From Sinorhizobium glycinis (GTDB taxonomy: Bacteria; Pseudomonadota; Alphaproteobacteria; Rhizobiales; Rhizobiaceae), in NCBI RefSeq assembly GCF_001651865.1, contig NZ_LPUX01000055.1:372001-436000 (forward strand): a stretch of 64,000 nucleotides of DNA, read 5' to 3'. A program made the position numbers and the translations under genes. The notes beneath the pieces are model-generated. The model was not told the origin of the DNA, did not search any database, and worked only from the letters and a program-made list of their open reading frames with translations. Below, piece after piece: positions 1-64,000 of the stretch (position 1 is the first letter of the stretch; the number at the start of each line of letters is the position of its first letter).

Positions 1-891
<891 letters not shown>

Positions 892-938
892 GTAACTGTC
901 TCCGGCCGCCGGCGAAGGCGGCTTTTCCACGAATTGAG

Positions 939-967
939 GGGACCGCGAAGCGAAGCCCCGCGGTCCC
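939..967 (-). other. Intercistronic hairpin after the binding-protein gene
   Basis: A perfect 9-bp stem (GGGACCGCG / CGCGGTCCC) with an 11-base loop lies 8 bp past the stop codon of the binding-protein gene. No T-run follows, so it is more likely an mRNA 3'-end stabiliser or partial terminator than a full stop. It would favour the binding protein over the ATPase. Confidence 0.6.
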
Positions 968-975
968 GCCGGGCT

Positions 976-2190
976 TTACTTGTATTGTTCGAGGTCGGCA
1001 GCCGCCTTTTTCAGGGCATCGGCGGGCTCGGCCTTGCCGGTGACGACCGACTGGACCATCTCGATCATCGTGTTCTGAAGTCCCTTATAGTCGGTGAAGA
1101 GGGGCTCCGGCCCGCCGAAGGAGATTCCGTCGATGAATGGTTTCCAATATGGGTTGGCCGCAACCATATCGTCGACCGCCTTGCCCGGACGAAGCGGCGT
1201 CAGGCCTTCCTGCGCCTCGTAGATCGGCTGGTTCTCAGGATTGGTGAGGAATTTGGCGAATTCGATCGCCTTTTCTTCAACGCCCGTACCGCTGAAGACG
1301 GCAAGGCTGTCGGTGATCAACAGCGTGCCCGGCCCCTTGGCGCTCGGCCCGAGCGGCAGCGGCGCAACGCCCCAGTCGATCTTCGTTTCCTTGAGGCGGT
1401 TCACCGCGCCGACCGACGCATGGATCATCCCGAGCTTGCCGTCGAGGAAGATTGCCCTGACCTCGTTCTGCTCATAGGAGGTCGGCCCCTCCTCGGCATA
1501 GGGAACGATATCCTTCAGCGCTGTCAGCGCCTCGAGGTTCTCCTTGCTGTCGAAGGTGATGTTGCCGCTGGCGTCGATCACCGAACCATTGTTCGTGTAA
1601 ACCCAATGCAGGAACTGGTGCATGGTGTTGTCGAAGGTCTTGGCGACAACGCCGAAGCCCGCAGTTCCGGTCTTCTCCTTGATCGTCTTGGCGTATTCGA
1701 GCTCTTCCGCCCAGGTCTGCGGCGGCTTTTCCGGGTCGAGACCAGCCTGCTTGAAGAGCGCCTTATTCCAGTACAGCGACTTGGTGGAAAAGGCGACCGG
1801 AACGCCCCATTGCTTGCCGTCGGTCGTCACCGTGTCCATGATGAAGGGGTAATAGGATTTCTTCTCCTCGTCCGTGAAGGGGATCGGCACGATCAGTTCG
1901 TTCTGAGCGAATTCCTTGAGCGTGCGCGAGCCGACATAGGCGAGCGCCACAGGCGTGCCAGAGGCGGCAAGCGTCGTCACCTTGTCCTGGCACTGGCCCC
2001 AGCCGACCACTTCCGAGGCGATCTTGTAACCGGGATTGGCTTCTTCCCATTTCTTGATGAAGTCGGCATGGGCCGGCTGCATCTTGTCGCCGCAGGCGAG
2101 GAAGGTGATCTCGGTGTCGGCGAGCGCCGGCAGGGCCGTCGTGGCGAGAAGCGCGAAAGTTCCGGCAATCAATGAGGCATGCTTTGTCAT
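976..2190 (-). CDS. Extracellular solute-binding protein family 1 (sugar ABC transporter)
   Basis: This is the periplasmic receptor that delivers a sugar or sugar derivative to the permeases of this operon. It has 404 residues, as usual for CUT1 binding proteins. A Sec signal peptide is clear: MTKHASLIAGTFALLATTAL followed by an Ala-Asp cleavage region near residue 24. The mature protein opens with a beta strand (TEITFLACG) and carries the typical block FLTNPENQPIY near residue 310. A GGGGAAC ribosome site precedes the ATG. The gene lies 36 bp after a permease and before the UgpC-type ATPase. The substrate cannot be read from the sequence; the oxidoreductase that starts the operon suggests a polyol, inositol-like or modified sugar. 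Confidence 0.9.
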   Translation of the reverse strand: MTKHASLIAGTFALLATTALPALADTEITFLACGDKMQPAHADFIKKWEEANPGYKIASEVVGWGQCQDKVTTLAASGTPVALAYVGSRTLKEFAQNELIVPIPFTDEEKKSYYPFIMDTVTTDGKQWGVPVAFSTKSLYWNKALFKQAGLDPEKPPQTWAEELEYAKTIKEKTGTAGFGVVAKTFDNTMHQFLHWVYTNNGSVIDASGNITFDSKENLEALTALKDIVPYAEEGPTSYEQNEVRAIFLDGKLGMIHASVGAVNRLKETKIDWGVAPLPLGPSAKGPGTLLITDSLAVFSGTGVEEKAIEFAKFLTNPENQPIYEAQEGLTPLRPGKAVDDMVAANPYWKPFIDGISFGGPEPLFTDYKGLQNTMIEMVQSVVTGKAEPADALKKAAADLEQYK

Positions 2191-2226
2191 GGTAGTTCCC
2201 CTCGCTTGTGAGCTCGTTGTTGCGGA

Positions 2227-3084
2227 TTACTGTTTCACGGCGCCGGCTGTCAGGCCCGCGACGAGATAGCGTTGCATCAGGAAGATAAGGACGACGGCCG
2301 GCGCGATGCCGACGAAACTCGCCGCCATGAGTTCGTTCCAGACGACTTCCTGCCGGCCGAAATAGGCATAGAGGCCGATCGGCAGGGGCATGTATTCGGT
2401 CTTCGAGTTGAAGGTCAGCGCGAAGATGAATTGCTGGGCGTAGGAGCCGATGAAGGTGGTGATCGCGACGACGGTGATGCCGGGCATGGCGATCGGCAGG
2501 ATGACGCGGCGCAGCGTATAGAAATGGCTTGCCCCGTCGACGAAGGCAGCCTCGTCGAGTTCCCGGGGGATCCGCATCATGTAGGTACGCAACAGCCAGA
2601 TGCCCGAGGGAATGAGGAAGGCGACGCCCGGCACGATCATCGCGAAATAGGTGTTGAGCACGCCGAAACTGCGCATCAGCCGGAAGAGCGGGATGAGCAG
2701 CACGGCGCCCGAGAACATGTTGACCGCCAGAAAAGCTGCGAGCAGCGCGCCGCTGCCGCGAAACCTGAAGCGGGCAAAGGCGTAGGCCGAAGGCACGACC
2801 AGCACGAGCACGACTGCCGTCACGATCGTGGAGATGAAGAAGGAATTGAAGATGTATCGGGCGAAACCCGGCACGCTCACCCACATGCTGCGGTAGGCGT
2901 CGAAGGATCCGTTCTGCGGCCAGAAGCGGTAGGGCGAGGAGAACAGAAGGCCGAGCGGCTTCAGCGATACGAGGAAGCCTTCGACGAAGGGGGAAAGAAT
3001 GAAGCTCAGGAAGACGAAGATGCCCGCATAGATGCCGACCAGTTCGTACCAGCGATAGCGGTTGATCATGGCTGGCTGGCTCAT
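2227..3084 (-). CDS. Sugar ABC transporter permease, MalG/UgpE type
   Basis: This inner-membrane permease is one of a heterodimeric pair in a CUT1 importer. The 285 residues contain about six hydrophobic segments, starting with residues 15-35. The cytoplasmic EAA loop that docks on the ATPase is visible as EAAFVDGASHFYTLRRVILP around residues 175-195. Its start codon overlaps the end of the partner permease (3081-3084, ATGA), so translation is probably coupled. The C-terminal position in the pair and the sequence pattern fit MalG/UgpE. Confidence 0.9.
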   Translation of the reverse strand: MSQPAMINRYRWYELVGIYAGIFVFLSFILSPFVEGFLVSLKPLGLLFSSPYRFWPQNGSFDAYRSMWVSVPGFARYIFNSFFISTIVTAVVLVLVVPSAYAFARFRFRGSGALLAAFLAVNMFSGAVLLIPLFRLMRSFGVLNTYFAMIVPGVAFLIPSGIWLLRTYMMRIPRELDEAAFVDGASHFYTLRRVILPIAMPGITVVAITTFIGSYAQQFIFALTFNSKTEYMPLPIGLYAYFGRQEVVWNELMAASFVGIAPAVVLIFLMQRYLVAGLTAGAVKQ

Positions 3085-3965
3085 CGGCCCTCTCCCGAGG
3101 CAAGACGGTGCGTGACGCGGAAATAGGCGATGCAGAAGATCGACAGGAAGATGCAGATCAGCACGGCGCGGGCTGCGCCCTCGCCGTATTTCTTCGAGCC
3201 GATCGCCGTCCGGTAGGTGTCGATGATCATCGTCGTCGTGTCGCCGTTCGGGCCGCCCTGGGTGAGAATCCAGATGATGTCGAAGGAGTTGAAGGTGGCG
3301 ATCAGCGACAGCATCGACATGGTGATCATCGACGGGACGAGAAGCGGCAGGGTGATGCGCCGGAAGCGGTAGAAGCGCCCTGCCCCGTCCGTCCAGGCGG
3401 CCTCGTAGAGATCCTGCGGGATCGCCTGCATCGAAGCGAGCATGTAGAGCGTCACCATCGGCACGCCGATCCAGACGTCGGTGATGATCGTTGCCCAGAA
3501 GGCGGTCGAGCCATGCGCGAGGAAGGCGACCGGGCCGTCCACCAGGCCCCAGTTCTGCAGCATGCCGGAGATCATTCCGAACTGGCCGTTATACATCCAG
3601 CCCCACATGAAGATGCCGATCGCCATCGGCACGATCCATGGCGGCATGGTCAGCACGCGAAACAGCGCCCGCCCCGGCACGGCGGCATTCAGCATCACCG
3701 CACCGAAGGTGCCGATGATCATCTTGATCGCCACCGAAAAGGCGGTCCAGACGAAGGTCCGGACGATCACTTCCGCAAAGGTAGCGTTGAAAATCTTGTC
3801 GTAATTGGCTGTGCCGACCCATTTGGTCGTCTTCTTCAGCGAGGCGTCCGTGAACGACAGGATGAACGTATCGACCAGCGGATAGGCGACGATCACAGAG
3901 ACGTAGAGAACGGCCGGAAGGAGCAGGATCCAGGCGAAGATGACGGTGCTGCGGCGAACACTCAT
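3081..3965 (-). CDS. Sugar ABC transporter permease, MalF/UgpA type
   Basis: This is the first permease subunit of the CUT1 importer, with 294 residues and about six transmembrane segments. The first runs over residues 8-30 (FAWILLLPAVLYVSVIVAYP). The EAA loop reads EAAWTDGAGRFYRFRRITLP, at about residues 185-205. It follows the oxidoreductase gene by 14 bp and overlaps the next permease by 4 bp, so it is part of one transcript with them. Confidence 0.9.
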   Translation of the reverse strand: MSVRRSTVIFAWILLLPAVLYVSVIVAYPLVDTFILSFTDASLKKTTKWVGTANYDKIFNATFAEVIVRTFVWTAFSVAIKMIIGTFGAVMLNAAVPGRALFRVLTMPPWIVPMAIGIFMWGWMYNGQFGMISGMLQNWGLVDGPVAFLAHGSTAFWATIITDVWIGVPMVTLYMLASMQAIPQDLYEAAWTDGAGRFYRFRRITLPLLVPSMITMSMLSLIATFNSFDIIWILTQGGPNGDTTTMIIDTYRTAIGSKKYGEGAARAVLICIFLSIFCIAYFRVTHRLASGEGR

Positions 3966-3979
3966 GCCCCTCCCCCCCG

Positions 3980-5140
3980 TCAGGCCGCACGGGCGTGCAG
4001 GGCTTCGTCGAAGCGATCCCAGAGCGGCCTGAGATCGACCACCTGCCGCTTCATGCGCGCTTCGTCCATGGAAAGCGCAAGGATGCCCGCTTCCAGCGCA
4101 TCGAGCGGCGAGACAGGCAGCGGGCCACTGTGCCGGACATGGGCGATGATCTCGGCCGCCATCTGCTCGTCCGCTCCATAGTGCTGCGAGAGCGCCGTCT
4201 CCTTGGCGTAGCGCTTCTCGACCACCTTCCTGCCGGAAAGCACCTCGTGAACGTCGAGGTAACCGCGGATGAAGTCGCCTTCCGCCATGCCGCGCGACCC
4301 CATCACGCAGAAGCGGCGGAACTGGTCCGGAACGTTGAGGTTGGTGTGGAAGTTCATTGCGACGCCGTTGGCGTATTCGATGATCGCCACCTGATAGTCG
4401 ATGATGTCGCCGTCGCTATCGAAGACCTTGTCGGACCCTAGCCAGCCGCTCGGCTTGCGGTGGAAGAGCTGCAGGTCGTTGACGCCGTCGCGGGCCGGAT
4501 CATTGGCAGGGGTGAAGCTCTTGCGCCCGCCGAAACTCGCTACCCGCTCCGGCCGGGCGCCGACGACGCCATTGTAGAGGTCGAGGTCATGGCAGCATTT
4601 CTCGAGCATGAAGCTGCCGGCATAGCGTCCGTAGCGGCGCCAGTCGCGCATGAAGAAGGCGCCGTGATAGGGTTCGATGTGCTCGGCCGCCTCGATCGAA
4701 ACGATCTCGCCGAGCGTCCCCGCCGCCTGGGCGGCGCGAAGGTCGCGATACATCGGCGCGTAGCGCAGCACGAGGCCGACCATCAGCCGATCGGGACCGT
4801 GTTTCGCCAGAAGAGCGGCAAGTTCAACGCTCTGTTCGATCGTGCTGACGATCGGTTTCTCGCAGAAGACCTTGAGACCCGCTTCCAGGCCGATGCGGAT
4901 ATGCTCGAGATGCATGTGGTTCGGAGAGCCGATCATCAGCAGGTCGAGGCGCTCGCCGGCGATCAGTTGCTCGGGCGTGGCATAGGCCTTTCCCGCCGAA
5001 ATGCCTTTTTCCGAAAGCGTCGCAAGGCCGGCCGGGGCGGGGTCGACATAGCCGGCGATCTCGAAGCTTTCGTCGATGGCCTTGAAGACATAGCCCAGAT
5101 ATCCGAGACGGAATCCGAGTCCGATTATCCCGATCTTCAT
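3980..5140 (-). CDS. Gfo/Idh/MocA family NAD(P)-dependent oxidoreductase
   Basis: This is a cytoplasmic dehydrogenase of 386 residues. Enzymes of this family oxidise a hydroxyl of inositols, sugars or amino sugars. The N-terminal Rossmann fold begins MKIGIIGLGFRLG. The family motif EKPI occurs near residue 95, and a conserved catalytic-type segment, EKCCHDLDLYN with a His-Asp pair, near residue 180. It is the first gene of the operon, 14 bp ahead of the permeases, so it probably acts on the imported compound. A weak ribosome site (GGGA) precedes the ATG. The exact substrate is not visible. Confidence 0.85.
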   Translation of the reverse strand: MKIGIIGLGFRLGYLGYVFKAIDESFEIAGYVDPAPAGLATLSEKGISAGKAYATPEQLIAGERLDLLMIGSPNHMHLEHIRIGLEAGLKVFCEKPIVSTIEQSVELAALLAKHGPDRLMVGLVLRYAPMYRDLRAAQAAGTLGEIVSIEAAEHIEPYHGAFFMRDWRRYGRYAGSFMLEKCCHDLDLYNGVVGARPERVASFGGRKSFTPANDPARDGVNDLQLFHRKPSGWLGSDKVFDSDGDIIDYQVAIIEYANGVAMNFHTNLNVPDQFRRFCVMGSRGMAEGDFIRGYLDVHEVLSGRKVVEKRYAKETALSQHYGADEQMAAEIIAHVRHSGPLPVSPLDALEAGILALSMDEARMKRQVVDLRPLWDRFDEALHARAA

Positions 5141-5198
5141 GCTGATGCCGTTCCCGTCTCGTAATTTATTTTCGCAGACTGGGATAGATTTTGCGGCA

Positions 5199-5248
5199 CG
5201 TCAACAAAAATTCGGTCATTCTGAGAAATTGTGAAATTCATTTTCACA
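5199..5248 (-). promoter_or_regulatory. Candidate promoter and operator of the sugar-transport operon
   Basis: The 160-bp region upstream of the oxidoreductase gene contains a perfect inverted repeat TGTGAAA-N5-TTTCACA at 5230-5248. Nearer the gene, TTGACG on the minus strand (5199-5204) could be the -35 box, but the -10 box is not clear. The dyad has the size and shape of an operator for a sugar-responsive regulator (RpiR, LacI or GntR type). No such regulator gene lies next to this operon in the window. Confidence 0.45.
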
Positions 5249-5302
5249 TGCGCAGAGAAGCCACGTTTTCCCGGTCGGCGGCCCCGTCAGGCAAGGGTTC
5301 GG

Positions 5303-6040
5303 TTACGCGTTGGTGCGTCCTGCAAGGGCACGCTCCAATGCCTGAAGCGCATCATGGATGAGGACGGCAAGCGCCGCGACGATAAGCCCGCCCTGCAGGA
5401 CAAAGGCGAGATTGTTCGACTGCAGCCCGGCGATGATGACCTCGCCGAGCGTCTTGGCGGCAACGGTCGAGCCGATCGTTGCCGTTGCGAGGCCGATCAC
5501 GACGGAAAGCCGGATGCCGGTGAGGATCACCGGCATGGCCAGGGGAAGCTCGATCTGCATGAGCCTCTGGCGCTCGGTCATGCCGGCGCCGCGGGCGGCC
5601 TCGGTTACGGCCGGCGGCAGTGTCGTCAGCCCTGTCACGGCATTCTCGAAAATCGGCAGCAGCCCATAGAGAAAAAGAGCGATCAGCGTCGGCTTCTCGC
5701 CGAAGCCGAAGATCGGAACCGCGAGCGCCAGCACCGCCACCGGCGGAAAGGTCTGGCCGATATTCACGAGGCTGCGCGACAGCGGCAGGAATTCGGCGCC
5801 CGCCTCGCGCGTCACGAGGACCGCCAGCGACACGGCAATGACCGTCGCTGCAAACGTCGCGACGAACACGGTTCGTAGGTGGAGGAGCGTCAGCCAGAAA
5901 AGGCTGCCCCTGTTGTAGACCGCCGGGGCGTTCTCCTGCACCAGCGGCTTGAGCAGCGGCTCGAACCAGCCAGGCTGCAGGAGAAAGGCCAGCAACAGAA
6001 GGAACACCGCCAGCCGCAGGAGCGTGGGCAGCGACGCCAT
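5303..6040 (-). CDS. yehW: Osmoprotectant ABC transporter permease, YehW-like
   Basis: This is the short permease of a glycine-betaine/choline-type importer: 245 residues, against 243 in E. coli YehW. The start is the ATG at 6040 (MASLPTLLRLAVFLLLLAF), which overlaps the TGA of the ATPase gene as TGATG. Five or six membrane segments are seen, with the OpuBB-type block GQTFPPVAVLALAVPIFGFG and an EAA-like loop EAARGAGMTERQRLMQIELP. The gene order SBP-permease-ATPase-permease is that of yehZYXW/osmUVWX. Confidence 0.85.
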   Translation of the reverse strand: MASLPTLLRLAVFLLLLAFLLQPGWFEPLLKPLVQENAPAVYNRGSLFWLTLLHLRTVFVATFAATVIAVSLAVLVTREAGAEFLPLSRSLVNIGQTFPPVAVLALAVPIFGFGEKPTLIALFLYGLLPIFENAVTGLTTLPPAVTEAARGAGMTERQRLMQIELPLAMPVILTGIRLSVVIGLATATIGSTVAAKTLGEVIIAGLQSNNLAFVLQGGLIVAALAVLIHDALQALERALAGRTNA

Positions 6041-6978
6041 CACCGCGGCCTCGCGGCACGCTTCACCAGGCCATCGAGGCTGACCTTGCCGACGATGGCA
6101 CCATTCGCCGCCGCGACCGGCAAGGCGGACCGTCCGGACCACAGGAGTTCGGAGAGCGCCTCGCGCTGGCTGAGGGCCTCCGGTATCGGCGTGCCTTCGG
6201 CCGTGCCGGGCTCGACGGCATCGCCGGCCGTCTCGATGGCCAACAGGCGGAACGGCCGTTCGGTAGCGCCGATCAGTTCTTCGACGAAAGGTGTTGCGGG
6301 ACGCACCAGCATCTCGGCCGGTGTTCCATGTTGCACCACCTCGCCCTTGTCCATCACGGCGATCCGGTCGGCGAGATGGAAGGCTTCCTCCATGTCGTGG
6401 GTCACGAGGATGATCGTCGTGCCGAAGTGCTTCTGGATGGCGAGCAGGTCGTCCTGCGCCTTGGCGCGAATGATCGGGTCCAAGGCGCCGAAGGGTTCGT
6501 CCATCAGGAGCAGGTTCGGCTCCGCCGCAAGCGCCCGCGCGACGCCGACACGTTGCTGCTGGCCGCCGGAGAGCTCGTGCGGATAGCGCGGGCCGAAGAA
6601 ATCCGGATCGAGTTGGAAGAGCGTCAGCAGCTCTTCGACCTTCGCCTTGATCCGCCCCCTCTCCCAGCCGAGCAGCGTCGGCACGGTGGCGATGTTCTGG
6701 GCGACGGTGCGATGCGGAAAGAGGCCATGGCCCTGGATCGCATAGCCGATCCGGCGGCGCAGTTCGAATTCCGGCACCAGGCGATTGTCCTCGCCATCGA
6801 TCCGGATCATGCCGGAGGTCGGCTCGACCAGACGGTTGACCATCCTGATGAGCGTGGTCTTTCCCGAGCCCGAAGTCCCGACGATCACCGTGATCGTATG
6901 CGGCATCACGGCCAGAGAGACGTCGCTGACCACCTCCGTTTCGTCGTATCGTTTGGTGACGCGGTCGAATTCGATCAT
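6040..6978 (-). CDS. yehX: Osmoprotectant ABC transporter ATP-binding protein, YehX-like
   Basis: This is the ATPase of the osmoprotectant importer, with 312 residues (YehX 308). Walker A is GTSGSGKTT at residues 34-42, the signature LSGGQQQRV, and Walker B LLLMDEPFGALDP. The switch is THDMEEAF, and a C-terminal regulatory part shows only one weak CBS-like segment (SALPVAAANGAIVGKVSLDG). The start at 6978 overlaps the upstream permease by ATGA, and the end overlaps yehW, so all three genes are translationally coupled. Confidence 0.88.
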   Translation of the reverse strand: MIEFDRVTKRYDETEVVSDVSLAVMPHTITVIVGTSGSGKTTLIRMVNRLVEPTSGMIRIDGEDNRLVPEFELRRRIGYAIQGHGLFPHRTVAQNIATVPTLLGWERGRIKAKVEELLTLFQLDPDFFGPRYPHELSGGQQQRVGVARALAAEPNLLLMDEPFGALDPIIRAKAQDDLLAIQKHFGTTIILVTHDMEEAFHLADRIAVMDKGEVVQHGTPAEMLVRPATPFVEELIGATERPFRLLAIETAGDAVEPGTAEGTPIPEALSQREALSELLWSGRSALPVAAANGAIVGKVSLDGLVKRAARPR

Positions 6979-8174
6979 GCGGCCTTGCCCCGGCTGTGTT
7001 TGGGACCCGTCACTTCGATCAGCGCGTCGAGTACGATGGCGGCGGTAAAGGCGAGCACCACGGTCGGAACCGCGCCAAGAAGCACGAGATCCATGGCCGT
7101 CTGCCCTATGCCCTGAAAGACGAAGACGCCGAAGCCGCCGCCGCCGATGAGGGCGGCGATGGTGGCAAGTCCTATGTTCTGGACGAGCACGATGCGGATA
7201 CCGGCAAGGATGACCGGAAAAGCCAGAGGGAATTCGACCGTCACGAGCCGCTGCCACTCCGTCATGCCAAGGCCGCGTGCGGCATCATTGGCGGCGCGCG
7301 GCACGCCGGCGAGCCCGACGACCGTATTGGCGACCACCGGCAGCAGCGAATAGAGAAAAAGCGCCACGAAGGCGGGAGCGACGCCGATACCGCGGACGCC
7401 GATCGCTTCGGCGCCGGGAACATGTGCCGCGATCCAGCCGAGCGGCCCGATCAGAATACCGAAAAGGGCGATCGACGGAATTGTCTGGATGGCGTTCAGG
7501 ACATTCAACACGGCTGCCCGCAGCCGCTCGACGCGATGGCAGAGGATGCCGAGCGGCAGCCCGACGACTGTCGCCGCGACGAGCGATCCGAGCGCCAGCG
7601 TCAGGTGGCGGCCGGCCTCAGCCCAGAAGGTGTCGGCCCGGCTCGCATATTCCTTGAGGATCGAAAGTCCGTCCCATCGCCCCGTGGCGAGCATTGCACC
7701 GACCAGCGCCAGGGCGCCTGCGAGAAAAAGAAGCCGGAGGCCGGGTCCGGGATTCAGCCGGGTCAACGCGTCAGCCACCAGAAGCGCGAAGGCAAAGACG
7801 AGGACCCAGAAGCCGGAGGCCGGAGAGACGCGCGCATAGGCATTCTCCGCCGGCACCAGATTGCCGGCGCAGCTGCCTATCAGAAAGCCCAGGGCGAGGA
7901 GGGCCGCAAAGGCGGCCGCCATGCGAACGGGGACGGATGTCTTCAAAACCGCCACGACGATCGCGAACGTCACGAGCGCGAGAAGCCCGTAGCCGAGCGA
8001 GGGCGGCAAAGCTTCGAGGATCGCCTTACCTTCGCCCTGGACGATGCGGTTTGCCCGGAACGTCGCGAAAGGGGCCAGGAACGCGCCATAGACCGCAAGA
8101 GCCGCAATGATCACGCCGAGCTTATCGAAGGGTAAGGACCTGCGCTCTGTTTCCCGGATGACACCGATCGCCAT
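6975..8174 (-). CDS. yehY: Osmoprotectant ABC transporter permease, YehY-like (long form)
   Basis: This is the larger permease of the YehZYXW system, with 399 residues (YehY 385). It carries extra N-terminal membrane segments before the conserved permease domain. The conserved part includes NAIQTIPSIALFGILIGPLG and the EAA-like loop DAARGLGMTEWQRLVTVEFP. The ATG at 8174 (MAIGVIRETERR) is chosen. An upstream ATG at 8222 would place the start inside a strong hairpin (8203-8233), which makes it unlikely. The ribosome site before 8174 is weak. Confidence 0.85.
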   Translation of the reverse strand: MAIGVIRETERRSLPFDKLGVIIAALAVYGAFLAPFATFRANRIVQGEGKAILEALPPSLGYGLLALVTFAIVVAVLKTSVPVRMAAAFAALLALGFLIGSCAGNLVPAENAYARVSPASGFWVLVFAFALLVADALTRLNPGPGLRLLFLAGALALVGAMLATGRWDGLSILKEYASRADTFWAEAGRHLTLALGSLVAATVVGLPLGILCHRVERLRAAVLNVLNAIQTIPSIALFGILIGPLGWIAAHVPGAEAIGVRGIGVAPAFVALFLYSLLPVVANTVVGLAGVPRAANDAARGLGMTEWQRLVTVEFPLAFPVILAGIRIVLVQNIGLATIAALIGGGGFGVFVFQGIGQTAMDLVLLGAVPTVVLAFTAAIVLDALIEVTGPKHSRGKAA

Positions 8175-8202
8175 GAAATGATCCGCTCGACGACTGTCCG
8201 CA

Positions 8203-8233
8203 GGCGTTGCCCGATCCGGCATCGGACAACGCC
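8203..8233 (-). other. Strong intercistronic hairpin between osmF and yehY
   Basis: In the transcript GGCGTTGTCCGAT pairs with ATCGGGCAACGCC (13 bp with one G-U pair) around the 5-base loop GCCGG. It begins 10 bp past the osmF stop codon. No T-run follows. It probably protects the 3' end of the osmF message or limits read-through into yehY. Confidence 0.7.
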
Positions 8234-8243
8234 TATTGCCAGC

Positions 8244-9161
8244 CTACTTCAGGAAGCCGTTCTTCTTCAGAAAGTCCTCGGCGACGGCCTTTGCCGGCTC
8301 GCCGCCCACCTGCACGCGGCCATTGAGCTCCTGCAGCGTGACGAGGTCGAGCTTTTCGAAGACGGGTTTCAAGAGGCTCTCGATATTGGGATTCTCCTTC
8401 AGTACCGCTTCCCGGATGATCGGCGTCGGCTGGTAGACCGGCTGAACGTTCTTGTCGTCCTCGAGAACGACGAGACCGGATGGCGCAATGCCGCCGTCGG
8501 TGCCGTAGACCATCGCCGCATTGGCGCCATTCGTCTGGTTCGCCGCCGCTGCGATGGTGGCGGCCGTATCGCCGCCCGACAGAGTAATGAGCTGCTCCGG
8601 TTTCAGCGTGAAGGCATAGGCCGTCTGGAAGGCCGGCAAGGCGGCGGCGGAGTTCACGAACTCAGACGACGCCGCCAGGATGACCTCGCCGCCGCCGGCA
8701 ACATATTTCCCGAAGTCCGAAAGCGTCTTGAGCTTGTTCTTCTCGGCCACCTCCTTGCGCAGCGCGATCGCCCAGGTGTTGTTGGCCGGCGAAGGTGTCA
8801 GCCAGACGATCTTGTTGGCGTCGTAGTCGAGCTCCTTTGCCAGCTCATAGCCCTTGGCGGCGTCTTTCCAGGCCGGATCGTCGGCCTTCTCGAAGAAGAA
8901 GGCGGCGTTTCCCGTATACTCCGGATAGAGGTCGATTTCGCCCGCAGTGATGGCTTTGCGAACGACGGGAGTGGCGCCAAGCTGGACGCGATCGGTGGTC
9001 TTGATGTCGTTGGCATTGAGGACGGCGAGAATGATGTTGCCGAGAACGCCGCCTTCCGTGTCGATCTTGGACGAAACCACGACGTCGGCCCTGGCCGCCG
9101 CGGAGGTCAGCGCAAAAGCGAGCGCCGTGCCGACAATTGTCTTCATCAGGGTCAGGCGCAT
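8244..9161 (-). CDS. osmF: Osmoprotectant-binding periplasmic protein, OsmF/YehZ-like
   Basis: This is the periplasmic receptor of the importer. OsmF-type proteins bind glycine betaine or choline-O-sulfate with low affinity. The protein has 305 residues, the same length as E. coli OsmF. The ATG at 9161 has a GGGAG site and gives a Sec signal (MRLTLMKTIVGTALAFALTS...ARA). The OpuAC-type pattern is visible: VVVSSKIDTEGGVLGNIIL, then AITAGEIDLYPEYTGNAAFF, the segment that contacts the ligand in this family. It is the first gene of the operon. Confidence 0.87.
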   Translation of the reverse strand: MRLTLMKTIVGTALAFALTSAAARADVVVSSKIDTEGGVLGNIILAVLNANDIKTTDRVQLGATPVVRKAITAGEIDLYPEYTGNAAFFFEKADDPAWKDAAKGYELAKELDYDANKIVWLTPSPANNTWAIALRKEVAEKNKLKTLSDFGKYVAGGGEVILAASSEFVNSAAALPAFQTAYAFTLKPEQLITLSGGDTAATIAAAANQTNGANAAMVYGTDGGIAPSGLVVLEDDKNVQPVYQPTPIIREAVLKENPNIESLLKPVFEKLDLVTLQELNGRVQVGGEPAKAVAEDFLKKNGFLK

Positions 9162-9408
9162 GATCGTCTCCCTCAATTGATCCACGACCGTCGCGGCTCT
9201 CCGCTGCGTCCGGCTAGAGCATCCATATATGTCAGGGTTCCGCAAAGAACAGAGCAAGGACCCCATAGGACTTATGGTTGAACTTCGGGATGCCCGAGGT
9301 CAAGCTACCTACTACCAGGTTGCAATCGACCGCGAAGTCGGACACTCTCTCGCTGGGTTCCCTTACGGCAGCAGCTCTTGTCCTTGAGAAACCAGTTCGG
9401 GGGATGTG

Positions 9409-9870
9409 ATGTCCGTCTACGTTCTTGCGCTTCTGATCGGCGTTGTGGCGGGCTTGCGGGTCATGACCGCGCCGGCGGCCGCCAGCATCGCCGCCGCGGC
9501 CGGCTGGCTACCCGTCGCCAATACTTGGGCGGCCTTTATGGGCTACCGCTTCACACCCTACATTTTCAGTCTGCTGGCGCTCGTCGAATACGTCACCGAC
9601 CAGCTCCCGAGCACGCCGAGCCGCAAGGTGCCGCAGCAATTCGGCGCCCGCATCGTCAGCGGCGGCTTCTGCGGCGCGGTGATTGGTACCGGCGCGGGCT
9701 CTCCGCTAGGCGGCGCCGTTGCCGGGATCGTTGGCGCAATCCTCGGGACGCTCGGCGGTTATGAAGCGCGCAAGCGCCTCGTTGCGATGATCGGCGGCAA
9801 GGACCTGCCGATCGCCCTCCTCGAAGACCTTGTCGCCATTCTGCTGGCGCTCTGGGTGGTGTCATCATGA
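9409..9870 (+). CDS. Small membrane protein, DUF4126-like
   Basis: A protein of 153 residues with three or four hydrophobic or Gly/Ala-rich segments: residues 2-30, 38-60, 85-115 and 138-153. The opening VLALLIGVVAGLRVMTAPAA and the Gly-rich middle resemble DUF4126 proteins, whose function is unknown. A GTG at 9406 is possible, but the ATG at 9409 sits better behind the GGGGG site. The stop codon overlaps the start of the flavoprotein gene (ATGA, 9867-9870), so the two are made together. This coupling suggests a membrane partner for the oxidoreductase, but no biochemical role is visible. Confidence 0.75.
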   Translation: MSVYVLALLIGVVAGLRVMTAPAAASIAAAAGWLPVANTWAAFMGYRFTPYIFSLLALVEYVTDQLPSTPSRKVPQQFGARIVSGGFCGAVIGTGAGSPLGGAVAGIVGAILGTLGGYEARKRLVAMIGGKDLPIALLEDLVAILLALWVVSS

Positions 9871-11243
9871 CCAGGCATTTCGACGCGATCATCATCGGCG
9901 CCGGCCAGGCAGGACCGTCGCTTGCCGGACGCCTGGCGGAAGCGGGCAAATCCGTAGCACTCGTCGAGCGTAAGCTCTTCGGCGGCACCTGCGTCAACAC
10001 CGGCTGCATGCCGACCAAGGCGATGGTGGCGAGCGCCTACGCTATCCATACGGCACGCCGCGGCGCCGAATACGGCATGACGACCGGTCCCGTATCCGTC
10101 GATTTCGCGCGGGTCATGGCCCGCAAGGAGAAGGTCCGGTTCGATGCCCGGTCAGGGGTCGAGAGCTGGCTCAGGGACATGAAGAACTGCACGGTGCTGG
10201 ACGGCCATGCGCGCTTCGAGAGCCCGACGGAAATCCGCATCGGCGAAGAGCTGATCTCCGGCGAGCAGATCTTCCTCAATGTGGGCGGACGCGCCGCCAT
10301 CCCGGATTTTCCGGGTATCGACGACGCTCCCTACCTCACCAACAGCTCGATCATGGAACTAGCCCACCTGCCCCGGCATCTCGTGATCATCGGTGGCAGC
10401 TATATCGGGCTCGAATTCGCGCAGATGTTCCGCCGCTTCGGTTCCGAGGTTACCGTCATCGAAAAAGGCCCTCGCCTGATCGCACGCGAAGACCCGGACA
10501 TCTCCGATGCGATCCGCGCCATCCTCGAAAAAGAGAGAATCCATATACGCCTCAACGCCGAATGCATCCGCTTCGCCAAGCACTCCGACGGTGTCGCAGC
10601 TGGCGTCGACTGCACGTCGGGAGCCCCGGAGGTCATCGGCTCCGACGTGCTGCTCGCCACCGGCCGCCGCCCCAACACGGACGATCTCGGGCTCGACAAG
10701 GCGGGTGTGAAGACCGACCCACGCGGCTATATCGAGGTCGACGATGCCCTGCGCACGAGCGTGCCGCATATTTTCGCGATGGGCGACTGCAACGGCCGCG
10801 GCGCCTTTACCCATACGTCCTACAACGATTTCGAGATCGTTGCCGCGAACCTCATCGACAACGACCCGCGCCGGGTCGGCGACCGCATCCAGGCCTATGC
10901 GCTCTATATCGATCCGCCGCTCGGCCGCGCCGGCATGACCGAGACGGAGGCACGCAAGAGCGGCCGCAGGCTCCTGATCGGCACCCGGCCGATGACGCGC
11001 GTCGGGCGTGCCGTCGAGAAGGGCGAGACGCTGGGCTTCATGAAGGTGATCGTCGACGCCGACACGAAGGAAATCCTCGGCGCCTCGATCCTCGGCACGG
11101 GCGGCGACGAGGCGATCCAGAGCATCCTCGACGTGATGTATGCGAAGAAACCCTATACGACGATCAGCCGCGCCATGCACATTCACCCCACGGTGTCGGA
11201 ACTGATCCCGACGGTATTTGGAGATCTTTCGCCTGCGACCTAA
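9867..11243 (+). CDS. FAD-dependent pyridine nucleotide-disulfide oxidoreductase (MerA-like core)
   Basis: A class I flavoprotein disulfide reductase of 458 residues. The FAD-binding motif is GAGQAGPSLAGRLAE near residue 11, and the redox-active disulfide is in GGTCVNTGCMPTK near residue 43. The NAD(P)H fold is IIGGSYIGLEFAQMFRRFG near residue 174, with GDCNGRGAFTHTSYND for FAD and a C-terminal HPTVSE pair. It lacks both the N-terminal heavy-metal domain and the C-terminal vicinal cysteines of true mercuric reductase, so mercury reduction is unlikely. It is translationally coupled to the upstream membrane protein. The substrate is unknown. Confidence 0.88.
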   Translation: MTRHFDAIIIGAGQAGPSLAGRLAEAGKSVALVERKLFGGTCVNTGCMPTKAMVASAYAIHTARRGAEYGMTTGPVSVDFARVMARKEKVRFDARSGVESWLRDMKNCTVLDGHARFESPTEIRIGEELISGEQIFLNVGGRAAIPDFPGIDDAPYLTNSSIMELAHLPRHLVIIGGSYIGLEFAQMFRRFGSEVTVIEKGPRLIAREDPDISDAIRAILEKERIHIRLNAECIRFAKHSDGVAAGVDCTSGAPEVIGSDVLLATGRRPNTDDLGLDKAGVKTDPRGYIEVDDALRTSVPHIFAMGDCNGRGAFTHTSYNDFEIVAANLIDNDPRRVGDRIQAYALYIDPPLGRAGMTETEARKSGRRLLIGTRPMTRVGRAVEKGETLGFMKVIVDADTKEILGASILGTGGDEAIQSILDVMYAKKPYTTISRAMHIHPTVSELIPTVFGDLSPAT

Positions 11244-11252
11244 CGCCAAGTT

Positions 11253-12029
11253 TCAAACCAACCCAGTCAGCTCGAGCGTCTGGTAGCCGGCCAGAAGCGT
11301 GATCAGAGATCCGACGAGCCGCAGAAGGGTCCTCTCCTTCAATGCCTTGACCATCCATCCCGCCAGCGCCGCCGCGAAAACGCCTCCGGCGATCAGCCCG
11401 CCGACAGATGTGAGATAGTCGCCGAATTCGCCGGCTTGCTCCCAGTGGCCGGTGACAATCGTGGCGAGGAAGCTCAGCGACACCGAAAACGCAATCAGGA
11501 ACTCGCTGGCATTGACGGTGCCGATCACGAACCGCGGCTGTCCGCCCGCGCCGAGCAGGCCGGTTGTGGCAACAGGACCCCAGCCGCCGCCGCCCGCAGC
11601 ATCGAGGAAGCCGGCGGTTGCGCCCAGGGGCGCGACGACTCTCATTTTCACCGGGTTTGTCGGAATACGATGAAACGATCGATACAACAGCCAGCTCCCG
11701 ATGATTGCGAGATAAGCCGTAACGAAGGGCTTGACCTGGTCTCCATCAAACGAGGTGAGTACGAAGGCGCCGATGATCCCACCGCCGACACCAAAGGGAA
11801 CCAGCCGCCGAAACAGTTTCCAGTCGATGTTGCGGTGGTAGAGATGGGCCGATCCGGAGGCGGCAGTGGTGAACAATTCTGCAGCATGAGCCGATGCCGA
11901 TGCTTGCGCCGGCGGCACCCCGAAGGCGAGGAGCACCGTCGAAGAGATCACGCCATAGGCCATCCCAAGAGCACCATCGACCGCCTGGGCAAGAAACCCG
12001 ACCGCCGCGAACAGCAGGAAGTCTTCCAT
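11253..12029 (-). CDS. TauE/SafE family membrane permease (sulfite/sulfonate exporter type)
   Basis: An inner-membrane transporter of 258 residues with about eight hydrophobic segments. It starts FLLFAAVGFLAQAVDGALGMAYG, a typical TauE/SafE opening. Further family blocks are ASASAHAAELFTTAASGSAH and GGWGPVATTGLLGAG. Members move sulfite, sulfoacetate or other anions out of the cell, but the substrate here is not shown. It converges with the flavoprotein gene, with only 9 bp between the stop codons and no terminator. GGAG lies 6 bases upstream of the ATG. Confidence 0.85.
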   Translation of the reverse strand: MEDFLLFAAVGFLAQAVDGALGMAYGVISSTVLLAFGVPPAQASASAHAAELFTTAASGSAHLYHRNIDWKLFRRLVPFGVGGGIIGAFVLTSFDGDQVKPFVTAYLAIIGSWLLYRSFHRIPTNPVKMRVVAPLGATAGFLDAAGGGGWGPVATTGLLGAGGQPRFVIGTVNASEFLIAFSVSLSFLATIVTGHWEQAGEFGDYLTSVGGLIAGGVFAAALAGWMVKALKERTLLRLVGSLITLLAGYQTLELTGLV

Positions 12030-12407
12030 AGGAGGCTCCGCAACATGATTCGTTTAACATAGCGAAGCCTCGCGTATGCACTGACACGGAGGCTCATCGC
12101 TCGACCGAGCTGTGTTCATGGTGCCCTTGGGCTCGCAAATAAACGGGACCATCCCCCTGCTTGTTCCGCGCGTGCGGCTCAATCCGGGCGTGTTCTTTCA
12201 AATCTGCATGGCGGGGATTGCGGCGTGCCGAGCGCGTCGCGCAGACGAAAACCGGTGGAAACGCGCTTCCGGCGATGCCGAGCACGCCGACTGCTGCAAA
12301 GGCGAAATCGGCCGACATTCTCCATCGAAGCCCGCGCACGCAGCTGGCTGTCACTGCCTCCCTTGCGGCGCAGCACGCGGTTCGCGCCCACGGCGTTCTC
12401 GCCGCCG
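12030..12407 (-). other. Gene-poor stretch between the TauE gene and the exported-protein gene
   Basis: Overlapping open frames of 60-120 codons occur on both strands, but none has a convincing start, composition or family pattern. The best minus-strand candidate starts at ATG 12318 and ends at 12094. It would be 74 residues with one hydrophobic stretch (FAFAAVGVLGIAGSAFPPVFV) and an Arg/His-rich tail, behind a GGAGA too close to the ATG. The stretch may be decayed coding sequence. Confidence 0.4.
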
Positions 12408-12950
12408 CTACTTCACCGGTATCATGAGGTGGGCATAGGGCGTCCCCGCCCACATCACATACGGCTTGGACGTGTCGGGCTTGGGTTCCGTCGGGTAGCC
12501 TTGCATCATGTCCGTCGCATTGACGATCATGACATGCGGGCCGGTCTCCACCCAGTTGTTACCCTCCTCGGGTTTGGTCGCATAGGGGTCGGTATTGCTG
12601 GCGTCGGTGCCGCCGGCCAGCATATACATGAAGCCAACCTTGCCCTTGGGCGGCTCCTTCTTTCCGATCCATGCCGTCGCCCATTCCATCGCGTTGGCAT
12701 CGCCGCACATCGGGTCGGGGCCAGGCGTAACCGGGTTGTCCGGCATGCACCAGAACCCGTTCTTGCCCTCCCTCAAGGTGCGCATGGTACCCTTCTCATC
12801 CATGGCGTGGATGGCAGCGCCGCTCGATACCGCAGCGGGGGCAGCGGATTCGGCGCTTTTGATCAGCGCAGCGTCGTCGGCGGCTGCGCCCTGCCCTGCG
12901 ACCAAACCGCTCGCCGCCAAGAGGGCAGCAGCCGTCAGAAGCCGTTTCAT
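12408..12950 (-). CDS. Exported protein of unknown function
   Basis: The mature protein is about 155 residues after a Sec signal (MKRLLTAAALLAASGLVAGQ, cut near AAA-DD). It contains two cysteines (FWCMPD and DPMCGD) that could form a disulfide. The C-terminal region WVETGPHVMIVN...PYVMWAGTPYAHLMIPVK looks conserved and ends in a Lys. I do not recognise an assigned function. The ATG at 12950 is preferred over 12956 because GGGAG is 7-8 bases away from it. It appears to be a single-gene unit with its own upstream region. Confidence 0.75.
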   Translation of the reverse strand: MKRLLTAAALLAASGLVAGQGAAADDAALIKSAESAAPAAVSSGAAIHAMDEKGTMRTLREGKNGFWCMPDNPVTPGPDPMCGDANAMEWATAWIGKKEPPKGKVGFMYMLAGGTDASNTDPYATKPEEGNNWVETGPHVMIVNATDMMQGYPTEPKPDTSKPYVMWAGTPYAHLMIPVK

Positions 12951-13011
12951 GGCCATTCTCCCACAATCGCATCGTTGTCGTGATATCGGACCTGCAGCTG
13001 TCCACAGCTAC

Positions 13012-13027
13012 ATTAGCCAATGCTAAT
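13012..13027 (-). promoter_or_regulatory. Inverted repeat upstream of the exported-protein gene
   Basis: ATTAGC-CAAT-GCTAAT is a perfect 6+4+6 dyad about 62 bp upstream of the start at 12950. Its position suits an operator or part of the promoter. No regulator is linked to it. Confidence 0.35.
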
Positions 13028-13191
13028 ACGATAACAGATCGGGCAAGGCCGGACAATCAAGCGGCTCATGACACAGTAGCGCGCGTCTTAGCAGACACTC
13101 AGTCCGGGTGCGATTAAAAGCAATAGCCAGGCACGCCTCGCCTGTTGCGACGTTCCGCGGCTGTTCGTTCCCTGGCACGAATTCATCCGCG

Positions 13192-13986
13192 TCATTCGCG
13201 GCTGAACCACCTCAGCGACATGCAGGAAAGCCCGGCATCGATCTTGCCGATCTCCGTCGTCTTCAGTGGCACGACCTTGTATCCGGCCTTGTCAAGCATC
13301 TCGATCGTCCGCGGGAAATCGGCACCAACAAAGACGACGTCGTTGACGCGGAGTGCGTTGGCGGCCGGTTCCTCGCCTTCCGGAATGACCATCTGCCTGA
13401 ATTTCTGAAAGACGCCGGAGCGCGCAAGCCGATTGGTGGAGAGGATCGTCTCGTCATCGAGCAGCGAGCAATCGGTCTTGAAGTGAAGGACGCCCTCCGG
13501 CGTCGCGACAATTTCGCTGTTGCGGCCGAGCTGGTCCAAGCAGGTCCGAAGCGCCGCGGCCCCGGCCCTGTCGGTGCGCGCCGAAAGACCGATCATGACG
13601 CCTTCCGGAGTCGTCAATACGTCTCCGCCATCGGCGTAACCTGCCGGCAGATCGAGCACCGTGTCGAACATGTCGCGGAGCGTCGGCGCGATTTCCTCGA
13701 CTTCCTTTTCGCGCTTTGCCGCGCCCGGCCGCAGCAGGATCGCGCCTTCGGAGAACACAAGCGCCGGGTCTTCGACGAAGATCGAATCCGGGAAGGCCTC
13801 GAGTGGCGGAAGAACCGTTGCTGTCACGCCTGCCTTGCGCATAGCCTCCAGATAGGCATCGTGCTCGGCCTTGACGCCCTCATAGGTCGGGCTGCCGCGA
13901 TCCTCGGCGCGCAGTCCGTTGACGACGGAGCGCGACGGCTCCCGGACGATGATCGAATTGAAATGGTAAGCCGGACGCGATGTCAT
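13192..13986 (-). CDS. ddaH: Dimethylargininase (NG,NG-dimethylarginine dimethylaminohydrolase)
   Basis: This cytoplasmic enzyme hydrolyses methylated arginine to citrulline and a methylamine. The 264 residues show the pentein-fold pattern of DDAH. These are an early Asp (FPDSIFVEDPAL), the GYADGGDVL substrate loop, the catalytic His in VLHFKTDCSLL, and the nucleophilic Cys near the C-terminus in GLSCMSLRW. It lies 20 bp downstream of the OsmC gene and is probably co-transcribed with it. Rhizobial copies may allow use of methylarginines as nitrogen source; that use is inferred. Confidence 0.9.
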   Translation of the reverse strand: MTSRPAYHFNSIIVREPSRSVVNGLRAEDRGSPTYEGVKAEHDAYLEAMRKAGVTATVLPPLEAFPDSIFVEDPALVFSEGAILLRPGAAKREKEVEEIAPTLRDMFDTVLDLPAGYADGGDVLTTPEGVMIGLSARTDRAGAAALRTCLDQLGRNSEIVATPEGVLHFKTDCSLLDDETILSTNRLARSGVFQKFRQMVIPEGEEPAANALRVNDVVFVGADFPRTIEMLDKAGYKVVPLKTTEIGKIDAGLSCMSLRWFSRE

Positions 13987-14006
13987 CGAGACCCTGTTTC
14001 CTCTAA

Positions 14007-14435
14007 TTAACCGAAGACCTTGCTTGCGAATTCCGGATGGCCGCGCAGCGTGTTGCTGACCGTACAGATTTCCTCTTCCGCCGCTTCCGCGATGGCGCGC
14101 CGCACGGCGTCGTCGAAATCGCCTTTGATGACGAATTCGATATCGAAGCGCGCCACCCGCGACGGCTCGTCCCGCGCTTTTTCACCGGTCACCTTGGCGG
14201 AGACTTCGACGAGCCTGTCGAGCACCCCGAAGCGGCTGGCGGCGATGCGCGCACTGAGCACCAGGCAGCTAGCGAGCGATGCGTAGAGAAGGTCGAGGGG
14301 ACCAAACCCGGCCTGCGAGGGACCGGTTACGATGTCGAGGGCACCGCCGGTCACCGAGGTGACATGCGGAAACGCCGTCCGCCCGACGACGGCGGTCGCG
14401 CCGGTCTCCCTCGTCTTCACTCTGAGCTCGGCCAT
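14007..14435 (-). CDS. OsmC/Ohr family thiol peroxidase-like protein
   Basis: A 142-residue protein of the OsmC family, which reduces organic and fatty-acid hydroperoxides with two cysteines. Both are present: LASCLVLSAR near residue 60 and EEEICTVSNTL near residue 126. The start at 14435 (MAELRVKTRETG) is set by a GGAGG seven bases upstream; longer readings lack such a site. It sits 20 bp before ddaH. It is more OsmC-like than Ohr-like because of the C-terminal CTVSNTL motif. Confidence 0.85.
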   Translation of the reverse strand: MAELRVKTRETGATAVVGRTAFPHVTSVTGGALDIVTGPSQAGFGPLDLLYASLASCLVLSARIAASRFGVLDRLVEVSAKVTGEKARDEPSRVARFDIEFVIKGDFDDAVRRAIAEAAEEEICTVSNTLRGHPEFASKVFG

Positions 14436-14550
14436 CGCCGCGCCTCCTCGTCCCTGCTGCGAAGGCAATATTTCAGCAATTTCGGGATTCGGCCATGGCC
14501 GTCAAAGTCGGCTCGGAGCGAGCGGCTGGCGATGGGTTTGCACGCCATAT

Positions 14551-15642
<1,092 letters not shown>

Positions 15643-15726
15643 TCGACTGCCTTTCTCGAGACCCCATGGCTCTGAGCCGGGGAATGCACTGCGAAATGGA
15701 GCGCCGACTGCCCGGCGCCATGCGGG

Positions 15727-15752
15727 GCCCGCTCCGGATGGCCGGAGCGGGC
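15727..15752 (-). other. Strong intercistronic hairpin after the binding-protein gene
   Basis: A perfect 11-bp GC-rich stem (GCCCGCTCCGG / CCGGAGCGGGC) with a 4-base loop begins 8 bp past the stop codon at 15761. No U-run follows, so partial termination or 3'-end protection of the upstream message is likely. Confidence 0.7.
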
Positions 15753-15760
15753 TCCGATGA

Positions 15761-17215
15761 TTACTTCTGCGGCAGGCCCATCGACGAGCGATAGGCGGCA
15801 AGCTGCTTGTCGCGGCCGAACTCGTCGGTCAGCTTGTTCCATTGCTCTGCCACCGTATCGAGCGCCTGCTGCGGCGTCACCTCACCGGCAAGTGCCTTGG
15901 AGAGCTCGATCTCGAGCACTTCCGTATAGGAGAAGTAGCCGGGCAGACGCATGTCGAGTGCGATGTTCTTGGCGGTCACCGCGTCCTTCTGCGCACCGAG
16001 ATACTCCTTCGCCTCGCGATCGGAGAAGATCTTCGACCAGAGTTCGAGATTGGTGGTGTGCGAAAGGCGATAGGGGTTGACGCCCGTGCCGCCGGTGATC
16101 GCCGCCTGCGCCGAAACCTCGGGGCTGGTCAGATACTGGATATAGTTCCAGGCGGCTTCCTGCTTCGTCGACGAGCTCGGTACGGCTGCCTGCCAGCCGC
16201 CGAAGGCCATGAAGGAGGTCTGCACGACCTGATCGAACTTGTCCCACATCTTGGTCTTGTAGTTATAGATCTCGTCAACGCCGGGCAGCGGCGCCGAGCC
16301 CACCTTGCCTGCGACCTTCGACTGTTTCGGGTCGGCGGCAATGACGCCGGTGTCGCCCCAGCCGATCGATTCGGCGACCTGTCCGCCGGCAAAGGCGGCG
16401 TTCACCTCGCCGAAGGAGAAGTTGAGCGCGTTCGGCGGCGCAAGCTTGGAAGCGCGGATATATTCCTCAAGGCCGCGCACCCAGCCGGGGTTGTTGACCT
16501 GCGCGTCCATCGTATCCGGATCGAAGAACATGCCGCCCGGATTGTCGGGATGGCTCGTATAGCCGGCTACGTGGCTGAAGAGGAACCAGAACTGCTGGCC
16601 GCCACGGCGGAAGGCTTCCGCCGTGCCCCAGAGGTTGTTGGCCGGCTGGTTGAAGAACTCGGCGATGTCGAGATACTGCTTCCAGGTCTTGGCCGGCGCC
16701 AGGTCGTAGCCGTATTTCTCCTTGAAGGCCTTCTGGTTGTCGGCGTTCTCGAAAAGGTCGATGCGGTAGGTGTAGGTATGGGCGTCGCCGTCCATGGTCT
16801 GCGACAGGACCTTGCCGTTCCAGACCATCAACTGTTCACGATAGACCGGCGCGATGTCTTCCCAGGCGGAACCCTGCCGCATCTCCGCCGGCATTTCGGC
16901 GAGGAAGTCGGTGAAATCCGGCGCCCAGGCCGGCGCAAAGGCGATGACGTCGAAGGCGTCCTCACCGGAGGTGAGCGAGGTCACGATCTTCGGATAGAGC
17001 TCGGACCAGGGAAACTCGACGACTTTCACCTTGCCGCAGGTTTTCTCCTCCCAGCCCTTGGCGGCAATCTGAAGCGCGGATGCGATGTAGGGACCGGTCT
17101 GTGTGGTGGCGGTCAGTTCGACGCCGGTGAAGTCCGGGTCGCAGGCGAAGGCCGTTCCGTTGGCCGCCGCGGCCAGCAGGCCGGCGGCGGTAGATGCGAG
17201 CAGAAGTTTCCTCAT
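15761..17215 (-). CDS. Extracellular solute-binding protein family 1 (deoxyribose/pentose-type cluster)
   Basis: A periplasmic receptor of 484 residues, longer than the usual 400-430. The ATG at 17215 has a GGAGG site and gives a Sec signal ([20 protein letters not shown]...AFA). The mature protein has a family-1 pattern, with [24 protein letters not shown] near residue 80 and [15 protein letters not shown] near residue 290. Two cysteines (ACDPDF and KTCGKV) may form a disulfide. It is placed with two permeases, an ATPase, a kinase, FucU, ALDH and DeoC, so the ligand is probably deoxyribose or a nucleoside-derived sugar. That assignment rests on context alone. Confidence 0.85.
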
Positions 17216-17264
17216 TTTTTCCTCCCTCTGAGTGAACCTTGCCAAATCTGGAAAATGCGCGCGG

Positions 17265-18293
17265 TCACTTGATCGCTCCCAGAAGCAGGCCCGACCGCAT
17301 GAGCCTGCTCAAGATTCCAGCCATGACCATCATCGGGATGATCGCCACGAGTGCCGCAGCCGAGATCGACCACCATTCGTCGCCGCGCTGGCTGTTTTGT
17401 CCGGCGACCAGGATCGGCAGCGTCTGCCACTTCGAACTCGTCAGGAAGAGCGCAAAGAGGAACTCGTTCCAGACGAAGGCGAGCGTGATCATGAAGGTCG
17501 CGATGAGGCCCGGCTTCGACATCGGCATGACGATGCCGAAGAAGATGCGCCAGGACGGCACGTTGTCGACCATCGCCGCCTCCTCCACCTCGATCGGCAG
17601 GGCCTCGAAGAAGTCGCGCATCAGCCAGATGACGATCGGCAGCGAGAAGGCGACATAGGCGAAGGTCAGGCCGATGTAGCTGTCGACGAGCTTGAAGCCG
17701 AGCTTTCCGACTTCCGTGTACATGAGGTAGAGGGCAAAGGCGGCGACGATCGGCGGAAACATGCGCTGGCTGACAAACCAGAAGACGATGTCGTTGTTGC
17801 CGAGTTCGGGCCCGGGCAGGCGGAAGCGGCTGGAGATCACCGCGAGCGCCAGCGCGGCGATGAAGGAATAGATGAGCGAAATCCCCTGGCCGAAGCCGAG
17901 CACGTTTCGACCCAGCAGGAAGCCGCCGAAGGCGACGAGCACGAAGAAGAGTGCGGAAAGCAGCCGGAAGCGAAAGGTGAAGCGGACGAGCGCGTAGGCC
18001 GCCATGGCACCGATGAAGGTTGCGAGTACCGCAGCCGAAAGGCTGACGATCAGCGACGCGATGAAGGTGTTGTAGAAGGCGCCACGCTCGCCGGAGAGCA
18101 GCTCGTTCCAGGCGGTCAGCGTCGGCTCGAAATCGACGAACGGCAGATAGGTCGGACCGCCGACGACCGCGATCGGCGTCTTGAACGATGTGATCGCCAC
18201 CCAATAGAGCGGAAACAGGGTGAAGGCGAGCCAGACGAGGCAGCCGCCGAGCGCCAGCCAGCGCCCCTTTCCCTGAAGAGTGCGCACGCTCAT
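17265..18293 (-). CDS. Sugar ABC transporter permease, MalG type
   Basis: The second permease of the importer, with 342 residues and about seven hydrophobic segments. It is longer than usual because of an inserted segment (LGRNVLGFGQGISLIYSFIA) in the middle. The EAA loop is EEAAMVDNVPSWRIFFGIVM. Its ATG overlaps the stop of the partner permease by 4 bp (18290-18293). Confidence 0.88.
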   Translation of the reverse strand: MSVRTLQGKGRWLALGGCLVWLAFTLFPLYWVAITSFKTPIAVVGGPTYLPFVDFEPTLTAWNELLSGERGAFYNTFIASLIVSLSAAVLATFIGAMAAYALVRFTFRFRLLSALFFVLVAFGGFLLGRNVLGFGQGISLIYSFIAALALAVISSRFRLPGPELGNNDIVFWFVSQRMFPPIVAAFALYLMYTEVGKLGFKLVDSYIGLTFAYVAFSLPIVIWLMRDFFEALPIEVEEAAMVDNVPSWRIFFGIVMPMSKPGLIATFMITLAFVWNEFLFALFLTSSKWQTLPILVAGQNSQRGDEWWSISAAALVAIIPMMVMAGILSRLMRSGLLLGAIK

Positions 18294-19165
18294 TTGTGCT
18301 TCTCCAGATAAGGCTTGAGCACCGCCAGATAGACGAGGCCGATCACCGTGATGAAGATCAGGAAGAGGAACGACAGCGCCGACGTGTAGCCGAGATTGAA
18401 CTTCTTGAAGCCCTCCTGATAGGCGAAAAGCGTCAGTGTCTCCGTCGACACGCCCGGCCCGCCACCCGTCATGACGAAGACCGTGTCCATGATCTTGTAG
18501 CTCTCGATCAGACGTATGAAGACGACCGCCGTCGAAATCGGCAACAGCATCGGAAAGGTGATGTCGCGGAATTGCTGCCAGGGCGTGGCGTTCTCGAGCG
18601 CCGCCGCCTCGTAGACATCGTCAGGCAAGGTCTGCAGGCCTGCGAGCAGCATCAGGATGACAAAGGGCGTCCATTGCCAGACCTCGACCACGATGATCGA
18701 GCCGAGCGCCCAGCTCGTCTGGGTCAGGAACGGCAGGTTCGGAAAGCCGAACGCAGACATGAACTCGTTCAGCGGCCCCATGGTCGGATTGAGGATCTGG
18801 CGCGCCACGAGCGCGACGGCGACCGGGGCAACGAGCATCGGCAGCAGAAAGCCGACACGGAAAATCCCCTCGCCCGGCACGCGGGAATTCAGCGCCAGCG
18901 CGACCGAGAGGCCGATCACATATTGCAGTCCGACGGAAAGGAAAGCGATCAGCGTCGTGGTACCCGCCACGTGCCAGAAGCGCGGGTTGGAAAGCAGATC
19001 GGCATAGTTGCCGAAGCCGACGAAGCGTGCGGGCATCGGCGGCACGAGCCGCATGCTCATGAAGCTCGTCGTCAGCGAATAGACGAGCGGAAAGATCGAG
19101 ATCAGGAGGACGATGATCAGAGCCGGCCAGATGAAGAAATGCTTGATCGGGTCGTTGCGCGTCAT
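18290..19165 (-). CDS. Sugar ABC transporter permease, MalF type
   Basis: The first permease of the importer, with 291 residues. Six membrane segments are visible, beginning HFFIWPALIIVLLISIFPLV. The EAA loop reads YEAAALENATPWQQFRDITF. It overlaps the kinase gene by 4 bp upstream and the other permease by 4 bp downstream, a run of ATGA junctions that ties sugar uptake to its kinase. Confidence 0.9.
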   Translation of the reverse strand: MTRNDPIKHFFIWPALIIVLLISIFPLVYSLTTSFMSMRLVPPMPARFVGFGNYADLLSNPRFWHVAGTTTLIAFLSVGLQYVIGLSVALALNSRVPGEGIFRVGFLLPMLVAPVAVALVARQILNPTMGPLNEFMSAFGFPNLPFLTQTSWALGSIIVVEVWQWTPFVILMLLAGLQTLPDDVYEAAALENATPWQQFRDITFPMLLPISTAVVFIRLIESYKIMDTVFVMTGGGPGVSTETLTLFAYQEGFKKFNLGYTSALSFLFLIFITVIGLVYLAVLKPYLEKHK

Positions 19166-20094
19166 GCCGCCGCCCCCCGTGCGAGCAGCGCCTCGATCTC
19201 CTCGAGCTTCGGCATGGCCGGAGCCGTGCCGCGGCGCGTGACCGAAATGCCGGCCGTTGCGCAGCCGAACCGCACTGCCTCGACCGGCGAAAGCCCCCGT
19301 GCCAACGCGGCCGAAAAGCCGCCGACGAAAGCATCGCCTGCGCCGGTCGTGTCGATCACCGGCCCGCTCGCGACCGCGGGCACGAGGACCGAGTGCCCCT
19401 CGGTGTGGTAGAGCACGCCCCGCTCGCCAAGCGTGATCAGAGCGGTCTTCACCCCCTTGTTCAAAAGGGCATCTCCGGCGCGACGGACGTCATCCTGCGT
19501 CGGCAGCGGAAAGCCGACGAGGGCTGCGGCTTCCGTCTCGTTTGGCACGATGTAGTCGCAGAGCGGGAAAATGCTTTCCGGAAAGGGTTCGGCCGGCGCC
19601 GGGTTGAACACGGTGGTGACGCCTGCCGCGTGGGCGATCCTGAGCGCCCTCTCGGCGGCCGCGGCCGGCTGTTCGAGCTGAGTCACGAAGACGCGCGAAT
19701 TCTCGATCGTTTCACGGGCGGCTTCCACATCTTCGACGCCGATCGAGCCGGCAGCGCCGGGATAGACGATAATGGCGTTCTCGCCGTTCTCGTGGTTGAC
19801 ATAGATAAAGGCCGCTCCGGTCGGCAGATCGTCCATCTGGACGATCTTCGGCGTCACGCCCGCCTCGGCATAGGTCTTCAGCGCCATCTCGCCGAACGTA
19901 TCGCGACCGAGCCGCGAGATGAACGACACCTCGCTGCCGGCCCGCGCCGCCGCAACAGCCTGGTTCGAGCCCTTGCCGCCCGGGCCGACGGAGAAACCGC
20001 TGCCGGTGATCGTCTCGCCGATCCGGGGCATGCGGGACGCCAGATAGGCCGTATCGGCCACGAATATCCCGAGGATCGAAACGCCTGTCTTCAT
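19162..20094 (-). CDS. PfkB-family sugar kinase, ribokinase/deoxyribokinase-like
   Basis: A cytoplasmic kinase of 310 residues that phosphorylates a pentose with ATP. PfkB motifs are clear: GPGGKGSNQAVAAARAG near residue 38 (sugar binding) and DTTGAGDAFVGGFSAAL near residue 250, with the catalytic Asp and the anion hole. In this cluster the expected step is C5 phosphorylation of ribose or 2-deoxyribose, which would give the substrate of DeoC. Ribokinase and deoxyribokinase cannot be told apart by eye. Confidence 0.88.
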   Translation of the reverse strand: MKTGVSILGIFVADTAYLASRMPRIGETITGSGFSVGPGGKGSNQAVAAARAGSEVSFISRLGRDTFGEMALKTYAEAGVTPKIVQMDDLPTGAAFIYVNHENGENAIIVYPGAAGSIGVEDVEAARETIENSRVFVTQLEQPAAAAERALRIAHAAGVTTVFNPAPAEPFPESIFPLCDYIVPNETEAAALVGFPLPTQDDVRRAGDALLNKGVKTALITLGERGVLYHTEGHSVLVPAVASGPVIDTTGAGDAFVGGFSAALARGLSPVEAVRFGCATAGISVTRRGTAPAMPKLEEIEALLARGAAA

Positions 20095-20132
20095 GCTGAG
20101 CCTCCTCCGTCAACGGCAGCTGGTGATGCGCT

Positions 20133-20588
20133 TCAGGCGGATTCCGGCGGAATGACCCCCTTGGTCAAGATGAAGCAGCCATAGAAGCGCGTCTCGCCGG
20201 TGGTGATGACGCAATAGGCCTTCTTCGCCTCCTCATAGAAAGCAAAGCGTTCGATACCGTACATCGGCGCAGGCTTGCCCTCGGCGCGATCGATTTCGGC
20301 CTGCACCTCGCGCTGGACGGTCGGGATCTCATCCGGCGCGCCCATCACTTCCATGCGTCCGACCGAAGGCTGCAGCGGCGTGTCGAGCGGCAGCACCGAA
20401 AGCACCGCCTGCACTGCGCGGGCGGCCGAAACATTGTCGATGCGGAGCAGTTTACCCAGCGTCGTCTGACGGGCGATCGCGTCGGATGGGAAGTTGGTGT
20501 CGGAGATCACCAGCGTGTCGGCGTGACCCATGGACCGGAGCGCGTGCAGCACATCCGCATTCAGGGCCGGGTCGATATTCTTGAGCAT
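20133..20588 (-). CDS. fucU: RbsD/FucU family sugar mutarotase
   Basis: A cytoplasmic mutarotase of 151 residues that interconverts sugar anomers or ring forms. The N-terminus MLKNIDPALNADVLHALRSM followed by GHAD fits FucU, with the catalytic-type His of MGH. The C-terminus TRFYGCFILTKGVI holds the conserved Tyr. The start at 20588 has a strong GGAGGAGG site; an earlier in-frame start would lie within it. A 131-bp gap separates it from the ALDH gene, so a second promoter is possible. In this operon it would prepare the imported sugar for the kinase. Confidence 0.83.
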   Translation of the reverse strand: MLKNIDPALNADVLHALRSMGHADTLVISDTNFPSDAIARQTTLGKLLRIDNVSAARAVQAVLSVLPLDTPLQPSVGRMEVMGAPDEIPTVQREVQAEIDRAEGKPAPMYGIERFAFYEEAKKAYCVITTGETRFYGCFILTKGVIPPESA

Positions 20589-20719
20589 GTCAGTCCTCCT
20601 CCAAACCATCCATTCGACCGCCGCGGGTTGGCATGACGCCGCCGGCGACTGTCATTAAACTTCGCAAAAGCGTCCTCCACGGCGTTCGGTTCCCCCGCCC
20701 GACGGCATGCGCGGACCCC

Positions 20720-23104
20720 TCACTCCCCGTAAGGGATCCAGATGTTCTTGACGTCCACGGCTCGCCGCAGGAAGGCTTGCCCTTCAGCCGCCGAACGATT
20801 CATCCAGTCGATCGCCCTGCCGTAGTCCACGAAGGTGCGCTTCAGATTGCCGACCGACAGCTTCTCGACGAGCGTCGACAGTTCCGCCGTGCCGAAGGCC
20901 CAGACTGCGTCGACATCGTTGTGGGCGGCAAGCGTCTTGGCAAGTTCGATTGCCGATCCGGTGACGATGTTGACGACGCCGGCCGGAACGTCGGACGTTT
21001 CGAGCACGGAATAGAAATCGGTGGCGGCGAGCGGATGCGGCTCGCTCGGAACGGCGACGACGCGATTGCCAACGGCGATCAGCGGCGCGACAAGGCTGAC
21101 GAAGCCCAGCAGCGGCGCCTCCGGCGGGCAGATCACCCCGACGACGCCCTGCGGCTCCGGCATGGCAAGCGCAACGCCGCGCAAGGGCGGCTGGTGGACG
21201 ACGCCCTCGAATTTGTCCGCCCAGGCGCCATAGCTGAAGAGGCGGGCGATCGAAGCCTCCACCTCGGCCTTCGCATTGGCGGCCGAGGCGCCGGTCATGG
21301 CGGCGATGCGATCGGCGAATTCCGCCGCCCGGCCGCTGACGTTCTCGGCAATGTAATAGAGAATCTGCGCGCGATTGTGCGTCGTCGCCGAAGACCAGCT
21401 CGCTGCCGCCTGCGCTGCGACAACGGCGTTGCGGATATCCTTGCGGTTGCCCTCGCCGACCTCGCCGAGCACCTTGCCCTTCGGCGACAGGATTGGCCGC
21501 GAGTAATTTCCATCCGGCCGCGCCTGCTTGCCGCCGATGAATAGCTTGGCGGTGCGATCGAGCGACGGCACGGCGAAATCGCTTGCAGCCGTCTTGAGAA
21601 CCGGCACACTCGCTTCAGTCCGGAGCTTGCGTCCCGCCCAGGCCTTCGGCTTCAGATATTCGTAGCACCCTTCCTTGCCGCCTTCGCGGCCGAAGCCGGA
21701 TTCGCGTTTTCCCCCGAAGCCGCTCGAAGCGTCGAAGAGATTGGTGGCATTGACCCAGACGACACCGGCGGCAAGCTTGGCGGCGACATGCAGGGCGAGA
21801 CCGATCGTCTCGCTCCAGACGCTGGCGGCAAGGCCGTAGCGAGTGTGATTGGCAAGCTGGATCGCCTCTTCCGGGGTGCGGAAGGTCATCGAAACGGCGA
21901 CCGGTCCGAAGATTTCTTCCGTGGCCACCACGGAGGTCGGCTGGACCGAGGTCAGCAGCGTCGGCGGATAGAAGCTGCCGCCCTTGGGCAATGCGATCTG
22001 CGGCTGGTAAAGCGCGGCCCCTTCCGTCACGCCCTGGCTGACGAGGTTTTCGATCCGCTGCAATTGCACCGGGGCGACGATCGCCGCCATGTCGATCGCC
22101 TTGTCGAGCGGATGGCCGACCCTGAGCGTTCCCATGCGCCGCTTCAGGCGTTCGTGAAAGAGCGGCGCCACGCCCTCCTGGACGAGCACCCGCGATCCGG
22201 CGCAGCAGACCTGGCCCTGGTTGAACCAGATCGCATCGACCACGCCTTCGACCGCCCCGTCGATGTCGGCATCGTCGAACACGATGAAGGGCGACTTGCC
22301 GCCGAGCTCCAGCGTCAGCGATTTACCGGTGCCCGCGGTCTTTTCCCGGATCAGGCGGCCAACCTCGGTCGAGCCGGTGAAGGCGATCTTGTCGATGTCG
22401 TCGTGCTCGACGATCAGCGCACCCGTCTCTCCCTCGCCGGTTACCACGTTCAGGACGCCCGGCGGCAGGCCGGCGCCGGTGGCAAGTTCGGCGAAAAGCA
22501 GCGCCGTCAGGGGCGTGAACTCCGCGGGCTTCAGAATGACCGTATTGCCAAGTGCCAGCGCCGGCGCCACTTTCCATGCGAGCATCAGGAAGGGGAAGTT
22601 CCACGGGATGACCTGGCCGACGACGCCGACCGGCACCTGATCGGCAAATTCCGTTTCCTGGAGCTGCGCCCAGCCGGCGTGGTGATAGAAATGACGGGCG
22701 GCAAGCGGAATGTCGATGTCGCGCGTCTCGCGGATCGGCTTGCCGTTGTCGAGCGCTTCGACCACGGCGATCAGCCTGGCGTGGCGCTGGATCATGCGCG
22801 CCAACGCATAGAGATGCCGGGCTCGGGCATGGCCGGAAAGCTTCGACCAGGGGCCTTGCGCCTTGTGCGCCGCTGCCACGGCGGAGTTGACGTCTTCGCG
22901 GCCGCCAAGCGCGACCTTCGCCAGCAGCGCGCCGGTTGCCGGCTCGAAGCTGTCGAATGTCTTTCCAGACGCGGATGCGACGAAGCCGCCGTTGATGAAG
23001 TGGCCGAACTCGCCCTTGTGGCGGGCGAGCCAGGCCCGGGCCTCGCTGTCGCCTTCGGGTGCGGGGCCGTAAGACATTTCGTCGAAGAATTTGGCGACGC
23101 TCAT
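20720..23104 (-). CDS. Two-domain aldehyde dehydrogenase, ALDH16-like
   Basis: A 794-residue protein made of two ALDH modules. The first (about residues 30-500) is complete. It has PWNFPFLMLAWK, the cofactor-loop GSTEVGRLI, the general base in LELGGKSPF near residue 262 and the nucleophilic cysteine in FNQGQVCCAGSR near residue 300. The second (about 510-794) keeps the ALDH fold signatures (EPQGVVGVICPPEAPLLGF) but stops early and shows neither the ELGGK glutamate nor a catalytic Cys. Active plus pseudo-domain is the ALDH16 architecture. It begins 4 bp after deoC, so the likely substrate is the acetaldehyde that DeoC releases. Confidence 0.87.
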   Translation of the reverse strand: MSVAKFFDEMSYGPAPEGDSEARAWLARHKGEFGHFINGGFVASASGKTFDSFEPATGALLAKVALGGREDVNSAVAAAHKAQGPWSKLSGHARARHLYALARMIQRHARLIAVVEALDNGKPIRETRDIDIPLAARHFYHHAGWAQLQETEFADQVPVGVVGQVIPWNFPFLMLAWKVAPALALGNTVILKPAEFTPLTALLFAELATGAGLPPGVLNVVTGEGETGALIVEHDDIDKIAFTGSTEVGRLIREKTAGTGKSLTLELGGKSPFIVFDDADIDGAVEGVVDAIWFNQGQVCCAGSRVLVQEGVAPLFHERLKRRMGTLRVGHPLDKAIDMAAIVAPVQLQRIENLVSQGVTEGAALYQPQIALPKGGSFYPPTLLTSVQPTSVVATEEIFGPVAVSMTFRTPEEAIQLANHTRYGLAASVWSETIGLALHVAAKLAAGVVWVNATNLFDASSGFGGKRESGFGREGGKEGCYEYLKPKAWAGRKLRTEASVPVLKTAASDFAVPSLDRTAKLFIGGKQARPDGNYSRPILSPKGKVLGEVGEGNRKDIRNAVVAAQAAASWSSATTHNRAQILYYIAENVSGRAAEFADRIAAMTGASAANAKAEVEASIARLFSYGAWADKFEGVVHQPPLRGVALAMPEPQGVVGVICPPEAPLLGFVSLVAPLIAVGNRVVAVPSEPHPLAATDFYSVLETSDVPAGVVNIVTGSAIELAKTLAAHNDVDAVWAFGTAELSTLVEKLSVGNLKRTFVDYGRAIDWMNRSAAEGQAFLRRAVDVKNIWIPYGE

Positions 23105-23108
23105 CGGA

Positions 23109-24122
23109 TTATCCTATCGGGTGTCTGTTGAGGGCCGAATAGGCGCCGCTGACATGATGCTCGAGCTGACGCTCGATATCGGCCAGCAGGCTCGATGCCC
23201 CGATGCGGAAGAGGTCCGGCTCCAGCCATTCGCGGCCGAGCTCTTCCTTCATGAGGAACTGGTAGTTCAACACGTCCTTCGCCGCCGAGATCCCGCCGGC
23301 CGGCTTGTAGCCGACCTTGATGCCGGTGCGCTCCTGGTAGGCACGGATCATCCTGAGCATGACGAGGGTGACGAGCAGCGTCGCGTTCACACCTTCCTTG
23401 CCGGTCGAGGTCTTGATGAAATCGGCCCCCGCCATCATGCAGACGAGCGAGGCGCGGGCGACATTGCGCAAGGTCTTGAGGTCGCCGGTCGCGAGGATCG
23501 CCTTGACATGCGCATCGCCGCAGGCATCGCGGAAATCGCGCATCTCGTCATAAAGCGCCTGCCAGTTGCCGGTCAGCACATGCTCGCGGGTGATGACGAT
23601 GTCGATTTCCCTGGCACCGTGGGCGACGGACGCTTCGATCTCCCTAAGCTTGACGTCATGCGGTACGAGACCCGCCGGAAAGCCGGTGGAAACCGCGGCC
23701 ACCGGGATACCGGAGCCCTCGAGCGCCTCGACCGCCGTCGACACGAAACGGTGATAGACGCAGATCGCCCCCGTCGTGATGTCGCGATCGCCCATCCCGA
23801 GTGCGTCGAGAAGATCCTGGCGCACGGGCCGGCGCGCCTTGGCGCAGAGCCGCTTGACGCGCTCCGTCGTATCGTCGCCGTTGAGCGTGGTCAGGTCGAT
23901 GCAGGTGACCGCCTTCAAGAGCCAGGCGGCCTGCGCATCCTTTTTAACGGTCCGGCGGCCCGGCAGCGTTGCGACACGGCGCTCGGCAGCGGAAAGATTG
24001 ACGCGCTGGTCGAGTACCCAGGAAAGATCGAGATCGACACCGTCGTTGCGCGGCCAATTATGACCGGCGCCGGCGGGCTGGGCAGAAACCGCCGACACCC
24101 CCTTTACAGCAAGGTCTTCCAA
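23109..24122 (-). CDS. deoC: Deoxyribose-phosphate aldolase (long form)
   Basis: This enzyme cleaves 2-deoxyribose 5-phosphate to glyceraldehyde 3-phosphate and acetaldehyde. The Schiff-base lysine is in ADFIKTSTGKEG (about residue 237), and the second active-site lysine in VGYKPAGGI (about residue 270). About 337 residues place it in the long DeoC group, with an N-terminal extension of some 70 residues. The TTG at 24122 (MEDLAVKGVSAV) is chosen because GAGGAG lies seven bases upstream; an earlier TTG at 24152 lacks a site. It directly precedes the ALDH gene. Confidence 0.92.
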   Translation of the reverse strand: MEDLAVKGVSAVSAQPAGAGHNWPRNDGVDLDLSWVLDQRVNLSAAERRVATLPGRRTVKKDAQAAWLLKAVTCIDLTTLNGDDTTERVKRLCAKARRPVRQDLLDALGMGDRDITTGAICVYHRFVSTAVEALEGSGIPVAAVSTGFPAGLVPHDVKLREIEASVAHGAREIDIVITREHVLTGNWQALYDEMRDFRDACGDAHVKAILATGDLKTLRNVARASLVCMMAGADFIKTSTGKEGVNATLLVTLVMLRMIRAYQERTGIKVGYKPAGGISAAKDVLNYQFLMKEELGREWLEPDLFRIGASSLLADIERQLEHHVSGAYSALNRHPIG

Positions 24123-24206
24123 GCGACTACTCCTCGATTTCTCCCTGCCCAACCGGGCCGCTGCAGATCAGCCCGGCGACTTGTTATTTTTCTATCGATT
24201 TTTTGT

Positions 24207-24236
24207 TAGCATTCCATCAAGACTATCACGTGTCAA
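24207..24236 (-). promoter_or_regulatory. Candidate promoter of the deoC cluster
   Basis: On the minus strand TTGACA (24231-24236) is followed after 17-18 bases by AATGCTA, a poor -10 match. Then comes an A/T-rich run around 24185-24210 (AACAAAAAATCGATAGAAAA) that could hold operator half-sites for the DeoR protein. It lies about 85 bp ahead of deoC. Confidence 0.4.
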
Positions 24237-24266
24237 GCGACGACATCGGACGAAGCGGCGAGATTA

Positions 24267-25019
24267 TCATATTTGTGGCGTCGGCGTCTCAAGCGCCGGG
24301 AGCGCCGCCTCTCCGTCTTCCGTGATCACCGCACGGAATGAATTGAGCGGCGCAAAAAAAGCGGGCTTCAGCCTGCCGATCTTGCTCTTGTCCACCACGA
24401 GGTAATTCTCGCGCGCGAGTGAAATCACCTTCTGCTTCACCGGCACCTCATGAAAATGGACGCAAGTCGCGCCGCGGGCGGGATCTACGCCGGCCGCCGA
24501 CAGGAAGGCGACGTTGATACCGAGGTGGTCGAGCGTCTCGAGGCCGGAATTGCCCGAAAACGAAACTGATGACGGGTGGTAGACCCCGCCAAGCATGACA
24601 ATCCGAACGTTCGGCCTACGAGCGAGGCGGTTCGCCGCGTTCAAGGAATAACACACTGCCGTAATTGAATAATTTTCCGGTATCAGATCGACGAGATATT
24701 CGAGTGTCGTGCCGCAGTCGATGAAGATCGTCTCGTCGGGACGGATGTGCCGGGCGGCATGGACGCAAGCCTCGCGCTTGGCTGTCGCGTGACTGTCGGC
24801 CTCACGCGCGAGATCATAGGGGGCATCGGCTTCGATATCGGCCGCCGCCACAATGTGGCCGCCGAGATAGCCAAAGAGCCCGGGGTTGTCGGCAATGTCG
24901 CGGCGGACGGTCATCTCCGACACACCGAGAAGAGCGGCCGCATCCTTGAGATGCAGCACGCGCCGCGCAGAAAGCGCCTCGGCCAATGCGATGATACGGG
25001 TAGCCTTGCGGTTGGCCAT
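24267..25019 (-). CDS. DeoR/GlpR-family transcriptional regulator
   Basis: A 250-residue repressor-type regulator. The N-terminal winged helix-turn-helix contains the family pattern VLHLKDAAALLGVSEMTVRR at residues 20-40. The C-terminal sugar-phosphate sensor domain has the DECGTT-like motif IFIDCGTTLEYLVD and ends in VDKSKIGRLKPAFFAP. It sits directly upstream of deoC in the same direction and is the obvious candidate regulator of the whole 14.5-24.1 kb cluster, probably responding to a phosphorylated intermediate. GGAAG lies 4-5 bases before the ATG. Confidence 0.9.
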   Translation of the reverse strand: MANRKATRIIALAEALSARRVLHLKDAAALLGVSEMTVRRDIADNPGLFGYLGGHIVAAADIEADAPYDLAREADSHATAKREACVHAARHIRPDETIFIDCGTTLEYLVDLIPENYSITAVCYSLNAANRLARRPNVRIVMLGGVYHPSSVSFSGNSGLETLDHLGINVAFLSAAGVDPARGATCVHFHEVPVKQKVISLARENYLVVDKSKIGRLKPAFFAPLNSFRAVITEDGEAALPALETPTPQI

Positions 25020-25084
25020 TGTTCTTCCGGTTGGCGCGACGGGCGAGGTGTGGCGCCCGCAGGGTAAGCCAGCGCAACATTATT

Positions 25085-25100
25085 TGTGACAAATATCACA
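25085..25100 (-). promoter_or_regulatory. CRP-like dyad upstream of the deoR-family gene
   Basis: TGTGA-N6-TCACA matches the CRP/FNR-type half-site arrangement exactly. It lies about 66 bp upstream of the deoR-family start codon and would suit catabolite control. It could instead be the binding site of the DeoR protein itself. Confidence 0.45.
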
Positions 25101-25174
25101 GGACAAGTTGTGCCGGCAAGTCACCCATCGGCTTTGACACCCCTCAACCCGGCCCCCTCCTGCATGCGGTCGCA

Positions 25175-25885
25175 TTACCGCTGGAAGGCGTCCTTGAGAT
25201 CGCTGCCCTTCCTGGCCGGCCGGAGGTCGAGATCGGCTTCGATGTGATCGATGTGCTGCAGCATAAGCCTGCAGGCCGCTTCGATATCCTGCTTCTCCAG
25301 CGCATCGACGATCTGCTGATGCTCGTGGTGACCGCAGCTCGAGATCACCGATTGCCCGTAAAGCGCGATCACGAGCGAGGACCGTGCGACGAGTTCGTCC
25401 ATGAAGCGCTTGAGAATGGCATTGCCGCTCATGCCGGCGACCGCCAGGTGGAAATCGCCCGAGGCCTTGATCTCGGCGCGGCGGGCCGGTGCGCCGCGCT
25501 GGTTCGTAAGCCGCTCCTCATCGGCAAGCAGCTTTCGGAGCTCCTTGATCTCGGCTTTGCCGATATTGGGCGCCGCCTCGCGGAGTATGACCGGCTCCAA
25601 AAGGCGGCGCGTCGCGAAGATCTGCTGCGCCTCGGTCACCGAAGGGTAGGCGACGAAGGCGCCGCGGTTCTTCTCGACACTGACGAGTCCCTCGTAAGAG
25701 AGTGCCTGAAGGGCGGCGCGGACGAGCGTCCGGCTCACATTGAAAAGGCTGCCGACGTCGGTTTCGGAAAGCTTCGTTCCGGGCGCAAGGCGCCGCTCGA
25801 CGATCGCATCGCGGATCGTGTCACGAATCTGCTGGGCATCGATGTCTATGGCGCTTTCCGCCTGGGGGAGATTGTCTGACGTCAT
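25175..25885 (-). CDS. GntR-family (FadR/FCD subgroup) transcriptional regulator
   Basis: A 236-residue regulator. The N-terminal winged helix (residues 15-75) reads IRDTIRDAIVERRLAPGTKL, then LFNVSRTLVRAALQALSYEG and the wing VEKNRGAFVA. The C-terminal FCD ligand-binding domain contains the metal-ligand type pattern FHLAVA...HHEHQQIVDAL...MLQHI. The ATG at 25885 is preferred; a GTG at 25930 is possible, and neither has a good ribosome site. It is divergent from the polyamine-type transporter operon and probably controls it and itself. Confidence 0.88.
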   Translation of the reverse strand: MTSDNLPQAESAIDIDAQQIRDTIRDAIVERRLAPGTKLSETDVGSLFNVSRTLVRAALQALSYEGLVSVEKNRGAFVAYPSVTEAQQIFATRRLLEPVILREAAPNIGKAEIKELRKLLADEERLTNQRGAPARRAEIKASGDFHLAVAGMSGNAILKRFMDELVARSSLVIALYGQSVISSCGHHEHQQIVDALEKQDIEAACRLMLQHIDHIEADLDLRPARKGSDLKDAFQR

Positions 25886-25966
25886 GATGCTGGGGAATCC
25901 GAACGATACCGATACTGTGGGGCCCGGCACAAGTTAACCGCTTTTTGCCCCCAATCAATCCTCAAG

Positions 25967-26044
25967 ATTGTATACAATAATGGCCAATCTTTGGGCACAA
26001 ATGCCCACAAAATATGCACCCAACCGGTTTGTTGATTGGCCAAT
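25967..26044. promoter_or_regulatory. Cluster of palindromes in the gntR / transporter divergent promoter region
   Basis: Between the divergent starts are three perfect dyads: ATTGTATACAAT (25967-25978), TGGGCA-CAAA-TGCCCA (25992-26007) and ATTGGCCAAT (26035-26044). A copy of TGGCCAAT also occurs at 25981-25988. The first has the size and symmetry of FadR-type GntR operators (TTGTATACAA type) and lies 82 bp from the gntR start. Together they probably regulate both directions. Confidence 0.5.
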
Positions 26045-26134
26045 ATGGCGACCTTCGAAAACTTAACTACAGAATCAGACCCTTAGCAATCTGGCACGGT
26101 TGATGCTTCTTTGTCGCTGCAAGGAGAAGGCGGC

Positions 26135-27223
26135 ATGTCCAAAGCAGCAGAAATCGATATCGCGTCCGTTTCCAAGGTCTACGGCACGACGACCGCCGTC
26201 CACGCCATCAGCCTGAAGATCCCGGCCGGCAGCTACTGCTGCCTTCTCGGCCCTTCCGGCTGCGGCAAGACGTCGACGCTCAGGATGATCGCCGGCCACG
26301 AAAGCATCTCCTCCGGCGATATCCGCCTTGGCAATGTCGTCGTCACCGATTTCCCGCCGGCCAAGCGCGGCACGGCGATGATGTTCCAGTCCTATGCGCT
26401 CTTCCCCCATCTCGACCTCGTCGACAACGTTGCCTTCAGCCTGAAGATGAAAGGCGTCGAGAAGGAAGAGCGCCGAGCGAAGGCTCTGGAAATGCTGAAG
26501 CTCATGCAGATGGAGGCCTATGCGACGCGCCGGCCGGCGCAGCTTTCCGGCGGGCAGCAGCAACGGGTGGCACTCGCCCGGGCGCTGATCACCGATCCGG
26601 AAGCGCTGCTGCTTGACGAACCTCTTTCGGCCCTCGATCCGTTCCTGAAGATCCGCATGCGGGCGGAACTCAAGAAGCTGCAGAAGACGCTTGGCATCAC
26701 CTTCGTGCATGTGACGCACAGCCAGGAAGAGGCGATGGCGCTTGCCGACCTCATCGTCATCATGAACAACGGCCGCATCGAGCAGGCGGCACCCCCCCGA
26801 AACGTTTTCGAACAGCCGGCGACGGCCTTCGTCGCCCGATTCATGGGCGACCACAATGTGCTTTCCGGCCGCGTGACCGCGATCGACAACGACATCGTCA
26901 CGCTGACGGCGCCGGAAGGTCAGAGCTTTTCGGTGCGCGACATCGCGCAGGAGATCGGCAAGCCGATCGACATCGGCATCCGCACTGACCGGGTGCGCCT
27001 CGAACCTGCATCGGACAAATCACTCGGCTTCCAGGGCATCGTCTCGAATGTCGAATATCGCGGCGCCTCGGTGAAGATCACACTCATCGGAGCCGGCAGC
27101 GACGACTTCACCGTGGTCGTCTCCGATGCCGATTATTTCAAGAAACCCGCATCGACCGGCGATGCGGTGTCGCTGAGCTGGGCCCTGGAGGACGTGATCC
27201 CCCTCGGCCGCGTGTCAGCCTGA
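26135..27223 (+). CDS. Polyamine-type ABC transporter ATP-binding protein (PotA-like)
   Basis: The ATPase of a spermidine/putrescine-type importer, with 362 residues. Walker A is GPSGCGKTS at residues 39-47, the signature LSGGQQQRVALARAL, Walker B LLLDEPLSALDPF and the switch THSQEEAMALAD. A TOBE domain fills residues 240-362. The ATG at 26135 has AAGGAGA eight bases upstream; reading from an earlier TTG is not supported. It is the first gene of the operon that ends with the racemase. Confidence 0.9.
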   Translation: MSKAAEIDIASVSKVYGTTTAVHAISLKIPAGSYCCLLGPSGCGKTSTLRMIAGHESISSGDIRLGNVVVTDFPPAKRGTAMMFQSYALFPHLDLVDNVAFSLKMKGVEKEERRAKALEMLKLMQMEAYATRRPAQLSGGQQQRVALARALITDPEALLLDEPLSALDPFLKIRMRAELKKLQKTLGITFVHVTHSQEEAMALADLIVIMNNGRIEQAAPPRNVFEQPATAFVARFMGDHNVLSGRVTAIDNDIVTLTAPEGQSFSVRDIAQEIGKPIDIGIRTDRVRLEPASDKSLGFQGIVSNVEYRGASVKITLIGAGSDDFTVVVSDADYFKKPASTGDAVSLSWALEDVIPLGRVSA

Positions 27224-27301
27224 ACGGGGTCAGAAGAAGCAAACCCGCCCGATCCTGCCTGGGACCAACCAATCAAGCATCATGAAAAGGGGAACGACAG
27301 C

Positions 27302-28600
27302 ATGACCACTGAAACAAAGACTGCCACGCCTGAAAAGGGCATTTCACGGCGCACGCTCCTGAAGACCGGTGCGGCCGCCGTGGGCGCCATCGCCGGCTCC
27401 GGCGCGATCACCGGCTTCCCGACCATCTGGGCGCAGAACCCGATCACGCTCCGCCAGTTCGGCACCGGCGTTTCGAACATCAATGCGATCGCCGAGAAGT
27501 GCAAGGAAGACCTCGGCATCACGCTGGAAATGACCGCGACCGACTCCGACGCCGCCGCTCAACGCGCCGTCACCCAGCCGGATTCCTACGACATCGCCGA
27601 CATCGAATACTGGATCGCCAAGAAGGTCTTCCCGTCCGGCGTCATGCAGCCGATGGATGTGTCGAAGATCAAATATTACGACAAGATCGTGCCGCTCTTC
27701 ATCGACGGCAAGCTGAAGCCGGAGAGCGTGGTCGCCCAGGGCACCGCGCCGCACACCGTCGGCTTCGTCGAGGCGCAGGATTCGAAGAGCTTCGCCAAGG
27801 CGCCGACCCAGTGGATGACGCTCATCCCGACCATCTACAACGCCGACACGCTCGGCATCCGTCCGGACCTCGTCGGCCGCGAGATCACCACCTGGGCCGA
27901 TATCATGGACCCGGCATTCAAGGGCAAGACGGCAATCCTCAACATCCCGTCGATCGGCATCATGGACGCGGCGATGATCATGGAGGCCATGGGCAACATC
28001 AAATATGCCGACAAGGGCAACATGACGACGGACGAGATCGACCAGACGATCGACTTCCTGATCAAGGCCAAGCAGGACGGCCAGTTCCGCGCCTTCTGGA
28101 AGTCCTTCGACGAGAGCGTCAACCTAATGGCCTCCGGCGAGGTCGTCATCCAGTCCATGTGGTCGCCGGCCGTCGCCGCGGTGCGCTCGAAGGGCATCGC
28201 CTGCAAGTACCAGCCGCTGAAGGAAGGCTACCGCGCCTGGGGCGGCGGCCTCGGCCTCGCAGCGCATCTTCAGGGGGCGCAGCTCGATGCGGCCTATGAA
28301 TATATCAATTGGTATCTCTCCGGCTGGGTCGGCGCCTATCTCAACCGCCAAGGCTACTACTCCGCCGCCATGGAGACCGCCAAAGCCCACATGTCCGAGG
28401 ACGAATGGGGCTTCTGGGTCGAAGGCAAGCCGGCCAAGGGCGACATCCTCTCGCCGGAAGGCAAGGTCATGGAAAAGGCCGGAGCGGTCCGCGACGGCGG
28501 TTCCTTCGAGGAACGCATGGGCAAGGTCGCCTGCTGGAATTCGGTGATGGACGAGGACCGCTACATGGTTCGCCGCTGGAACGAGTTCATCGCGGCTTAA
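27302..28600 (+). CDS. Polyamine-type ABC transporter substrate-binding protein, Tat-exported
   Basis: A periplasmic receptor of 432 residues. The N-terminus carries a twin-arginine signal, ISRRTLLKTGAAAVGAIAG, ending near WAQ at about residue 45, so it is exported folded. The mature part has PotD-like features: DIADIEYWIAKKVFPSGVMQPMD and, later, WADIMDPAFKGKTAIL. Such proteins bind polyamines or other small amines. With a racemase in the operon the ligand may instead be a hydantoin, allantoin-like or amino-acid compound. Confidence 0.88.
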   Translation: MTTETKTATPEKGISRRTLLKTGAAAVGAIAGSGAITGFPTIWAQNPITLRQFGTGVSNINAIAEKCKEDLGITLEMTATDSDAAAQRAVTQPDSYDIADIEYWIAKKVFPSGVMQPMDVSKIKYYDKIVPLFIDGKLKPESVVAQGTAPHTVGFVEAQDSKSFAKAPTQWMTLIPTIYNADTLGIRPDLVGREITTWADIMDPAFKGKTAILNIPSIGIMDAAMIMEAMGNIKYADKGNMTTDEIDQTIDFLIKAKQDGQFRAFWKSFDESVNLMASGEVVIQSMWSPAVAAVRSKGIACKYQPLKEGYRAWGGGLGLAAHLQGAQLDAAYEYINWYLSGWVGAYLNRQGYYSAAMETAKAHMSEDEWGFWVEGKPAKGDILSPEGKVMEKAGAVRDGGSFEERMGKVACWNSVMDEDRYMVRRWNEFIAA

Positions 28601-28627
28601 AAGGCAAGGTCGTTCTGAGGAGGCACT

Positions 28628-28801
28628 TGCCCCTCTCCTCGGGTTTAACCCGAGGACTAACCCTCTCCCCGCAGGCGGGGAGAGGGGACGAGAACGCCGC
28701 ACCCGCACCTTTCCTCGCGGGTGCAGTGAGGCACGAGACTGCGCCGCATCTCCCTTCTCCCCGCCTGCGGGGAGAAGGTGCCGGCAGGCGGATGAGGGGC
28801 A
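28628..28801. repeat. RIME-type rhizobial intergenic mosaic element
   Basis: About 174 bp of nested palindromes between two genes of one operon. They are CCTCGGGTT/AACCCGAGG (28637-28655), CCCTCTCCCCGC-AG-GCGGGGAGAGGG (28661-28686) and TTCTCCCCGC-CT-GCGGGGAGAA (28755-28776). The right end reads GGTGCCGGCAGGCGGATGAG, a sequence I recognise from RIME elements dispersed in rhizobial genomes. It begins 27 bp after the binding-protein stop and probably reduces expression of the downstream permeases. Confidence 0.75.
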
Positions 28802-28827
28802 TTTCTGCAAATTTTATGGGACGGACA

Positions 28828-29736
28828 ATGACGGCAGTCGCTACCTCAGGAGAAATCAAAGCAGGCAAGGCATCTCGCGGCCTAGCCGCGCCCTCCTGGC
28901 TCGCCGCCTGGCTCCAGGCCACGCCCCTCCTGCTGATCCTCGGCTTCTTCTTCATCCTGCCGATCCTCACCATCATCGTCGTCAGCTTCTGGGACTACGA
29001 CTTCGCAGGTCTCTATCCCGATTTCCTGACGATGAACTATGCCGATACGCTCGGTTCCTGGGTCACCTGGAAGACCTATCTCAACACACTCAAATTCACC
29101 GCCATCACCTGGGCGCTGACGCTTTTCATCGGCTTCTGGGTCGCCTATTTCCTCGCCTTCCACATCCGCACGACGACGATGCAGATGGTGCTTTTCCTCG
29201 TCTGCACCGTGCCGTTCCTCACCTCCAACATCATACGGATGATCTCCTGGATCCCGGTCCTCGGCCGTAACGGTCTCGTCAACTCCACTCTCATAGAAGT
29301 TGGCATCATCCCTCAGCCGATCGAGTGGCTGCTCTACTCCGATTTCGCCGTCGTGCTCGCCATGGTGCATCTCAACACCCTCTTCATGGTGACGCCGATC
29401 TTCAATACGCTGATGCGGATCGACCGTTCACTGATCGAAGCGGCGCGCGACTGCGGCGCGAGCGGATGGCAGGTGCTTTGGAATGTCATCCTGCCGCTCG
29501 CCAAGCCTGGAATGGCGATCGGCTCGATCTTCGTGGTGACGCTGGTGATGGCCGATTTCTCGACCGTGCAGGTCATGTCCGGCGGGCAGAGCGCATCGGT
29601 CGCGCTGATGATGAAGAACCAGATGTCGCTGCTGCAATATCCGGCGGCGGCCGCCAATGCGGTCGTGCTGCTGGTCGTGGTGCTGCTGATGGTTGCGGCG
29701 ATCCTGAGGGTCGTCGATATCCGCAAGGAGCTCTGA
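28828..29736 (+). CDS. Polyamine-type ABC transporter permease (PotB-like)
   Basis: An inner-membrane permease of 302 residues with six hydrophobic segments; the first is LLLILGFFFILPILTIIVVS. The EAA loop is EAARDCGASGWQVLWNVILP, and PotB-type context is seen in TVPFLTSNIIRMISWIPVLG. The ATG at 28828 (MTAVATSGEIKAGKA) is preferred over 28816, with GGGACGG upstream. The repeat just before it also happens to be open in this frame, so length alone does not set the start. Confidence 0.87.
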   Translation: MTAVATSGEIKAGKASRGLAAPSWLAAWLQATPLLLILGFFFILPILTIIVVSFWDYDFAGLYPDFLTMNYADTLGSWVTWKTYLNTLKFTAITWALTLFIGFWVAYFLAFHIRTTTMQMVLFLVCTVPFLTSNIIRMISWIPVLGRNGLVNSTLIEVGIIPQPIEWLLYSDFAVVLAMVHLNTLFMVTPIFNTLMRIDRSLIEAARDCGASGWQVLWNVILPLAKPGMAIGSIFVVTLVMADFSTVQVMSGGQSASVALMMKNQMSLLQYPAAAANAVVLLVVVLLMVAAILRVVDIRKEL

Positions 29737-29737
29737 C

Positions 29738-30559
29738 ATGAGCCACGAAACACGAACGTTGGAATTCTATGTGCTGGCAGCCTTCTTCGCGCTGTTCGTG
29801 CTGTTCCTTTACGGGCCTTTGTCGGCCGTCCTGATCCTTTCCTTCCAGGGGCCGGACGGCGGCCTCACCTTCCCGCTGAACGGCGTTTCGCTCCACTGGT
29901 TCTACAATCTCTTCGAAAAACAGGCGGTCGGCGATTTCGGCGCCTCGTTCCGCCGCTCCTTCACGCTCGGGCTGATGGTGATGGTGGTGAACGTCGTCGT
30001 CGCATTGTTGGCGGGCCTCGCCTTCCGCCATCGTTTCCGCGGTTCCACGGCACTTTTCTACATCACGGTCGCAAGCCTCGTCGTCCCCTCGATCATCATT
30101 TCGCTCGGCATTGGCGTCGTCTTCCAGCAGTTCGGCCTGAAGCCGGCCTGGTATTCCTCCGGCTTCGGCGCGCACCTCACCTGGACGCTGCCCTTCGGCG
30201 TGCTGATCATGTTCGCCGTCTTCAATCGCTTCTCGCCCGCGTATGAGGAGGCCGCCCGTGACCTCGGCGCCACCTCCTGGCAGACCTTCCGCCACGTCGT
30301 CCTGCCGATGATCGCGCCGAGCCTAATCGGCGTCGGCCTGTTCGGCTTCACCCTCTCCTATGACGAGTTCGCCCGCACGCTGATGACCTCCGGCACCTAC
30401 AACACGCTACCGCTGGAAATCTACGGCATGACCACCAACGTCACGACGCCGGTGCTCTATGCGCTGGGCACGGTGACGACGCTCTTCTCCTTCACCATCA
30501 TCCTCGCAGCACTCGCCATCATCCTCGTACTCAGGCGCCGCCAGGCAAAGGCAAGCTGA
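29738..30559 (+). CDS. Polyamine-type ABC transporter permease (PotC-like)
   Basis: The second permease, with 273 residues and six hydrophobic segments, starting LAAFFALFVLFLYGPLSAVL. The EAA loop is EEAARDLGATSWQTFRHVVL, and the PotC-like FTLSYDEFARTLMTSG follows. It starts one base after the stop codon of the other permease and ends five bases before the racemase gene, so the whole set is co-translated. Confidence 0.9.
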   Translation: MSHETRTLEFYVLAAFFALFVLFLYGPLSAVLILSFQGPDGGLTFPLNGVSLHWFYNLFEKQAVGDFGASFRRSFTLGLMVMVVNVVVALLAGLAFRHRFRGSTALFYITVASLVVPSIIISLGIGVVFQQFGLKPAWYSSGFGAHLTWTLPFGVLIMFAVFNRFSPAYEEAARDLGATSWQTFRHVVLPMIAPSLIGVGLFGFTLSYDEFARTLMTSGTYNTLPLEIYGMTTNVTTPVLYALGTVTTLFSFTIILAALAIILVLRRRQAKAS

Positions 30560-30564
30560 CATCC

Positions 30565-31302
30565 ATGCGCATTCTGATCGTCAACCCCAACACCACCGCC
30601 TCGATGACCGAAAAGGCGGCAGCAGCCGCACGGGTGGTCGCCGGGCACGGCACGGAAATCATCGCGGCCACGTCGAAGAGCGGACCTGCCTCGATCGAGG
30701 GGCACTATGACGGGGCGATCGCCGTGCCCGGCCTGCTCGCGGAAATCCGCAAGGGAGAAGCAGCGGGAGCGGACGCCGCGATCATCGCCTGCTTCGACGA
30801 TACCGGGCTGGAAGCCGCCCGGGCCCTCGCCGCGATACCGGTGGTCGGCCTTTGCGAATCCGCTGCAATGACCGCGGCGCTCATAGCCCAGCGCTTCACC
30901 GTGGTCACGACGCTCGAGCGCTCCCGCGTGCTCCTCGAGAACCTCGTGCGCCGATACGGCATGGGGGATCGCGCCAAGGTCCGTGCCGCCGATATTCCGG
31001 TCCTCGAACTCGAAGACGCCGCCTCCGGCGCCCTCGGCAAACTCAGAGGGCAAATCGAACGGGCGCTCGACGAAGACGGCGCGGAGGCGATCGTTCTCGG
31101 CTGTGCCGGCATGGCCGACCTTGTGCAGTCGCTGCAACGTGAATATGGCGTGCCGGTCATCGACGGCGTTTCGGCGGCGGTCAAGCAGGCCGAAGCCCTG
31201 GTGGCCCAAGGGCTCGTGACCAGCAAGCGCGGCTCCTATGCCTCGCCGCTCCCGAAGGCCTATACCGGCGCGATGGAGGCCTTTGCGCCGGCTCGCCGCT
31301 GA
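30565..31302 (+). CDS. Hydantoin racemase / Asp-Glu racemase family protein
   Basis: A cytoplasmic cofactor-independent racemase of 245 residues. The start MRILIVNPNTTASMTEKAA is typical of hydantoin racemases. The two catalytic cysteines are visible in AIIACFDDTG near residue 75 and IVLGCAGMADL near residue 180. It is the last gene of the transporter operon, which suggests that the imported molecule, or a product of it, is a chiral 5-substituted hydantoin or related cyclic ureide. Allantoin racemase is a close alternative. Confidence 0.85.
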   Translation: MRILIVNPNTTASMTEKAAAAARVVAGHGTEIIAATSKSGPASIEGHYDGAIAVPGLLAEIRKGEAAGADAAIIACFDDTGLEAARALAAIPVVGLCESAAMTAALIAQRFTVVTTLERSRVLLENLVRRYGMGDRAKVRAADIPVLELEDAASGALGKLRGQIERALDEDGAEAIVLGCAGMADLVQSLQREYGVPVIDGVSAAVKQAEALVAQGLVTSKRGSYASPLPKAYTGAMEAFAPARR

Positions 31303-31411
31303 CCCGTGCCGACGAATCCCTCTGGTTGCAAAGCTCGTTGTTGACAACGCTCTGCGAAGGTTGAAAGAGTGTTGCTCACTCGAAGCGGGCAGCGTTGGGA
31401 GGACTTTGTCG

Positions 31412-34400
31412 ATGCGCGCGTTTCTCGCCCTTACCACCCTTCTCGTGACGCTTCTTTCCCTCGGCTCACCGGCCGCAGCGGCCGAAGCCGACCGCAAGGT
31501 CGAGGTGACCAACGATGCCGACTATTTCGGCTTCGACCTACGCACCGAGCAGAATGTCTCGCTCGACGGGTGCCAGGCAAGCTGTATCGCCGACCGCGCC
31601 TGCAAGGCCTTCACCTACAATCCAAAGGTGAAATGGTGCTTCCTCAAGTCCGACTTCAACCAGCTGAACACGTTCAAGGGCGCGATCGCCGGCAAGGTCG
31701 TCGAGACCGCCGCGGGCGAACCGGATCTCGGCGCCGCGCCGCGACTGACCTTCGTCTCGGACGACCTCCTGCAGCAGGCACGCGACGTCAAGGCCGGCCT
31801 CGCTTTGGCCGACGATCAGCTGGGCTTCGGCGTCAACGGATTGATCGAAACGGCACGTCGCGAGTTGACGGCTGGCAACTTCGTGGCGGCACTCACGGCA
31901 TTCCGCGGCGCGCTGGCGATCACCCCGGAGGACGGGAATTTGTGGCTGGAGACAGCCCGAACCGCCAACCGGTTCAGCGGCGGCACGGACCTCGCGAGCG
32001 AGGCTGCCCTGGCCGCGCTCAACGGCTATCAACTGACGCGGACCGCGCAGAGCCGCGCCGATGCGCTCGCCATCCTCGCCCAGGCGCTCGACAATTTGCA
32101 GAATTACCGAGCCGCGCTCCAGGCCTACAAGGCAAGCCTCGAGCTCGTGCAGGCCAAGACTGTCGAGACGGCCTATCTCGACCTCAAGGCGCGTCAGGGT
32201 TTCCGGGTCACGGGCCACACGATCGATGCGGATGGCGCAAGCCCGCGCGCCTGCGTCCAATTCTCCGAGCCGCTCCTGAAGAACGGTCCCGATTATGCCT
32301 CCTTCGTAACGCTCGACGGCGTCGCGCCGAAGGCGGTCGAGTCCAAGGGCAGCGAGATCTGCGTCGAGGGGCTCAAGCATGGCCAGCGCTACAAGCTGGT
32401 CTTCAGGCAGGGACTGCCCTCATCGGTCGACGAAGTCATCGAGACGCCGGTCAGCCTCGACATCTATGTCAAGGACCGCGCGCCGATGGTGCGCTTCACC
32501 GGCGACAGCTTCGTGCTGCCCTCGACGGCGCGGCGCGGCATTCCGATCGTCTCGGTCAACACGGAAGGCGCCAATCTCAAGCTCTATCGCATCGGCGACC
32601 GCAGCATCTCGTCGGTGCTGACAAGTTCGCAGTTCCTCACGCAGCTCGACGGCTATAGCGCCGAGCGCATCGAAGCCGAAAGCGGCGAACTCGTCTGGCA
32701 AGGCAGCATCGACATCCACACCGAGATCAACAAGGAAGTCGTTACGAGCTTCCCGGTCGATGAGGCGCTGCCGAAGCGCAAGCCCGGCGTCTATGTGCTG
32801 ACGGCCGCCTCCGCAACCGCGCTCAGCCAGGATTGGGATGCGCGCGCCACGCAATGGTTCGTCGTCTCCGATATCGGCATCTCGACCTATGCCGGGACCG
32901 ACGGGCTCAGCGTCTTTACCCGTTCGCTCGCCAGCGCCAAGCCGCTCGCGGATGTCGAACTGCAGCTGGTGGCGAAGAACAACGAAGTGCTCGGCACTGC
33001 GACGACCGATGCGGAGGGACGGGCGACCTTCGCGGCCGGCCTGATCCGCGGCACGGCAAGCATGACGCCAGCCGTCATCACGGCGCGAAAAGGTGACGAC
33101 GACTACGTGTTTCTCGACATGACGCGCGCCGGCTTCGATCTTTCCGACCGCGGCGTCACCGGCCGCGCCGCACCTGGCGCGATCGATATCTACGCCTGGA
33201 CCGAGCGCGGCATCTACCGCGCCGGCGAGACGGTGCATGCCGCAGCGCTTGCTCGCGACGTCAACGGTCAGGCGATCGAGAACCTGCCGCTCACCTTCGT
33301 CTTCCTGCGACCCGACGGCGTCGAGGATCGGCGCATCGTCAGCAATGGCGGCAAGCTCGGCGGCCATACGCTCGATCTGCCGATCCAAGAAAATGCCATG
33401 CGCGGCACCTGGACGATGCAGATCTTTACCGATCCCAAGGGATCGGCGATCGGCGAGAAGCAGTTCCTCGTCGACGATTTCGTGCCGGACCGCACCGAAT
33501 TCGACCTCACGAGCGCAGCGAAAGAGCTGGAAGTCGGCACCCCGGTGGACGTCGCCGTCGACGGTCGTTTCCTCTATGGCGCGCCGGCCGCAGGCCTGAC
33601 GCTGGAAGGCGATGTGGCGGTCAAGCCGACGCGCGAGAGCGAAGCCTTCAAGGGCTATTTCTTCGGCCTCGCCGATGAGGAGGCGAGCGAGGATACCCGC
33701 GTACCGCTCGAAGGCCTCGCGCCGCTCGATGAGGACGGGAAAGCCGTCTTTACCGTCGATCTCGCCGAGGTGCCCGCGACGACGCAATTGCTCAATGCCA
33801 CGGTTACGGTCCGCATGCGCGAGGGCGGAGGCCGGGCCGTCGAGCGCGCCTTGACGCTGCCCGTCAAGCCGGGCGGCGCGATGATCGGCATCAAGCCCGA
33901 GTTTTCCGGCGACCTCGCCGAGAACTCGGTCGGCAAGTTCCATGTGATCGCCGTCGACGCCAACGGTTCGAAGGTGGCGATGCCCGGCCTCTTCTGGAAG
34001 CTGATCAGCGTCGAACGGAACTATCAGTGGTATCGCGACGGCAGCGCCTGGAAATACGAGCCGGTCATTTCCACGAAACAGGTGGCAAACGGCACGGTCG
34101 GCGTGACCGAGGACGGCGCGCAGATCGCCGTGCCGGTCGGCTGGGGGCGCTATCGGCTGGAGATCGAAACGGCGGCGGCCGACGGCCCGACCTCCAGCGT
34201 CGAGTTCGACGCCGGCTGGTATGTCGAGGCCACCTCGACGGAAGCGCCGGACGGCCTCGAGATCGCCCTCGACAAGGAGAATTACGCTGTCGGCGAGACA
34301 GCGAAGCTCAAGGTTTCCCCCCGTTTCGCCGGCGAATTGCTGGTGACCGTCGGTACGGAGAACCTGATTACGACGAAGACGGCGACGATCGCCGAGACCG

Positions 34401-36865
34401 GCGGTGAAGTTGAACTCCCGGTCACCGCCGACTGGGGCGCCGGCGCCTACGTGACGGCGACGCTTTATCGGCCCGGCGACGCTCAGGAGACCCGCATGCC
34501 GATGCGGGCGATCGGCATCAAGTGGCTCGCGGTCGATCCCGCCGATCGCAAACTCGCAGTCGGTCTCGACGCACCCGAGAGGACGCAGCCGCGCCAGCCG
34601 CTCGATATCAGCCTCCAGGTGCGCGGCGCGGGCGCCAACGAGGACGCTTACGTCACGGTCGCCGCCGTCGATGTCGGCATCCTGAACCTGACGCGCTATG
34701 AAGCCCCCGATCCGGATGGCTGGTATTTCGGCCAGAGGCGGCTCGGCCTCGAAATCCGCGACCTCTACGGCCGCCTGATCGACGGTTCGCTCGGCGCGAC
34801 CGGGCGGCTGCGCACCGGCGGCGACGGCGGGCAGATGCCGCTGCAGGGTAGCCCGCCGACCGAAGAGCTGGTCGCCTACTTCTCCGGGCCGGTGAAGCTC
34901 GACGCCGAGGGCACCGCCAATGTCAGCTTCGACATCCCGCAGTTCAACGGCACGGCCCGCGTCATGGCGGTCGCCTGGACGAAGGCCGGCGTCGGCCATG
35001 CGGTAAAGGACGTCGTCATCCGCGACCCGATCGTCGTCACCGCCAGCCTGCCGAAGTTCCTGGCGCCCGGAGACCGGGCCGAACTGAGGCTCGACATCGC
35101 CAACACGGATGGACCGGCCGGCGACTATCAGCTGCAGGTGACCACCAATGGTCCGGCCACCGTCGAGCAGACGGGGCCATCCCAGACCGTGCAACTCGAA
35201 GCCGGCGGCAAATCCGCCGTGACACTGCCGCTGACCGGCCAGTATCCGGGCAACGGCCTCGTCACCGTCGCGCTCTCGAACGCTGCCGGACTGTCGCTGG
35301 AGCAGGCGCTCCACATCCCGGTCCGTCCGGCCGCATTGCCGATCACCCAGCGTCAGGTCGTCAATATCGCTGCCGGCAGCAGCCTGACCGTCGACGATCA
35401 ATTGCTCGCCGACAGCCTGCTGCAGGGCGCTTCGGTCAGCGTCAACGTCACCCGCTCGGCTGCCTTCGACATCCCGGCGCTGCTGATGTCCCTCGACCGC
35501 TATCCGTATGGCTGCGCCGAACAGACGACAAGCCGCGCCTTGCCGCTGCTCTATCTCAGCGAACTTGCCAAGCAGTCCGGCCTTGCCGAGGACGGAGAAG
35601 TGACGAAGCGCGTGCAGGACGCGATCTATCGCGTTCTTTCCTATCAGTCCTCGTCGGGGAGCTTCGGCCTCTGGAGCCCGGGTTCCGGCGATCTCTGGCT
35701 CGACGCCTATGTCACCGACTTCCTGACCCGCGCGCGCGAACAGAAATTCGACGTGCCGGAACAGGCGATGGTTCAGGCGCTCGAGAACCTGCAGAACGCG
35801 CTGAGCTACGAGGTGAACGTCAAGGATCAGGGCAACGAGATCGCCTATGCGCTCTACGTGCTCGCCCGCAACCGCAAGGCGGCGATCAGCGACCTTCGTT
35901 ATTACGCCGACACGCTGCTCGGAGATTTTCCGACGCCGCTTGCAAAGGCGCATATCGCCGCTGCACTCGCCCTTTACGGTGATGGCGGGCGCTCGCAGGA
36001 CATTTTCGCGGCCGCCGTCAACATGTCGACCGGCCTCGTCAATGTCAGCCTCGCCCGCTCCGACTACGGCTCATCGCTTCGCGACGATGCGGCGGTGCTG
36101 GCGCTCGCGGCCGAAAGCCGGCCGGTACCGCCGATCATCCCGGAACTGTCCAGGATCGTCGCGCGGGAATGGGAGCAGGCCCGCTACACCAGCACTCAGG
36201 AACAGGCCTGGATGCTGCTCGCCGCACGCGCCGTCCAGGGCGGTGACACGGACATGAACCTGGAGGTAAACGGCGCCCAGCGCACCGGCAGCTATGCCGC
36301 GCGGATCGCCGGCGATGCGCTGATCGAGCATCCGGTGGTCATCCGCAACAACGGCACTGACGCGGTTTCCGCCGTGGTCACCACCGTGGCGGCGCCCGCC
36401 GAGCCGCTCTCGGCCGGCGGCGACGGCTTCGCCATTGAGCGGACCTATTATACGCTCGATGGTGCCGAGGCGAATGTCAGTCAGGCGCGGCAGAACGAAC
36501 GCTATGTCGTCGTGCTGAAGGTGACCGAATCGAACGACTGGCCGTCTCGCGTGCTGATCAGCGACCTCCTGCCGGCGGGCTTCGAGATCGACAATCCGAG
36601 CCTTGTCGACAGTGCTCAGCTCTCGAATTTCGAGTGGATCGGCGAGGTTCAGGCCGCCCACACCGAGTTCCGCAGCGACCGCTTCGTTGCGGCTTTCGAC
36701 CGGTCCACGGGCGATAATCGCGAGATCACCCTTGCCTATGTGGTCCGTGCGGTGACGCCCGGGACGTATGACCATCCGGCCGCAAGCGTCGAGGACATGT
36801 ACCGGCCGCAGTTCTCGGCCCGCACCGCGACGGGCCGTATGGAGGTGCTGGCGGCCCAGCAGTAG
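31412..36865 (+). CDS. Bacterial alpha-2-macroglobulin with N-terminal PAN domain
   Basis: A periplasmic protease-trapping protein of 1817 residues, longer than E. coli YfhM (about 1650). A Sec signal (MRAFLALTTLLVTLLSLG...AAA) has no lipobox, unlike the lipoprotein form. Residues 30-95 form a PAN/apple-like domain with four cysteines (DGCQASCIADRACKAF...WCF), followed by a helical repeat-like region. Macroglobulin domains follow. The thioester motif CAEQ is at about residue 1368 in YPYGCAEQTTSRALP, so the covalent trap is intact. The ATG at 31412 has GGAGG nine bases upstream. It is directly followed by pbpC, the usual partner. Confidence 0.92.
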   Translation: MRAFLALTTLLVTLLSLGSPAAAAEADRKVEVTNDADYFGFDLRTEQNVSLDGCQASCIADRACKAFTYNPKVKWCFLKSDFNQLNTFKGAIAGKVVETAAGEPDLGAAPRLTFVSDDLLQQARDVKAGLALADDQLGFGVNGLIETARRELTAGNFVAALTAFRGALAITPEDGNLWLETARTANRFSGGTDLASEAALAALNGYQLTRTAQSRADALAILAQALDNLQNYRAALQAYKASLELVQAKTVETAYLDLKARQGFRVTGHTIDADGASPRACVQFSEPLLKNGPDYASFVTLDGVAPKAVESKGSEICVEGLKHGQRYKLVFRQGLPSSVDEVIETPVSLDIYVKDRAPMVRFTGDSFVLPSTARRGIPIVSVNTEGANLKLYRIGDRSISSVLTSSQFLTQLDGYSAERIEAESGELVWQGSIDIHTEINKEVVTSFPVDEALPKRKPGVYVLTAASATALSQDWDARATQWFVVSDIGISTYAGTDGLSVFTRSLASAKPLADVELQLVAKNNEVLGTATTDAEGRATFAAGLIRGTASMTPAVITARKGDDDYVFLDMTRAGFDLSDRGVTGRAAPGAIDIYAWTERGIYRAGETVHAAALARDVNGQAIENLPLTFVFLRPDGVEDRRIVSNGGKLGGHTLDLPIQENAMRGTWTMQIFTDPKGSAIGEKQFLVDDFVPDRTEFDLTSAAKELEVGTPVDVAVDGRFLYGAPAAGLTLEGDVAVKPTRESEAFKGYFFGLADEEASEDTRVPLEGLAPLDEDGKAVFTVDLAEVPATTQLLNATVTVRMREGGGRAVERALTLPVKPGGAMIGIKPEFSGDLAENSVGKFHVIAVDANGSKVAMPGLFWKLISVERNYQWYRDGSAWKYEPVISTKQVANGTVGVTEDGAQIAVPVGWGRYRLEIETAAADGPTSSVEFDAGWYVEATSTEAPDGLEIALDKENYAVGETAKLKVSPRFAGELLVTVGTENLITTKTATIAETGGEVELPVTADWGAGAYVTATLYRPGDAQETRMPMRAIGIKWLAVDPADRKLAVGLDAPERTQPRQPLDISLQVRGAGANEDAYVTVAAVDVGILNLTRYEAPDPDGWYFGQRRLGLEIRDLYGRLIDGSLGATGRLRTGGDGGQMPLQGSPPTEELVAYFSGPVKLDAEGTANVSFDIPQFNGTARVMAVAWTKAGVGHAVKDVVIRDPIVVTASLPKFLAPGDRAELRLDIANTDGPAGDYQLQVTTNGPATVEQTGPSQTVQLEAGGKSAVTLPLTGQYPGNGLVTVALSNAAGLSLEQALHIPVRPAALPITQRQVVNIAAGSSLTVDDQLLADSLLQGASVSVNVTRSAAFDIPALLMSLDRYPYGCAEQTTSRALPLLYLSELAKQSGLAEDGEVTKRVQDAIYRVLSYQSSSGSFGLWSPGSGDLWLDAYVTDFLTRAREQKFDVPEQAMVQALENLQNALSYEVNVKDQGNEIAYALYVLARNRKAAISDLRYYADTLLGDFPTPLAKAHIAAALALYGDGGRSQDIFAAAVNMSTGLVNVSLARSDYGSSLRDDAAVLALAAESRPVPPIIPELSRIVAREWEQARYTSTQEQAWMLLAARAVQGGDTDMNLEVNGAQRTGSYAARIAGDALIEHPVVIRNNGTDAVSAVVTTVAAPAEPLSAGGDGFAIERTYYTLDGAEANVSQARQNERYVVVLKVTESNDWPSRVLISDLLPAGFEIDNPSLVDSAQLSNFEWIGEVQAAHTEFRSDRFVAAFDRSTGDNREITLAYVVRAVTPGTYDHPAASVEDMYRPQFSARTATGRMEVLAAQQ

Positions 36866-36870
36866 GCGCG

Positions 36871-39285
36871 ATGTCGATCCGCAGGAAGCTTTTCGTCGGT
36901 TTGCCAGGGCAGATGCTTGAGCGGGTAAGATTGAGCCGCAGAGGCATGGCGCCTGTTGTACCCCCCTCTGCCCTGCCGGGCATCTCCCCCACAAGGGGGG
37001 AGATCAGGGAGGTGGGCGCTCGCGCCACATCAGAAGAGGAGATTGAGGCGCACCCACCGCTTGTGGTCCGGGCCATCAAATCCCACGCGTTTTGGAGACT
37101 GCGGCCCAGCCGCTTGCCGATCTCCCCCCTTGTGGGGGAGATGCCCGGCAGGGCAGAGGGGGGTAATTCCCGGACGGCCAATTCCCATCGTTCCAGACAT
37201 CCACGCCGCCTTCGCGCATTTCTGATCGCCTTGCCGGTCGGCCTCGTCATGAGCGCGCTTGCGGCCCTTGGCCTCGAATGGGCCGACCGAGCCTTTCCGC
37301 CGCCGCTCGAGCGCGCCCAGGCCTTTTCACGCGAGGTTCTCGACAAGGACGGACACCTGCTGCGCGCCTTCGCCACTCCGGACGGACTGTGGCGGCTGAA
37401 GACGACGGTCGGCGATGTCGATCCGCGCTTCGTCGACATGCTGGTCGCCTATGAGGACCAGCGGTTCCGCGAGCATCGCGGCGTCGATCCGCTGGCGCTC
37501 GGCCGTGCGGCGCTGCAGTTCATCACCAATGGCCGCATTGTTTCCGGCGCCTCGACGCTTTCGATGCAGGTGGCGCGACTGATCGAGCCGCGCGAGCGGC
37601 GGTCACTGACGGCGAAGCTGTTGCAACTCGCGCGCGCCGTCCAGATCGAACGGCGCCTTAGCAAGGAGCAGATCCTCGACCTCTATCTGACCCACGCGCC
37701 TTACGGCGGCAACCTCGAAGGGGTTCGCGCCGCGAGCCTCGCCTGGTTCGGCAAGGAGCCGCGCCGCCTTTCGGTCGGCGAGGCGGCCATGCTCGTCGCC
37801 CTGCCGCAATTGCCCGAGAAACGCCGCCCGGACCGCAACCTGGCGGCCGCCGATGCAGCCCGAAAACGGGTGCTTGCCCGCGCGGCGGTCGCCAAGGTCA
37901 TCGGCGAAGGCGAGGCGGAGCGGGCGGCGATGACGGCAATACCGGCCCGCCGCCTGCAGCTCCCGGCCCATGCCGCGCATCTGGCGGAAGCCGCCCTGCG
38001 CAAGGACCCGCAGGCGCTCCGCCACGAGACGACACTGCGTCGCGAAATCCAGCGCGGGCTCGAAGCCGTCGCCCGCGAAGGCGCTGCGAAACTTGGCCCG
38101 AAGGTCTCCGTCGCGATGCTCATGGCCGATGTCAGGACCGGCGAGATCGTCGGAGAGGTCGGTTCGGCCGATTATTTCGACGCCAGCCGCTCCGGCTGGA
38201 TCGACATGACGCGGATCACCCGCTCGCCGGGATCGACGCTGAAACCCTTCATCTACGGGCTCGCCTTGGAGGAAGGCCTCGTCAGCCAGGAGACGATCAT
38301 CGAGGATCGGCCGGCGGATTTCTTCGGCTATCGACCGCGCAACTTCGACATGAGCTACCAGGGTGACGTCAGCATTCGCCAGGCGCTGCAGCTTTCGCTC
38401 AACGTGCCGGCGATCCGGCTCCTCGATGCGGTCGGGCCGGCGCGCTTGATGGTGCGCTTCCGCCGTGCCGAGGTTCGGCCGAAGCTGCCGGCGCACGAGG
38501 CGCCGGGGCTTGCGATCGGCCTTGGCGGCGTCGGCATCACGCTGCGCGACCTCGTCCAGCTCTATGCGGGCCTTGCCAACCGCGGCTTGCCGGTGCGGCT
38601 CGGCGACGGCATCGAGGGCAAGCCGGGGTTGATCGACGGCGAGTCGCTGCTTTCGCCGGTCGCCAGCTGGCAGGTTGCCGATATTCTTTCAGGCGTGCTG
38701 CCGCCGACCGGAAGCCGGCAGCGCGGCATCGCCTACAAGACGGGCACCAGCTATGGCTATCGCGACGCCTGGTCGGTCGGCTTCGACGGCCGCTACGTGC
38801 TCGGCGTCTGGGTCGGGCGGCCGGACCACGGTGCTGTACCCGGGCTGACCGGCTATGGCGCGGCCGCGCCGATCCTCTTCGAAGGATTCGCAAGGGCCGG
38901 CGTCGCCATCACCCCGCTGCCGGACGCGCCGGCCGGCGCCATCCGCTTGGCGCAGGCCGATCTGCCGATCGGTCAAAGACGCTTCTCCGTCACGGCGAAC
39001 GGCCTGCCATCCACGTCGATCCGTGAAGCGGCGCCGCAGATCGTCTTTCCACCGGAGGGTGCGCGCGTCGAGCTTGGCGCCACCGCCGGTCAGGCACTGA
39101 TGCCCTTGACTCTGAAATTGCAGGGCGGCCGGGCACCGTTTCGCTGGCTGGCGAACGGCCGGCCGCTGCCGGACGTGACGCGCCGCCGCGTCAGCCAGTG
39201 GCTGCCTGACGGCGGCGGATATTCGACCCTGACGGTCATCGACGCGCTGGGCCGTGCTTCGACAGTGCGCGTTTTCGTCGAATGA
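36871..39285 (+). CDS. pbpC: Penicillin-binding protein 1C with in-frame repeat insertion
   Basis: A bifunctional class A peptidoglycan synthase of 804 residues, anchored by one membrane helix at about residues 114-137. The glycosyltransferase domain has EDQRFREHRGVDPLALGRA and GASTLSMQVARL. The transpeptidase domain has the SxxK motif STLK at residues 455-458 and KTGTS near 625. A C-terminal BiPBP-type domain follows. The start at 36871, six bases after the macroglobulin stop, is the only ATG that keeps the membrane anchor, although its ribosome site is weak. Residues about 30-98 are encoded by a 207-bp inverted-repeat element. No ATG or GTG occurs between this element and the helix. Confidence 0.87.
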   Translation: MSIRRKLFVGLPGQMLERVRLSRRGMAPVVPPSALPGISPTRGEIREVGARATSEEEIEAHPPLVVRAIKSHAFWRLRPSRLPISPLVGEMPGRAEGGNSRTANSHRSRHPRRLRAFLIALPVGLVMSALAALGLEWADRAFPPPLERAQAFSREVLDKDGHLLRAFATPDGLWRLKTTVGDVDPRFVDMLVAYEDQRFREHRGVDPLALGRAALQFITNGRIVSGASTLSMQVARLIEPRERRSLTAKLLQLARAVQIERRLSKEQILDLYLTHAPYGGNLEGVRAASLAWFGKEPRRLSVGEAAMLVALPQLPEKRRPDRNLAAADAARKRVLARAAVAKVIGEGEAERAAMTAIPARRLQLPAHAAHLAEAALRKDPQALRHETTLRREIQRGLEAVAREGAAKLGPKVSVAMLMADVRTGEIVGEVGSADYFDASRSGWIDMTRITRSPGSTLKPFIYGLALEEGLVSQETIIEDRPADFFGYRPRNFDMSYQGDVSIRQALQLSLNVPAIRLLDAVGPARLMVRFRRAEVRPKLPAHEAPGLAIGLGGVGITLRDLVQLYAGLANRGLPVRLGDGIEGKPGLIDGESLLSPVASWQVADILSGVLPPTGSRQRGIAYKTGTSYGYRDAWSVGFDGRYVLGVWVGRPDHGAVPGLTGYGAAAPILFEGFARAGVAITPLPDAPAGAIRLAQADLPIGQRRFSVTANGLPSTSIREAAPQIVFPPEGARVELGATAGQALMPLTLKLQGGRAPFRWLANGRPLPDVTRRRVSQWLPDGGGYSTLTVIDALGRASTVRVFVE
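36959..37165. repeat. 207-bp MITE-like element with 47-bp perfect terminal inverted repeats
   Basis: The arms at 36959-37005 and 37119-37165 are exact reverse complements (TACCCCCCTCTGCCCTGCCG at the start), and each arm itself folds through ATCTCCCCC/GGGGGGAGAT. The outermost TA on both sides could be a target-site duplication of the kind made by IS630/Tc1-type elements. The length is 69 codons and the pbpC frame stays open through it. No transposase is encoded. Confidence 0.8.
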
Positions 39286-39320
39286 TGGCAATCCCCAGGC
39301 GTCGAGCGACGTTGGGTTAT

Positions 39321-39349
39321 TGGTCGGAAGGCCGCAGCGCTTCCGACCA
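39321..39349. terminator. Hairpin between convergent pbpC and the DUF982 gene
   Basis: TGGTCGGAAG and CTTCCGACCA form a perfect 10-bp stem around a 9-base loop, centred between the two stop codons. No T-run follows on either side, so termination would be weak or Rho-assisted. Confidence 0.5.
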
Positions 39350-39360
39350 TCACTCCTTCG

Positions 39361-39666
39361 TCAGGCTGACATTGCAGTCTTTGCTTCAGCGCCTCGCGGC
39401 TCGTGCCGCGGCGTCACCATTACCAGCGGCATACCCGCTTCCAGGCAGGCCGCAATGAAAGCCTCCCGAGCAACGGCCGCCGGTGTCATCCTGTTCAGTG
39501 CCCGAAGGCAGGTGCGCAGCGCACGCTCGTAGCGCTCTCCTTTGCGAAGCGGCCACTCGTTCTCGAGAAAATCGACGGCCTCGTAAACGGAGGTAAAGGT
39601 CCGTTCCAAGCCGTTCGAAAGGCGCACGGTCAGGGGGATCGTCCAGGGAATCTCATTGAGAAGCAT
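39361..39666 (-). CDS. DUF982 family small protein
   Basis: A 101-residue cytoplasmic protein of a family found mainly in rhizobia and of unknown function. The pattern fits DUF982: WTIPLTVRLSNGLERTFTSV, then EAVDFLENEWPLRKGERYERAL and AAVAREAFIAACLEAGM. The ATG at 39666 (MLLNEIPW) has AAGGAGG eight bases away. It is divergent from the hsp20 pair but need not share its control. Confidence 0.82.
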   Translation of the reverse strand: MLLNEIPWTIPLTVRLSNGLERTFTSVYEAVDFLENEWPLRKGERYERALRTCLRALNRMTPAAVAREAFIAACLEAGMPLVMVTPRHEPRGAEAKTAMSA

Positions 39667-39822
39667 TTCTTCCTCCTTTCTGATGCCATCAATGGATTGC
39701 ACGCACAAAGATATTTGGCGTGGAAATGGCAGATTCAAGAACCCCCCAGGATCGCTCCGCGTACTCCGTTTCGAGGCCGCCGCGGGGCGGCCGAGAAGCG
39801 GTCAAATGGGCGTGAAATGCCT

Positions 39823-39850
39823 CTTGAATCCGCGGTTTCAGTGACTAAAT
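39823..39850 (+). promoter_or_regulatory. Candidate heat-shock (RpoH) promoter for the hsp20 pair
   Basis: CTTGAA (39823-39828) fits the -35 element of sigma-32 promoters. After 16 bases CTAAAT (39845-39850) is a poor -10 match to CCATNT. Its place just ahead of a ROSE leader supports it. Confidence 0.4.
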
Positions 39851-39885
39851 CGACTGTGTGGCCGCCTTTCAGGGGTCCTACAGTC

Positions 39886-39943
39886 GAGGAGCGCCATACT
39901 CTTCGGCGCTCCTCGTCGTCCATGTTGCTCAAGGAGGATATGG
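39886..39943 (+). ncRNA. ROSE-type RNA thermometer in the hsp20 leader
   Basis: Two hairpins precede the gene. GAGGAGCGC/GCGCTCCTC (39886-39914) is a stable 9-bp stem. The second (39920-39943) pairs CCAT with ATGG and folds GTTGCT against the AAGGAGGAT Shine-Dalgarno with imperfect pairs including a G-G. TTGCT facing AGGAG next to the start codon is the hallmark of ROSE elements, which melt at heat-shock temperature and free the ribosome site. Confidence 0.75.
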
Positions 39944-39945
39944 CT

Positions 39946-40425
39946 ATGAGAACAACCTTCGATTTCTCGCCGCTGTCACGCTCCAGCGTGGGTTTTGACC
40001 ACTTGTTCGAACTGCTCGACTCGGCAAACCGCATGGCACCGGCCGACAACTGGCCGCCCTATGACATCATGCGCGTTGGCGAGAGCCAGTATCGCATTGC
40101 GATGTCGGTTGCCGGCTTCAGCCTGGACGAACTCACCATCACGCACGAGCAGCAGTTGCTCGTCGTCAACGGTGAGAAGGCCGATGAGGACAATGCGGAG
40201 TATCTCTATCGCGGCATTGCGGCCCGCAACTTCGAGCGCCGCTTCCAGCTCGCCGATTACGTGATGGTCACGGGCGCAAACCTCGCCAACGGTTTGCTGA
40301 CGATCGATCTCGTCCGCGAACTTCCCGAGCAGATGAAGCCGCGGCGCATCGATATTCAGCAGGCCGACGCGCTGCCTGCCGGGGGCCTCAGCAAGCAGAT
40401 CGAGGGCGACAAGCACGCCGCCTAG
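39946..40425 (+). CDS. Small heat-shock protein, Hsp20 family (first of two)
   Basis: A cytoplasmic ATP-independent holdase of 159 residues. The N-terminus MRTTFDFSPLSRSSVGFDHL is typical of rhizobial class A sHsps. The alpha-crystallin domain runs from about residue 35 to 130 (NWPPYDIMRVGESQYRIAMS, then ANLANGLLTIDLVRELPE). The ATG at 39946 is chosen over 39940 because the latter is only two bases from GGAGG. Translation is probably temperature-controlled by the ROSE leader. Confidence 0.9.
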   Translation: MRTTFDFSPLSRSSVGFDHLFELLDSANRMAPADNWPPYDIMRVGESQYRIAMSVAGFSLDELTITHEQQLLVVNGEKADEDNAEYLYRGIAARNFERRFQLADYVMVTGANLANGLLTIDLVRELPEQMKPRRIDIQQADALPAGGLSKQIEGDKHAA

Positions 40426-40455
40426 CGGACGGCGCAGCAAAAACCAGATAGAGGG

Positions 40456-40488
40456 GCGGGATACCCGAATCCGCCCAGGATATCCCGC
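40456..40488 (+). other. Hairpin between the two hsp20 genes
   Basis: GCGGGATA pairs with TATCCCGC across 17 bases, shortly before the AGGAAAGGAG site of the second hsp20 gene. It may tune expression of the second gene; no thermometer consensus is visible. Confidence 0.4.
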
Positions 40489-40512
40489 TCCGTCAAGGAA
40501 AGGAGCTGACAA

Positions 40513-41022
40513 ATGAACGTACGTGATCTCATCCCCTGGGGCCGCGGACAGGGACAGCTTCCGGCAGCCTATCGCGAAGGCGATCGCAACCCGTTCCTCG
40601 CGCTTCATCGGGAGATGAACCGCCTGTTCGACGACGTCTTCCGTGGCTTCGAAAGCCGGCTGCCTATGGCCTCCGGATATTCCGCGTTCGGGTCCGGATG
40701 GCCAAGCGTCGAAGTCTCTGATCGCGAGAAGGAAATCAAGCTGACGGCGGAACTGCCCGGCCTTGAGGAAAAGGATGTCGAGCTGTTCATCTCCGAGGGC
40801 GTGCTGACGCTCCGCGGTGAAAAGCGCTCCGAGGCCGAAGACCAGGAGAACCAGTTCTCCGAACGCTTCTATGGCCGCTTCGAGCGGCGCATTCCGCTTG
40901 GATATGACATCGACGAAAGCAAGGTGAATGCGACGTTCCGCAACGGCGTGCTGACGGTTACCCTTCCGAAGACGGAACAAGGCCAATCCAAGGCGAAGCG
41001 CATCGCGATCAACAGGCAGTAG
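40513..41022 (+). CDS. Small heat-shock protein, Hsp20 family (second of two)
   Basis: An Hsp20 protein of 169 residues of a different subclass from its neighbour. It has a charged N-terminus (NPFLALHREMNRLFDDVFRG) and a full alpha-crystallin domain (WPSVEVSDREKEIKLTAELP ... GVLTLRGEKRSE ... FRNGVLTVTLPK). The C-terminal KRIAINRQ carries the IxI-type anchor AIN. A clear AGGAAAGGAG site precedes the ATG. It is 87 bp after the first hsp20 gene and likely co-transcribed. Confidence 0.92.
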   Translation: MNVRDLIPWGRGQGQLPAAYREGDRNPFLALHREMNRLFDDVFRGFESRLPMASGYSAFGSGWPSVEVSDREKEIKLTAELPGLEEKDVELFISEGVLTLRGEKRSEAEDQENQFSERFYGRFERRIPLGYDIDESKVNATFRNGVLTVTLPKTEQGQSKAKRIAINRQ

Positions 41023-41049
41023 GTCGAAACCGAGCCTGAGCCGATAGCA

Positions 41050-41079
41050 GATTCCCGCAACTCCTCGGGTGCGGGAATC
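41050..41079 (+). terminator. Terminator-like hairpin after the hsp20 pair
   Basis: GATTCCCGCA pairs exactly with TGCGGGAATC (10 bp, 10-base loop) 28 bp past the second hsp20 stop. No T-run follows. Confidence 0.5.
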
Positions 41080-41121
41080 CTGCATCCTGATCACGGTTTC
41101 CTAACTTCCGAAATCGAGATC

Positions 41122-41146
41122 GGTAGCGGCCGGTTTGTCCGCTACC
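41122..41146 (-). terminator. Terminator-like hairpin at the end of guaD
   Basis: GGTAGCGG pairs with CCGCTACC (8 bp, 9-base loop), and the stem touches the guaD TAG stop codon. It faces the hairpin of the convergent hsp20 genes. Confidence 0.5.
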
Positions 41147-42492
41147 TATGCCAGCTCTGCAGCTCTTCCAACCGGACTTTTGGCTTGCTCTCTCCTGCCT
41201 TGTTTCATCGGCCGTCCCGCCACATAGACTTCGGCGACGCAGCGATCGTCGCCCATCGTCTGCAGCACGAAGAGCTCTTCGGCGAGTGACGATGCCACTT
41301 GCATCCTGAGTTCCATTGCCGGTTTCGCCCGGCTGTCGAGGATGACGATGTCGGCGTCCGCGCCGGCATGCAGCGATCCGATCCGGTGCTCGAGGTCGAG
41401 TGCCCGGGCGTTGCCGAGCGTCATCATGTAGAAGGAATGGAGCGGGGAGAGCCGCTGGCCCTGGAGGTGCAGCACCTTATAGGCCTCGTCCATCGTTTCC
41501 AGCATCGAGAAGCTCGTTCCGGCGCCGACATCGGTCGCGACCGAATGGCGGGCACCGAGCTTGTCGAAGCGATCGCGGTCGAACAGGCCGCTGCCGAGGA
41601 ACAGGTTGGAGGTCGGGCAGAACACGCCGACGGCACCCGTCTCGGCAAGCACCGATATCTCCCGGTCGCTCATATGGATGCAATGGCCGAGCAGCGTCTT
41701 GCGGCCGAGAAGACCGTAGCGCGCGTAGATGTCGGTATAGTCCTTCGCTTCCGGATAGAGCGACGTGGCAAAGGCGATCTCATCCTTGTTCTCGGACAAA
41801 TGCGTCTGCACGTAGCAGTCCGGATGTTCGGCGACGAGCGCCCGACTCATCTCCATCTGCTCGGGCGTCGAGGTGATCGCGAAGCGCGGGCTGATCGCGT
41901 AATGCGCCCGGCCACGGCCGTGCCACTTGCCGATCATTTGCTTGGTTTCGTCATAGCCTTTCTTGGGCGTGTCACGCAGTGTCTCGGGGGCGTTGCGATC
42001 CATCATCACCTTGCCGCCGACCATCAGCATGTCGCGCGCCTCGGCGGCCGTGAAGAAGGCATCGACGCTTTCCGGATGCACGGAGCAATAGGCGACAGCC
42101 GTCGTCGTGCCGTTGGAGAGAAGCTCGTCCATGAAGCGGCCGGCGATGAAGGCGGCGTGTTCGCGCTCCTTGAACTTCTGTTCCTCGACGAAAATATAGG
42201 TGTTCAGCCATTCCAGGAGCTGGGCGCCATAGGAAGCGATCGCCTGCGTCTGCGGGAAATGCAGATGCGCATCGATCAGGCCGGGCAGGACGAGATTGGG
42301 GCGGTGATCGGCGATGCTGATGCCGCTCCCGGCCTGTTTCGCCAGGTCCGCATAGGTGCCGACATTGGCAACCTTGCCGTTCGCGACGAGAACGGCGCCG
42401 TCCTCGTAGTACCGATAGGCGCGGGTATCGTCGATACCCTCGGGCTCCCTGACAAAGGTCAGCACACGGCCGCGGATCAGCACATCAGTCAT
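41146..42492 (-). CDS. guaD: Guanine deaminase
   Basis: This cytoplasmic zinc amidohydrolase converts guanine to xanthine and ammonia, which feeds xanthine dehydrogenase. The 448 residues are standard. The zinc-binding pair is in LIDAHLHFPQTQ near residue 75, then HLSENKDE near 235, LLGHCIHMSD near 270 and the catalytic Asp region SVATDVGAGTSFSM near 325. The ATG overlaps the stop of puuD (ATGA, 42489-42492), which couples the two purine steps. A start further upstream is ruled out by this overlap. Confidence 0.93.
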   Translation of the reverse strand: MTDVLIRGRVLTFVREPEGIDDTRAYRYYEDGAVLVANGKVANVGTYADLAKQAGSGISIADHRPNLVLPGLIDAHLHFPQTQAIASYGAQLLEWLNTYIFVEEQKFKEREHAAFIAGRFMDELLSNGTTTAVAYCSVHPESVDAFFTAAEARDMLMVGGKVMMDRNAPETLRDTPKKGYDETKQMIGKWHGRGRAHYAISPRFAITSTPEQMEMSRALVAEHPDCYVQTHLSENKDEIAFATSLYPEAKDYTDIYARYGLLGRKTLLGHCIHMSDREISVLAETGAVGVFCPTSNLFLGSGLFDRDRFDKLGARHSVATDVGAGTSFSMLETMDEAYKVLHLQGQRLSPLHSFYMMTLGNARALDLEHRIGSLHAGADADIVILDSRAKPAMELRMQVASSLAEELFVLQTMGDDRCVAEVYVAGRPMKQGRREQAKSPVGRAAELA

Positions 42493-43727
42493 TGAATCGT
42501 TCCTTCCTTCACGGCCGTCTCGTACCAGGAGGCCAGCAATTGCCGTTCCTCTTCGGTGATACCAGTGACATTGGCGGGCGGCATGGCGTGCGAACGCCCC
42601 GCCTGCAGATAGATTTCGCGCGCATGCTCGACGATGTCGCCGTCGCTTTCGAGGACGACGCCCTTGGGCGGCACGACGATGCCCTCCCAGCCCGGCTCCC
42701 GCGCATGGCACATCGCGCAGCGGCCGAGCACCGTGTCGCGCACCTTCGAGAAATCCGCCGCTGCGACGACGGCCCGCTCGGCGGTGGCCGCCCTCGCCTC
42801 GCTTCCCTCGGTAAGGACCTTGGGCACCGTCGAAAGCCACATGATGACGATGAAGAGGAGCACCGTGACCAGCCAGGTCCAGGTCGGCGCGCCCTTGCGG
42901 GCATGCTGCGTGTTGAACCAGTGGCGGATGGTGACGCCCATCAGGAAGACCAGCGAGGCGATGATCCAGTTGTACTGAGTGCCGAAGGCGAGCGGATAGT
43001 GGTTCGACAGCATCAGGAACAGCACGGGCAGCGTCAGGTAATTGTTGTGCGTCGAACGCTGCTTCGCCTGCTTGCCGAGAGCCGGATCCGGCGTGCGGCC
43101 GGCGATCAGGTCGGCGACCACCTTCTTCTGGTTCGGGATGATGATGAAGAACACGTTCGCCGACATGATCGTCGCCGTGAAGGCGCCGAGATGCAGGTAG
43201 GCAGCGCGGCCGGTGAAGAGCTGGGTGTAGCCCCAGGCGACTGCAACGAGAATGAAATAGAGCAGCACCATCAGACGGGTGTTGTCGTTGCCGAGCGGCG
43301 AGCGACAGATCGTGTCATAGGCGAGCCAGCCGAAGGCGAGCGATGCCAGGGAGATGGCGATCGCCGTCGGTTTCGACACGTCGAGCACGCTCGGATCGAT
43401 CAGATAGAGATCGGCGCCGGCATAATAGACGAGCGCCAGCATGCCGAAGCCGGACAGCCAGGTGACGTAGGATTCCCATTTGAACCAGATCAGGTGCTCC
43501 GGCATGTTTTCCGGTGCGACGAGATATTTCTGGATGTGATAGAAGCCGCCGCCGTGGACCTGCCACTCCTCGCCATAGGCGCCGGCCGGCAGGCCCTGCC
43601 GCTGCCGCAGCCCAAGATCGAGCGCGACGAAATAGAAGGACGAGCCGATCCAGGCGATGCCGGTGATGACATGCAGCCACCGCACCGCGAATGTCAGCCA
43701 GTCCCAGGCAATGGCATATTCGTACAT
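42489..43727 (-). CDS. puuD: Membrane urate oxidase with cytochrome c domain
   Basis: An inner-membrane enzyme of 412 residues that oxidises urate to 5-hydroxyisourate and passes electrons to the respiratory chain. The N-terminal part has about eight membrane helices with conserved His residues (VRWLHVITGIAWIGSSFYFV, HGGGFYHIQKYL, STHNNYLTLPVLFLMLSNHY). The C-terminal periplasmic domain carries a heme c motif CAMCH at residues 337-341 and a likely distal Met in SHAMPP. It is the first gene of the puuD-guaD operon and diverges from the LysR gene. Confidence 0.92.
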   Translation of the reverse strand: MYEYAIAWDWLTFAVRWLHVITGIAWIGSSFYFVALDLGLRQRQGLPAGAYGEEWQVHGGGFYHIQKYLVAPENMPEHLIWFKWESYVTWLSGFGMLALVYYAGADLYLIDPSVLDVSKPTAIAISLASLAFGWLAYDTICRSPLGNDNTRLMVLLYFILVAVAWGYTQLFTGRAAYLHLGAFTATIMSANVFFIIIPNQKKVVADLIAGRTPDPALGKQAKQRSTHNNYLTLPVLFLMLSNHYPLAFGTQYNWIIASLVFLMGVTIRHWFNTQHARKGAPTWTWLVTVLLFIVIMWLSTVPKVLTEGSEARAATAERAVVAAADFSKVRDTVLGRCAMCHAREPGWEGIVVPPKGVVLESDGDIVEHAREIYLQAGRSHAMPPANVTGITEEERQLLASWYETAVKEGTIQ

Positions 43728-43746
43728 GGAGGCCTCCCATTTCTCT

Positions 43747-43840
43747 AAAGCGCGTCGCCTTCAAACGAATGACGTGACGCGCTTTGTCTTCATGCATGCC
43801 GTTGTCCCAAAACCGCTGCGCACTTTTGGGCGACATGCAT
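43747..43840. repeat. Dispersed rhizobial palindromic repeat
   Basis: Two palindromes lie side by side: AAAGCGCGTC/GACGCGCTTT (43747-43785), and ATGCAT...CCCAAAA / TTTTGGG...ATGCAT (43792-43840). The core GTCCCAAAACCGCTGCGCAC is a sequence I recognise from intergenic repeats scattered through Rhizobiaceae genomes. It lies right behind the puuD start, between puuD and the LysR gene. Confidence 0.7.
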
Positions 43841-43971
43841 TGGGCCGCATTATGTGTCATTGCTTGAGAGGACGAGAAATGCCGCGAGTTCAGCAACTCT
43901 TTCAAAAAAAAATATAAAATAGGCGCGTCACCGGCGCGGTAATCTGGACGCTATGGAGCGGAGGCGGGAAC

Positions 43972-44922
43972 ATGTCCTATCTCGATAATGTGCGCGTTTT
44001 CGTGCGTGTCGTGGAACTTGGAACGCTGTCGGCCGCCGGCCGCGACCAGCGCGTCACCCCGGCCGTTGCCAGCAATAGAATCAAGGAGTTGGAGCGGCAT
44101 ATGGGCGTGCGCCTGTTCAACCGCACCACCCGGAAACTGACGCCGACGGAGCATGGCCGCGTCTTTTACGACGGTGCCGTGAAGATCCTCGAGGCGGTGA
44201 ACGAGGCGGAAAGCGCCATCGCCGATCTGTCGCGCAATCCCAAGGGGGCTGTGCGGATTACCGCGCCGCTCGGCATAGGTCGGAGACTGATCGCCTCGGG
44301 CGTTCCCGAATTCCACGACCGCTATCCGGACATCGAGGTTCGTCTTCGTCTTTCAGACCGCAACGTCGATATCCTGAGCGAAGGTATCGATGTCGCATTC
44401 AGGCTCGGAATCCTCGAGGACTCGAACCTGCGCATGCGTGGCATCATGAACTGCGAACGCGTGCTCTGCGGCGCGCCAACCTATTTCGAGAAGCGCGGCA
44501 CTCCAAGAACGCCAGACGAACTCATCACCGACCACCACGACTGCCTGCTGCTGCGCTATCCCGGCTCGAAGGAATACTACTGGACGCTGCAGACGCCGGA
44601 GGGGGTGCGGAAATACGAGGTCGGCGGCCCCTATGACTCCGACGACGGCGACGTGCTGACCCAATGGGCGCTCGACGGCCGGGGCATCGTCAACAAACCG
44701 CTTTTCGAGGTGAAGCAATATTTCAACGAGGGCACGCTCGTGCCGATCCTCGAAGAGACGCCGCCGCTTGGTGCGCAGCTCGCGGCCATCTACCCGCACA
44801 AGCGCTTCCAGGATCCCAAGGTGCGCCTGATCATCGACTTCATGGCCGAGCGGTGCCAGCGGCTGATCGGCAGGATGCTTGCCGAGCCTGCACCGGCGCG
44901 GATGCAGGAGCCTGTGACTTAG
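43972..44922 (+). CDS. LysR-family transcriptional regulator
   Basis: A 316-residue regulator. The N-terminal helix-turn-helix covers residues 1-60 (FVRVVELGTLSAAGRDQRVT, then SNRIKELERHMGVRLFNRTT). The C-terminal effector domain starts GAVRITAPLGIGRRLIASGV. It diverges from puuD-guaD, the usual layout for a LysR regulator of its neighbour, so purine control is a fair guess. The A/T-rich 43900-43920 stretch would hold its site. The effector is unknown. Confidence 0.9.
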   Translation: MSYLDNVRVFVRVVELGTLSAAGRDQRVTPAVASNRIKELERHMGVRLFNRTTRKLTPTEHGRVFYDGAVKILEAVNEAESAIADLSRNPKGAVRITAPLGIGRRLIASGVPEFHDRYPDIEVRLRLSDRNVDILSEGIDVAFRLGILEDSNLRMRGIMNCERVLCGAPTYFEKRGTPRTPDELITDHHDCLLLRYPGSKEYYWTLQTPEGVRKYEVGGPYDSDDGDVLTQWALDGRGIVNKPLFEVKQYFNEGTLVPILEETPPLGAQLAAIYPHKRFQDPKVRLIIDFMAERCQRLIGRMLAEPAPARMQEPVT

Positions 44923-45002
44923 CCGATGCGGGACCAGAGTTCTGTGCTTGCACCACATTTCAGGAACCGGCGGGGGGAACAAGTCCGGGCGCTATAGATT
45001 TC

Positions 45003-45986
45003 ATGTTCATGAAGAACATGGCGTTATTGGCAGCATCGCTGATCTTGGGCGTTTGTGGCACCGCCATTGCGCAGGAGCTTCAGGCAGACGCCATCAACAA
45101 TGCTTCGATGGATTCCATCCCGCCAGAACGACCGCCCGACGCCTCGGCTCAACCGGACGCCGCGATCGTTCATCTGCAGGTTCTTCTGGATCGGGCGGGT
45201 TCATCTCCCGGAGTGATCGACGGCTATTACGGCGAGAATGTCACCAAGGCGATTGCCGGGTTTGAGGCCATGCAAGACCTTCCCGCTGATGGAAAGCTGG
45301 ACCCTGAGGTCATCGGCCGACTTTCTGACGAAATGCCCGTCATCGAGCCGTATGTCATCTCTGAAGACGACGCCAAGGATCTCGTCGACCGCATTCCCGA
45401 AGACTACGCCGAGCAAGCCGAGATGAAACGCCTCGGATATACAAGCGTCGCGGAAAAACTGTCCGAACGGTTTCACATGGATATCGACCTTCTCAAGACG
45501 CTCAACTCGGGCTCGGCATTTGCGGTCGGAGACACGATATCCGTTGCGGCGCCGGGCGTTGCGAAGGAAGGTACGGCCAAACGGATAGAGGCGCGCAAAC
45601 GAGCGGGGCAAGTCCTGGCCTTTGCCGAGGACGGCGCGCTGCTCGCGGCGTATCCCGCTACGATCGGCAGCGAGGAGACGCCCTCGCCGTCCGGCACGCA
45701 CAAGGTCAAGGGGATCGCCCGAATGCCCACCTATACCTACAACCCGAAAGTCAACTACCAGCAGGGCGACAACACGGAGGTGCTGACGCTGCCCCGCGGT
45801 CCCAACGGCCCCGTGGGAAGCGTCTGGATCGATCTGTCGAAGCCGACCTACGGGATTCACGGCACGCCTGAACCGTCACGCGTCGACAAGGATCCGTCGC
45901 ATGGATGCATTCGCCTGGCAAACTGGGACGCGGAGGAACTGGCGGCGATGGTCAAGCCGGGGGTTGTCGTCGAGATCACCGAATAA
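45003..45986 (+). CDS. L,D-transpeptidase (YkuD domain) with peptidoglycan-binding domain
   Basis: An exported enzyme of 327 residues that cross-links peptidoglycan or attaches proteins to it. A Sec signal (MKNMALLAASLILGVCGTAI AQ) is followed by a PG_binding_1-like domain at about residues 50-105 (LQVLLDRAGSSPGVIDGYYG). The YkuD catalytic domain spans about 190-327, with IHGTPEPSRVDKDPSHGCIRL and the nucleophile Cys near residue 302. The ribosome site is weak; ATG 45009 is an alternative start. It has no visible link to purine metabolism although it lies inside that island. Confidence 0.88.
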   Translation: MFMKNMALLAASLILGVCGTAIAQELQADAINNASMDSIPPERPPDASAQPDAAIVHLQVLLDRAGSSPGVIDGYYGENVTKAIAGFEAMQDLPADGKLDPEVIGRLSDEMPVIEPYVISEDDAKDLVDRIPEDYAEQAEMKRLGYTSVAEKLSERFHMDIDLLKTLNSGSAFAVGDTISVAAPGVAKEGTAKRIEARKRAGQVLAFAEDGALLAAYPATIGSEETPSPSGTHKVKGIARMPTYTYNPKVNYQQGDNTEVLTLPRGPNGPVGSVWIDLSKPTYGIHGTPEPSRVDKDPSHGCIRLANWDAEELAAMVKPGVVVEITE

Positions 45987-46091
45987 ACATCCGTTTCCCC
46001 AGGCTATATGGAAGGCCGCGCACGATGTGAGCGTCCGAAAATGACCTTATGGTCGAACCAGCAATGCGGCATCGGCGCCAGATTTTGACCG

Positions 46092-46979
46092 CTAGAAGGA
46101 CGAGGAACCGGTCTCTGCCTTTAACGGCTTGTCCTTCCTGCGCGACGCAGCACCGTTCGGCCGTTCATGAGTAAGTACCGCCGTGACGAGCTCGGCCGCC
46201 GCGAGCGCCGCGATCACCGCCGGACGCTTGTCCTTCACCGCCGTGCCGCCGATGGGGCAAATAAGCCGGTCGAAGAGTTCCGGGCGTCCGACTTCGCGCA
46301 ACAGCCAGTTCTTGAAGGTGGCGCGCTTGGTCTTCGAACCGATCATGCCGACATAGCAAGCGTCCTGCCGACAAAGCGCTTCCGCCGCAATCAGGAAGTC
46401 CAAGGCGTGATCATGGGTGAGGATGACGAAGGCGCTGCCGGGCGGGGCGTCGCGGACGACGGCCTCGGGCATCGCCGTGAGGCAGGGTTCGATCCCCGGG
46501 ACGTCGACGGCCGAGAGCTCCTGCGCGCGCGTATCGACGAGCACGGTTCGGACCGGCACCAGCGAAAGCGCCGTGACGAGCGCATTGCCGACGTGACCGG
46601 CGCCGAAGACATAGATATGCGGCCGGCGCGCCAATTCGGCGTCGCTGCGTTCGATCAGGGCGGCCCGGGTGTCCGGATCAGCAGCCTTGAAGGCGAGTGC
46701 GACCCGTCCGCCGCAGCACTGCCCGATTTCCGGCCCGAGCGGGATCGTCAGCCGATCATCGGCCGTTGCGCCCTGGAGCAGCCGCCGGGCATGATCGATC
46801 GCCATGTATTCCAGTTGACCGCCGCCGATCGTGGCGAAGGTGCGATCCTTGGAGACGAGCATCCAGGCATCCGTATCGCGCGGCGTGGAGCCAGCCGCTC
46901 CCGACACCTCGACGAGAATGCAGGCCGCATTGTCGCTCAGGAAATGCCGAATGTCCTCTCTGCTGGTCATGCCTGTCAT
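46092..46979 (-). CDS. xdhC: Xanthine dehydrogenase accessory protein
   Basis: A 295-residue cytoplasmic chaperone that delivers sulfurated molybdenum cofactor to XdhB. XdhC features are seen: an N-terminal domain with GSTPRDTDAWMLVS, IGGGQLEYMAID and the conserved cysteines of IGQCCGGRVALAF, then a Rossmann-like domain (HIYVFGAGHVGNALV) and GMIGSKTKRATF. The ATG at 46979 overlaps the xdhB stop by 4 bp; a second ATG at 46970 is possible. It is the last gene of uraH-xdhA-xdhB-xdhC. Confidence 0.9.
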   Translation of the reverse strand: MTGMTSREDIRHFLSDNAACILVEVSGAAGSTPRDTDAWMLVSKDRTFATIGGGQLEYMAIDHARRLLQGATADDRLTIPLGPEIGQCCGGRVALAFKAADPDTRAALIERSDAELARRPHIYVFGAGHVGNALVTALSLVPVRTVLVDTRAQELSAVDVPGIEPCLTAMPEAVVRDAPPGSAFVILTHDHALDFLIAAEALCRQDACYVGMIGSKTKRATFKNWLLREVGRPELFDRLICPIGGTAVKDKRPAVIAALAAAELVTAVLTHERPNGAASRRKDKPLKAETGSSSF

Positions 46980-49324
46980 CCATCCGCTTCGCCGCGCGAC
47001 GCCGCGCCACGCAGCCGCTCGATCGCCATCAGCACGCGCTCCGGTGTTGCCGGCGTGTCGATACGCGGCGGAATACGATACTCCGCAACGCTTGCGGCTG
47101 CCATGGATATCGCCTCGAGGACGGAAATGCCCAGCATGAAGGGCGGTTCCCCGACCGCCTTTGAACGGCGGATGGTCTCCTCGCGATTGACCGACCATTC
47201 CGCCAGGCGGACGTTGAAGACGCGCGGGCGGTCGGAGGCAAGCGGGATCTTGTAGGTGGAAGGCGCATGGGTACGCAGGCGCCCCTTCGCGTCCCACCAC
47301 AATTCCTCCGTCGTCAGCCAGCCCATGCCTTGAACGAAGGCGCCTTCGACCTGGCCGAGATCGAGCGCCGGATTGAGCGACTTGCCGACGTCATGGAGGA
47401 GGTCCGTCCGTTCGACCTGATACTCGCCGGTCAGGGTATCGACGCTGACCTCCGAGCAGGAGGCGCCGTAGGCGTAGTAGTAGAACGGACGCCCCCTTCC
47501 CTGCGACCGGTCCCAGTGGATCTTCGGCGTTTTGTAGAAACCGGCCGCCGAGAGCTGGATGCGAGCCGCATAGGCCGATTTGATGAAATCGGCAAAGGCG
47601 ATGCGCTCGCTGCCGATCCGCACCACGTTCGGTTCGAAGGCAACGTCCGCTTCGTCGACGCCGTAGCGTTCCGCCGCGAAACGCACCAGCCGCGTCTTGA
47701 TCTGCTCAGCGGCATTGGCAGCCGCCATGCCGTTGAGGTCCGAGCCCGACGATGCGGCCGTCGCCGAGGTGTTCGGCACCTTGCCGGTCGAGGTCGCCGT
47801 CACCTTGATACGGTCGAGGTCGACCTGGAACTCATCCGCCACCACCTGCGCGACCTTGGTGTAGAGGCCCTGCCCCATCTCGGTGCCGCCGTGGTTGAGC
47901 TGGATCGAGCCATCCGTATAGACATGGACGAGAGCGCCGGCCTGGTTGTATTCGGTCTTGGTGAAGGAGATGCCGAACTTGACCGGCGTCAGGGCGATGC
48001 CGCGCTTGATCACACGGTTCTCGTGGTTGAAGGCGAGCACTGCCTCACGCCGGGCGGCATAATCCGCGGATGCTTCGAGTTCCTCGATGATCCGGCCGAT
48101 GATGTTGTCGTCCACCGTCTGATGATAGGGCGTCAGATTTCGCCCCCCGCCGCCGTAGAAATTGAGCTTGCGGATCTCTAGCGGATCCTTGCCGAGCGTA
48201 TAGGCAATGTCCTCGATCATCCGTTCGCCGCCGACCATGCCCTGCGGCCCGCCGAAGCCACGGAATGCGGTATTCGACACCGTGTTCGTCTTGAGCGGAC
48301 GCGAGCGCAGCCGCACGTTCGGGTAGAAATAGCAATTGTCGGCGTGGAAGAGCGCGCGATCGGTGACCGGCCCGGAGAGATCGGCCGAAAAGCCGCAGCG
48401 CGCGGCAAAGACCGCGTCCACCGCCTCGATACGGCCCTCGTCGTCGAAGCCGATCTTGTAATCGACATGGAAGTCATGACGCTTGCCGGTCGCCGCCATG
48501 TCGTCATCCCGGTCGGGTCGCACTTTGACGGGACGGCGGTATTTCCTCGCTGCGAGTGCCGCGACGGCCGCGAAGAGATTCGCCTGCGTCTCCTTGCCGC
48601 CGAAGGCGCCGCCCATGCGGCGGACGTTCACCGTGATCGCGTTCGAGGGTACGCCGAGCACCTGGGCGATCATGTGCTGCGTCTCGCTCGGATGCTGGGT
48701 CGAGGCAATCACGGTCACCTCGTCGTCTTCACCGGGGAAAGCGAAGGAGATGTGGCCTTCGAGATAGAAGTGATCCTGGCCGCCGATCCGCATTTCGCCC
48801 TGAACGGCATTCTTCGCCTTGGCAAAGCCGGCGTCGATATCGCCACGCTCGAGCTTCAGGGGATCGATCACCAGCGGATAATTGGCGGCGGCCGCCTCGA
48901 CGACGTCGGTCACATGCGGCAGGTCGCGATATCCGATCTTCACCTTTGCACAAGCGCGGCGGGCGGCGTCGCGCGAGGTGGCGATCACCGCGAAGATCGG
49001 CTGGCCATGAAACTCGACCTTGCCGCTGGCGAAAACCGGATCGTCGTGCTTGTGGGCCGGGCTGATGTCGTTCTCACCGGGAATGTCGTCGGCCGTCAGG
49101 ATGCCGACGACACCGGGGCTGCTCGTCACGGCCTGGAAATCGATCGACAGGATTTCGGCATGCGCGCGCTCCGACAGGCCGAGATAGGCGTGCAGCGTAC
49201 CGGCAGGCTCGGCAATGTCGTCGATATATTCAGCCGTGCCCGACACGTGCTTGTGGCCGGATTCGTGCCGTTCCCTTTCGTGGACGCCGCCGCGGATGCG
49301 GTCGATGGGCTGCATCACGTTCAT
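46976..49324 (-). CDS. xdhB: Xanthine dehydrogenase molybdopterin-binding (large) subunit
   Basis: The 782-residue molybdenum subunit that hydroxylates hypoxanthine and xanthine to urate. Family motifs are present: VSGTAEYIDDI at the N-terminus, RMGGAFGGKETQ near residue 237 and AFRGFGGPQGM near 350. They are followed by TEMGQGLYTKV and the catalytic glutamate in KAVGEPPFMLG near 735. It starts 12 bp after xdhA and its stop overlaps xdhC. Confidence 0.94.
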   Translation of the reverse strand: MNVMQPIDRIRGGVHERERHESGHKHVSGTAEYIDDIAEPAGTLHAYLGLSERAHAEILSIDFQAVTSSPGVVGILTADDIPGENDISPAHKHDDPVFASGKVEFHGQPIFAVIATSRDAARRACAKVKIGYRDLPHVTDVVEAAAANYPLVIDPLKLERGDIDAGFAKAKNAVQGEMRIGGQDHFYLEGHISFAFPGEDDEVTVIASTQHPSETQHMIAQVLGVPSNAITVNVRRMGGAFGGKETQANLFAAVAALAARKYRRPVKVRPDRDDDMAATGKRHDFHVDYKIGFDDEGRIEAVDAVFAARCGFSADLSGPVTDRALFHADNCYFYPNVRLRSRPLKTNTVSNTAFRGFGGPQGMVGGERMIEDIAYTLGKDPLEIRKLNFYGGGGRNLTPYHQTVDDNIIGRIIEELEASADYAARREAVLAFNHENRVIKRGIALTPVKFGISFTKTEYNQAGALVHVYTDGSIQLNHGGTEMGQGLYTKVAQVVADEFQVDLDRIKVTATSTGKVPNTSATAASSGSDLNGMAAANAAEQIKTRLVRFAAERYGVDEADVAFEPNVVRIGSERIAFADFIKSAYAARIQLSAAGFYKTPKIHWDRSQGRGRPFYYYAYGASCSEVSVDTLTGEYQVERTDLLHDVGKSLNPALDLGQVEGAFVQGMGWLTTEELWWDAKGRLRTHAPSTYKIPLASDRPRVFNVRLAEWSVNREETIRRSKAVGEPPFMLGISVLEAISMAAASVAEYRIPPRIDTPATPERVLMAIERLRGAASRGEADG

Positions 49325-49336
49325 TGGTCCACCCTC

Positions 49337-50818
49337 CTAGACAGCCGCCGCGACAGCGCGGTCGATACGGACGTTTCGGGTTTCCTGCGTTTCCAGATAG
49401 AAGCGCCGCAGGAGGTTCTTGGCAACGAGCATGCGATAGTCCGCCGAGGCGCGCCAATCGGTCAGAGGCGTGAAATCCCGTTCGAAACCTGCAACGGCGG
49501 CGTTGACCGCCGTTTCGCCCCAGACCGAACCCTTGAGCCCCGCCTCGACATTCGATGCGCGCTTCGGCGTGCCGGCCATGCCGCCGAAGGCGATCGTCGC
49601 GTCCGCGACCCGGCCTTCGCCGTCGAGCCTCACCCGGAAAGCGCCGCAGACGGAGGAAATATCCTCGTCGAGCCGTTTTGAAATCTTGTAAACGGCAAAT
49701 CGGTCAGCATCGCTCAGGAATGGAACCCGGACGGATTCGACGAACTCGCCAGGCTGGCGGTCCTGCCTGCCATATTCGATGAAGAAGGATTCGAGCGGTA
49801 CAGTGCGTCGTTCCCCGCCCTTCCGTAAGGTCACGGTCGCACCAAGGGCGATCAGCGCCGGGGGCGTGTCGCCGATCGGCGAACCGTTGGCGATATTGCC
49901 GCCGATTGTCCCCATGTTGCGCACTTGCTCTCCGCCGATCCGATCCCAAAGCTCGCGCAATTGCGGGAAGCGGCGGACGATTGAAGGATAGGCTTCGGTG
50001 TAGCTGACGCCGGCGGCAAGCGTGATGCCGTCGGCGTCGACGGAAATCCGGCGCAGCTCCTCAAGATGGGAGAGGTGAACGACCGGCGCTATGTCGCGCA
50101 TGAACTTCGTTACCCACAGCCCGACATCCGTGGAGCCGGCGACGATCGTCGCCTTCGGATTGGCCTCGAGGACGGCAGCAAAATCATCCAGCGAACCCGG
50201 CAGAACAACGCGTTCCTTTTCGCTGCCGATCTCGACGCGGCGGCCGTCCCTGAGTGCCGCAAGCTGCCGCGCGATCCTTTCGCGCTCGGCCACCAGCGGG
50301 TCCTTGCCGAGCTCGCCGATCGATGAAATCGCCTCAGCGGCGCGGATGATGGCGGCGTAGCCGGTGCAGCGACAGAGATTGCCCTGCAGCGCCTTCTCGA
50401 TTTCCTGAACGCTTGGCTTGGGGTTCTCCATCCAGAGGCCGTAGAGCGACATGACGAAGCCCGGCGTGCAGAAGCCGCATTGCGAAGCGTGCGTGTCGAC
50501 CATCGCCTGCTGCACCGGGTGAAGCGGACCATCAGGCTGGGCGAGCGCTTCCACCGTCACGACGTGACAGCCGTCGAGCGACGCGACGAACCGGATGCAG
50601 GCATTGACGGATTCGTATTTCAGCCTGCCGTCATTGAGGCGGCCGACGAGCACCGTGCAGGCGCCGCAGTCCCCTTCGGCGCAGCCTTCCTTGGTGCCGC
50701 GCAGATTGCGGTCGATGCGCAGGAAATCGAGCAGGGTCTGGACGGGCGAGACATCGGCAAGCTCGACTTCGCGCTCGTTCAGGCGGAAACGGATCGTATC
50801 GCGGATTTCGATCGTCAT
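49337..50818 (-). CDS. xdhA: Xanthine dehydrogenase iron-sulfur/FAD (small) subunit
   Basis: A 493-residue electron-transfer subunit. Two [2Fe-2S] clusters are shown by EGCAEGDCGACTVL with NACIRF (residues 45-75), and by QCGFCTPGFVMS with GNLCRCTGY (residues 112-155). The middle holds an FAD domain (ATIVAGSTDVGLWVTKFMRD and MGTIGGNIANGSPIGDTPPA), with a CODH-type C-terminal domain. It begins only 6 bp after uraH, so HIU hydrolase and XDH are made from one message. Confidence 0.94.
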   Translation of the reverse strand: MTIEIRDTIRFRLNEREVELADVSPVQTLLDFLRIDRNLRGTKEGCAEGDCGACTVLVGRLNDGRLKYESVNACIRFVASLDGCHVVTVEALAQPDGPLHPVQQAMVDTHASQCGFCTPGFVMSLYGLWMENPKPSVQEIEKALQGNLCRCTGYAAIIRAAEAISSIGELGKDPLVAERERIARQLAALRDGRRVEIGSEKERVVLPGSLDDFAAVLEANPKATIVAGSTDVGLWVTKFMRDIAPVVHLSHLEELRRISVDADGITLAAGVSYTEAYPSIVRRFPQLRELWDRIGGEQVRNMGTIGGNIANGSPIGDTPPALIALGATVTLRKGGERRTVPLESFFIEYGRQDRQPGEFVESVRVPFLSDADRFAVYKISKRLDEDISSVCGAFRVRLDGEGRVADATIAFGGMAGTPKRASNVEAGLKGSVWGETAVNAAVAGFERDFTPLTDWRASADYRMLVAKNLLRRFYLETQETRNVRIDRAVAAAV

Positions 50819-50824
50819 GGCCGC

Positions 50825-51187
50825 TCAGCTCCCGCGATAGGTGGAATAGCCGTAGGGCGAAAGCAGAAGCGGGACGTGGTAATGCGCGTCATGATCGGCG
50901 ATCCCGAAGCGGATCGGGATGACGTCCAGGAACGGATTGGTGCGATCGGCGCCCAGATACTCGCCGGCGTGGAAGCGCAGTTCGTAAACGCCGCTCTCCA
51001 TCGAGGCCCCGCTGAGCAGCGGCTCGTCGCAACGGCCGTCGCCGTTGGTGCGGGCAGAAGCGAGGCGCTCGCGCCACTCGCCATCCAGGCGGTAAAGCTC
51101 GATGCGCAGGTTCGCGGCAGGCTTGCCGCTTGCCGTATCCAGCACATGGGTCGTCAGGCGCCCGGCGTTTCCGCCATGAGTTTGCAT
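50825..51187 (-). CDS. uraH: 5-Hydroxyisourate hydrolase (transthyretin-related)
   Basis: This 120-residue enzyme opens 5-hydroxyisourate, the product of PuuD, to OHCU. The diagnostic ends are present: [15 protein letters not shown] near the N-terminus with a catalytic His, and the C-terminal tetrapeptide YRGS. The middle shows [15 protein letters not shown]. No signal peptide is seen, so it acts in the cytoplasm. GGAGGAG precedes the ATG by eight bases. It leads the uraH-xdhABC operon. Confidence 0.94.
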
Positions 51188-51267
51188 GCGCGTCGCTCCT
51201 CCAGCTCACTCTCGACCAATGGAGTATCCGAAGCGGCGGCGCCTTTGTGTAGCGGGCCCGGGCTTCG

Positions 51268-51284
51268 AGACTTTCAAATTTTTC
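51268..51284 (-). promoter_or_regulatory. Shared 17-bp element upstream of uraH-xdhABC (copy 1)
   Basis: On the minus strand GAAAAATTTGAAAGTCT lies about 81-97 bp upstream of uraH, inside the 166-bp region divergent from puuE. An exact copy in the same orientation lies upstream of the purine permease (54679-54695). TTGAAA inside it may also act as the -35 box. Confidence 0.5.
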
Positions 51285-51353
51285 GAGGGGAATAAGCCTG
51301 CTTCATTGCCGGTACGAAGTGGCATCTACAGATAGTCTCAGGAGGAAAGTTGC

Positions 51354-52769
51354 ATGAGATATCCCCGTGATCTCCAAGGTTACGGCCCTAATCCCCAGGT
51401 CATTTGGCCGAATGAAGCGCGGATAGCCGTACAATTCGTCGTCAATTACGAAGAAGGTGGCGAAAACTGCGTGCTGCATGGTGACCCGGCATCGGAAGCA
51501 TTCCTGTCGGAAATCGTCGGCGCTCAAGCCTGGCACGGCAAGCGCCACTGGAACATGGAGTCGATCTACGAATACGGCGCACGGGCCGGTTTCTGGCGGC
51601 TGCACCGGCTGTTCACCGCCAGCCAGGTGCCGGTGACGGTCTACGGCGTCGCGACGGCGCTGAAGCGATCGCCGGCGCAGGTCGCCGCCATGCAGGAGGC
51701 CGGCTGGGAAATTGCCTCCCACGGCCTGAAGTGGATCGAGCACAAGGATTTCAGCGTCGAGGAGGAGCGCGCCGAGATCGCCGAGGCGATCCGGCTCCAC
51801 ACGATCGTGACCGGCGAACGGCCGCGCGGCTGGTACACGGGCCGCTGCTCGGAGAACACGCTCGACCTCGTCACCGAGGCTGGCGGATTCGACTATATTT
51901 CCGACTCCTATGCCGACGACCTCCCCTATTGGCACGAGCACGACGGCCGGCATCAGCTCGTCATCCCCTATACGCTCGACGCCAACGACATGCGCTTCGC
52001 GACCGCCCAGGGCTTCAACAGCGGCGACCAGTTCTTCAGCTATCTGAAGGACAGTTTCGATGTGCTCTATGCCGAGGGGAAAGCCGGATCGCCGAAGATG
52101 ATGAGCATCGGCCTTCACTGCCGGCTTGCCGGCCGACCGGGCCGGGCGGCGGCGCTGGCGCGCTTCGTCGACTATGTAAAGAACCATGAGAAGGTTTGGC
52201 TCGCCCGCCGCATCGACATCGCCCGCTATTGGGCGGTGGCCTATCCGTTCCAGCCGAACGGCGATCGCCCGTCTCGGCTGTCCGAAGAGGCCTTCGTCGC
52301 CCGGTTTGGCGGAGTCTTCGAGCACTCGGACTGGATCGCCAAACGCGCCTTCGCAGGCGAGCTTTCTCCCGCCAGCGACACGGCGACCGGCCTGCACGCC
52401 GCGTTGACCGCGGTGTTTCGCGAGGCGAGCGGCGCGGAACGGCTCGCTGTTCTCAACGCCCACCCGGACCTTGCCGGCAAGCTCGCCCAGGCCAAGCGCC
52501 TCACCGAGAGTTCGACCAACGAGCAGGCCTCAGCCGGTCTCGATGCCCTGACGGACCGGGAACGCGAGCGCTTCACCGAGCTCAATGCGGCCTATGTCGA
52601 AAAATTCGGCTTCCCCTTCATCATTGCGGTCAGGGGCCGCAGCAAGGACGACATCCTCGCCGCCTTCGAGAGCCGGATCGGCAATGACCGCGACACCGAG
52701 TTCGAAACCGCCTGCCGGCAGGTGGAGCGGATCGCGCTGCTGCGGCTGCGGGACATGCTGCCGGGTTGA
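51354..52769 (+). CDS. puuE: Fused allantoinase (PuuE) and OHCU decarboxylase (UraD)
   Basis: A 471-residue bifunctional enzyme. Residues 1-300 are a PuuE-type allantoinase of the polysaccharide-deacetylase fold (WPNEARIAVQFVVNYEEGGE, GWEIASHGLKWIEH, GWYTGRCSENT). Residues 310-471 are a full OHCU decarboxylase, with the catalytic His in NAHPDLAGK and the Glu in STNEQASAGL, then KFGFPFIIAVRGRSK. Together they turn OHCU into S-allantoin and then allantoate. An AGGAGGAAAG site precedes the ATG. It diverges from uraH, which supplies its substrate. Confidence 0.93.
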   Translation: MRYPRDLQGYGPNPQVIWPNEARIAVQFVVNYEEGGENCVLHGDPASEAFLSEIVGAQAWHGKRHWNMESIYEYGARAGFWRLHRLFTASQVPVTVYGVATALKRSPAQVAAMQEAGWEIASHGLKWIEHKDFSVEEERAEIAEAIRLHTIVTGERPRGWYTGRCSENTLDLVTEAGGFDYISDSYADDLPYWHEHDGRHQLVIPYTLDANDMRFATAQGFNSGDQFFSYLKDSFDVLYAEGKAGSPKMMSIGLHCRLAGRPGRAAALARFVDYVKNHEKVWLARRIDIARYWAVAYPFQPNGDRPSRLSEEAFVARFGGVFEHSDWIAKRAFAGELSPASDTATGLHAALTAVFREASGAERLAVLNAHPDLAGKLAQAKRLTESSTNEQASAGLDALTDRERERFTELNAAYVEKFGFPFIIAVRGRSKDDILAAFESRIGNDRDTEFETACRQVERIALLRLRDMLPG

Positions 52770-52933
52770 GCAGGCAAGACGACGATACTTCGCATGAAGA
52801 TGGCCGGCTCGCGATATTGCGGGCCGGCCGTTTCGTACATCCCGGTAGTGCCAAGCGAACTTAGCTTGGACGTAGTCTCGGCACACACTGCGTTCATTGC
52901 TCGATTCAAAAAAGCCTTCCGAACCCCTCCCCA

Positions 52934-53069
52934 ACCCCTCCCCACAAGGGGGAGGGGCTTAACCCGCCGCAACCGCCTGCCATTTCGGACCGTTGCATCT
53001 GGTGAAAAGGCGGCCACGAGAACGCGGGCCGTGCGGCATTGTAAGTCCCTCCCCCTTGTGGGGAGGGGT
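52934..53069. repeat. 136-bp inverted-repeat element between convergent purine genes
   Basis: ACCCCTCCCCACAAGGGGGA and its exact reverse complement form 23-bp arms at 52934-52956 and 53047-53069. A short direct repeat of CCCCTCCCCA lies just outside the left arm. The element fills the gap between the stop codons of puuE and the purine permease and probably works as a bidirectional terminator. It belongs to the same kind of GC-rich rhizobial repeats as the one in pbpC but differs in sequence. Confidence 0.7.
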
Positions 53070-53075
53070 CTTGTC

Positions 53076-54368
53076 CTAGCCCCCGAAGAAGGCGAAGCGC
53101 ACGACGAACAGGGCGGCGACAATCTGCGTGGCGGGATGGATAACGCTCCACTTGCCGGTGCAGACCTTCAGGATCACGTAGCTCACGAAGCCGAAGGCGA
53201 GGCCGTTGGCGATCGAGTAGGTGAAGGGCATGGCGATCGCCGTCAGGGCCGCCGGTGCCGCCTCGGTGAGATCGTCCCACTCGATCTCGGTCAGCTCGCG
53301 CATCATCAGGCCCGCCACGTAGAGCAGCGCCGGCGCGGTCGCGTAGGACGGGACGGCAGCGGCAAGCGGCGAGATGAAGAGGGCCGCGAGAAACAGCACC
53401 GAAATGGTGAGGGCCGTCAGCCCCGTGCGACCACCCGCCTGCACGCCGGACGCACTCTCGACATAGGCCGTGGTGCTGCTGGTGCCGATCAGCGAGCCGG
53501 CGATGATGGCCGAACTGTCGGCGAGCAGCGCGCGGCCGAGCCGGTTCGGCTTGCCTTCTTCGACAAGTCTCGCCCGCTTGGCGACGCCGATCAGCGTGCC
53601 GGTGGCGTCGAAGACCTCGACGAGCACGAAGACGAGGATGACATGAACGAGACCGCCGTGCAGCGCGCCCATGATGTCGAGTTGCAGGAAGGTCGGCGCG
53701 ATGCTCGGCGGCGCGGAAACCACGCCTTTGAACTCGGAAACTCCGAGCAACATCGACAGCACCGTGACCACGAGGATGCCGATCAGGATGGAGCCCCGAA
53801 CCTTCAGCGAGTCGAGCACGGCGATAACGAAAAAGCCGAGTATGGCGAGCAGTGGCCCGGTTTGCTTCAGGTCGCCGAGGCCGACCAGCGTTGCCGGATT
53901 GTCGACGACGATGCCGGCGTTCTTCAGCGCGATGATGCCGAGGAACAGGCCGATACCGGTCGCAATGGCGCTGCGCAGCGAATGCGGGATGCCGGCAATC
54001 AGCCAGCTTCTGACCCCGGTGACGGTCAAGAGCAGGAAGATCAGGCCGGAGATGAACACGGCGCCGAGTGCCTGCTGCCAGGTGAAGCCGAGGGCGGCGA
54101 CAACCGTGAAGGCGAAGAAGGCGTTGAGGCCCATGCCGGGCGCCATGCCGATCGGCCAGTTGGCGACGAGCGCCATGACGGCGGAACCGAGGGCGGCCGC
54201 GAGACAGGTGGCGACGAAGATGGCGTCGCGATCCATGCCGGTGGTCGACAGAATGTCCGGATTGACGAAGATGATGTACGACATCGTCAGGAATGTCGTG
54301 AGACCGGCGACCAATTCCGTTCGGACCGTCGTGTCATGCGCTTTCAGCTTGAAAAGCCGTTCAAACAT
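53076..54368 (-). CDS. Purine permease, AzgA family (hypoxanthine/guanine/adenine)
   Basis: An inner-membrane NCS2-superfamily transporter of 430 residues with 12-14 segments. The opening ELVAGLTTFLTMSYIIFVNP is the AzgA/GhxP signature, followed by NWPIGMAPGMGLNAFFAFTV and, later, GTSSTTAYVESASGVQAGGR with the substrate-binding region. The ATG at 54368 has GGGAGGAAAT upstream; the frame is open for another 125 codons, but that part has no family match. It would import guanine or hypoxanthine for GuaD and XDH. Confidence 0.88.
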   Translation of the reverse strand: MFERLFKLKAHDTTVRTELVAGLTTFLTMSYIIFVNPDILSTTGMDRDAIFVATCLAAALGSAVMALVANWPIGMAPGMGLNAFFAFTVVAALGFTWQQALGAVFISGLIFLLLTVTGVRSWLIAGIPHSLRSAIATGIGLFLGIIALKNAGIVVDNPATLVGLGDLKQTGPLLAILGFFVIAVLDSLKVRGSILIGILVVTVLSMLLGVSEFKGVVSAPPSIAPTFLQLDIMGALHGGLVHVILVFVLVEVFDATGTLIGVAKRARLVEEGKPNRLGRALLADSSAIIAGSLIGTSSTTAYVESASGVQAGGRTGLTALTISVLFLAALFISPLAAAVPSYATAPALLYVAGLMMRELTEIEWDDLTEAAPAALTAIAMPFTYSIANGLAFGFVSYVILKVCTGKWSVIHPATQIVAALFVVRFAFFGG

Positions 54369-54819
54369 ATTTCCTCCCTGAGACCACGGTGATCCTGGGT
54401 GAGCCAAGATCATGAACGTGATCGATCCTCCTAGATTGGAGCGGACAACCGCTCGCATTTTTCCTGAACCCGCTCTGGCAGCCGTCATCTCGACGCGGCC
54501 GAACGACTGGCCGGAAAGCTGCTCCTCCAACTTCCGGCCGTTCCCATTTCGATCGCGGCGTCCAAGCGTCGCGATCCAGGCCGTGCGGCCTCGCCGAACG
54601 GGAGTCCCCATGCAGCCCGACAATTGTGCGACGTCGCGCGCATGATCGCTAGCCGGCCATTTCGACGGCGCGTGCGAAAGACTTTCAAATTTTTCAAGGC
54701 ATTCCGTCGGATTTTCCTGGGAAAATTGCCCCGCAGCCGACAACGCGGTCCAACGGCTTGTGCTGCAGCTCAGGGCGCGGAATTCATATGATCAATGCAG
54801 GCGAAAGCGGATCGGTTCG
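54369..54819 (-). other. Long leader/regulatory region upstream of the purine permease
   Basis: These 451 bp hold no supported gene. If the 54679-54695 element marks the promoter, the leader would be about 300 bases. It contains two perfect stems, GGCCGGAA/TTCCGGCC (54509-54539) and GATCGCG/CGCGATC (54551-54576). Such a structured leader ahead of a purine transporter could be a riboswitch, but I cannot match it to a known consensus by eye. Confidence 0.4.
54679..54695 (-). promoter_or_regulatory. Shared 17-bp element upstream of the purine permease (copy 2)
   Basis: GAAAAATTTGAAAGTCT on the minus strand is identical to the copy upstream of uraH and has the same orientation relative to its gene. 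It lies about 310 bp from the permease start. Confidence 0.5.
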
Positions 54820-55536
54820 CTAATGCAACCCACCGACCCCCAGCAGCCGCTCGACGGCTGCGTGATCCTTCGAGAGCGAATCCGGGGTGCCGCTCCAGGC
54901 AATCCGGCCTCGCTCCAGGACGATGACCTGGTCGGCGAAATCGAGCGCGCTCTGGATGCGCTGTTCGACCAGCAGGATCGTCATGTCGCCGGTCCTGGCG
55001 AGTTCGGCGAAGGCCTTCATCAGTTCCTCGCAGATGACCGGCGCCAGACCTTCGAGCGGCTCGTCGAGGAGCAGCACGGAGGGCCGACCGAGGATCGAAC
55101 GGGCGGTCGACAGCATCTGCTGCTCGCCGCCGGAGAGCTGCGACCCGAGGTTCCTGCGCCGCTCGTAGAGGCGCGGAAACATCTCATAGGCCTCCTGGAG
55201 TGCGCTCTTCGGACGGCCCTTGAGACCCACGAAGAGGTTCTCCTCGACCGTCAGCGTCGGAAAGACACAGCGTGCCTGCGGCACGAAACCCAGGCCATGC
55301 CAAGCGCGTGACGCGCTCGGCAGCGCCGTGACATCGGTCTCGCCCAACACGATGCGCCCGTCATAGCGGCGTGTCTGGCCGGCGAGCGTGGCAAGCAGCG
55401 TCGTCTTGCCCATACCGTTGCGGCCGAGCACGGCGAGCCGCGCGCCGGCCGGCACCGAAAAGGAGATCCCTTCAAGCACCCGCGTCGGTCCATAACCGGC
55501 CGACAGGTTCTGGACTTCAAGCGGCGTGGCCGGCAT
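54820..55536 (-). CDS. HAAT ABC transporter ATPase, LivF type (PcaX-like)
   Basis: One of two ATPases of the importer, with 238 residues (LivF about 235). Walker A is GRNGMGKTTLL near residue 36, the signature LSGGEQQMLSTARSI, and Walker B VLLLDEPLEGLAP. The ATG at 55536 is chosen for its GGGAG eight bases upstream; the gene then overlaps the end of the LivG-type gene by 20 bp. It is the last gene of the five-gene operon. Confidence 0.87.
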   Translation of the reverse strand: MPATPLEVQNLSAGYGPTRVLEGISFSVPAGARLAVLGRNGMGKTTLLATLAGQTRRYDGRIVLGETDVTALPSASRAWHGLGFVPQARCVFPTLTVEENLFVGLKGRPKSALQEAYEMFPRLYERRRNLGSQLSGGEQQMLSTARSILGRPSVLLLDEPLEGLAPVICEELMKAFAELARTGDMTILLVEQRIQSALDFADQVIVLERGRIAWSGTPDSLSKDHAAVERLLGVGGLH

Positions 55537-56281
55537 TGGCATAGCTCCCGAGATAGGCCTCGCGCACCCGCGCATCCCTGGTAACGTCCAACGGCGAGCC
55601 GTCGAAGATGATCGTGCCGGCAGCGAGCACGATGACGCGCTTGGCAAAACGGAAGACGAGATCCATGTCGTGCTCGATCATCAGCACGGCGAGATCGGCC
55701 GGAAGGTCGGCGAGCGCCTGCTCGATACGACCTGTATCGCTTTGCGGCACGCCGGCGGCCGGCTCATCGAGGAGCAGCACTCTCGGCTTCAGCGCCAGCG
55801 CCACCGCGATTTCCAGGAGCCGTTGCTGGCCATAGGCGATCTCGCTGACGCGCCGGTGCATCAGCTCGCTGAGACCAAGCTTGCCGAGCAGTCCGGCGAC
55901 CTCCGCCATGACTTCGGGCATGGCAAGGAAATGGCCGAACATGCGGCCCGCACGGCCGTCACGCTGCAACACCGCAAGCGCCACGTGCTCGGCCGACGTC
56001 ATCTCCTGGAAAAGGCGCGTCACCTGGAACGAACGCACGAGGCCGCGCCGCACCCGCCCGGTCGCGTCGATGCGCGTCACGCTTTCGCCGCCGATCAGGA
56101 CGTCGCCGGAGTCCGGCGTCAGGTTGCCGGTGACGAGGTTGACGAAGGTGGTCTTGCCGGCGCCGTTCGGGCCGATCAGCGCGACGCGGTCGCCCGGCGC
56201 CATGGCGAGGCTGACGTCGTTGGTGACGGCGAGGCCGCCGAAGGCGCGTTTCAGGCTGCGGACTTCGAAGATCGTGCTCAT
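55517..56281 (-). CDS. HAAT ABC transporter ATPase, LivG type (PcaW-like)
   Basis: The second ATPase, with 254 residues. Walker A is GPNGAGKTTFVNLV near residue 37. The signature appears in the variant form IAYGQQRLLEIAVAL, typical of LivG proteins, and Walker B is VLLLDEPAAGVPQSD. The family end REAYLG is present. The ATG overlaps the stop of the LivM-type gene (ATGA). Confidence 0.88.
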   Translation of the reverse strand: MSTIFEVRSLKRAFGGLAVTNDVSLAMAPGDRVALIGPNGAGKTTFVNLVTGNLTPDSGDVLIGGESVTRIDATGRVRRGLVRSFQVTRLFQEMTSAEHVALAVLQRDGRAGRMFGHFLAMPEVMAEVAGLLGKLGLSELMHRRVSEIAYGQQRLLEIAVALALKPRVLLLDEPAAGVPQSDTGRIEQALADLPADLAVLMIEHDMDLVFRFAKRVIVLAAGTIIFDGSPLDVTRDARVREAYLGSYANAGHAA

Positions 56282-57285
56282 CGGCCCGCCCCCCGCCGTC
56301 TGGCCGCGAGACCGGCGACCGTGCCGTAGAGACCTTTCGGCGCGAAGAGCACGACGGCGATCAGAAGCGCCCCGACCATCGTCAGCCAGTGGAACGGATT
56401 GGCGGCGGAGACGATATCCTCGAAGAACATGAAGACGATCGTGCCGGTGAGCGCGCCGAAAAGCGAGCCGGTGCCGCCGAGCACCAGCATGACCAGGCTC
56501 TCGGCCGACAGCGTGAAGGAAAGGCTGTCGAGGCCGACAACCTGGGTGGAGATGGCGTTGAGCGTGCCGCCCGCGCCGGCAACCGCGCCGGAAATCACAT
56601 ACATCTTCATCAAGGCCAGCTTCGGCGAGGCGCCCATGGCGCGGATGCGGATCGGGTCCTCCTTGACGCCGCGGCAAAGCATCCCGAAGGGCGAGCGGAC
56701 AATGAGCCGCAGCAGCGCGAAGACGACAGCAAGGAGAATGATGCCGAGCACATAGGCGGTGCGGCCCCAAAGATCGAATTCGAAATAGCCGAGCAGCGGA
56801 TCGGGCGCGATGCCGGCAAGCCCGTCGCTGCCGCCTGTCCACGCGGAGGCCTTGTTGGCGAATTCGTGAAACAGATGGATGAGCGCGATCGACAGGACAA
56901 GTTGCGGAAGCCCATGCGCCCGCAGGATGACGATACCGCAGACGAGCCCCGCAACCGCGCCGCCGAGAATGCCGCAGGCAAGCATCAGCAGCGGATCGGT
57001 GATGCCGAAATGCACTGCGGCAATGCCGGACGCATAGGCGCCGCTGCCGAAGAGCGCAGCATGGCCGAGCGTCGCCACGCCGCAATAGCCGGTGACGAGG
57101 TCGAGGGAGAGAACTAGAAGCGCGATCGCGGTCATGCGGGTGAGCAGCGCGAGGTTGTTGGGAAACAACAGGTAACCGAGCACGGCCAGCCCGAGGATCA
57201 CCGCCAGACCGGCGAGGTCGCGGCCGCGCTTGCGCCCCTTGCCTTGGGCGCCCGCCAGCGCATCGTTCATGGTTGCCATGGTCAT
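56278..57285 (-). CDS. HAAT ABC transporter permease, LivM type (PcaV-like)
   Basis: An inner-membrane permease of 335 residues with nine to ten hydrophobic segments. LivM landmarks are GYCGVATLGHAALFGSGAYAS near residue 70 and GMLCRGVKEDPIRIRAMGAS near 200, the loop that meets the ATPase. The ATG at 57285 overlaps the stop of the LivH-type gene by 4 bp. Confidence 0.88.
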   Translation of the reverse strand: MTMATMNDALAGAQGKGRKRGRDLAGLAVILGLAVLGYLLFPNNLALLTRMTAIALLVLSLDLVTGYCGVATLGHAALFGSGAYASGIAAVHFGITDPLLMLACGILGGAVAGLVCGIVILRAHGLPQLVLSIALIHLFHEFANKASAWTGGSDGLAGIAPDPLLGYFEFDLWGRTAYVLGIILLAVVFALLRLIVRSPFGMLCRGVKEDPIRIRAMGASPKLALMKMYVISGAVAGAGGTLNAISTQVVGLDSLSFTLSAESLVMLVLGGTGSLFGALTGTIVFMFFEDIVSAANPFHWLTMVGALLIAVVLFAPKGLYGTVAGLAARRRGAGR

Positions 57286-58148
57286 TGTCCCGCCCTTCCG
57301 GCAAGGCCGCGCGGAAAGACGCAAACGATGGCGATGACCGCAAGGTAGAAGAAGAATTCGCCGAACTCCGGCACGAGGTAGCGGCCGGCCGTGTCGATGC
57401 CGCCAAGCAGCAGGCAGGCGACGAGCGCGCCCGGTATCGATCCTGCCCCGCCGACGGACACGACGACCAGGAACGTCACCATGTAGCGCAGCGCGTAATA
57501 GGGCTCGACCGGCAGCAGTTCGGCGCCGACGACGCCCCCCAAGGCTGCGAGACCGACCGCGACCGCGAAGCTCACCGCATAGACGATCTCGGTGCGGACG
57601 CCGAGCGCAGCCGCCATCGCCGCGTTGTCGACGGCGGCCCTGAGCTTCACGCCGAAGGCCGTCTTCTCGATCAGGTACCAGAGGGCAACCGCCACGCCGA
57701 GACCGCAGCCAATAGCGAAGATCCGATGCGTGGCGATCGACCGGAAGCCGAGATCGACCGATCCCTGCAGCGCCGGCGGCAGCGGGACTGTCTTCAGCGT
57801 CGGACCGAAGACGTAGTTGGCGATGCCGATGATGCAGAAGGTGATGCCGATCGTCATCAGCACTTGGGTGAGTTCAGGCGCGCCGTAGATGCGTCGGTAA
57901 AGCAGGCGCTCGATCGGAACGGCGATGACGATCGTTCCGAACACGGCAAGCAGCACCGCAAATCCGTAGCCGAGACCCAGGTCGCGCGCCGCGTAGGAGG
58001 CAATGTATCCTCCGATCATGGCGAAGGCGCCATGGGCCAAGTTGACCACCCGCATGAGGCCCATGGTGACGGAAAGACCGATCGAAATCACGAACAGCAC
58101 CATGCCGTAAGCGAGTGCGTCGACTGCTATACTGAAGACTGTTTGCAT
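57282..58148 (-). CDS. HAAT ABC transporter permease, LivH type (PcaN-like)
   Basis: A permease of 288 residues with about eight segments. LivH landmarks are GLMRVVNLAHGAFAMIGGYI near residue 35 and KLRAAVDNAAMAAALGVRTE near 190. The ATG at 58148 (MQTVFSIAVDALAYG) follows GGGTGGG. It comes after the binding-protein gene with a short gap that holds a hairpin. Confidence 0.88.
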   Translation of the reverse strand: MQTVFSIAVDALAYGMVLFVISIGLSVTMGLMRVVNLAHGAFAMIGGYIASYAARDLGLGYGFAVLLAVFGTIVIAVPIERLLYRRIYGAPELTQVLMTIGITFCIIGIANYVFGPTLKTVPLPPALQGSVDLGFRSIATHRIFAIGCGLGVAVALWYLIEKTAFGVKLRAAVDNAAMAAALGVRTEIVYAVSFAVAVGLAALGGVVGAELLPVEPYYALRYMVTFLVVVSVGGAGSIPGALVACLLLGGIDTAGRYLVPEFGEFFFYLAVIAIVCVFPRGLAGRAGQ

Positions 58149-58166
58149 GACCCACCCTGTTTCAGA

Positions 58167-58185
58167 GCGGGGCCGGCGGCCCCGC
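58167..58185 (-). other. Intercistronic hairpin after the PcaM-like gene
   Basis: GCGGGGCC-GGC-GGCCCCGC is a perfect 8-bp all-GC stem with a 3-base loop, 18 bp after the binding-protein stop. It probably protects the upstream message and lowers expression of the permeases. Confidence 0.65.
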
Positions 58186-58203
58186 ATCCAATTCGCCAAC
58201 CGG

Positions 58204-59376
58204 TTACTTCATCGCCGCAAGACCGGGATCGCCCTGCTTCTCGAAGGTCGCGATCTCCTTGTTGTAATAGGAGCCGTCCTCGGCCTTGGCGACTTCGCGC
58301 AGATAGATGTTCTGGGTGATATGGCGGGATTCCGGATCGATCGATACGGGACCGCGCGGGCTCGTCCAGGAAAGTCCCTTGACCGCATCGACCGCCTTCT
58401 CAGCGTCCTGCTCGCCGCCCGTCGCCTCGATCATCTTGTAGATGACATGCATGCCGTCATAGGCACCGACCGAGGGGAAGGAAAGCTCGGCCGGGTTGCC
58501 GATCGCCTTCCCGGCCGCCTCGACAAAGGCCTTGTTCTCCGGCGAATCGTGCGAGACCGCATAGTGGAAGGTCGTCTGGATGCCGAGCGCGGCTTCGCCA
58601 AGTGCCGGCAGGTCGGATTCCTGCGTCAGGTCACCCGGCGCGAAGAACTTGATGCCGGCATCCTTGAGCCCGTTTTCGTTGAAGGCCTTGACGAAACCCA
58701 GCGTCGTCGGACCGGACGGCAGGAAGGCGAAGAGCCCTTCGGCGCCCGAATCCTTGACGCGCTGCATGATCGGCGAGAAATCATTGGTGGCAAGCGGCAT
58801 ACGGATCGCCTCGACGATCTGGCCGCCCGCCGCCTCGAACCCCTTCTTGAAGGCGTTCTCGGCATCGACACCCGGTCCGTAGTCGCTGACCACCGAAATG
58901 ACCTTCGAGACGCCGGCGTCCTTCGCCACTTTGGCCATCGGCGTCGATGTCTGCCAGAGCGTGAACGAGGTGCGCACGACCAGCGGGCTCTTGGTGACGA
59001 TCGCCGAGGTTGCGGCATTCATGATGACCAGCGGCACATTCGCCTGCTCGAGAAGCGGCGTCACGGCCATTGCGTCGGGGGTGAAATAGAAGCCGGCGAG
59101 ATATTGCACGCCCTCCTTGACGACGAGCTCCTGCGCCAGCGCCTTGGACTGCGCCGGATCGGGCTGCGGCACGTCCCGGTAGATGATTTCGAGGTCGTCG
59201 TCGCCGACCTTGCTGCCGTTCAGCGCCTTATAGGCGTCGATGCCGGCCTTGAAATTCTTGCCCTGCAGCGCGAACGGACCGGAAAACGGCCCGATGACTC
59301 CGATCTTGATCGTGTCGGCGTGGGCTGTCCCGGCAATTGTGAGTGCCGCCAGCGCGGCGAGAATAGTCCGTTTCAT
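58204..59376 (-). CDS. pcaM: HAAT-family substrate-binding protein (PcaM-like, probable protocatechuate)
   Basis: A periplasmic receptor of 390 residues of the LivJ/aromatic-acid type. A Sec signal MKRTILAALAALTIAGTAHA is followed by TIKIGVIGPFSGPFALQGKN, the usual start of Peripla_BP_6 proteins. The ATG at 59376 has GGGAGG upstream. Three points suggest an aromatic acid, most likely protocatechuate, rather than branched-chain amino acids. These are the adjacent pobA, the gene set matching PcaMNVWX of Sinorhizobium meliloti, and a PcaQ-like box upstream. The symbol is tentative. Confidence 0.75.
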   Translation of the reverse strand: MKRTILAALAALTIAGTAHADTIKIGVIGPFSGPFALQGKNFKAGIDAYKALNGSKVGDDDLEIIYRDVPQPDPAQSKALAQELVVKEGVQYLAGFYFTPDAMAVTPLLEQANVPLVIMNAATSAIVTKSPLVVRTSFTLWQTSTPMAKVAKDAGVSKVISVVSDYGPGVDAENAFKKGFEAAGGQIVEAIRMPLATNDFSPIMQRVKDSGAEGLFAFLPSGPTTLGFVKAFNENGLKDAGIKFFAPGDLTQESDLPALGEAALGIQTTFHYAVSHDSPENKAFVEAAGKAIGNPAELSFPSVGAYDGMHVIYKMIEATGGEQDAEKAVDAVKGLSWTSPRGPVSIDPESRHITQNIYLREVAKAEDGSYYNKEIATFEKQGDPGLAAMK

Positions 59377-59499
59377 GTTTCCTCCCCACGACGTCCGGCT
59401 CGCTCCCGTCCGGCGCCGTCTAATGATCAATTGTATTTCTTGATCGCCGTCAGTTTGACATGTGGAACGATGTTGAAAAATGAAAGATAACCCGCTCCA

Positions 59500-59517
59500 C
59501 ATAACTTTCTAGTTATG
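59500..59517 (-). promoter_or_regulatory. PcaQ-like operator upstream of pcaM
   Basis: CATAACT-N4-AGTTATG is a perfect 7+4+7 dyad whose core ATAAC-N6-GTTAT resembles the published PcaQ site (ATAAC-type half-sites) of the protocatechuate genes in Sinorhizobium. It is about 124 bp upstream of the start codon. A pcaQ gene is not in this window. Confidence 0.55.
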
Positions 59518-59608
59518 AATCGGCCCTTCAAGGAACGCCCGGCAATGGGTAGCCCTCCCACGTTGGTGGCCCCGATCGCTTCCGCCGGCTTCGGCACGAA
59601 CGGATACG

Positions 59609-60883
<1,275 letters not shown>

Positions 60884-60942
60884 TCAATGGACATTTCCGC
60901 CAACTAATTGGACTTATCGAACATCCACGCTGCGTGAACCCG

Positions 60943-61830
60943 ATGAAACGACCCGTCCCGACCTACGAGCTTTACGGAGAGGAATCCGGCGAAAGGCCGG
61001 ATTTCTGGCTGCATTGCGAGACGATCCCCTCGCGCAGCCGTCTGCATCATTGGGAAATCGGCCTTCATCGCCACGAGAGCTTCTTTCAGATCCTGTACAT
61101 CGCCAAGGGCTCGGGCGATGCCCTGTTCGGCGACAAGCTGCAGTCGATTTCACCGCCGGCGGTGATCACCATCCCGCCCGCAGTCAGCCACGGGTTCCGC
61201 TTTTCCCCCGACATCGACGGTTTCGTTTTCACGGTGCTCGCGTCGCATCTGCCAATTGCGCCGGGTAGCCGCAACCGTCTCGGGACCTGGCTGGCGACCC
61301 CTCGCCTGACGCCGCTCGGTCGGAGCGAGGACGGCCGCTACATTGCCGAGACGTTGCAGCGCCTGGCCGAGGAATGGGAAGCGCGACGCCGCCACCGCAC
61401 CGGCCTGCTCGATGCCTATCTCACGACGGTGCTGGGGCTGACGGCGCGGCTCACCGAAATACCCCTCGCCAACGAGTCGGCCGGGGACAGCGAGAACGAG
61501 CGGCGCATGGAACGCTTCGATGCGCTGCTGCGGCAGCATTGTCTGGCGCACCGCCCGGCGGCCTTCTATGCCCGCGAGCTCGGCCTGTCGCCGACTCATC
61601 TCAACCGTGTGGTCCGCGCGATGTCCGGGCAGAGCGTGCACGAAGTGATTGCCGGACGGCTGCTCGAGGCGGCGCGGCGCGAACTCGTCTTCACCCGGGC
61701 GAGCGTACAGGAAATCAGCTTCCGCCTCGGCTTTTCGGACGCGGCCTATTTCTCCCGTTTCTTCGTCCGTCACGTCGGAACGACGCCGCGGGCGTGGCGG
61801 ATCGCGGAGCGGCAAAAGCTCGGTGTGTAA
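60943..61830 (+). CDS. pobR: AraC-family regulator, PobR-type
   Basis: A 295-residue activator. The N-terminal part is a cupin-like sensor (HWEIGLHRHESFFQILYIAK). The C-terminal AraC domain holds two helix-turn-helix motifs: AAFYARELGLSPTHLNRVVR, and VQEISFRLGFSDAAYFSRFF with the conserved end GTTPRAWR. Divergent placement next to pobA and its AraC class match PobR of several proteobacteria, which responds to 4-hydroxybenzoate. The ATG at 60943 lacks a good ribosome site, so the start is less certain. Confidence 0.85.
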   Translation: MKRPVPTYELYGEESGERPDFWLHCETIPSRSRLHHWEIGLHRHESFFQILYIAKGSGDALFGDKLQSISPPAVITIPPAVSHGFRFSPDIDGFVFTVLASHLPIAPGSRNRLGTWLATPRLTPLGRSEDGRYIAETLQRLAEEWEARRRHRTGLLDAYLTTVLGLTARLTEIPLANESAGDSENERRMERFDALLRQHCLAHRPAAFYARELGLSPTHLNRVVRAMSGQSVHEVIAGRLLEAARRELVFTRASVQEISFRLGFSDAAYFSRFFVRHVGTTPRAWRIAERQKLGV

Positions 61831-61858
61831 GAGTGCATGGGCGATCTCGCCCAATTAA

Positions 61859-61891
61859 AAAGGGCGCGGCTGCGAGACGGCCGCGCCCTTT
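61859..61891. terminator. Bidirectional intrinsic terminator between pobR and katG
   Basis: AAAGGGCGCGGC pairs with GCCGCGCCCTTT (12 bp, 9-base loop). The run of A before the stem and T after it gives a U-tract in both directions. It stops the convergent pobR and katG transcripts. Confidence 0.8.
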
Positions 61892-61905
61892 CATTTGAGC
61901 TCGGA

Positions 61906-64000
<2,095 letters not shown>

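What the first reader, a model, noticed from the sequence alone, without database searches (positions are those of the whole stretch)
36959..37165. MITE-like inverted-repeat element domesticated in frame inside pbpC
A 207-bp element with 47-bp perfect inverted repeats lies between the only plausible start of pbpC and its membrane helix. It is exactly 69 codons, has no stop in the pbpC frame and is flanked by TA on both sides. No ATG or GTG occurs between the element and the helix, so the protein apparently carries 69 repeat-encoded residues in its cytoplasmic tail. This resembles the Rickettsia palindromic elements that insert into genes. The strong RNA structure next to the start could also limit PbpC synthesis relative to the macroglobulin.
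Basis: partly seen in the sequence, partly recalled or inferred. Interest (0 to 1): 0.75.

Follow-up and report, generated by a model that had tools for sequence, protein, structure and literature searches.

The report
Palindromic repeat in frame inside PbpC
A short, apparently mobile DNA palindrome sits in frame inside a cell-wall enzyme gene of a Sinorhizobium bacterium, and the same kind of element has entered several other genes across the genus, where it is kept open, lost, swapped and sometimes turned round without breaking the reading frame.

Summary
In detail: 36959-37165 has 47-bp perfect inverted arms, 207 bp, open in the pbpC frame. It is one of at least 53 full copies in this Sinorhizobium genome. 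Among 33 species the pbpC site has both arms in 15, remnants in 4, none in 14. The ATG after the macroglobulin stop is in frame in 33 of 33, over 23 tail lengths, so the tail is very probably translated. The family also sits in frame at cobN (two sites), mltB and a thiol-oxidoreductase-like gene: over the five sites all 72 full copies are open, 71 joined in frame to the upstream part.

At pbpC the spacers evolve near-neutrally (omega 0.67-1.08; enzyme 0.09-0.11), while arm silent sites usually change less than the enzyme's. Three spacer lineages stand at one pbpC site. At cobN and mltB some species carry the spacer reverse-complemented, still in frame.

Verdict: it works like a Rickettsia palindromic element, a tolerated in-frame passenger rewritten in place. 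'Domesticated' is not supported, TA flanks are not general, an effect of the hairpin on synthesis is untested. My searches listed no report of this in rhizobia.

The parts
36959..37165 (+). Palindromic element in pbpC, in the pbpC frame (PPSALPGISPTRGEI ... PISPLVGEMPGRAEGG)
36959..37005 (+). Left arm, 47 nt
37006..37118 (+). Spacer, 113 nt (115 nt between the 44-nt arm cores used), lineage A
37119..37165 (+). Right arm, 47 nt
36871..39285 (+). pbpC, penicillin-binding protein 1C, 804 aa
   Evidence: TIGR02073
36871..36873 (+). Start codon, 5 nt after the macroglobulin stop; the ATG 5-11 nt after that stop is in frame in 33 of 33 genus genomes
36874..36958 (+). 5' linker of the N-tail; no significant second copy in the genome
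37166..37218 (+). 3' linker, arginine-rich, before the membrane helix
   Evidence: sequence
37219..37275 (+). Likely membrane helix (FLIALPVGLVMSALAALGL)
   Evidence: read by eye from the sequence; no predictor was run
37141..37143 (+). In-frame ATG inside the right arm, directly behind GGGGGAG: possible secondary start
31238..36865 (+). Upstream alpha-2-macroglobulin gene

Best explanation
The element is one copy of a non-autonomous palindromic repeat family that spread in Sinorhizobium. It entered the N-terminal cytoplasmic tail of PbpC within the genus. It persists because its arms hold no stop trinucleotide on either strand and because total length and spacer left the frame open. Ribosomes start at the conserved ATG 36871 and read through it, adding about 69 residues of near-neutral, probably disordered tail; selection mainly removes stops and frameshifts. 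The arms are held similar by DNA-level homogenisation with the many other genomic arms, which also lets the spacer be lost, exchanged and, at other genes, inverted in place. Shown: copy number, in-frame presence, patchy states, near-neutral spacers, conserved arms, orientation differences between species. Inferred: translation itself, disorder, the conversion/recombination mechanism, how new copies arise.
For: 53 full copies in the 57 fetched regions plus the window. At the pbpC site 15 of 33 species have both arms, 4 a remnant and 14 none. The ATG 5-11 nt after the macroglobulin stop is in frame, with no stop in the tail, in 33 of 33; tails have 23 distinct lengths, all multiples of 3. The five spacer lengths among full copies are all 1 mod 3. 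Of 80 named relatives, 3 have a recognisable arm and 1 more a trace; these four are genomes already among the 33. The same family is in frame at cobN S1 in 13 of 30 loci, S2 14 of 30, mltB 10 of 30, thiol-oxidoreductase-like 20 of 30, all open through the element; 47 other full copies of this genome are open in 164 of 282 frames. Omega: core 0.10, 0.09, 0.11; spacer 0.67, 1.08, 1.02 in sets A, B, C. Arm dS 0.06 and 0.03 against core 0.41 in set A. Three spacer lineages at one pbpC site. Spacer orientation splits without conflict at cobN S1 (8 to 5), S2 (12 to 2) and mltB (9 to 1).
Against: No proteomic or ribosome data. Species are related, so 72 open copies are not 72 events. In the thiol-oxidoreductase-like gene of G008 the signal-peptide part is out of frame with the element, a broken gene or a sequencing error. 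In set B the left arm is hardly more conserved than silent sites of the core (dS 0.27 against 0.43), and in sets A and C the right arm has more replacement than silent change; each arm gives only 15 codons a pair. Arms are perfectly paired only in the window genome; the other full pbpC copies pair at 37-43 of 44 positions. An in-frame ATG in the right arm could give a shorter product. No empty site at base resolution was found, so transposition and target duplication are not shown. Set A spacers may be partly misaligned, which inflates dN.
Confidence: 0.8

Rival explanations
1. Domesticated element: the 69 residues, or the mRNA hairpin 88 nt after the start, have a selected role in placing PbpC or in holding down its synthesis relative to the macroglobulin.
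For: Arm silent sites change less than those of the core in most comparisons; strong RNA fold; present at the site in several clades.
Against: Near-identical arms occur all over the genome, so this is not special to pbpC. Spacer omega is 0.67, 1.08 and 1.02. 14 of 33 species lack the element and 4 keep only remnants. Most arm changes are on one side; paired changes are seen at the type I/II positions and at one position in G007.
Confidence: 0.1
2. The element is not translated: PbpC starts at ATG 37141 in the right arm or at a weak codon near the helix, and the element is 5' leader.
For: ATG 37141 follows GGGGGAG directly; TTG 37231 and ATG 37249 exist.
Against: The upstream ATG would have no reason to be in frame in 33 of 33 species through 23 lengths, nor the spacers to be stop-free in 15 of 15. 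Sinorhizobium orthologues without the element start at that ATG. The purine run abuts the ATG with no spacing. In cobN the same element lies in mid-protein and must be translated if CobN is made.
Confidence: 0.08
3. Hot-spot model (concerns history, and can be true together with the best explanation): each lineage gained its own copy at a few favoured sites, in either orientation, instead of one old insertion with later exchange and inversion.
For: Three spacer lineages at the pbpC site; the full state needs at least 6 changes on the pbpC tree; CobN S1 also occupied in another genus.
Against: At mltB all 10 full copies share one homologous spacer, 9 in one direction and 1 reversed, and the close pair G031 and G032 differ in direction with matching flanks and arm positions. 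Type I/II mosaics in arms at one site suggest exchange in place.
Confidence: 0.3

Closest known systems
Rickettsia palindromic elements (RPE; Ogata 2000, 2002, not held; seen through passages of PMC10969869 and PMC2229807)
   Same: Palindromic, stop-poor, multicopy, found in and between genes, fused in frame into conserved genes, apparently tolerated.
   Different: Free-living GC-rich Rhizobiaceae; longer perfect arms (47 bp against 12 bp in the PMC2229807 table); the peptide matched no NCBIfam model; spacer exchange and inversion at orthologous sites, which the passages I saw do not mention.
Wolbachia protein-coding palindromic repeats (title only, in the reference list of PMC2229807)
   Same: Coding palindromes in another alphaproteobacterium.
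   Different: Endosymbiont; sequences not compared.
In-frame bacterial MITEs: ERIC, Correia/NEMIS 107 bp, YPAL/RU-2 (PMC2229807 passages)
   Same: Small inverted-repeat elements whose reading frames fuse to host frames.
   Different: Listed with 7-24 bp terminal repeats and with target duplication, which is not shown here.
Rhizobial RIME, Sm and A/B/C repeats (named in passages of PMC2573895 and PMC2780559; Osteras 1995 not held)
   Same: Multicopy palindromic repeats of Sinorhizobium; possibly the same DNA family.
   Different: Described in those passages as intergenic; letters could not be compared.
Coding palindromes in Nematomorpha mitochondria (PMC6649704, abstract and outline)
   Same: Long perfect inverted repeats in translated genes.
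   Different: There both arms encode conserved native protein; here the arms are an addition.

Membership tests
Rickettsia-type coding palindromes (as a class) | Multicopy palindromic repeat of about 100-200 bp | tested here: met
   53 full copies, 114-243 bp, mostly 160-210 bp
Rickettsia-type coding palindromes (as a class) | Inserted in frame in conserved genes that also exist without it | tested here: met
   pbpC, cobN S1 and S2, mltB, thiol-oxidoreductase-like gene
Rickettsia-type coding palindromes (as a class) | Also present outside genes | tested here: inconclusive
   47 other full copies; most looked intergenic by frame and GC3, by eye, but they were not annotated one by one
Rickettsia palindromic element sequence families | Sequence homology to RPE | tested here: inconclusive
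   Element peptide: 0 NCBIfam hits at E up to 1; not verified that the library holds RPE models
Rickettsia-type coding palindromes (as a class) | Host protein shown to be made and active with the insert | not testable with these tools
   needs proteomics or enzyme assay
MITE | Terminal inverted repeats, no transposase gene, high copy number | tested here: met
   207 bp leave no room for a transposase
MITE | Target-site duplication (TA) | tested here: inconclusive
   TA on both sides in only 8 of 53 copies; TA is its own reverse complement, so it cannot be told from the repeat end, and no empty site was resolved
MITE | Shares ends with an autonomous IS | tested here: inconclusive
   No long element bounded by these arms seen by eye among the 100 of 109 arms listed
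REP/RAYT | Y1 (RAYT-type) transposase in the genome | tested here: not met
   PF01797: 0 matches in own genome; control rings in 5 of 14 genomes
RIME / Sm repeats of rhizobia | Published consensus sequence | not testable with these tools
   Osteras 1995 not held; six arm or peptide strings found in 0 papers

The most novel reading that the evidence does not exclude
The arms act as recombination sites, so that each in-gene copy is a rewritable coding cassette: the spacer can be inverted or exchanged in place, changing roughly 30-60 residues of an enzyme without breaking its frame, possibly as reversible variation within a population.
Probability: 0.25. Interest if true: 0.85.

Novelty: new variant of a known kind. 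Interest (0 to 1): 0.62.

Why it matters
Coding palindromes are best known from Rickettsia and Wolbachia. Here the same way of life is seen in a free-living, culturable genus with 6-7 Mb genomes, at orthologous sites in many species, in genes for cell wall (pbpC, mltB), cobalamin (cobN) and protein targeting (ftsY). That makes open questions testable: how a palindrome gains entry to genes, whether the added residues matter, how long arms survive, and whether spacer inversion happens in living populations. It also warns that parts of such proteins in databases may be repeat-derived.

Tried and rejected
Rfam at loose threshold gave only plant miRNA hits far below their cut-offs, read as a palindrome artefact. 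NCBIfam gave no hit for the element peptide. The idea that the mobile unit was larger than the palindrome (a TTGCC motif stands on both sides of element plus linkers) was dropped: the 5' linker has no significant second copy in the genome. A RAYT-driven REP origin was dropped. A TA-duplicating origin lost support. Length mod 3 of all genomic copies was no use as a test. I asked whether pbpC spacer lineages B and C are inversions of A: 0 of 105 pbpC pairs passed as inverted; between lineages there were only weak signals, 5 of 42 A-B pairs direct and 2 of 14 B-C pairs reversed at z > 5. Flipped spacers stay open in 45 of 72 cases, about the background rate, so there is no sign that spacers are built for inversion. 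Literature: the listings showed no coding palindrome in rhizobia (open-licence PMC papers only; most listed papers were not opened; the founding RPE and RIME papers are not held). Structure prediction was not run.

Papers: passages seen of PMC2573895, PMC2780559, PMC10969869, PMC3733652, PMC2873474, PMC2229807; abstract and outline of PMC6649704; others by listing or title. The names FtsY, MltB, thiol oxidoreductase, biotin-carboxylase-like, SUMF1-like, SMC and RuvA were given by eye from translated sequence and come from no family search; CobN is borne out, PbpC. Rows dropped: the 108-bp copy L149 and the coding copies from the background count; the duplicate region L172; 8 genomes not read at every site. 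One search printed minus-strand loci unturned; one search turned them.

Full report
What is there. The window lies in a Sinorhizobium genome: its 33-genome genus group includes S. fredii USDA 205 (G006), S. medicae (G012), S. saheli (G018) and S. psoraleae (G017). The inverted repeat at 36959-37165 is as described: 47-nt arms, 100% complementary, 113 nt between them. It lies inside pbpC (36871-39285), whose ATG stands 5 nt after the stop of the alpha-2-macroglobulin gene. The RNA would fold strongly (z = -8.35, 0 of 100 shuffles).

A repeat family. The arm pattern occurs 54 times forward and 55 times reverse in the genome (up to 3 mismatches; reversed control 0 and 0). The call listed 100 of these 109; from them and I fetched 57 regions, and with the window found 53 distinct full copies. 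Two arm types exist, with a GCCCGGCAGGGC or a GGCCGGCAGGCC core. The 39-nt arm consensus holds no TAA, TAG or TGA on either strand. Ends are mostly (T/C)ACCCCC; TA on both sides is found in 8 of 53. No Y1 transposase family match is in the genome.

pbpC across the genus. All 33 genomes have pbpC. In all 33 the ATG 5-11 nt after the macroglobulin stop is in frame with the enzyme and the tail has no stop; the tails have 23 different lengths. Both arms are present in 15, remnants in 4 (G006, G020, G024, G029), none in 14: six with a very short tail and eight with linker only (by eye for the remnants; the stricter automatic one search gives 15 full, 2 one-armed, 16 none). Of the 80 named relatives, arms were recognised in 3 (L039, L041, L104) and a trace in L043, all four being genomes of the 33. 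The three outgroup Ensifer and most of the others begin a few residues before the helix, by eye; one, L057 (Phyllobacterium), has a longer open stretch of another kind. On the pbpC tree the full state needs at least 6 changes and all four states 11, against 18.2 for shuffled labels: clustered but patchy.

How it evolves (Nei-Gojobori, Jukes-Cantor). Set A, five species: core omega 0.10 and dS 0.41; arm dS 0.06 (left) and 0.03 (right); spacer omega 0.67. Set B, five species: core omega 0.09 and dS 0.43; arm dS 0.27 and 0.07; spacer omega 1.08. Set C, one pair: core omega 0.11, spacer 1.02, no silent arm change. So the inserted protein sequence is hardly constrained, while arm silent sites change 6-12 times less than core silent sites in A and 1.6-6 times less in B. 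Arms give only 15 codons a pair, and the right arm shows more replacement than silent change in A and C. Arm changes are mostly one-sided; changes on both sides are seen at the type I/II positions (G025, in part G011) and at one position in G007. G011 and G030 mix type I and type II arms. This points to exchange with other copies rather than selection for pairing. Three spacer lineages, with little or no similarity to each other, stand at the same pbpC site, and all five spacer lengths are 1 mod 3.

Other genes. In this genome two more copies lie in mid-cobN in the same reading frame, one in mltB before the signal peptide, and one in a thiol-oxidoreductase-like gene behind the signal peptide in another frame; ftsY carries degraded, element-derived pieces. 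Each gene was found in 33 of 33 genomes and 30 loci of each were read. Full copies: cobN S1 13 of 30, S2 14 of 30, mltB 10 of 30, thiol-oxidoreductase-like 20 of 30. With pbpC that is 72 full copies, all open through the element; both cobN sites are stop-free in 30 of 30 whatever their state. One of the 72, the thiol-oxidoreductase-like gene of G008, has its signal-peptide part out of frame upstream of the element. For comparison, 47 other full copies of this genome are open in 164 of 282 frames. The species are related, so 72 is not a count of events. In-frame scars are seen, such as cobN S2 of G003 and mltB of G029. A related CobN chain of solved structure has 1263 aa; CobN frames without inserts are 1265-1271 aa in G028, G029, G001 and G030. 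In a sample of 61 family genomes, 11 (own and one genus-mate included) match the element peptide; translated examples lie in CobN S1 of G061, FtsY of G078 and a biotin-carboxylase-like protein of G046. Genomes with more arms have more full coding sites (25 genomes read at all sites, Spearman 0.78; 0.73 after removing the sites' own arms; not corrected for relatedness). S. medicae and its nearest relatives (G012, G013, G014, G003, G022) have 3-18 arms and no full copy at the sites read, which may be why work on S. meliloti did not notice this (inference; which handle is S. meliloti is not known).

Spacer inversion. At mltB the 84-nt spacer of G031 matches that of its near neighbour G032 only as reverse complement (64 of 84 without gaps, 0 of 200 shuffles as good) and that of G027 better still (69 of 84), with arms and flanks in place. 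A systematic test found reversed pairs at cobN S1 (11 of 78), S2 (7 of 91) and mltB (9 of 45), none at the thiol-oxidoreductase-like gene (0 of 190) or pbpC (0 of 105) (z > 5). With z > 6 each of the three sites splits into two orientations without one conflict: 8 and 5, 12 and 2, 9 and 1. The signal is strong at S2 (85 and 87 of 115 without gaps for the best pairs) and mltB, and weaker at S1 (z 5-7, with gaps, for the four pairs tested with 200 shuffles). G007, G010 and G023 are assembled in 3-4 contigs, so a short-read assembly flip is unlikely there; G031 is a 140-contig draft, so its flip alone could be one. pbpC lineage A shares a spacer family with cobN in one relative direction: direct in 19 of 48 pairs with S1-plus (1 reversed) and 30 of 72 with S2-plus, reversed in 6 of 30 with S1-minus and 7 of 12 with S2-minus. 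When spacers are flipped in a script, 7 of 13, 12 of 14, 9 of 10, 8 of 20 and 9 of 15 stay open at S1, S2, mltB, thiol-oxidoreductase-like and pbpC, 45 of 72 together and about background. Inversion by recombination between the arms is the simplest reading, but separate insertions in opposite direction are not excluded.

Mechanism and verdict. I read this as a non-autonomous palindromic repeat that survives in genes when it lands in frame in tolerant places (N-tail before a helix, behind a signal peptide, variable stretches of CobN), is translated as near-neutral residues, and is rewritten in place through its arms. It works like a Rickettsia palindromic element; membership by sequence is not shown.

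Noticed in passing
L206-L235 (ftsY upstream regions), own genome G000:C60:228480-229130: The acidic N-terminal domain of FtsY in the genus looks, by eye, largely built from two to three degraded element copies (PPSVPSGHLPHKGG ... PISPLVGEMPGRAEGG); 29 of the 30 loci read could be followed from the MAIG start.
   Followed up: partly
L246 (G046:C34:1312-1455): Element-like segment in frame between the carboxylase part and the biotin-carrier end of a biotin-carboxylase-like protein in another Rhizobiaceae genus.
   Followed up: no
L243 (G061:C1004:153978-154130): CobN site S1 is occupied by an element-like segment in another genus of the family, suggesting a favoured or very old site.
   Followed up: partly
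G000 against 32 genus genomes: The window's genome has the most arms of the 33 (111); G029 has 2 and G012, G013, G014, G003 and G022 have 3-18.
   Followed up: partly
L126 (C53:531076), L162 (C62:323396), L150 (C64:784874): Copies lie just upstream of, or at the N-terminus of, genes resembling smc, ruvA and a SUMF1-like gene; whether they are translated is unknown.
   Followed up: no
L057 upstream of its match: The pbpC of a Phyllobacterium has a longer open stretch before the helix with another repeat-like peptide (LLPSPLWGGRLRSSREG).
   Followed up: no
window 31238-36865: The bacterial alpha-2-macroglobulin carries an N-terminal PAN domain.
   Followed up: no
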